From Betaproteobacteria bacterium (GTDB taxonomy: Bacteria; Pseudomonadota; Gammaproteobacteria; Burkholderiales; SG8-39): a DNA stretch of 39,280 bases. Positions within the stretch are counted from its first letter, which is position 1; each line of letters starts with the position of its first letter. Shown one piece after another: positions 1-39,280 of the stretch. The notes below the pieces were generated by a model. The model was not told where the DNA came from. It saw nothing but the letters and a program-made list of their open reading frames with translations, and ran no database searches. The position numbers were made by a program, and so were the translations under genes. The stretch spans positions 1 through 39,280 of the forward strand of contig JAFAGU010000053.1 in assembly GCA_019237595.1 (NCBI GenBank), read 5' to 3'.

Positions 1-642
1 GAGCCGCTCGTCGTAGGCGAGCGGGAGTGCGTCCACCGAGGCCGCGAGCGCATCCAGCCGCAGGCTCATGCCGGGAAAATCGATCGCGGGCAGCGCCTTC
101 AGCCGCTCGATGTCGCGCGCGAGCGCGCGGCGGATGGGCACGAATTGGGGGCGATCCGCGCGGTTGAGCCGAGATTCGGCAAGCTGGAGCGCCAGCAGCC
201 CGGCGCGCACATTGCCCGCGAGCTGCAGCTGCTGGGAGGCGATCGCGAGCACCTGCTCGATTTCCGCGAGCTGCCATTCGTCTCGCGTGCGCGAGAGCTC
301 CTGGTAGAGCGCCTCGAGCGCGAGCTGCTGGCTCTGCGACTCGGCGAGCCGGGTCTCGAGCTGCGCGATGCGCACCTGCGCCTCGCGCAGCGTCTCCTGC
401 GACTGGCGGGCGGCGCTGCGCGCGTCCCTCGCATCTGCCTCGACCTCGCGCAGCCGGCGGGCCACTTCCTCCTGCGTGCCGGCGATTCGGGAACGCGTAT
501 CGATCCACGCGGCGGCAAGGAGCGCCGAAAGCGCGACGAGCGCCAGCAAGACAAGCGCCGGCCGGTTGCGCCGCACCTTCCTTTCGACGGCTTCCGCAGC
601 GCTCGGCGTGGCGCTTTCCCGCTCGGATGGGCTTTCGCTCAT
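1..642 (-). CDS. hemX: HemX-like protein (uroporphyrinogen-III C-methyltransferase-related membrane protein), 3' part only
   Basis: Minus-strand frame from ATG at 642 reads MSESPSERESATPSAAEAVERKVRRNRPALVLLALVALSALLAAAWIDTRSRI..., a TM helix followed by coiled coil, directly after hemD; runs off window start. Confidence 0.75.
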   Translation of the reverse strand, partial: MSESPSERESATPSAAEAVERKVRRNRPALVLLALVALSALLAAAWIDTRSRIAGTQEEVARRLREVEADARDARSAARQSQETLREAQVRIAQLETRLAESQSQQLALEALYQELSRTRDEWQLAEIEQVLAIASQQLQLAGNVRAGLLALQLAESRLNRADRPQFVPIRRALARDIERLKALPAIDFPGMSLRLDALAASVDALPLAYDERL

Positions 643-1411
643 GGCGCCTGAAAGTATGCCACCAGCTCGCGGACGGTCTGCTCGTCGCCGGGCCCGCACA
701 CGCGTATCTCGCGCGCGCCGAGGCGCCGCGCCGCCTGTGCGATCCGCTCGTGCGGCACGAAGACCGGCGTCGCGGAGAGCCAGGTGCCGGCGGGCTCGCC
801 GAGGGCGCGAAGAAGGTTTTCGAGGCCCGCCGAAGACGAGCACGTCAGCGCATCCACACCCCCTTGGGCCCACGCTTTGGCGAGCGGCCGAAAGTCGCCC
901 CGGGGAGGCGAGCGCCGGTAACAGGCGGCATAGTCGACCTTCGCACCTCGCTTCGCGAGCGTGTCGCCCAGCAGCTCGCGCCCTCCGACGCCTCGAAATA
1001 TGATGACGCGCTTGCCCGACACGTTGCCGAGCTCGGGCAGCGCGAGCAGCGCTTCGCTGTCGGCGCCCTCTTCGGGCGAAACCACGGCCTTGATTCCGTG
1101 GCGCTCGAGCTCTCGCCGGCTCGCCGCGCCCACGGCCGCCGCGCGAAGCCCTGCAGGCCATTCGCGCCGCGAGCGCACGAGCGGGAGAGCCTTCTGCACG
1201 GCAGTCGGGCTCACGAATATGGCGAGGTCGTAGGCTTGAAGCTGCTCGATGGCGCGCTCGGCAGCCGGGTCGGAGACGTCGTCGATCTCCATGGCGGGAT
1301 AGACCAGCGCGGCGCCGCCCTCGGCCTCGATGCGCGCGGCAAGGCCACGGGCCTGCTCGCGCGGCCGGGTGACCACGATCGCGCGTCCTTCGAGGGGCCG
1401 TCTATTGGCCA
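639..1411 (-). CDS. hemD: Uroporphyrinogen-III synthase
   Basis: ORF 639..1592 contains LANRRPLEGRAIVVTRPREQARGLAARIEAEGGAALVYPAMEIDD; likely TTG start near 1411 overlapping the hemC stop; position between hemC and hemX. Confidence 0.85.
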
Positions 1412-2328
1412 AGCGCGGCGAGGATCGCTTCGGCACCGCCGCGGCGGAGCTCTTCGGCCGCCCGTCGTCCGAGCGCCTCGGGGTCGGAAGCGCTTCCCGA
1501 GCAATCGGCGCGCAGGATCCGCTTGCCATCGGGCGAACCCAGGACCGCGCGAACGCGCAGCGTCGCGCCCTGCGGCTCGGCATAGGCGCCAAGGGGCATC
1601 GTGCAGTTGCCGCCGAGCGCGAGACTCACTGCCCGCTCTGCCCGTACGCACGCGGAGCTCGACTCCTCGGCGAGCGCGGCGAGGAGCCGTGCGACATCAG
1701 GCCGCGCCGCCAGGCATTCGATGCCGAGCGCCCCCTGGCCCGGCGCCGGAAGCATCTCCTCGGGCGCAAGGCGCGCGCGGATGCGCGCCGCGAGGCCGAG
1801 GCGCGCCAAGCCGGCTGCGGCGAGCAGAACGGCGTCGTATTCGCCCGCGTCGAGCTTGCGCAGCCTCGTTTCCACGTTGCCGCGGAGAAGCTTCACCGTG
1901 ACATCGGGGCGCCTCGCGAGCAGCTGCGCCTGTCGGCGGAGACTGGACGTGCCCACAACGGCGCCCGCCGGCGCTGCGGCGAGCCCCGGGAGCGAGGCCG
2001 ATACCCATGCGTCGCGCGGATCCTCGCGCGCCGTGATCGCAGCGAGGATGAACCCGGGAGGAAGCTCGGCCGGGACGTCCTTGATGGAGTGCACCGCCAG
2101 GTCGGCACGGCCTTCCGCCATCGCCGCCTCGAGCTCCTTCACGAAGAGCCCCTTGCCTCCCGCCTCGTCCAGCCTCGTCTCGAGGAGCTCGTCGCCGCGC
2201 GTGCTGAGCGGCAGGAGCTCGACGGCGAGGCCCGGATGCGCGCTTTCGAGGCGCGCCTTCACGTGCTCGGCCTGCCAGAGGGCGAGGCGGCTCCGACGCG
2301 TGGCGATGACGAGCCGATTGCCGCTCAA
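1402..2328 (-). CDS. hemC: Porphobilinogen deaminase (hydroxymethylbilane synthase)
   Basis: NRLVIATRRSRLALWQAEHVKARLE...LPLSTRGDELLETRLDEAGGKGLFVKELEAAMAEGRADLAVHSIKDVP...; apparent TTG start overlapping upstream TGA. Confidence 0.95.
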   Translation of the reverse strand: MSGNRLVIATRRSRLALWQAEHVKARLESAHPGLAVELLPLSTRGDELLETRLDEAGGKGLFVKELEAAMAEGRADLAVHSIKDVPAELPPGFILAAITAREDPRDAWVSASLPGLAAAPAGAVVGTSSLRRQAQLLARRPDVTVKLLRGNVETRLRKLDAGEYDAVLLAAAGLARLGLAARIRARLAPEEMLPAPGQGALGIECLAARPDVARLLAALAEESSSACVRAERAVSLALGGNCTMPLGAYAEPQGATLRVRAVLGSPDGKRILRADCSGSASDPEALGRRAAEELRRGGAEAILAALGQ

Positions 2329-3080
2329 AGCTTCTCCGCAATCGCGTCGCGCACCGTGGGCCACTGCCGCCGGCTCACCGGCAGGCGCTCGGCGAGGCCC
2401 TCGAGCACTACGGCCCACTGCCCGTCCTCCGATTCGCTCCCGCGCTCGAAGCCGCGGATGGCACTGCGCGACACGAGGCAGTTGCGGTGGATCCGCACGA
2501 AGCGCTCGCCGAACTCGCGCTCGAGCGCGACGAGCGATTCCTCGATGAGGTGCTCGGCGCCGCGCGTGCGCAGCGTGACGTACTTCTGCTCCGCGCGCAG
2601 GAACACGATGTCGCGCACCGGCACGAGCACGATGCGATGGCGCTCGGCGACCGAGAGGTATTCGCGCGGCTGGCCCGAGGCCCGGTCGAGCTGCTCGCGC
2701 GCGGGCGCATGGCCGGCCGCCGCCCGCTTGAGCGCGGCGGCGAGCCGGGCCGCCCGGACGGGCTTGAGGAGATAGTCGAGCGCATTGAGCTCGAAGGCCT
2801 GGACCGCGTGCCGGTCGTGCGCGGTCACGAAGACCACCGCCGGCGGGCGCTCGAGCGTGCACAGGTGGCGCGCCACTTCGAGCCCCTGCATGCCCGGCAT
2901 TTCGATGTCGAGGAGGACGACATCGGCGCCGCTCGCCGGAATGCGCTCGAGCGCTTCCATGCCGTGGGCCGCCTCGCCCGCGAGCTCGGTCGGAATCTCG
3001 CCGGCGACATCGGCGAGGAGCGCCTTCAGGCGCTCGCGCGCGAGCGCCTCGTCGTCCGCGATGAAGACGCGCAGGCTCAC
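2325..3080 (-). CDS. algR: LytTR-family response regulator (AlgR-like)
   Basis: REC domain (FIADDEALARERLKALL...VVLLDIEMPGMQGLEV) + LytTR domain (VRDIVFLRAEQKYVTLRT...RIHRNCLVSRSAI); GTG start; adjacent to hemC as in the known algZ-algR-hemC arrangement. Confidence 0.88.
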   Translation of the reverse strand: MSLRVFIADDEALARERLKALLADVAGEIPTELAGEAAHGMEALERIPASGADVVLLDIEMPGMQGLEVARHLCTLERPPAVVFVTAHDRHAVQAFELNALDYLLKPVRAARLAAALKRAAAGHAPAREQLDRASGQPREYLSVAERHRIVLVPVRDIVFLRAEQKYVTLRTRGAEHLIEESLVALEREFGERFVRIHRNCLVSRSAIRGFERGSESEDGQWAVVLEGLAERLPVSRRQWPTVRDAIAEKL

Positions 3081-4162
3081 GCCGCCTCCGTGCGCGAGGC
3101 GTCGCCTTCTTTGCGCTCGCCGGCCGCGGCGGGGCGAGCCGGCAGCGCCATGGACGCGTCCGTGCGGTAGGGCAGGTCGATTTCCACGCAGTAGCGGCCG
3201 TCCTTCACGCTCGCCTCCATGCGCGCCTCGGCGTCGAAGAAGAGCGCGAGCCGCTCCCGGATATTCGCGATCGCGACGCGGTTTCCCGAGCGCCGCTGCT
3301 GCTCCTCGACCCACGGGTTCTCGATCCGCGCGAGCACGCGCGCGCCGCGCCGCTCGATGCGCACGAGGACTTCGGCGCTTCCGAGCGAAGGCTCGACGCC
3401 GTGGTACACCGCGTTCTCGAGGAGCGGCTGCAGCACGAGCGGCGGCAGCAGCGCGTCGAGCGGCGCCGCGTCGAGCTCCCACGCGATGCGCAGGCGCTCC
3501 CCCAGCCGGAGCTGCTCGATCTCGGCATAGCGCTCGAGGAGCGCGATCTCGTCGGCCAACCGCACGAAGCGCCGCGCGTCGGCCATGAGCGTGCGGAAGA
3601 GGTCCGCCAGGTCCTCGATGACGCGCTCGGCCTGGCGCGGGTCGCGCCGGATCACCGCCAGCACCGCGTTCAGGCTGTTGAACAGGAAATGCGGCCGGAT
3701 GCGCGCCTGCAGCGCCTGGAGGCGCGCTTCGGCGAGCGCAGGCGAGTACGCCCGGGCGAGCAGGCGTAAATAAGCGAGGAGCAGCGCCGCCGTTGGGATC
3801 GTGAACGCGAGGAGGCGTCCGAGCCCTGCGGGCGCTTCGCCGCCGAGCGCTGCCCAGCCGGCGCGAAGGGCCGTCGCGAGCGCCGCAGCGACGAGCAGCA
3901 CGCCGGCGCAGCCCCACAAGTACGGCAAGCGGCCAAGCACGATCGAAAGGGCGTACAGCGCGACGAGCACGCAGAGCAGCAGCGGCTCTGCATACGCCGC
4001 GGCCTGGGTGAAGCGCTCGACGCCCAACGCGAGCGTCGGCGTGGCAACGAAGGAACCGACGAGGAGAAGCGCGTTGACGCCTACGAGGATGCGCGCGACG
4101 ACCCCGAGGTTGCGAAAGTCCGGCAACAGGTCCGGGTATTCGTTTTGTCTTATACTGGCCAC
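3077..4162 (-). CDS. algZ: LytS/AlgZ-type sensor histidine kinase (His_kinase family)
   Basis: N-terminal TM helices then [43 protein letters not shown]...[19 protein letters not shown]; start uncertain (GTG 4162). Confidence 0.85.
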
Positions 4163-4216
4163 GGGATGGGCAGCTCGCGCGCGTCGCTCCGACCCGCGCA
4201 TTCTAATCGTCCGGGA

Positions 4217-5617
4217 ATGGCCAAGAAGAAAGAGCTCTGGTCGGGCCGCTTCGCGAAGCGGCTGCGGCCGCAGGTGAAGGCGTTCACCGCATCGCTGCCG
4301 TTCGACAGGCGCCTCGCGCTGCACGACGTGCGTGCCTCGCTCGCACATGCGCGCATGCTCGGGGCATGCGGCATCCTCGCGCGCCGCGACCTCGCCGCCA
4401 TCGAGCGCGGGCTTGCCGCGGTGCGTCGCGAGATCGAGCGCGATCGCTTCGCCTGGTCGCGCGACGACGAGGACGTGCACCTCAACATCGAGCGCCGGCT
4501 CACCGCGCTCGTCGGCGACGCCGGCAAGAAGCTCCATACTGCGCGCTCGCGCTACGACCAGGTCGCGACCGATGTCCGGCTCTGGCTGCGCGACGAGATC
4601 GACAGCGGGCTGGACCGCCTCGCCGCGCTCGAGCGCGCGCTCCTCGCGCAGGCATCGCGCCATGCCGATCTCGTCATGCCGGGGTTCACCCACCTGCAGG
4701 TCGCGCAGCCCGTCACCTTCGGGCATCACCTGCTCGCCTACGTGGAGATGCTCGAGCGCGACCGCGAGCGCCTCTCGGAATGCCGCCGGCGAGTGAACCG
4801 CCTGCCGCTCGGCGCGGCAGCGCTCGCCGGAACCACGTTCCCGATCGATCGCGCCCGCGTAGCGCGCGAGCTCGGCTTCGAGGCCGTGGCGGAAAATTCG
4901 CTCGACGCCGTCTCCGATCGCGACTTCGCGATCGAGTACTGCGCCGCCGCTTCCCTCGCGATGGTGCACCTTTCGCGCCTGGCCGAGGAGCTCGTGCTCT
5001 GGGCGAGCCCGCGCTTCGGCTTCGTGCGGCTCCCGGAGGACTACTGCACCGGCTCGTCCATCATGCCGCAGAAGCGCAATCCGGACGTGCCGGAGCTCGT
5101 GCGCGGCAAGTCCTCACGCGTGGTGGGCGACTTGGTCACACTCCTCGCGCTCATGAAGGCGCAGCCGCTCGCCTATAACAAGGACAACCAGGAGGACAAG
5201 GAGCCGCTCTTCGACGCCGCGGACACCCTGAACGCATCGCTCGAGATCATGGCGGGCCTCGTCTCGGGCCTGCGGCCCGACGCCAAGGCGATGCGCGCCG
5301 CGCTTGCCCAAGGCCACGCCACGGCCACCGACCTCGCCGACTACCTGGTGCGCAAGGGCGTGCCTTTCCGCGACGCGCACGAAGCGGTGGGCCGTGCGGT
5401 CCGCGAGGCGGAGCGCTCCGGGAAGGACCTCGCCTCGCTGCCCCTTGCGACGCTGAAGCGCTTCTCCGCGTCGATCGACGCGGATGTGCGCCGGGTGCTC
5501 ACGCCCGAGGGGTCGGTCGCGGCGCGCGACCACTTCGGCGCCACGTCGCCGCGGCAAGTGCGCCAGGCGATCGCACGAGCGCGTGAGCGCCTCAAGGGCA
5601 GAGGCTCGAGAGCGTGA
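4217..5617 (+). CDS. argH: Argininosuccinate lyase
   Basis: [48 protein letters not shown]...[28 protein letters not shown] signature. Confidence 0.97.
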
Positions 5618-6909
5618 CCGCCCGGCCAACGCTCACGCAGATCGGCAAGTATCCGGTCCTGCGCAAGCTCGGGGAAGGCGCCACCTCGGAGGTCTACCTC
5701 TCCCACGATCCCTTCAACGATCGCGACGTGGCGATCAAGGTCGCCTTTCCCGAGACCTTCGAGGACCCGGAGCGCGGCAAGCTCTACCGCAAGCTCTTCC
5801 TCACGGAGGCGTCGCTCGCCGGCAAGCTCCAGCACCCGCACATCTGCCAGATCTTCGACGCCGTGGCCGACGACCAGCTCCACTACATCGTGATGGAATA
5901 CGTGGGCGGCGGCACGCTGGAGCGGTTTTGCCGCACCGAGATGCTGCTGCCGGTCGACAAGGTCGTCGAGATCGTCTTCAAGTGCACGCGCGCGCTCGAG
6001 TACGCGCACAAGCTCGGCGTCACGCACCGCGACATCAAGCCGGCGAACATCCTTTACCTCGGCGACACGGACGTGAAGATCACCGACTTCGGCGCCGCGC
6101 TCATCGCTTCCGGCGACACCACGCAGGTGAGCGCGATCGGCTCGCCCGCGTACATGTCGCCCGAGCAGGTGAAGGAGCACCCGCTCGACCACCAGACCGA
6201 TATCTACTCCGTCGGCGTGGTGATGTACCACCTGCTCACGGGCCGCCTGCCCTTCCAGGCGGTGAACAACTTCAGCCTCATCTACCAGATCACCAACGTG
6301 GAGCCCGAGCCGCCGTCCACGTTCCGGCCCGAGATCCCGCCCGCGCTGAACGAGATCGTCCGCCATGCCATGGCGAAGGACCTCGAGGCGCGCTACCGCA
6401 CCTGGGAGAGCTTCTCGCTCGACCTCGCCGAGGCCTTCCGGGCGCAATACAAGGGCGCCCACAAGGCGCAGGAATTCGCCGACTCCGACAAGTTCGAGAC
6501 GCTTCGCAAGCTTGCCTTCTTCAACCACTTCTCGGACGCGGAGCTCTGGGAAGTGGCGCGCATCTCGAGCTGGCGCCACGCCTCGAGCGGCGAGGTGCTC
6601 ATGAAGGAGGGCGAGGTCGGCGATTTCTTCTGCATCCTCGCCGACGGCCAGGTGAAGGTGACGAAGAAGGGCAAGCTCCTCAACCTGCTGCGCTCGGGCG
6701 AGCCGTTCGGCGAAATGGCGTACCTCACCAAGGGCGAGCAGGTGCGCGGCGCCGACGTCACCGTCATGAACGACGCCAACATCATCTCGGTGCCCACGCC
6801 CGCGCTCTCGCAGGCGAGCGATGGGTGCCGGCACAAGTTCGACCGCGCGTTCATGGAAATCCTGGTGGAGCGCCTTTCCATGGCGAACCTGCGCCTGTCG
6901 GGGGTCTAG
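5614..6909 (+). CDS. Serine/threonine protein kinase with C-terminal cyclic nucleotide-binding domain
   Basis: [22 protein letters not shown]-loop, [30 protein letters not shown]-terminal cNBD-like [47 protein letters not shown]...FGEMAYL; GTG start overlapping argH stop. Confidence 0.9.
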
Positions 6910-7747
6910 CACGGCGAGGCTCGACGAGGCGCTCAAGCGGGCGCTCGGCATCGAGGCGGCGACGCGGCTTCCGGGCGGCGGCATTCTCGATTGCTACTGG
7001 GTCTCGATCGGCGGCGAGGAGCGGTTCCTGAAGACCGGCCTCGCGCGCCACGCCGATCGCTTTGCGGCGGAAGCGGACGGCCTGCGGGCGCTCCTCGAGG
7101 CCGGCGTACGCGCCCCCCGAACCTTCGGCGCCGGCGTGGCCGGCGCGCAGGCTTACCTCGTCATCGAGCACCTCGAGCTGCACCAGGAGGGCGACTTCGC
7201 GGCCTTGGGCGCGATGCTCGCGAGGCTCCATGGCGCCGCCGGAACGCGCTATGGATGGTCTCGCGACAACTACATCGGCGCGACGGAGCAGGAAAACGCA
7301 TGGGCCGAAGAGTGGCCGGCCTTCTTCCGGGAGCGCAGGCTCCGCCCGCAAATCGCCCTCGCCCAGCGCAACGGCTTTTCGCTCGAATGCGATTTCGTCC
7401 TGGACAACCTGGACAAGCTCCTCGGTCATGGCCCGCGGCCTTCGCTCCTGCACGGCGACCTCTGGAGCGGGAACGCCGGCTTCCATCGCGGCGAGCCGGT
7501 CCTCTTCGATCCGGCGGTGTACTACGGCGATCGCGAATGCGACCTCGCGATGACGGAGCTCTTCGGGGGATTTCCGGCGGACTTCTACGCTTCCTACGCG
7601 AAGGAATTACCGCTGGACGCCGGGTACGGGAAGCGCAAGCACCTCTACAACCTGTATCACCTGCTCAACCACCTCAACATCTTCGGCGGCGGCTACCTCG
7701 GGCAGGTGAGCTCGACGCTAGGCCTTTTGCGGAGCTTCCTGCAGTAG
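6821..7747 (+). CDS. Fructosamine kinase / ketosamine-3-kinase family protein
   Basis: PSLLHGDLWSGNAGFHRGEPVLFDPAVYYGDRECDLAMTELFGGFP; RYGWSRDNYIGATEQENAWAEEWPAFFRERRL. First canonical in-frame start is 6821, but homology is expected to begin only near 6908-6914. Confidence 0.85.
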   Translation: MGAGTSSTARSWKSWWSAFPWRTCACRGSSTARLDEALKRALGIEAATRLPGGGILDCYWVSIGGEERFLKTGLARHADRFAAEADGLRALLEAGVRAPRTFGAGVAGAQAYLVIEHLELHQEGDFAALGAMLARLHGAAGTRYGWSRDNYIGATEQENAWAEEWPAFFRERRLRPQIALAQRNGFSLECDFVLDNLDKLLGHGPRPSLLHGDLWSGNAGFHRGEPVLFDPAVYYGDRECDLAMTELFGGFPADFYASYAKELPLDAGYGKRKHLYNLYHLLNHLNIFGGGYLGQVSSTLGLLRSFLQ

Positions 7748-8050
7748 CTTCTGCAGCTCGCCGGACTGGTACATCTCCTTCATGATGTCCGAGCCGCCGA
7801 CGAACTCGCCGTTCACGTAGAGCTGCGGGATGGTGGGCCAGTTGGCGTACTCCTTGATGCCCTGGCGGATTTCCGGGTCGGCAAGGACGTTCACGTGCGC
7901 GAAGTCCTGCACGCCGCAGGCATTGAGCACCTGGACGGCGAGCGACGAAAAACCGCATTGGGGGAACTGCGGTGTGCCCTTCATGTAGAGGACGACGCGG
8001 TTTCCCGTGACCTGCTGCTTGATGCGCTCTTGGGTATCCATGCCCGCCAT
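7718..8050 (-). CDS. grxD: Monothiol glutaredoxin, Grx4 family
   Basis: MKGTPQFPQCGFSSLAVQVLNACGV...ANWPTIPQLYVNGEFVGGSDIMKEMYQSGEL; CGFS motif. Confidence 0.95.
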   Translation of the reverse strand: MAGMDTQERIKQQVTGNRVVLYMKGTPQFPQCGFSSLAVQVLNACGVQDFAHVNVLADPEIRQGIKEYANWPTIPQLYVNGEFVGGSDIMKEMYQSGELQKLLQEAPQKA

Positions 8051-8051
8051 T

Positions 8052-8828
8052 TTATCGCCTTCCGCCGGTCACCCGGCCGATGCCGGATAGATCAGGCCAG
8101 GTCTGCACGGCTTCAAGCCCGGCGAGGAGCCGCCGGACGGCTTCCCCCTGGTCGAAGCCGTGCTCCAGGAAGAGCCATCCGCCGGCTGACAGGTGCGCGG
8201 GCGCCCGCTCGGCGATTTCACGAAGCGCATCCAGGCCCTCCGGGCCGGAAACAAGCGCCTCGCGCGGCTCGAACACCAAGGCACCGAGGTGCGGGTCGCC
8301 CTCGGCGACATACGGCGGGTTCGCGACGATGAGGTCGAAGCGCTCGTCGTCGACCGGGTCGAGCCATCGGCCATGGCGGAAATCCACCTCGAGTCCCAGG
8401 CGGGCGGCATTGCGCTTGGCGACGACGAGTGCGGCGGCGCTCGACTCCACGGCCACGACGGTGGCCCTCGGGCGGTACCTCTTCAACGCGAGCGCAATGG
8501 CGCCCGATCCCGTCCCGAGGTCGAGCGCGCGCGCGAAGGGCTGCGCGAGCGCTCGCTCGACGAGGAGCTCGGTTTCCGGCCGCGGCACGAGCACCGCCGG
8601 AGTCACCACGAGCTCGATGCCGTAGAACTCCTTGCGGCCGAGGAGGTAGGCCACCGGCTCGCCGCGCCGGCGCCTCGAGACAAGCTCCGTGAACCGCTGC
8701 TGGGCATCCGCGGGCAGCGCCTTCTCCGGGAAAGCGATCAGCGTGGCGGCGGAGAACCCGGTCGCCTCGGCGAGCAGCAGGCGCGCCTCCAGGGGCTCCA
8801 GCGCCCGGAGCGCCTCGCCGACCGTCAA
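8052..8828 (-). CDS. prmC: Peptide chain release factor N5-glutamine methyltransferase
   Basis: [30 protein letters not shown]...[15 protein letters not shown]...[11 protein letters not shown]. Confidence 0.95.
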
Positions 8829-9913
8829 GCGGATTCCGCGGCCGTGAGCTCGGAGAGCTGCTCGGCCTGGTGCTCCGTCTGCAGCGCGCCGACGAGCTCA
8901 TCGAGCTCGCCGTCCATGATGCGGTCGATCTTGTAGAGCGTGAGGTTGATGCGGTGGTCGGTGACTCGGCCTTGCGGGAAGTTGTACGTGCGGATGCGCT
9001 CGGACCGGTCGCCGGAGCCGATGAGCAACTTGCGCGTCGAAGCGGTCTTCGCCTGCTGCTCGGAGCGCTGCTTGTCGCGGATGCGCGCCGCGAGCACCGC
9101 AAGCGCCTTCTCGCGGTTCTTGTGCTGCGAGCGCGAATCCTGGCACTCGACCACGATGCCGGTGGGCAGGTGCGTGACGCGGATCGCGGACTCCGTCTTG
9201 TTCACGTGCTGCCCGCCGGCGCCCGAGGCGCGGAACGTGTCGATGCGCAGCTCCGCCGGGTTGAGCTGCACGTCGTCCACCGCCTCCGCCTCGGGGAGCA
9301 CGGCGACCGTGCAGGCCGAAGTATGGATGCGGCCCTGCGCCTCGGTTTCGGGGACGCGCTGCACGCGGTGGCCGCCGGACTCGAATTTCAGCTTCGAGTA
9401 CGCCCCCTGGCCGACGATGCGCGCGATGACTTCCTTGTAGCCGCCGAGCTCGGAGGCGCTCTCCGAGATGATCTCCACCTGCCAGCCCTGGCGCTCCGCA
9501 TAGCGCGCGTACATGCGGAAGAGGTCGCCCGCGAAAAGCGCCGACTCGTCGCCGCCCGTGCCGGCGCGCACCTCGAGGAAGATGTTCCGCTCGTCGTTCG
9601 GGTCCTTGGGAAGGAGCGCGCGCTGCAGCTCCGCTTCCAGGCGCTCCATAGAGGCGCGCGCCTTCTTCAGCTCCTCGTCGGCGTAGGCCTTCATGCCCGC
9701 GTCGCCCGCGAGCTCGCGTGCGTCGTTCGCGTCGCGCTCGACCTGCAGGTAGTCCTGGAAAAGCGCGACCACCGAGGAGACCTCCGAGTGCTCGCGCGAG
9801 AGCTTGCGGAACTCGTCGAGGTTCTTCGTCGCGTCCTCCGCCGCAAGGAGGCGATTCAGCTCATCGAGCCGCCCGACCAGGCTGTCGAGCTTCGAGCGCA
9901 GCGTCGGCTTCAC
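8825..9913 (-). CDS. prfA: Peptide chain release factor 1
   Basis: [44 protein letters not shown] (GGQ motif). Confidence 0.97.
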
Positions 9914-11181
9914 TTACTGCCGGGATAGAGCCGCTTCAGCGCCTCGGCGAGGCGGCGCGCTTCGTCGCCCTCGGATTCGCCGAGCGCCTGCGTCGGCCCG
10001 TGCATGAGCTTGTTCGTGAGCGCGCGCGAGAGCGCCTCGAGCGCGACCTCCGGCGGCTCCCCGCGCTGCAGGCGGCGCAGCGCCTGGCGGACCTCGTCCT
10101 GCCGCGCCGCCTCGGCGTGCTCGCGCAGCGCGCGGATGAGCGGCACGTTCTCGCGCGAGCGCATCCAGTGCATGAAGTGCCCGACCTGCGCATCGATGAT
10201 GGCCTCGGCCTGCTCCACGGAGGAGCGGCGCGCGTCCAGGTTGGCCGAGACGATTCCCGCGAGGTCGTCCACCGTGTAGAGGAAGACGTCGTCGATCTCG
10301 GCCACTTCGGGCTCGATGTCGCGCGGCACGGCGAGGTCGACCATGAACATCGGGCGCCGGCGCCGCGCCCGCAGCGCGCGCTCGACGAGCCCCTTGCCGA
10401 GGATCGGGAGCGACGAAGCGGTGCAGGACACGACGATGTCGTGCTCGTGCAGGTGCTCGGGAAGCTCGCGCAGCTCGATGGCGCGCGCGTTGAACCGGTG
10501 CGCGAGGCGGCTGCCCCGCTCCACGGTGCGGTTCGCGACCGTGATGCGCGCCGGGGCCTGGGCCGCGAAATGCGTGGCGCACAGCTCGATCATCTCGCCT
10601 GCGCCGATGAAAAGGATCGATTGCTCGCGCAGGCTCGGGAAGATGCGCGCGGCGAGCTTCACCGCCGCGGCGGCCATGGACACGCTCTGAGTCCCGACGC
10701 TCGTCGTCGAGCGCACTTCCTTTGCCACGGCGAAAGAGCGCTGGAAGAGCTTGTGGAGCACCGTGCCGAGCGTTCCGGCCGCCTCCGCCTGGCGCACGGC
10801 CTCCTTCATCTGGCCGAGGATCTGCGGCTCGCCGAGCACCATGGAATCCAGCCCGGAGGCGACGCGGAACGCGTGTCGCACCGCCCGATCCGCGGGGAGC
10901 GTGTACAGGTACGGCGCGAGCTCTTCGGGGCTGAAGCGGTGGTACTGCGCGAGCCATCGCGCCGCCTCCTGCGGGTGCTCGGCGGAGAAATAGAGCTCCG
11001 TGCGATTGCACGTGGAAAGGATGGCGGCCTCGGTAGCGAGCGCCGTCTTCATCTCGTTAAGCGCCTCGCGCAGCCTCTCGACGTGGAAGACCACCCGCTC
11101 GCGCACCGGCAGGGGCGCGGTCTGGTGGTTGAGGCCCAGGGCGTAGAGGCCCGCGGGGCCCGGGACGACGGTCGAGGCCAT
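9910..11181 (-). CDS. hemA: Glutamyl-tRNA reductase
   Basis: [21 protein letters not shown]...[12 protein letters not shown]...[16 protein letters not shown]. Confidence 0.97.
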
Positions 11182-11214
11182 TGCAGCGCGGATTCTAAGG
11201 CCCCGGGGGGCTCG

Positions 11215-11853
11215 TCAGAGGCTCGTCATGCCGTGTCGGATGGCGAACTTCACGAGGCCGGGCATGTCGTCGATGCCCAGCTTCGCCATGAGCCGGCTGC
11301 GGTACGTGTCGATGCTCTTCGAGGACACGCCCAGCATCGCGGCGACCTCGTTGCTGGTGTGGCCCTCGACGACGAGCTTGAGCACCTGGCGCTCGCGGGC
11401 GCTCAGCCGCTCGAGCGGGTGGTCGGGGCCGCGCTCGTGCATATAGTCGTCCAGCGCCTTCGGGGAGATCTTGCCGCTGAGATACCGGCGCCCCTCGTAC
11501 ACGGCTCTCACCGCCGCCACCACTTCCTCGCCTGCCGACTCCTTGAGCACATAGCCCAGCGCTCCGGCCTGCAGCGCCTGGTATACGAATTCGGGGCCCG
11601 CGTGCATGGAGAGCATGAGGATGCGCGTCTGCGGTGCCTCGTCGTGGATGCGCTTCGCCGCCTCGATGCCGTCGACGCCGGGCAGCGCGATGTCGAGGAG
11701 CGCAACGTCGGGCGGTGCGTTGGCGACGAAGCAAAGCGCCTCCGTCGCGGTCGCGAAGCTCGCGGAAACGCGGATGTCGGCCTGTGCCTCGAGGAGCGCC
11801 GCAAGGCCATCGCGCACCACGGCGTGGTCATCGAGCAGCATTACCTGGATCAC
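11215..11853 (-). CDS. NarL/FixJ-type LuxR response regulator
   Basis: REC MIQVMLLDDHAVVRDGLAALLEA + HTH LSARERQVLKLVVEGHTSNEVAAMLGVSSKSIDTYRSRLMAKL. Confidence 0.93.
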   Translation of the reverse strand: MIQVMLLDDHAVVRDGLAALLEAQADIRVSASFATATEALCFVANAPPDVALLDIALPGVDGIEAAKRIHDEAPQTRILMLSMHAGPEFVYQALQAGALGYVLKESAGEEVVAAVRAVYEGRRYLSGKISPKALDDYMHERGPDHPLERLSARERQVLKLVVEGHTSNEVAAMLGVSSKSIDTYRSRLMAKLGIDDMPGLVKFAIRHGMTSL

Positions 11854-13022
11854 GCGGGTCGCTCCGCTGTCGGCTCGCCTGCCGGAAACTCCACGACGAC
11901 GCGCGTGCCGCTGCCAGGAAACTCCACGCGCAGCTCGCCGCCATGCGCCTCCACGCGCTCGCGCATCGCCGGCAGGCCCCAGCCGCCGCGCCGCGCGCCG
12001 CGCGCCCCCACCGGGTCGGGGAAACCGCGCCCGTCGTCCTCCACCACGAGCCGCACGCCGCGGGCCGACGGCGAAAGGGCGAGCGACACGCGAGTGCCAC
12101 CGCTGTGCTTTGCCGCATTGGTGAGCGCCTCCTGGGCGATGCGGAAGAGCGCGAGCTCCGCGTCGTGCGGCAGGCGCTCGAGAGCGCCCTCCACCGAGAC
12201 CGCCGCCTTCATGCCGGTGCGCTCAGAGAATTCCTTCGCATGCGCCCTCAGGGCGACCGAGAGCCCGTATTCCTCCAGTCCCGGCGGCCGCAGGTCGGTC
12301 ATGACGCCGCGGATGGCGTCGATGGTCGTTTCCACGAGCGACTTCATGGCGTCGATGCGCTCGCGCGCGCGCTCGGGCTCCTCGCCGAGCCGCTGGCGAA
12401 GCGCCGTGAGCTGGAGCCCGAGCGCGGTCAGGCTCTGGCCGATGAGGTCGTGCAGGTCGTCCGCCACGCGGCGCCGCTCCGATTCCTGCGCCGTGACGAG
12501 CTGGTGCATGAGGCGGCGCACATCCTGCGCGTAGCGCGTGGCGCGCTGCTCGCTCGCGCCGAGCTCGCGCGAGCGCTCCTGCACCATCTCCTCGAGGATG
12601 CGCGCGCTCGCCACCTCCGCCTCGATGTCCGTGCAGGTGCCGAACCACCGGTTCGGGCGGCCGGCGGCGTCGCGCAACGGGACGGCGCTGCCATGGTGCC
12701 AGCGGTACGTGCCGTCGGCGCGCCGCAGCCGGTATTCGATCTCGTAACGCTCACCGGACTGCAGCGCGCGAGTCCAGCTCGCGAGGCAGCGCTCCCAGTC
12801 CTCGGGGTGGACCACCGCCTTCCAGCCCCAGCCCTCGAGCGCCCCGCGCGCCATCCCGGTGTACTCGTGGCAGCGGCGGTTGAAGAAATCGAGCCAGCCG
12901 TCCGCGGCGGCCGTCCACACCATGTGGGGAATCGTGTCGGCGATCAACCGATAGAGCTCCGCCGCCTTGGCGCTGTCCTCGGCGGCGGTCGGGTCCGGCC
13001 GTGGCGGCGTGAGAAAGGCCAT
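11850..13022 (-). CDS. PAS-domain HisKA_3 (NarX-type) sensor histidine kinase
   Basis: PAS/PAC region IADTIPHMVWTAAADGWLDFFNRRCHEYTGM...; QESERRRVADDLHDLIGQSLTALGLQL; ATPase EDDGRGFPD. ORF open to 13049 but GAGGA SD precedes ATG 13022. Confidence 0.9.
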   Translation of the reverse strand: MAFLTPPRPDPTAAEDSAKAAELYRLIADTIPHMVWTAAADGWLDFFNRRCHEYTGMARGALEGWGWKAVVHPEDWERCLASWTRALQSGERYEIEYRLRRADGTYRWHHGSAVPLRDAAGRPNRWFGTCTDIEAEVASARILEEMVQERSRELGASEQRATRYAQDVRRLMHQLVTAQESERRRVADDLHDLIGQSLTALGLQLTALRQRLGEEPERARERIDAMKSLVETTIDAIRGVMTDLRPPGLEEYGLSVALRAHAKEFSERTGMKAAVSVEGALERLPHDAELALFRIAQEALTNAAKHSGGTRVSLALSPSARGVRLVVEDDGRGFPDPVGARGARRGGWGLPAMRERVEAHGGELRVEFPGSGTRVVVEFPAGEPTAERPA

Positions 13023-13054
13023 CGGTTCCTCGCGCAGACTATAATTCATCCCGC

Positions 13055-13300
13055 ATGGCCACGCTCGACCGGATCAAGGACCTCGCCGCGAAGGAGTTCT
13101 CGATCGACGCTTCCAAGCTCGATCCGGCCGCGCCGCTCGACTCGCTGGGCGTCGACTCGCTTTCCTTCATCGAGTTCATGTTCAAGGTGGAGGAGGAATT
13201 CGGCATCAATGTGTCCGACGAGGACCTGAAGGGCATCAAGACGCTGGGCGACCTCGAGCGCCACGTCGCCGCGGCGCTCGCCGCGGCCGGCAAAGGCTGA
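13055..13300 (+). CDS. Acyl carrier protein (orphan, non-fab-operon)
   Basis: 81 aa; LDSLGVDSLSFIEFMFKVEEEFGINVSDEDLKGIKTLGDLERHV with phosphopantetheine DSL motif. Confidence 0.9.
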   Translation: MATLDRIKDLAAKEFSIDASKLDPAAPLDSLGVDSLSFIEFMFKVEEEFGINVSDEDLKGIKTLGDLERHVAAALAAAGKG

Positions 13301-13315
13301 GCGCCCGTCCCTAGC

Positions 13316-14548
13316 ATGGCCTCGCGGCGCCGGGTCGTCCTCACCGGAGCGGGCGTGATCTCGCCGCTCGGTAATTCGCTTGCGGAATTCCACGCCTCCC
13401 TCCTCGCCGCTCGCTCGGGCATCCGGCGCCTGCCGGAGGATGTCGCCCAGGGATCCGGAGTGCAGGTCGGCGCGCTCGCCGATTGGGAGCCGGGCGCACT
13501 CTTTAGCGCCGCCGAGGCCGGCAATACCGACCGCGTTTCGCAGTTCGCCGTCGGCGCCGCCTCGCAGGCGATCACGGCGAGCGCGATCGATCTCGAGCGG
13601 GAGAACCGCGAGCGCGTAGGCGTGTACTGGGGAACGGGCATGGGCGGGGCCCATACGCTCGAAGCGAGCTACAAGCACCTCTACTCGACCGGCGAATGGC
13701 GCACTCGGCCCTTGACCGTCGTCATGGCCATGAACAACGCCGCCGGCTCGAACGTGGCCGTGCGCTTCGGCCTGCGCGGCCCGTTCGCGAATTTCTCGAC
13801 TGCCTGCTCGTCCTCCGCCATGGCGATCGGCGAAGCGATGCGCACCATCGAAGCCGGCCGCGCCGACGCGATCGTCGCCGGCGGGTCCGAGTCGCTCCTC
13901 ACGCCTGCGACGCTGCTCGCGTGGCAATCGCTTCGCACGCTTGCACCTGCGGATGCGGCCGACCCGGCCGCGAGCTGCAAGCCCTTCGATCGCCGGCGTG
14001 CGGGTCTCGTGCTTGGCGAAGGCGCCGCCGCGTTCGTGCTCGAAGAGGAGTCGCGCGCCGCCGCACGAGGCGCGCGCATCCTCGCGCGGCTCACGGGTTA
14101 CGGGAACGCGTGCGACGCCGTGCATATGTCGCGGCCGGACCGCGGCGGGCAGGTGCGCGCCATGCGCGAGGCGTTGTCGGAATCCGGGCTCTCGCCTGAC
14201 GATATCGCGTACATCAACGCTCATGGAACGGCCACGGCAGTAGGCGATGTCGTCGAGTGCCAGGCGATCCGGGAAGTCTTCGGCGACAGGCCGGTGCGCG
14301 TGAGCTCGACCAAGTCGCTGCACGGCCACCTGCTCGGCGGCGCCGGGGCGCTCGAGCTCGCGGCAGCGCTCCTGCCCTTCGAGAAGGGCATGATGCCGCC
14401 GACGGCTTTCCTCGAGGATCCCGACCCCGCGTGCGCGCTTGCGCACGTGGCGCTTCACGCGCAGGCCATCGAACGGCCGCGGGCCGTGATGTCGAACTCG
14501 TTTGCCTTCGGAGGATCTGACGTCGTGCTGGTTGCGGAGCAGCCCTAG
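13316..14548 (+). CDS. Beta-ketoacyl-ACP synthase (KAS II/FabF-like)
   Basis: RRVVLTGAGVISPLGNSL; FSTACSSSAMAIGEA active-site Cys; INAHGTATAVGDVVE; STKSLHGHLLGGAGALE. Confidence 0.92.
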   Translation: MASRRRVVLTGAGVISPLGNSLAEFHASLLAARSGIRRLPEDVAQGSGVQVGALADWEPGALFSAAEAGNTDRVSQFAVGAASQAITASAIDLERENRERVGVYWGTGMGGAHTLEASYKHLYSTGEWRTRPLTVVMAMNNAAGSNVAVRFGLRGPFANFSTACSSSAMAIGEAMRTIEAGRADAIVAGGSESLLTPATLLAWQSLRTLAPADAADPAASCKPFDRRRAGLVLGEGAAAFVLEEESRAAARGARILARLTGYGNACDAVHMSRPDRGGQVRAMREALSESGLSPDDIAYINAHGTATAVGDVVECQAIREVFGDRPVRVSSTKSLHGHLLGGAGALELAAALLPFEKGMMPPTAFLEDPDPACALAHVALHAQAIERPRAVMSNSFAFGGSDVVLVAEQP

Positions 14549-16476
14549 CCGCCCGGAGAAGCGAGGGGCTGGGAAGCCACGGCGCGAAGCAGCCGGCGCA
14601 GCGCGCTGAACTCCACCGGCTTCGTCAGGTGGTGGTCGAATCCGGCCGCCGCCGTACGAGCGCGATCCTGCGGCTGGCCGTAGCCCGTGATCGCGATGAT
14701 CGTCATCCTGGGAAGCTTGGAATCCGCGCGCACCTGGCGCGCAATCTCGTAGCCGTTCAGCTCCGGCAGCCCGATGTCGAGCAGCAGCGCCTCGGGCCTG
14801 AATTCACGCGCGGCGGCAAGCCCTGCCGGCCCGTTCGTGGCTACGCGAATCTCGTGTCCCTCGTTCTCGAGCAGGTAGCGAAGCGCGTTCGCCGCATCCG
14901 CGTTGTCGTCGACGATCACGATGCGCAGGCGCCGAGCGCTTCCCTCGTCCGCGCCTTCGGCGTCCGCCTCCGCGGGCTCCGAGCCGGCGTACGCCGGGAG
15001 CCGCACGCTGAACTTGCTTCCCTGGCCTGGGCCTTCGCTTGCAGCTTCGATGCTGCCGCCGTGTAGCGTGACGAGCCGCTCGACGAGCGTGAGGCCTACG
15101 CCCAGTCCGCCTTCCGGGCGGTCGATGGACTGCTGGCCCTGCTTGAAGAGCTCGAAGGCGGTGCGCACGAGCTCGGGCGACATCCCGATGCCGGTGTCCT
15201 CGACGCTGAAGGTCACGTGCTCGCCCGAGCGCCCGGCACGAACGACGATGCGGCCACCGTTGGGCGTGAACTTCGCGGCGTTGTGCAGCAGGTTCTGGAT
15301 GACCTGGCTCAGGCGCACCGGGTCCGCTTCCGTCTCCAGCGGCTCCTCCGGCAGCTCAATGACGAGCTCATGGCCTCGGCTCTGGATCCATTGCGCGGAA
15401 GCATCCGCGGCCTCGCGGATGGAGCGCCGAAGGTCGACGCGCGCGCGGCTGAGCGCGACCGTGGAGCGCGTGATGCGGCTCACGTCGAGCAGGTCGTCGA
15501 CCAGGCGCGTCATCTGCACCGTCTGGCGCTGGAGGACGTCGCGCACCCAGAGCTCCGTGGGATCGGTGGTGGGCTTCCTCGTGAGCAAGTGCAAGGCGTT
15601 GCGGATCGGCGCGAGCGGGTTACGCAGCTCGTGCGCCAGCATCGCGAGGAATTCATTCGTCTGCTTTTCCGCCTTCTCGAGGGCTTCCACGCGACGCCGG
15701 TCGGTGAGGTCGCGCGTCACCTTAGCGAAGCCCTGGAGCGTGCCGTCCGCGTCGCGGATCGCCGTAAGCACCACGTTCGCCCGGAACGTCGTCCCGTCCT
15801 TGCGCACGCGCAGGCCCTCGTCCTCGAAGCGGCCGGTGCGCGCGGCGGTCTCGAGCTCCTGCTCGGGCCAGCGGCGCTGGCGGCCCTCCTCCGGGTAAAG
15901 CAGGGAGAAATGCCGGCCCAGGATCTCGTCGCGCGAGTAGCCGTTGATGCGCTCCGCGCCCGAATTCCAGCTCACCACTCGGCCCTCGGGATCGAGCATG
16001 AAGATCGCGTAGTCCTTGACCGCGTCCACGAGCGTGCGAAAGCGCGCCTCGCTCTGGCGAAGGAGCTCTTCCTGCCGGCGGCGCTCGGTGAGGTCGCGGG
16101 TGATCTTGGCGAAACCGCGCAGCGTGCCGTCGCGGTCCTTGATCGCCGTGATGACGACGTTAGCCCAGAAGGTCGTCCAGTCCTTGCGCACGCGAAGGCC
16201 CTCGTCCTCGAAGCGACCCTGCGCGGCGGCCATGACAAGCTCCTGCTGCGGCCAGCCACGCGCCTTCGCCTCCTCCGGGTAGAAAATCGAAAAGTGCTTG
16301 CCGAGGATCTCGTGCGCGGCATAGCCCTTCAGCCGCTCCGCGCCCGGATTCCACGAGGCGACCCGGCCGTCCGCATCCAGCAGGAAGATGGCGTAGTCGT
16401 GGACGCTCTCGACTAGACGCTGGAACGGATTGTCGAGGCCGGCCAGCGGCCTCGCCGGTTCTTCCGGTTCTGTCAT
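14545..16476 (-). CDS. Hybrid sensor histidine kinase: PAS-PAS-HisKA-HATPase-REC
   Basis: Two similar PAS/PAC units, NEFLAMLAHELRNPLAPIRNAL H-box, VEDTGIGMSPELV, C-terminal REC IVIVDDNADAANALRYLL...EALLLDIGLPELNGYE; ORF upstream of ATG 16476 only reads through a tRNA. Confidence 0.93.
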   Translation of the reverse strand: MTEPEEPARPLAGLDNPFQRLVESVHDYAIFLLDADGRVASWNPGAERLKGYAAHEILGKHFSIFYPEEAKARGWPQQELVMAAAQGRFEDEGLRVRKDWTTFWANVVITAIKDRDGTLRGFAKITRDLTERRRQEELLRQSEARFRTLVDAVKDYAIFMLDPEGRVVSWNSGAERINGYSRDEILGRHFSLLYPEEGRQRRWPEQELETAARTGRFEDEGLRVRKDGTTFRANVVLTAIRDADGTLQGFAKVTRDLTDRRRVEALEKAEKQTNEFLAMLAHELRNPLAPIRNALHLLTRKPTTDPTELWVRDVLQRQTVQMTRLVDDLLDVSRITRSTVALSRARVDLRRSIREAADASAQWIQSRGHELVIELPEEPLETEADPVRLSQVIQNLLHNAAKFTPNGGRIVVRAGRSGEHVTFSVEDTGIGMSPELVRTAFELFKQGQQSIDRPEGGLGVGLTLVERLVTLHGGSIEAASEGPGQGSKFSVRLPAYAGSEPAEADAEGADEGSARRLRIVIVDDNADAANALRYLLENEGHEIRVATNGPAGLAAAREFRPEALLLDIGLPELNGYEIARQVRADSKLPRMTIIAITGYGQPQDRARTAAAGFDHHLTKPVEFSALRRLLRAVASQPLASPGG

Positions 16477-16528
16477 CCTGTGGACTGGAAAAAGGAACTT
16501 CTCATCATACGTCGCGTGCGGCAAAAGA

Positions 16529-16604
16529 TGGTGGCCAAGGCCGGAATCGAACCAGCGACACACGGATTTTCGGTCCGCTGCTCTACCAACTGAGCTACTT
16601 GGCC
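16529..16604 (-). tRNA. tRNA-Phe (GAA), CCA encoded
   Basis: Minus strand GGCCAAGTAGCTCAGTTGGTAGAGCAGCGGACCGAAAATCCGTGTGTCGCTGGTTCGATTCCGGCCTTGGCCACCA folds as cloverleaf; anticodon loop CCGAAAA, anticodon GAA. Confidence 0.93.
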
Positions 16605-16627
16605 GGGGTCCCGCTGGGAAGGCGCGA

Positions 16628-16633
16628 ATTATA
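16628..16633 (-). promoter_or_regulatory. Putative -10 (TATAAT) of the tRNA-Phe transcription unit
   Basis: Minus strand GACGCTATAATTCGCGCC, 24 nt before the tRNA 5' end; no clear -35, that region lies in the groEL terminator. Confidence 0.5.
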
Positions 16634-16645
16634 GCGTCGCAAAAG

Positions 16646-16669
16646 AAAAGGGCCCCGGAGGGCCCTTTT
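16646..16669 (-). terminator. Intrinsic terminator downstream of groEL
   Basis: Perfect inverted repeat AAAAGGGCCC-CGGA-GGGCCCTTTT; on minus strand followed by CTTTTG. Confidence 0.85.
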
Positions 16670-16700
16670 CTGCTCTTGAAGAATTTCTTCTTCGAGAACC

Positions 16701-18365
<1,665 letters not shown>

Positions 18366-18382
18366 CTAGTGTTCGATCTCGA

Positions 18383-18676
18383 TCAGTTGCCTTCGATGAC
18401 GCCCATGATGTCCTCCTCGCGCATCACGAGGAGCTCGTCACCCTTGACCTTCACCGTCTGGCCCGAGTACTTGCCGAAGAGCACGCGGTCGCCGACCTTG
18501 ACGTCGATCGGGATCAGCTTGCCCTGCTCGTCTTTCTTGCCCTTGCCCACGGCGACGATCTCGCCCTGGTCGGGCTTCTCGGCGGCGGTATCGGGAATCA
18601 CGATGCCACCCGCGGACTTGCGCTCCTCTTCGATGCGCTTGACGATCACGCGGTCATGCAGCGGACGAATCTTCAT
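18383..18676 (-). CDS. groES: 10 kDa co-chaperonin GroES
   Basis: [44 protein letters not shown]... Confidence 0.98.
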
Positions 18677-18761
18677 GCGAATCTCCCGTTGGAAAGTCGA
18701 TGTATTACAATGGCTTGGGTACTATCCCGAGCCCGGAAACGAGGGATCGAGCGCAAAGGTG

Positions 18762-18788
18762 TTAGCACTCAATCCTAACGAGTGCTAA
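18762..18788. promoter_or_regulatory. CIRCE element (HrcA operator)
   Basis: TTAGCACTC-AATCCTAAC-GAGTGCTAA, a perfect 9-N9-9 inverted repeat matching the CIRCE consensus, between groES and dacB. Confidence 0.95.
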
Positions 18789-18826
18789 TGATAGGCGCGT
18801 ACGGGCGCAAATTCAAGGGGAAAGCC

Positions 18827-20278
18827 ATGCGGCGGTGCATCGCCGGCGCGATGCTAGTGCTTGCTCACCTGACGGCTTGGGCGCAGCTCCCGGGCACCGT
18901 ACTGCAGGGACTGCGGGACGCCGGTATTCCGGCCGGCAACGTCTCGGCGATCGTGCAAAGAGCCGGCAGCGACGTTCCCGTTCTCGCTTATCGCACCGAA
19001 GTTCCGGTCAACCCGGCTTCGGTGATGAAGCTCGTGACGACCTACGCGGCGCTCGAGCTCCTGGGGCCGGCCTACCGGTGGAAAACGGAGGTCTACCAGG
19101 CCGGCGAGACGCTCTACCTGCGCGGCACGGGGGATCCGAAGCTCAACTACGAGAGCTTCTGGATGCTGCTGCGCGCGCTCCGCGGCCGGGGTCTCAAGGA
19201 CCTGCGCGGAGACATCGTGCTCGATCGCAGCTTTTTCGGCCCGGTTGCGGACGGACGGATCGACGACGAGGCGTTCCGCCCCTACAACGTCACGCCGGAC
19301 GCCCTGCTCGTGAATTTCAAGTCGCTGCGCTTCACGTTCCTTCCCGATTCCACTTCCGTGCGCATCTACGCCGAGCCGGGATTGCCGGGACTCGAGCTCG
19401 TGAACGGGCTCAAGCTCGCAAACGGAGCCTGCCCGGACGGGCGCGCTTTCCGGGACCTGATCGGCGCCCAATTCCAGTCGCAGCCGCCGCGCGCGGCGTT
19501 CATGGGCGCATATCCCCTCTCCTGCGGCGAGAAGGAGCTCAACGTCGCGCTCCACACCCCGGCGGATTATGTGGAGGGGATGATCCGGCAGCTCTGGAGC
19601 GAGCTCGGCGGGAAGTGGGAAGACGGCAACGGCCGGCCCGGCCGCGTCCGCGAGGGCACCGTGCCGCCGGGCGCCACACTTTTATATGCTCATGAGTCTG
19701 AGCCGCTCGCCGAGATCGTGCGCGACATCAACAAGTTCTCGAACAACGTCATGGCTCGGCAGCTCTTCCTCACGCTCGCCGCCGAGCTCGGCGGCCCGCC
19801 GGCGCGGCCCGAAAATGCGATGCAGGCGATCCGGCAGTGGCTCTCGCGCAAGGGCCTTTCGATTCCGGAGCTCGCGATGGAAAACGGCTCCGGGCTCTCG
19901 CGCAACGAGCGCATCAGCGTGCGAAGCCTCGCCGCGCTCCTGCAGGCGGCGTGGAAGAGCCAGGTGATGCCGGAGTTCATCGCGTCGCTGCCCATCGTTG
20001 CCGCGGACGGTACGATGAAGAAGCGGCTCCAAAGCGAGCCGGTCGCCGGCCAGGCGCACATCAAGACGGGCCTCCTTCACGATGCGCGGGCGGTGGCGGG
20101 CTACGTGCTCGACCGCAACGGCAACCGCGAGATCGTCGCCATGGTGATCAACGACCCCCGCGCTCCGGAAGGGCAGGCGGCGCTCGATGCCCTGGTCGAG
20201 TGGGCCTATTCCCAGCCGCCTATAGCCCCAGCTCCGACCAAAGCGCGTCCACGCGGCGCTTTACCTCGGCATCCATGA
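18827..20278 (+). CDS. dacB: D-alanyl-D-alanine carboxypeptidase/endopeptidase (PBP4 family)
   Basis: Signal peptide [49 protein letters not shown] (SxxK); [15 protein letters not shown] (SxN); [18 protein letters not shown] (KTG). Confidence 0.94.
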
Positions 20279-21677
20279 CGATCGGCCGCCCCCAGCGGCG
20301 GCTCGTCTCGCCCGGCCACTTGCTCGTCGCGTCGATGCCCATCTTCGAGCCCAGCCCGGAGACAGGGCTCGCGAAATCGAGGTAGTCGATCGGCGTGTTC
20401 TCGGCGAGCAGCGTGTCCCGCGCCGGATCGACCCGCGTGCTGAGCGCCCAGACGACTTCCTTCCAGTCGCGCACGTCCACGTCGTCGTCGCAGACGACGA
20501 TGAACTTGGTGTACATGAATTGGCGGAGGTAGCTCCAGACGCCGAACATCACGCGCTTGGCGTGGCCGGGATACTGCTTGCGCATGCTCACGACCGCCAT
20601 GCGGTACGAGCAGGCTTCCGCCGGCAGGTAGAAGTCGACGATCTCGGGGAACTGCTTGCGGATGAGCGGGACGAATACTTCGTTCAGCGCGATGCCGAGC
20701 ATCGCCGGCTCGTCGGGCGGCTTTCCGGTGTACGTCGAGTGATAGATCGGCGAGCGGCGCATCGTGATGCGATCGATCGTGAGAACGGGGAACCGCTCCG
20801 CCTCGTTGTAGTAGCCCGTGTGGTCGCCGAAAGGTCCCTCTTCCGCGGTTTCCCGGCCGATGGATCCCTCGAGGACGATCTCCGCGCTCGCCGGTACTTG
20901 GAGCTCGTTCGTAAGGCATTGGACGAGCTCGGTGCGCGCGCCACGCAGCAGCCCGGCAAACTGGTACTCGCCCAGCGTGTCCGGCACGGGCGTCACGGCA
21001 GCGAGGATCGTCGCCGGGTCGGCACCAATGGCGACCGACACCGGGAAAGGCGCCTCGGAAATCGCGCAGTGGTCGCGGTAGTCGAGCGCTCCGCCGCGGT
21101 GCGCGAGCCAGCGCATGATGACGCGGTTCGGCCCGATCACCTGCTGGCGATAGATGCCGAGGTTCTGGCGCTTCTTGTGGGGCCCGCGCGTCACCGTGAG
21201 ACCCCAGGTGATGAGCGGCCCGGCGTCCTGCGGCCAGCAGGTCTGGATCGGCAGCCGCCCGAGGTCGACGTCCTTGCCTTCCCAGACGACTTCCTGGCAG
21301 GGCGCATCGCGGCGCTCGCGCGGCGCCATGTTGAGCGCCTGCTTGAGGAGCGGAAACTTCTCCCATAAGTCGCCCCATCCCTGGGGCGGCTCGGGCTCGC
21401 GCAGGCGCGCGAGGAGCCCCCCGACTTCCCGCAGCTTCATCGTGTCGTCCACTCCCATCGCCGCCGCGATGCGAGGAAGCGAGCCAAAGAGATTGCCGAG
21501 GACGGGGATCCGGTAGCCCGCAGGTTGTTCGAAGACGAGCGCCGGCCCGCCGGCGCGCAGCACCCGGTCGCAGATCTCGGTCATCTCGAGGCGCGGCGAT
21601 ACCGGTGCGGCGATGCGCTTCAGCTCGCCGCGCGCTTCGAGCTGCGACAGGAACTCCCGCAGGTCGGCGTAGCTCAT
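20220..21677 (-). CDS. ubiD: 4-hydroxy-3-polyprenylbenzoate decarboxylase, UbiD family
   Basis: [22 protein letters not shown]...PVLGNLFGS...[20 protein letters not shown]. Confidence 0.96.
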
Positions 21678-22207
21678 CGCTCGAGCGCCGCGAGGCTCTC
21701 GGCAAGCCGCTCGGCGAAGTCCATGAGGAGCCGGTCGCGTCCCCGAGCCCTGTACGAGCGCTCGCCTCCGGCGAAGACGACGGTGAGCGTCGTGCCGCCG
21801 ATCCATCCCAGCGCGCAGAGCGCAGCTCCGCCGGCCGCCGCAGCGGCGGCAGCAAAAGGCAGGATCGCCGCCAGCGCCTCGACGAAGCGGAAGAAGCCGG
21901 CGAGCGCGGAAGCCACGCCGCTCGACTGGCCCGCCACTTCCTGCGCCGCCTGGCCCGCGAGCGAGCCGAGCGGCCCGCTGATGCCGAGCAGGAAGAGGGC
22001 ACCCAGCACGAGCGCAATCCCCCAGCCGAGGCGCCTCGCGTCGCGCTCGTACTCCACGCGGACTGCGGAGAGCGCCGACAAGGGAAGCGTCTCGACATGC
22101 GAGGCGCCGCGATGCACGAGCGAGCGCGGCTGCAGGGCGAGCGCCGTCCCGCGCAGCTCGCCGCTGCGGAATTCGAAGCGCGTGAGACCAGCGCCTATAT
22201 CGTTCAC
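21674..22207 (-). CDS. Small membrane protein of unknown function encoded between ubiA and ubiD
   Basis: [78 protein letters not shown]...; two hydrophobic segments; 4-bp overlaps with both ubiA (GTGA) and ubiD (ATGA). Confidence 0.75.
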
Positions 22208-23091
22208 GCGGCGCGTGCCACGAGGAAGCTCGAGGCGATGCCGGCGAAGACCGCCACGCCGACCCAGTTGTTGTGCATGAAGGCCCTGAAGCAGCCCGCT
22301 CGCGAGCGGCTGCGGATGAGCCGCCAATGATAGACCATCAGTCCGCCGGCGAGCCCGAGTCCCGCGTGATAAGGCCAAGAGAGCTGCAGCCGTGCGCCGA
22401 GCCAGGAGAGCAGACCGAGCATGAGCGCATAGCTTCCCATCACCGCGGCGACGTCCCACCTGCCGAGCGTGAGGGCGGACGTGCGCAAGCCGAGCTTCGC
22501 GTCGTCTTCGCGGTCGACCATCGCGTACTCCGTGTCATAGGCGAAGGAATAGCAGACGTTCGCTGCGAGCAGGATCCAGCACTCCGCCGGCAGCCGGTCC
22601 AGCACGGCGGCATAGGCCATCGGGATGCCGAAGCCGAACGCAATGCCGAGGTAGGCCTGCGGAAAGGCGAACCAGCGCTTCGCAAACGGATAGGAAGCGG
22701 CGATCGCAAGGCCGAGGAAGGAAAGCGCGATTGCGAGCCGGTTGAGGAAGAGGACGAGCGCGAAGCCCAGCAGCGATAGCACCGCCGCGACCGCCAGCGC
22801 CTCGCCCGGCCGGATCTCCCGCGCGGCTAGCGGCCGCCCGCGCGTGCGCTCGACATGCGCATCGAAGTTCCGGTCGGCGTAGTCGTTCATGGCGCAGCCC
22901 GCCGAGCGCATGACGAAAGTGCCGACGACGAAGATCGCCAGATGATCGAGGCGCGGCCGCCCGCCGGAGGCGAGCCAGAGCGCCCAAAGCGTGGGCCAGA
23001 GAAGGAGGAGCGCCCCAATCGGCTTGTCGAGCCGCACCAGGCGCTCGTACGCATCCAGTCGTTGCAGGACGAGGGCGAGGTCGATCTTCAT
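22204..23091 (-). CDS. ubiA: 4-hydroxybenzoate polyprenyltransferase
   Basis: [42 protein letters not shown]...[23 protein letters not shown]...[12 protein letters not shown]. Confidence 0.96.
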
Positions 23092-23095
23092 TCGC

Positions 23096-25165
23096 TCACG
23101 CGGAGAGCAGCTCCGCGCGCGAGGCGAGCCAGCGCGCAGCGTGCCGCGCGGCCGCCTGCGGCTCGGACTCGAGGAGCTCGGCCGCGGCAGCGCGCGCCGC
23201 GTCCACGAGCTCCGCATCGCGCTCGAGGTCGGCAAAGCGCAGGAGCGGCGCGCCGCTCTGGCGCTCGCCAAGGTATTCGCCCGGCCCGCGGAGCTTAAGG
23301 TCGAGCCGCGCGATCTCGAAGCCGTCGCTGTTCTCGTACATGACTCGCAGCCGCTCGCGGCCTGCGCTCGAGAGCGCCTGCTCGAAGAGGAGGATGCATA
23401 CGCTCTCGCGCGCACCGCGGCCGACTCGCCCGCGCAGCTGGTGGAGTTGCGCGAGGCCGAAGCGCTCGGCGCTCTCGATCACCATGAGCGAAGCGTTCGG
23501 GACATCGACGCCGACCTCGATCACGGTCGTGCAGACGAGAAGCTGGATCTCGCCGGCCGCGAACGCCTTCATGGTCGCCGCCTTTTCCGCTTGCGCCAGG
23601 CGTCCGTGCAGGAGCCCCACGCCGATGCCGCGCAGCTCGGCGGCGAGCTTCGCGTGCGTATCGATCGCGGTCTGCGCGCCCTCCCTCGACTCCTCCACCA
23701 CCGGGCATACCCAATAGGCCTGCTGGCCTTCCGCGCACGCTTCGCGGATGCGCTCGAGCACCTCGGCGCGGCGCGATGCCGAAACGAGGCGCGTCGCCAC
23801 GGGCTTTCGGCCTGGCGGCAGCTCGTCCAGCGTGGAAACGTCGAGGTCCGCGTAATACGTCATGGAGAGGGTGCGCGGGATCGGCGTCGCGCTCATCATG
23901 AGCTGGTGGGGAACGACGGGTTGGGGAAGCCCGGCCGCGCGATGCGTTCCCTTGCGCCGGAGCGTCACGCGCTGCTCGACGCCGAAGCGGTGCTGCTCGT
24001 CGACGATGGCGAGCCCCAGGCGGGCGAAGTCGACGCCTTCCTGGACGAGCGCATGCGTGCCGATGACGACCTGCGCGGCGCCGGAACGGATGTCCTCGAG
24101 GACGGACTTCTTTTCCGCCTTCGCGAGGCCGCCGTGGAGCCAGGCAACCCGGACCTCGCCGGGAACCGCGGCTTCCAGCCACTGCCGGAACTTGCGGTAA
24201 TGCTGCTCGGAGAGGATTTCCGTGGGCGCCATGAGCGCCGCCTGCCAGCGTGCATCCACGGCGGTGAGGCAGGCGAGCGCCGCCACGATGGTCTTCCCGC
24301 TTCCGACGTCGCCCTGGAGCAGGCGCTGCATCGGATGCGGCGTGGCAAGGTCGGCGAGCACCTCGTCCAATGCGCGCGTCTGCGCGCTCGTGAGCCGGAA
24401 CGGGAGCCGCGCGAGGAAGCGCCCCACGAGCGGGCCACGCGAAGGAAGCGGCGGCGCGCTACGCGAGCGGCGCTCGCGGTATGCGAACCGCATGGAGAGC
24501 TGCTGGGCGAGGAGCTCGTCGAACTTCATGCGCCGCCACGCGGGGTGCGTGCGCTCGGCGAGGGCGGAGAGATCGACGCCCGGCGCCGGGCGATGGAGCG
24601 CCGACACGCTCTCGGCGAATCCCGCGAGGTGGTAGCGGGCACGCAGCCACGCCGGCAGCGAATCTGCCAGCGCGCCCTCGTCGAGCGCCTCGAGCACGCG
24701 CGCGCGGATCGCCGCCTGCGAGACGCCGGCGGTCGTCGAGTAGACCGGAGTAAGAGTCGAGGGAAGGGGTTCGCCCGCGCGCACGAGGCGGTAGCGCGGG
24801 TGGGCCATCTCCGCACCGAACCAGCCGCCGCGCACCTCGCCGTAGGCGCGCACCAGGAGCCCCTCCTCCACGCCGCGCTGAAACTGCCGCAGCTGGCTGC
24901 CGTAGAAGTTGAAGAAGCGCAGCACCAGCCCTTCGGCGTGGACGACGAGCTGGCGGCGAGGGCGATAGGCGATTTCGGCGCGCTGCAGCTTCGCCTCGAC
25001 GAGCACCGGCTTGCCGGCGGGCGCATCGGCTGGCGCGACGAGCGCCGTCTCGTCCTCATAGCGAAGCGGCAGGTGCAGCACGAAATCCATGCGGGAGCGC
25101 AGCCCGAGCTTCTGGAGCTTGCGCGCGAGCGCGTCGCCGCGCCGCGGCTCCCGCGCCGCGCTCAC
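23096..25165 (-). CDS. recG: ATP-dependent DNA helicase RecG
   Basis: [68 protein letters not shown]-type motif ([17 protein letters not shown]). Confidence 0.97.
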
Positions 25166-25539
25166 CCGGCGTGGAGGATCGCGTCGATCTCCACGAGCGC
25201 GCCGCGCGGCAAGCCGGCCACGCCGACTGCGGCCCTCGCGGGATAGGGCTCCCGGACGTACTGCGCCATGATCTCGTTCACGCGAGCGAAATGCGCGAGG
25301 TCCGTGAGATAGACTGTCATGCGCACGGCCCGGTCGAGGCCGAGGCCCGCGGCATCGGCCACCGCGGCGAGGTTGCGGAAAACACGGTGCGTCTGCGCCT
25401 CGATGCCCTCGGCGAGCTGCATGCTCGCCGGATCGAGCCCGATCTGTCCCGACAGGTAGACCGTGTCTCCGGCGCGCACCGCCTGGGAATAGGTGCCGAT
25501 CGCGGCGGGCGCGTCCTTGCTCTGGATGACCGTCTTCAT
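25162..25539 (-). CDS. ridA: RidA/YjgF family reactive intermediate deaminase
   Basis: [27 protein letters not shown]...[23 protein letters not shown]. Confidence 0.95.
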
Positions 25540-25580
25540 GGCGGGTATCTTAGCTCAACGCTTTCGGAGCGCTCCGCCGC

Positions 25581-25904
25581 ATGGCCACCCTGGAAAACCT
25601 CGAGAAGCTCGTCGGCACGCCGCGCGACGGCGCGCTCCTGCGCTATTCGCTCGGCGTCGAATACCTGAAGCGCGGCGACGCGTCGCGCGCAATCGCTTCG
25701 CTGCGGGCCGCCGTCGAGCGAGATCCGGGCTACTCGGCCGCCTGGAAGTTCCTCGCTCGGGCGCTCGAGTCGAGCGGCGAGGAAAGCGCCGCGCTGGAAG
25801 CCTACGAGCGCGGAATCGCCGCGGCGCACGCCAAAGGCGACAAGCAGGCCGAAAAGGAAATGACCGTCTTCGCGCGCCGGATCGCGAAGAAGCTCGCCGG
25901 CTAG
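25581..25904 (+). CDS. Small tetratricopeptide-repeat protein
   Basis: GVEYLKRGDASRAIASLRAAVERDPGYSAAWKFLARALESSGEESAALEAYERGIAAA TPR-like helical repeats. Confidence 0.8.
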   Translation: MATLENLEKLVGTPRDGALLRYSLGVEYLKRGDASRAIASLRAAVERDPGYSAAWKFLARALESSGEESAALEAYERGIAAAHAKGDKQAEKEMTVFARRIAKKLAG

Positions 25905-26290
25905 CCGCCGGGGAAAAGCTGGGGCAGCACTTCGGCGAGGCCGGTGACGAAAGCCTCCTTGCCGATCAGCGCATCGGCACCCGCGGCTCGCGCCTGTGCT
26001 CGCGTCTCCTCGGCATGGAAAAGCGCGAGCGCGATGATCGCGGGCGGGCGGGGCGAGGATTTCAGGCGCCGCACGAGCTCGAGGCCGCGACTGGGCATGA
26101 GCCCTAGGTCCAGGAGCAGGAGGTCTGGCGTGGCCGACTCCACGAGGACGAGCGCATCGAGCGCGTTGTTCGCCGTGCCGGCCAACTCGAATCCGGGCAG
26201 GCTCGCGATGTAGTTCGCCGCCGCCGCCAGGAAGGCGGGGCTGTCGTCGGCGATGGCGACTCGGCGGCTCAAGGCAACGGGGAAACCCAT
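25901..26290 (-). CDS. Single-domain response-regulator receiver protein
   Basis: RRVAIADDSPAFLAAAANYI...PDLLLLDLGLMPSRGLELVRRLK...GADALIGKEAF. Confidence 0.8.
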   Translation of the reverse strand: MGFPVALSRRVAIADDSPAFLAAAANYIASLPGFELAGTANNALDALVLVESATPDLLLLDLGLMPSRGLELVRRLKSSPRPPAIIALALFHAEETRAQARAAGADALIGKEAFVTGLAEVLPQLFPGG

Positions 26291-26374
26291 GCCGCGAGGG
26301 TAAGTCTGGAGCCGGCGCGGCGGTATCAGGGCATCCCCGAAACGACCCCGGGGAATTCCTGAATCGAGCCCCGG

Positions 26375-27022
26375 TCAGCCGTCCGGCGGGACGAGGCCCG
26401 TGCGCAGCGCGTAGCGCACCAGGCCCGCGACGTCTCGGATGTTCAGCCGCTCCATGATCTGCGCCCGGTGAGTCTCCACCGTCTTCACCGACAGCTTCAG
26501 CTCGTAGGCGATCTCCTTGGTACTGCGGCCGCGCGCCACGAGCTGCAGCACTTCGCGCTGGCGCGCGGTGAGCGTGTCCCCGCCGGCCGCCTCGCCGCCC
26601 ACTCGCTGCACGTAGCCCTCCACCACCTGCCTCGAGACGGCGGGGCTGAACCAGCTCTCGCCCCGCATCACGCTGCGCAGGGCGAGCTCGAGCTCGCCGG
26701 TCGCGGCGTCCTTGAGGAGATAGCCGACGGCTCCGGCGCGCAGCGCCTGGAGCACGTACTCCTCGCCGGCATGCATGGAAAGGATGATCACGCTCACGCC
26801 GGCCTGGCGCTCGCGCATGCGCGCCGCAGCGTCCAGCCCGCTCATTCCCCGCATGGCGATGTCCATGAGCACGACATCGGGCTTCTCGCGCTCCGCGAGC
26901 TCGAGCGCTTCCTCGCCGCTCGCCGCCTCGCCGACCACTTCGACGCCGGCCATGGTGCCGAGGAGCGAGCGCATTCCGGCGCGGACGAGCGCATGGTCGT
27001 CTGCGAGCACCACCCTGATCAT
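26375..27022 (-). CDS. NarL/FixJ-type LuxR response regulator
   Basis: MIRVVLADDHALVRAGMRSLLG...LTARQREVLQLVARGRSTKEIAYELKLSVKTVETHRAQIMERL. Confidence 0.93.
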   Translation of the reverse strand: MIRVVLADDHALVRAGMRSLLGTMAGVEVVGEAASGEEALELAEREKPDVVLMDIAMRGMSGLDAAARMRERQAGVSVIILSMHAGEEYVLQALRAGAVGYLLKDAATGELELALRSVMRGESWFSPAVSRQVVEGYVQRVGGEAAGGDTLTARQREVLQLVARGRSTKEIAYELKLSVKTVETHRAQIMERLNIRDVAGLVRYALRTGLVPPDG

Positions 27023-28110
27023 GGGATCGATCCTCCTTCGAGCGGGAATGTTGCCAGCAATGTGGTGCCCTCGCGCGGTGCGCTGCGAAGCTCCAGCTTG
27101 CCGCCTTCCAGCGCCGTGCGCTCTTCCATGCTGAGCAGTCCGACGCTCGCGCCGCTCGCCGCCCGACGTCGCGCGGCGTCGAGGTCGAAGCCGCGCCCGT
27201 CGTCGCGCACTGAGAGGACGAGCGTCCCGGCGCCGCCTTGCACCGACACGGAGAGGTTGCGCGCCCCGGCGTGGCGCAGCACGTTCGTGATGGCCTCCTG
27301 CGCGATGCGGAAGCAGGCGCTCTCGACCTCGGGCGCAAGCTCTTCGGGCACCGCATCCGCGTCAAAGTGCGGGGTCAGGCCGCCGAGCTTCGCCTGCGCA
27401 TCGACATGCGAGCGAAGCGCCGCGACGAGCCCGAGGTCGTCGAGCTGGAGCGGGCGCAAGTTCAGCGAAAGCTGGCGCACGCGCTCGAGCGCGTGCTGCG
27501 TGGTCTCGATGCACGCCTGCACCTGCGCGGGCGCCGCGGCCGCCCCGGAGCGGCCGAGCGATTCCAGCTGGATCTTGAGCGCGGTGAGCGCCTGGCCGAT
27601 GTCGTCGTGCAGGTCTCGGGCGAGCGAGCGCCGCTCCGCCTCCTGCACCTCGAGCAGGCGGCGCGAGAGCGCGCGCAGGCGCTCCTGCGACTGCTCGAGG
27701 GCGCGGCTCGTCGCGAGGTGGCGCTCGCGCTCGCGCCGCTCGCCGAGCGCGCGGCGAACCGCAGGCGCGAGCCGCGCGAGGCCGTGCTTGAGGATGTAGT
27801 CCGTCGCGCCGGCGCGCAGCGCCTCGACGGCCCGCTCCTCGCCCAACGCCCCGGAGACCAGGATGAAAGGCACCAGTGGATCGGTGCGTCGCACGAAGGC
27901 GAGCGCATCCAGGCCCGTATAGCCGGGCAGCGAATAGTCCGCGAGCACGAGGTCGAAGCGGCCGGCGGCGAAGGCGGCCTCGAAAGCCGCGCGGCCAGTC
28001 GCGAGGATCGGCGCGCAACGCAAGCCTCCCTCGGCGAGCGCCGCGACGGCGAGCTCCGCGTCGGTCGCCTGGTCTTCGAGGACGAGCGTGCGCAGCGCCT
28101 CGGGGTTCAT
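27019..28110 (-). CDS. REC-HisKA_3 sensor kinase (N-terminal receiver, soluble)
   Basis: MNPEALRTLVLEDQATDAELAVAALAEGG...LVLADYSLPGYTGLDAL...DYILKHG; AERRSLARDLHDDIGQALTALKIQL; VRDDGRGFD. Confidence 0.9.
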   Translation of the reverse strand: MNPEALRTLVLEDQATDAELAVAALAEGGLRCAPILATGRAAFEAAFAAGRFDLVLADYSLPGYTGLDALAFVRRTDPLVPFILVSGALGEERAVEALRAGATDYILKHGLARLAPAVRRALGERRERERHLATSRALEQSQERLRALSRRLLEVQEAERRSLARDLHDDIGQALTALKIQLESLGRSGAAAAPAQVQACIETTQHALERVRQLSLNLRPLQLDDLGLVAALRSHVDAQAKLGGLTPHFDADAVPEELAPEVESACFRIAQEAITNVLRHAGARNLSVSVQGGAGTLVLSVRDDGRGFDLDAARRRAASGASVGLLSMEERTALEGGKLELRSAPREGTTLLATFPLEGGSIP

Positions 28111-28184
28111 GCGGACAGGTCGGGAGGCATTGGCGTCAATTCTGCCAAATCCCCCCGGCATGGCGCTTGCGTGGCGCGCCCGCC

Positions 28185-29339
28185 ATGAGCACCGTGCCCG
28201 CTTCCGGCGCCGCGCCCATGGAGCCACGGTCGGCGGCCCGCGCCGCTGGGCTACGCTATTTCCTGGACGACCGTCCGGGAATTTCGCGGGCGGCAAACGG
28301 CGAAGGCTTTCGCTACCGGCACGCTTCGGGACGAGCAGTACGGGACGGCGCGACGCTCGCGCGCATTCGCTCGCTCGCCATCCCGCCTGCGTGGACAAGC
28401 GTCTGGATTTGCCCGGTCGCCGACGGCCACCTGCAGGCGACCGGAAGGGACGCGCGGGGCCGCAAGCAGTATCGCTATCACGCCCGTTGGCGTGAAATCC
28501 GCGACGAGACGAAGTACGGCCGGCTGGCGGCGTTCGCGCGCGCCCTGCCGCGCATCCGGCGCCGGGTGAGCCGGGATCTCGCGTTGCCCGGCCTGCCCCG
28601 GGACAAGGCGCTCGCCACGGTCGTGCGGCTCCTCGACACGACGTTCATGCGCGTAGGCAACGAGGCCTATGCGCGCGAAAACGACTCCTACGGATTGACT
28701 ACGCTGCGGTCCAGGCAAGTCCGCGTGCGCGGCGCGCGGCTGCAATTCGCTTTTCGCGGGAAGAGCGGCGTCTTCCACCGCATCGAGCTCGCCGATGCGC
28801 GGCTTGCGGCGATCGTCCGGCGCATGCAGGACCTTCCCGGCGAGGAGCTCTTCCGCTACGTGGACGACGAAGGCGCGACTCGCACCGTGGATTCGGCGGA
28901 CGTGAACGGGTATCTGAAGGACATCGCCGGAGCCGATTTCACCAGCAAGGATTTCCGCACGTGGGCTGGCACGCTCCTCGCGCTCGAAGCGCTGGAGCAG
29001 GCCGGCGCCGCGCCGCACGACGCTGCGGCCAGGAAGGCTGTCGCCGCGGCGATCGATGCGGTCTCGAAACGGCTCGGCAACACGCGCGCCGTTTGCCGCA
29101 AGTGCTACGTGCACCCGGCCGTGCTCGAGGGCTACCACGCCGGGGCGCTCGAGGACGTTCGAGGAAGAAGCGCAGCTACGCGCCTCGCGGCGCTGCTGGA
29201 GCGCCATGCTCGGAGCGAGACGAGACGCAGGCGGCGCTCCGGCGCCGACGGCCGCTCGCTCGTCCCGGTACTCGCCCGGTCGCTTGGCGCGAGAGCGAGA
29301 AATCGCCATCGGGACGCCCCCGCCATCGCGCGAGCCTGA
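28185..29339 (+). CDS. Type IB DNA topoisomerase (bacterial/poxvirus-like)
   Basis: IRSLAIPPAWTSVWICPVADGHLQATGRDARGRKQYRYHARWREIRDETKYGRL...FRTWAGTLLALEAL...NTRAVCRKCYVHPAVLEGY. Confidence 0.94.
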   Translation: MSTVPASGAAPMEPRSAARAAGLRYFLDDRPGISRAANGEGFRYRHASGRAVRDGATLARIRSLAIPPAWTSVWICPVADGHLQATGRDARGRKQYRYHARWREIRDETKYGRLAAFARALPRIRRRVSRDLALPGLPRDKALATVVRLLDTTFMRVGNEAYARENDSYGLTTLRSRQVRVRGARLQFAFRGKSGVFHRIELADARLAAIVRRMQDLPGEELFRYVDDEGATRTVDSADVNGYLKDIAGADFTSKDFRTWAGTLLALEALEQAGAAPHDAAARKAVAAAIDAVSKRLGNTRAVCRKCYVHPAVLEGYHAGALEDVRGRSAATRLAALLERHARSETRRRRRSGADGRSLVPVLARSLGARARNRHRDAPAIARA

Positions 29340-29389
29340 GGACATGGGTTCGCGGCCGAGGTCCGGGTGGCATGCAGCAATTCGCATTC

Positions 29390-29437
29390 CTGCGGCACGG
29401 CGCTTGCTGACACAACGCCGCAGTCTCTTTTTCTTCC
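29390..29437 (+). terminator. Possible intrinsic terminator/attenuator downstream of topoisomerase IB
   Basis: CTGCGGC (29390-29396) ... GCCGCAG (29417-29423) followed by TCTCTTTTTCTTCC. Confidence 0.5.
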
Positions 29438-29459
29438 TCAACTTGGACTAGGAGTTCTC

Positions 29460-29870
29460 ATGAAAATCAAAGTACTTGGTGCAGCCGTGGCGACGGCGCT
29501 GCTGGGACTGTCCACTCTGTCGTTCGGACAAAGCGCGGGCGGCTCCGCGCCGAGCAGCCAGGACACGCCGCGCGAGGCAGCGCGCGCCCAATCCGGCGCC
29601 GGAAGCCAGGCCGGGACGACCGGCACCGTGGTGGCGCCCGCAGCGCCGGCGGTGGTCGATACGAGCCGTTGCGACAACCTCACGGGCGCGGCGAAGACGC
29701 GCTGCATGCGCGACGCAAGCTCCGGCGCGAGCGCTCCCGGCGTCCCCGTGACGCAGGAGCCCGGCCAGAGCGGCCCCGGCGCAGTCGACAAGACGCGTCC
29801 GGGCCAGGAGCCGACGGGGCGCAACCGCGTGAACCCGCGCGATGCGGGCACGAGCTCGAGCGGCGGCTGA
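29460..29870 (+). CDS. Small secreted Gly/Ser/Pro-rich protein with CxNL-x7-C motif
   Basis: Signal peptide MKIKVLGAAVATALLGLSTLSFGQ; SD AGGAG; CDNLTGAAKTRCMRDA. Confidence 0.7.
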   Translation: MKIKVLGAAVATALLGLSTLSFGQSAGGSAPSSQDTPREAARAQSGAGSQAGTTGTVVAPAAPAVVDTSRCDNLTGAAKTRCMRDASSGASAPGVPVTQEPGQSGPGAVDKTRPGQEPTGRNRVNPRDAGTSSSGG

Positions 29871-29887
29871 TCGTCGCAGTTGCGAAC

Positions 29888-29919
29888 GAAGGGCCATCCG
29901 AAATGCCGGGTGGCCCTTC
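29888..29919 (+). terminator. Strong stem-loop between two paralogous secreted-protein genes (terminator or attenuator, no U-tract)
   Basis: GAAGGGCCATCC-GAAATGCC-GGGTGGCCCTTC, 12-bp stem with one G-T pair. Confidence 0.6.
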
Positions 29920-29928
29920 ACTGCTCCA

Positions 29929-30282
29929 ATGAAAAATTTCCGGTTCTTGGCAATCGTCGCGCTGGCGCTCGGTGCGCCGTCGAGCCTTATTGCTCAGCCG
30001 ACCGGAAGCTCGCTTCCGGGGCCCGGCGCTAGCCCGCCTTCCTCGACGAGCACGCCTGGATCGGGCATCGGTGCGGGAACGATAGACTCCGGACCGAATG
30101 CGAACTCGCTACCTACTTGCGTGAACCTGCCGCAAGCCGAACGCGAGAAATGCTTGCGCGCAGCGCGCGCCGCTGCCGCGGCCGGCGGCTCCGCGCCTTC
30201 CGTTAACGAGGGACGCGGCAGCGTCGATCGCGAAGGACCCGGAACGAACGGCGTCGGATCCGGCGCCGGATCGACGCGCTAA
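29929..30282 (+). CDS. Small secreted Gly/Ser/Pro-rich protein, paralog of 29460..29870
   Basis: Signal peptide MKNFRFLAIVALALGAPSSLIAQ; CVNLPQAEREKCLRAA matches CDNLTGAAKTRCMRDA of the neighbour. Confidence 0.65.
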   Translation: MKNFRFLAIVALALGAPSSLIAQPTGSSLPGPGASPPSSTSTPGSGIGAGTIDSGPNANSLPTCVNLPQAEREKCLRAARAAAAAGGSAPSVNEGRGSVDREGPGTNGVGSGAGSTR

Positions 30283-30298
30283 GAGCTGCAGGGGGAAG

Positions 30299-30374
<76 letters not shown>

Positions 30375-30410
30375 ACGGAGAGGGGCGGAATTCTACATTA
30401 TGATGGGCGA

Positions 30411-31247
30411 GTGCAGATCGCTCCGCCCTACGGCTACACCGAGGTCGTTCCCTTTCTCAAGACGAGCCGCGTGCGCCTTCTCGCGCCGGGGGAAGCGCCG
30501 CCGTTCGTGCGGCAGTCGAACGCGATCCCGGTGAGCTACACCGAGTTCCAGCTCGTGGCGCGCGAGTACCCCATCGTCTTCACGACCGGAGACGAGGGCA
30601 GGAACTTCGCGGCCGTGGCGGTGCTCGGCATCACCGCGGCGGAGAACCTGTTCTACGACGGGCGCGCTTGGGCGAGCGACGCCTATGTCCCGGCGTACGC
30701 GCGGCGCTATCCGTTCTGCATGGCGCGGGTCACCGTCGACCGGCAGGAGCACAAGGACCGGCTGATCTGCGTCGAGAAGAGCCACCTCGACGAGGAGGCC
30801 GGCGAATCGATGTTCGACGGCGAGGGTCGGCCCGCGACCAAGTGGACGGAGATCGAGCGGCTGCTCGCAGAATACGAGGCGGACCTCGAGAGGAGCCGCG
30901 AGATGTGCGCGATCCTCGGCGACTACGGCCTGCTCGAGCCCTTCTCGATGCAGGCCACGCTGGCGAAGGAAAAAGGCGCGGGGCCCATGCACCTCACCGG
31001 CATGCATCGCGTGAGCGAGAGGAACCTCGAGAACCTGAACGCCGCGCAGCTCAAGAACCTGCTGCGCAAGGGGATCCTTGCGCGCATCTACCTGCACCTC
31101 CTGTCGCTCGAGAACTTCGCGCGGCTGCTCGATCGCAAGGCGGCGCAGCGAGCGCCCGAAAGGGAAACCTTGGGGAAGGAATCCGGCGGGGCGAAGTCCG
31201 AGCCGGTGCAGCCGAAGAGCGAGAAGCCCTCGAGGCGAGGGCGCTAG
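30411..31247 (+). CDS. SapC family protein
   Basis: VSYTEFQLVAREYPIVFTTGDEGRNFAAVAVLGITAAENLFYDGRAWASDAYVPAYARRYPFCMARV; GTG start inferred. Confidence 0.82.
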   Translation: MQIAPPYGYTEVVPFLKTSRVRLLAPGEAPPFVRQSNAIPVSYTEFQLVAREYPIVFTTGDEGRNFAAVAVLGITAAENLFYDGRAWASDAYVPAYARRYPFCMARVTVDRQEHKDRLICVEKSHLDEEAGESMFDGEGRPATKWTEIERLLAEYEADLERSREMCAILGDYGLLEPFSMQATLAKEKGAGPMHLTGMHRVSERNLENLNAAQLKNLLRKGILARIYLHLLSLENFARLLDRKAAQRAPERETLGKESGGAKSEPVQPKSEKPSRRGR

Positions 31248-31447
31248 GCGGCTGCTTTGTCGGCGGCCGCCTTTTCGGCCGCGGCCTTCTTCTTCGCCCG
31301 CCGGTCGGCCATGATTTTCTCGTAGCACTCCGCGCACACCGCGCGCTTATTGCGCACGCCGGGAAGCGTGCGGAACGTGGCGCGAGGCCGCGAGTGCTGG
31401 CCGTGGAAGCAGTACTTGAGCGGGTTGAGGTTAGCCATCTCCGACAT
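31244..31447 (-). CDS. Small CxxC / Cys-His protein of unknown function with Lys/Ala-rich tail
   Basis: MSEMANLNPLKYCFHGQHSRPRATFRTLPGVRNKRAVCAECYEKIMADRRAKKKAAAEKAAADKAAA; alternative starts 31453 and 31438. Confidence 0.65.
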   Translation of the reverse strand: MSEMANLNPLKYCFHGQHSRPRATFRTLPGVRNKRAVCAECYEKIMADRRAKKKAAAEKAAADKAAA

Positions 31448-31464
31448 GGTCATCCTATCACTGA

Positions 31465-31541
31465 TGGTGGGCCGGGTTGGAATCGAACCAACGACCAAGG
31501 GATTATGAGTCCCCTGCTCTGACCGGCTGAGCTACCGGCCC
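31465..31541 (-). tRNA. tRNA with CAU anticodon (elongator Met or Ile2), CCA encoded
   Basis: GGGCCGGTAGCTCAGCCGGTCAGAGCAGGGGACTCATAATCCCTTGGTCGTTGGTTCGATTCCAACCCGGCCCACCA; loop CTCATAA. Confidence 0.93.
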
Positions 31542-31564
31542 CCGCGCCCTTATAGCAGAAAGGG

Positions 31565-33772
<2,208 letters not shown>

Positions 33773-33841
33773 CTTTCCCCCGGTACGGAGCTCGGACTGT
33801 CGGTTTTCAATGCACTTCAGAGGACTTCAAGAGAACCGTAG

Positions 33842-33882
33842 ATTGTAGCAAAAGAGCCCTGTTTCAAGAGGCTTTTCGGCTC
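33842..33882 (-). promoter_or_regulatory. dnaG-rpoD spacer: hairpin plus extended -10 (TGCTACAAT) for rpoD
   Basis: Minus strand GAGCCGAAAAGCCTCTTGAAACAGGGCTCTTTTGCTACAATC: GAGCC/GGCTC stem, U-run, then TG-C-TACAAT. Confidence 0.55.
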
Positions 33883-33885
33883 GTT

Positions 33886-35679
33886 TTACTGGCGAGAAGC
33901 TGGCCCGATGCTTGCAGTCCGGCCCTCCACCTGCAGCCGCTGCTCCAGCGCCTTTACCTCCGTGATCATGCGGCCGTATCGCACGTGCTCTTCCTTTGAC
34001 AGCTTTCCCTGCCGAAGTTTTTCCCCGAGGAGCTTGATGGCGCCATTCTTCCGGTTGATCTCCATCTTCCACAGGGCGTGGCGGACCTCGAGCCGCGCCC
34101 CCTCCTCGGTTTCGGCGACGCTGGCGGCATCAGCCTGTGCGGCAAAAACGAGCTCCGCATGCGCTCCGTTCTGCAAGCGCTCGATGAGCATCGCCCCCGA
34201 AGCGGGTGACTCTTGAACGCTCTCCGACAGGGCGTGGAGCGCCCGGGACTCAGGCAGGTTCGCGTCGAGGAGCGCGAGATCGATCTCGGCAAGAACCGCG
34301 GGCCAGGCCACGGCCTGGCAAAGCACCTTCCATTCCGGAGTCGTGGGCGCGGCGAACGCTTTCTTCGCCGGCGCGGGCCGCCGATAAACCGGCGCCTCTT
34401 CCGGCCGCCCCAGAAGGCGCTCGGCTTCTTCCGCCGTCAGCTCGGAGAGGCGGGCCGCTTCTTTGAGGAGCTGAATCCTGAGGGCAGGGGCCGTGATTTT
34501 TTGGAGATGCGGCTTTGCTGCAGCGATGAACTGCGACCGCCCCTCAGGACTCGACAAACTGAATTGGCCGCGTAGCTCGGCAAACAGGAACTCGGAGAGC
34601 GTCTGCGCCTCGCCGACCAGGCGCTCGAACGCTTCCTGGCCGTGCTTGCGAATGTAGGTGTCGGGATCTTCGCCGTCAGGGAGGAAGAGAAAGCGGATCG
34701 GCTTGTCGTCGGGCGCGAGCGGCAGGCTGACCTCGAGCGCGCGCCAGGCGGCTTTGCGACCCGCCGCGTCGCCGTCGAACGAGAACACGATCTCATCGGC
34801 GAGGCGCAGGAGCTTCTGGACGTGCACGGGCGTGGTGGCCGTGCCAAGCGTGGCGACGGCATAGCCCACGCCGAACTGCGCGAGCGCCACCACGTCCATA
34901 TAGCCCTCGACGACGAGCACGCGGCTTGCCTGGCGGATCGCATCGCGGGCCTGCACGAGGCCGTAGACCTCGCGTCCCTTTTCGAAGAGCGGCGTCTCCG
35001 GAGAATTGAGGTATTTCGGCTCGCCCTCGCCAATCACGCGCCCGCCGAAGCCGATGACGGCCCCTCGGGCATTCAGGATCGGGAACATCACCCGGCCGCG
35101 GAAGCGGTCGTAGCGCTTACCCTCGTTCTCGATCACCAAGCCGCACTCGACGAGCGATTTGTCTTCGTACTCGGGGAAGACGGCCTTCAGGGCCTGCCAG
35201 TCATCGGGCGCGTAGCCCATGCGGAACCTCGCGGCGATTTCGCCGGTGAGGCCGCGGCCCTTCAGGTACTCGATCGCCTGCGGGGACTTCTTGAGCTCGG
35301 CTCGGTAGAAGTCCATCGCCTTCTCCATGACCCCGTAGAGGTCGGTCTGGCGCTCGTCGCGGGCGATCTCCTCCTTAGTCCTGGGCTTGAATTCCGGCAT
35401 CTGCATGCCGACGGACGAGGCGAGGTCCTTCACGGCGTCGACGTAGCCCATGCCGCCGTAGGCCATCAGGAAGCCGATCGCGTTGCCGTGCACCCCGCAG
35501 CCGAAGCAGTGATAGAACTGCTTGGTCGGGCTCACCGAGAAGGAAGGCGTCTTCTCGTTGTGGAAGGGGCAGAGCCCCTGGAAGTTGGCGCCCGCTTTCT
35601 TCAGGCGCACGTAGCGCGAGACGACTTCGACGATATCGACCCGGTTGAGGAGGTCCTGCTTGAACGAGTCGGGAATCAT
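33886..35679 (-). CDS. dnaG: DNA primase
   Basis: MIPDSFKQDLLNRVDIVEVVSRYVRLKKAGANFQGLCPFHNEKTPSFSVSPTKQFYHCFGCGVHGNAIGFLM. Confidence 0.98.
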   Translation of the reverse strand: MIPDSFKQDLLNRVDIVEVVSRYVRLKKAGANFQGLCPFHNEKTPSFSVSPTKQFYHCFGCGVHGNAIGFLMAYGGMGYVDAVKDLASSVGMQMPEFKPRTKEEIARDERQTDLYGVMEKAMDFYRAELKKSPQAIEYLKGRGLTGEIAARFRMGYAPDDWQALKAVFPEYEDKSLVECGLVIENEGKRYDRFRGRVMFPILNARGAVIGFGGRVIGEGEPKYLNSPETPLFEKGREVYGLVQARDAIRQASRVLVVEGYMDVVALAQFGVGYAVATLGTATTPVHVQKLLRLADEIVFSFDGDAAGRKAAWRALEVSLPLAPDDKPIRFLFLPDGEDPDTYIRKHGQEAFERLVGEAQTLSEFLFAELRGQFSLSSPEGRSQFIAAAKPHLQKITAPALRIQLLKEAARLSELTAEEAERLLGRPEEAPVYRRPAPAKKAFAAPTTPEWKVLCQAVAWPAVLAEIDLALLDANLPESRALHALSESVQESPASGAMLIERLQNGAHAELVFAAQADAASVAETEEGARLEVRHALWKMEINRKNGAIKLLGEKLRQGKLSKEEHVRYGRMITEVKALEQRLQVEGRTASIGPASRQ

Positions 35680-35698
35680 GGCGGGGCGCTCCCGCTTT

Positions 35699-36115
35699 TT
35701 AGCCTGCCAGCCTCGCCTTGACTAGTGCGGAAACGGCGGCCATGTCGGCGCGCCCCGCGAGGCGCGCCTTGAGGGCGGCCATCACCTTGCCCATGTCCTT
35801 CGGCCCGGCGGCGCCGGTCTCGGAAATGACCGAGTTGATCTCGCCCTGGATTTCAGCCTCGCCGAGCTTCTGGGGCAGGTAGCCCGAAAGCACCGCGATC
35901 TCCGCCTTTTCCTTGTCGGCGAGATCGGCCCGCGCCGCCTTCTCGAACTGCGCAATCGATTCCCGGCGCTGCTTAACCATCTTCTCGATGATGGCGAGGA
36001 CGTCGGCGTCGGAGAGCTCGACGCGCTCGTCCACCTCCTTCTGCTTCATGGCCGCGAGGAGCAGCCGGACCGTGGACAGGCGCGCGCCGTCCCTGGCCCG
36101 CATCGCGGCCTTCAT
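35699..36115 (-). CDS. yqeY: GatB/YqeY domain protein
   Basis: MKAAMRARDGARLSTVRLLLAAMKQKEVDERVELSDADVLAIIEKMVKQRRESIAQF. Confidence 0.92.
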   Translation of the reverse strand: MKAAMRARDGARLSTVRLLLAAMKQKEVDERVELSDADVLAIIEKMVKQRRESIAQFEKAARADLADKEKAEIAVLSGYLPQKLGEAEIQGEINSVISETGAAGPKDMGKVMAALKARLAGRADMAAVSALVKARLAG

Positions 36116-36153
36116 GTCCTCGTTGATTTTGTCCTTGAGCGGGATGCTGCTTC

Positions 36154-36366
36154 TTAGTACAGCTTCTGCGGCAGCATCTGGCTGCGCAGGCGCTTGTGAT
36201 GGCGCTTCACCGCGGCCGCGAGCTTGCGCTTCCTCTCGGCGGTCGGCTTTTCGTAGAACTCGCGCGAGCGCAGCTCCGTGAGCAGCCCGGTCTTCTCGAC
36301 CGTGCGCTTGAAGCGGCGCATCGCCACCTCGAAGGGCTCGTTTTCCTTGACGCGAACAGTCGGCAT
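36154..36366 (-). CDS. rpsU: 30S ribosomal protein S21
   Basis: [60 protein letters not shown]. Confidence 0.98.
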
Positions 36367-36420
36367 AAAGCTCGGGATCCGGGACTCGAAAAGGGGCGGA
36401 ATTGTATCAGAATCGCCCGC

Positions 36421-37431
36421 ATGATCGTCCTGGGCATCGAGACCTCGTGCGACGAGACGGGCGTCGCGCTCTACGAACCCGCCGGCAGCGGCGGGGAGAG
36501 CGGACAGCTCCTCGCGCATGTCGTGCACTCGCAAGTCGCAATGCACGAGGCCTACGGCGGCGTGGTCCCCGAGATCGCCTCGCGGGACCATGTGCGGCGG
36601 CTCGTCCCCCTCACGCGCAAGGTGTTCGACCAAGCCGGGCGGCAGCTCCGCGAGCTCGAGGCCATCGGCTACACCGAAGGACCCGGCCTCGCCGGGGCGC
36701 TTCTCGTGGGCGCTTCCTTCGCGCACGGACTTGCCTTCTCACTGGGCATCCCGGCGATCGGCATCCACCACCTGGAAGGGCATCTTCTCTCGCCCCTTCT
36801 CTCGGATCCCGCGCCCGAGTTTCCCTTCGTCGCGCTTCTGGTCTCGGGCGGGCACACGCAGCTCATGAGGGTCGACGCGCCCGGGACCTACCGGCTGCTC
36901 GGCGAGACGCAGGACGACGCGGCGGGCGAGGCGTTCGACAAGACAGCGAAGCTCCTCGGGCTGGGGTACCCAGGCGGGCCGGCGCTTTCGCGCCTCGCCG
37001 AGGAAGGCTCGCCGGGCCGGCTGCGCCTGCCGCGGCCGATGATCGACAGCGGCAACCTGGACTTCAGCTTTTCCGGCCTGAAGACCGCGGTCTCCACTGC
37101 AATGAGGAAGTCGCCACAGGAAGCCAGCGACGTCGCGCGCGCATTCGTCGACGCCGTGGTCGACGTCCTTGTCGCCAAGTGCACGGCAGCGCTCCAAGCG
37201 ACGGGACTGCGGCGTCTCGTCGTCGCCGGCGGCGTCGGGGCGAACCGGCAGCTTCGCGACGCGCTCGACGAACGCGCGAGCCAGGGGCGCTTCTCGGTGT
37301 TCTATCCGCCGCTCGAGCTTTGTACCGACAACGGCGCGATGATCGCCTTTGCCGCCGCGCAGCGCCTGCGCGCGACAAAGGCTCGCGGCGGCTTCAGCGT
37401 CAAGCCGCGCTGGGATCTGGCGGAGGCGTAG
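36421..37431 (+). CDS. tsaD: tRNA N6-adenosine threonylcarbamoyltransferase
   Basis: [20 protein letters not shown]...[21 protein letters not shown]...[14 protein letters not shown]. Confidence 0.98.
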
Positions 37432-38032
37432 CCTTCTTCGCGCCGAGCTTCGACTCCGTCCCCGCGGCGAGGCGCTTGATGTTCTCGCGATGGCGCCAGG
37501 TGAGAAGTACGGCCATCGCCGCGACCGCCACGACCGTGGCCGTCCCGAGCTTCAGGAACCAGGCAAAAAAGACCGCGAATGCCGCCGCCACGATCGACGC
37601 GAGCGACACATAGCGGAAGAAGGCGACGATGATCGCGAAGGTCGCGATCGTGCCGACGCCCAGCCAGAGATCGAAGCCGAAAAGAGTCCCGGCCGCGGTC
37701 GCGACGCCCTTGCCGCCCCGGAAGCGGTAGAAGACGGGATAGAGATGTCCGAGGAAAGCCGCCGCCCCGGCCACGGCCATGGCGAGCGCATCGCCCGTGC
37801 AGAGCTGGGCGAGCCAGACGGCCAGCCAGCCCTTGGCCGCATCGCCGGCGAGCGTAAGCAGCGCCGCGGCCTTGCTCCCCGAGCGCAGCACGTTCGTCGC
37901 ACCGGGGTTCCCGGAGCCGTAGCTCCTCGGGTCCGGAAGCGCCATGGCGCGGCTCACGACGATGGCGAACGAGACCGACCCCAGCGCGTAGGCGGCCAAG
38001 GCGACGACGGCGAGCTGGAGCCCGAGCGGCAT
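37400..38032 (-). CDS. plsY: Glycerol-3-phosphate acyltransferase PlsY
   Basis: [41 protein letters not shown]...[21 protein letters not shown]. Confidence 0.97.
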
Positions 38033-38055
38033 GGACGCGATTCTATAATCGTCCG
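38033..38055. promoter_or_regulatory. Putative bidirectional promoter core between plsY and folB
   Basis: GATTCTATAATCG reads TATAAT on + and TATAGAAT on -; only 23 bp separate the two start codons. Confidence 0.5.
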
Positions 38056-38409
38056 ATGGATGCCATCCTCTTTCGCGACCTGCGCATCGAAGCTTCCATC
38101 GGCATCCACAAGCGCGAGCGCTTCATCAAGCAGACGCTGTCCATCGACCTCGAGATCGGCATCCCGGGAACCGCGGTGTTCTCGAGCGACAAGGTCGCCG
38201 ACACGATCGACTACGAGCAGGTCACGCTCAAGATCGGCGCCCTCCTCGCGAGCGGCCATTTCCGGTTGGTGGAAACCGTCGCCGAGCGCATCGCGGACCT
38301 CCTCCTCGACGACTTCTCCGCTCCCTGGTGCAAGGTGAGCGTCGCGAAGCTCGGCATCCTGCCCGGCACCAAATGGGTGGGCGTGAGCATCGAGCGGGGA
38401 AAACGCTAG
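38056..38409 (+). CDS. folB: Dihydroneopterin aldolase
   Basis: MDAILFRDLRIEASIGIHKRERFIKQTLSIDLEIGIPG...DTIDYEQVTLKIGALL...VETVAERIADLLL. Confidence 0.95.
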   Translation: MDAILFRDLRIEASIGIHKRERFIKQTLSIDLEIGIPGTAVFSSDKVADTIDYEQVTLKIGALLASGHFRLVETVAERIADLLLDDFSAPWCKVSVAKLGILPGTKWVGVSIERGKR

Positions 38410-38879
38410 TCCTCGAGCGCGACGTCCACCGGTATTGGGTTCAACAGCCGAACGATCTCTGCAGGGTGGATTCGAACGAGAAAACCGCGTCGGCCGCCGT
38501 TGATGTAGATCGACGCCAGCTCGAGGATGGAGCGCTCCACGAACACCGGAATCGGTTTCCTCGTGCCAAAGGGCGAAGTGCCGCCGACCTGGTAGCCGGT
38601 ATGGCGCTGGGCAACCTCGGGCTTGCACGGCTCGATTCTCTTGCGCCCGGCCTGGCGCGCGAGGTTCTTCGTCGAGACCTTGCGATCGCCGTGCATGAGC
38701 ACGATGAGCGGCTTGCGGTTCTCGTCCTCCATGACGAGGGTCTTCACGACCTCGCTCTCCGGGACGTTGAGCGAAACCGATGAGACACGCGTGCCGCCGT
38801 GCTCGACGTACTCGTATTCGTGCTCCGTGTACGCGACGCCTCGCGACTTGAGGAAAACGGTCGCAGGCGTATCAGCCAC
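38406..38879 (-). CDS. YbaK/EbsC family Cys-tRNA(Pro) deacylase
   Basis: [72 protein letters not shown]...[18 protein letters not shown]. Confidence 0.93.
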
Positions 38880-39280
38880 GGGGATGGTGGGCGGCGTGGA
38901 GCTTCTTCAGCCGCTCGCGCGCCACGTGCGTGTAGATCTGCGTCGTGGAGATGTCCGCATGGCCGAGGAGGAGCTGTACCACGCGCAGGTCGGCGCCGTG
39001 GTTGATGAGGTGCGTGGCAAACGCATGGCGAAGGACGTGCGGCGAGAGCTTCTTTCCGGGGATCGCGCGCCGGCCGTAGCGCCGCAGGAGATGCCAGAAG
39101 GCTTGCCGCGTCATGCCGCCGCCGCGCCCGGTGATGAAGAGTACGTCGGACGCCGACTTGGGGCGCGCCTCGAGATAGCGGCCGATCCAGTCGGCCGCGG
39201 TCTCGCCGAGCGGCACGAGCCGTTCCTTCGAGCCTTTGCCGCGCGTGCGCACGACGTTAGCGTTGAGGTCGACCTCGAAG
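38872..39280 (-). CDS. xerD: Site-specific tyrosine recombinase XerD, C-terminal part (runs off window end)
   Basis: [26 protein letters not shown]...[58 protein letters not shown]. Confidence 0.92.

Follow-up and report, generated by a model that had tools for sequence, protein, structure and literature searches.

Few bases of tRNA are as strongly conserved as the uridine at position 33, which forms the U-turn of the anticodon loop; a cytosine at this position is without the N3-H donor of uridine. In the U-turn the N3-H of U33 bonds to the phosphate of residue 36, which holds the turn in place (PMC8080527). C33 is tolerated in the eukaryotic initiator tRNA (PMC9023262) and the tRNA-Cys of the Sulfolobales is a natural elongator with C33 (PMC7668247). 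In yeast, a U33C change in tRNA-Gln gives a phenotype that has been tied to poor decoding (PMC3664417), and a sole C33 copy should therefore cost fitness. For t6A, C33 also acts as an anti-determinant (PMC9654439), a point that has no bearing on tRNA-Phe. A search of the open-licence literature found no published case of a bacterial tRNA-Phe with C33 as sole copy. The original prediction held that C33 is known mainly from eukaryotic initiators and is very unusual in a bacterial elongator; the rarity stands, but the list of occurrences was incomplete, lacking the tRNA-Cys of the Sulfolobales and the extra tRNA-Phe genes of Bradyrhizobium, Cerasicoccus and viral contigs. Here we describe a tRNA-Phe gene with C33 in a window (the whole stretch of DNA that was analysed, 39,280 nucleotides) from a draft betaproteobacterial genome, most likely a functional gene with a point variant that is private to this assembly.

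Results

The gene is called on the minus strand by both ARAGORN and the Rfam model RF00005 (68.6 bits), with the Phe(GAA) identity coming from ARAGORN, and reads GGCCAAGTAGCTCAGTTGGTAGAGCAGCGGACCGAAAATCCGTGTGTCGCTGGTTCGATTCCGGCCTTGGCCACCA from 16604 to 16529 (Table 1). Its anticodon arm is G27CGGA31 - C32 C33 G34 A35 A36 A37 A38 - U39CCGU43, window bases 16573-16569 corresponding to tRNA positions 32-36 and 16572 to position 33. This bears out the C33 of the original prediction, together with its view that all stems pair and that the gene looks intact: the acceptor stem is Watson-Crick in 7/7 pairs and wobbles occur solely in the anticodon stem (G27-U43) and the T stem (U51-G63). The T loop is UUCGAUU and CCA is encoded in the gene. 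A cloverleaf with a GAA anticodon, A37 A38 and the conserved D and T loops are all present, as in a bacterial tRNA-Phe(GAA), and U33, a near-universal base although not a strictly defining one, is the only conserved position at which the gene departs. The gene is confirmed as an ordinary intact tRNA-Phe with one very rare base. A pseudogene, with several disrupting changes or with promoter or stems lost, was rejected given the single change, the intact stems and the retention of the upstream element and synteny.

Table 1. Features of the tRNA-Phe locus (window coordinates).
Feature	Coordinates	Strand	Evidence
tRNA-Phe(GAA) gene, CCA encoded at 16531-16529	16529..16604	-	ARAGORN, Rfam RF00005 68.6 bits, alignment with relatives
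tRNA position 33 = C, not U (+ strand: G, not A)	16572..16572	-	sequence; T in all 69 other tRNA-Phe compared
anticodon GAA	16569..16571	-	sequence, ARAGORN
groEL, upstream neighbour, conserved synteny	16701..18353	-	Pfam Cpn60_TCP1 7.7e-82; adjoins tRNA in relatives
TATAAT, likely -10 element of tRNA promoter, 23 bases from gene	16628..16633	-	invariant in this genome and five relatives, surrounding spacer diverges
PAS/histidine kinase/response regulator ORF, downstream	14545..16563	-	ORF list, domain search

The alignment with sister genomes that the original prediction had proposed was carried out on 70 tRNA-Phe sequences, the gene itself and 69 from the same genus, family and order. Column 33 is T in 69 of the 70 and C only in the source genome, so that C33 is absent from every relative compared. 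Twenty-two columns vary in this set; other than 33, they either lie in stems, where compensating changes are frequent, or are the known variable positions 17, 32 and 57, and the columns usually called universal (8, 14, 18, 19, 21, 53-56, 58 and 61) show zero variation. When genomes of the order were searched with a pattern allowing A, C or G at position 33, the only match among 399 was the source genome itself (0/398 others), while the corresponding T33 pattern matched 343/399. At the family level the C33 pattern was found in 1/98 genomes, again the source; C33 as a trait of the genus or family was accordingly rejected (0/97 other family genomes). The change is, as judged from these alignments, a lone T-to-C step private to the source assembly.

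The position of the gene is also that of its relatives. In genomes of the genus and family groEL likewise lies beside tRNA-Phe, at ~78-87% DNA identity. An alignment with five relatives shows a spacer that is poorly conserved except for the TATAAT, together with a conserved downstream context and the tRNA itself, in which position 33 is the only column that differs. A scan for consensus promoters, which also requires a -35 element, and for terminators gave no call, TATAAT included; the conservation of TATAAT nevertheless makes it the likely -10 element of the tRNA-Phe promoter. Both the orthologous position and the promoter-like element are thus retained, and by its place behind groEL, its TATAAT and its being the only copy in the assembly the C33 gene is identifiable as the native tRNA-Phe copy. 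An accessory copy carried on a mobile element (phage, island or tRNA array) was rejected on the same synteny and on its being the sole copy found. On the other side of the gene, the listed GTG start of the kinase ORF falls inside the tRNA gene, and the true start is probably later for this reason; kinase-like relatives align with the ORF from about residue 15-30 onward.

The source assembly comprises 3.27 Mb in 395 contigs and is 88.3% complete. Another tRNA-Phe, the check for which had been called for at the outset, was not found when this assembly was searched with the gene. The tRNA inventory, which rests on a tRNA family search, holds 31 tRNAs, and those read include no Phe besides the C33 gene. 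Same-genus genomes that hold a tRNA-Phe gene have one full-length copy apiece, and a few family members (G043, G052) have two.

As read by ARAGORN, all 28 other distinct tRNAs of the source genome have U before the anticodon, two of the 28 being odd genes with a six-base loop. Private changes in the neighbouring GroEL amount to 2/258 otherwise invariant columns (relatives 0-6), and neither GroEL nor the other tRNAs show an excess of odd bases. Glycine-like tRNAs with the six-base anticodon loop CTCCAA, one loop base short, occur at L071:45-116 (G000:C109), L072:359-430 (G000:C357) and L075 (G000:C152:680-750); a search of the other 97 genomes of the family (E <= 1e-8) found none. Two of them look like one locus in two strain variants, with an identical tRNA and differing flanks. 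The ends of contigs C109 and C357, on which L071 and L072 lie, overlap by ~476 bases and are 95% identical there, the differences in the coding part being mostly synonymous, which suggests that the source assembly mixes strains. A second, divergent tRNA-Cys(GCA) with the loop TTGCAAC is present at L073 (G000:C159:1408-1483) besides the normal tRNA-Cys.

Beyond the order, a C33 pattern representing tRNA-Phe of one common sequence type gave at least 9 matches in a collection of ~85,000 species genomes from bacteria and archaea; the source genome is not alone in having a C33 tRNA-Phe. Four matches are isolates, two Bradyrhizobium and two Cerasicoccus (L038, L042, L043, L045), and all four also hold a normal T33 tRNA-Phe. 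One Bradyrhizobium C33 locus shares 8 kb of identical sequence with a contig from a viral collection and the Cerasicoccus copies sit in tRNA arrays, and the isolate copies therefore look like accessory genes. The Cerasicoccus arrays (L043, L045) include several odd tRNAs. The remaining five matches come from metagenome assemblies, none of which showed a second Phe-like gene. This confinement of sole-copy C33 to metagenome assemblies is suggestive and does not amount to a test. At least six viral contigs (L147-L152) match the pattern; two of the viral contigs overlap over 6,168 bases at 99.97% identity and both have C33. On L149 and L152 the C33 tRNA-Phe is part of a tRNA array.

In silico folds of unmodified tRNA, which are weak evidence, place the cloverleaf of the C33 form at -29.1 and a misfold at -29.2 kcal/mol, the misfold pairing C32-G44, C33-G42 and G34-C41. 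For the U33 form the cloverleaf is favoured by 2.1 kcal/mol and there is no equal-energy misfold.

Discussion

We give slightly better than even credence to a native single-copy tRNA-Phe gene in which position 33 recently underwent a single T-to-C transition. That the gene is native and intact is shown by the cloverleaf, the sole copy, the groEL synteny, the TATAAT shared by six genomes and the lone change among 70 sequences. At least some of the cells would truly carry C33, whether fixed or segregating. The tRNA would be transcribed and charged by PheRS, and would read UUU/UUC codons in spite of a weaker U-turn: residue 33 would no longer form the N3-H bond to the phosphate of residue 36, and C32, A37 and A38, together with the ribosome, would still hold the anticodon loop well enough. 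A working but weaker tRNA-Phe is what we would expect.

The principal alternative is that the consensus base at 16572 arose from an error of sequencing or assembly, or that the assembler picked up a rare strain allele, in a population that has U33; we regard this as a serious possibility that falls short of even credence. The draft is fragmented into 395 contigs, C33 is private to it, and the overlapping ends of C109 and C357 are a direct sign of strain mixture. No relative shares the base, outside the source genome sole-copy C33 was seen in metagenome assemblies only, and a scan for oddities over many windows would also bring up a rare error that hits a conserved position. The yeast U33C phenotype (PMC3664417) and the split computed fold of the C33 form likewise count against a real variant. 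A literature search for consensus errors in metagenome assemblies gave no paper. On the other hand the gene lies on a 39-kb contig with intact groEL and kinase ORFs, no further conserved position of the tRNA-Phe is odd, and no excess of odd bases is seen in GroEL or among the other tRNAs. Isolate genomes do carry C33 tRNA-Phe, and these well-structured genes, with the two concordant viral contigs and the tRNA-Cys of the Sulfolobales, count in favour of a real variant. We hold a real genotype to be somewhat more probable than an artefact.

A second, canonical tRNA-Phe might also lie in sequence that the assembly lacks, leaving the C33 copy redundant and drifting. The incompleteness of the assembly with its 31 tRNAs, the normal genes beside the Bradyrhizobium and Cerasicoccus C33 copies, and the family members with two copies would all fit, but same-genus genomes have only the one copy, and it is the syntenic gene with the conserved TATAAT, not a mobile-element extra, that has C33; we consider this improbable. 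Still further from probable, to the point of being hardly credible, is transcription of C33 followed by editing to U33 that restores the U-turn. Other organisms are known to edit C to U in other tRNAs, and the need for a working tRNA is all that speaks for it here; we know of no C33-to-U editing in bacteria, and one private change is no indication that an editing system has evolved. Nothing supports either editing or a new decoding mechanism.

If the preferred reading of a recent transition in the native gene is right, the bacterium may live with C33 in its only tRNA-Phe, all Phe codons being read by a natural, possibly fixed elongator that lacks U33; taken as a whole this is conceivable and rather unlikely. 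Such an elongator would test to what extent the ribosome and the modifying enzymes can dispense with U33. Should the base be an artefact, the case would usefully caution that, in draft genomes, base errors or strain variants can reveal themselves at invariant tRNA positions.

Among known systems the nearest is the canonical tRNA-Phe(GAA) of other genomes in its genus and family (e.g. L008, L009, L014), which shares 75/76 bases, a nearby groEL and the same TATAAT, and differs in having U33 where the source gene has C33. The isolate and viral C33 tRNA-Phe genes share both the GAA anticodon and C33, although the isolate copies are accessory beside a normal gene, the Bradyrhizobium copies matching contigs of the virus collection and the Cerasicoccus copies lying in a tRNA array, whereas the source gene is a native sole copy. 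The eukaryotic initiator tRNA-Met with C33 (PMC9023262, PMC8080527) is likewise a working tRNA but a P-site initiator and not an elongator. The tRNA-Cys(GCA) of the Sulfolobales (PMC7668247) has both C33 and G27-U43, as does the source tRNA-Phe, although G27-U43 is also common among the U33 relatives of the latter; C33 in the Sulfolobales is clade-wide in archaea, whereas that described here is private to one assembly and belongs to a different isoacceptor.
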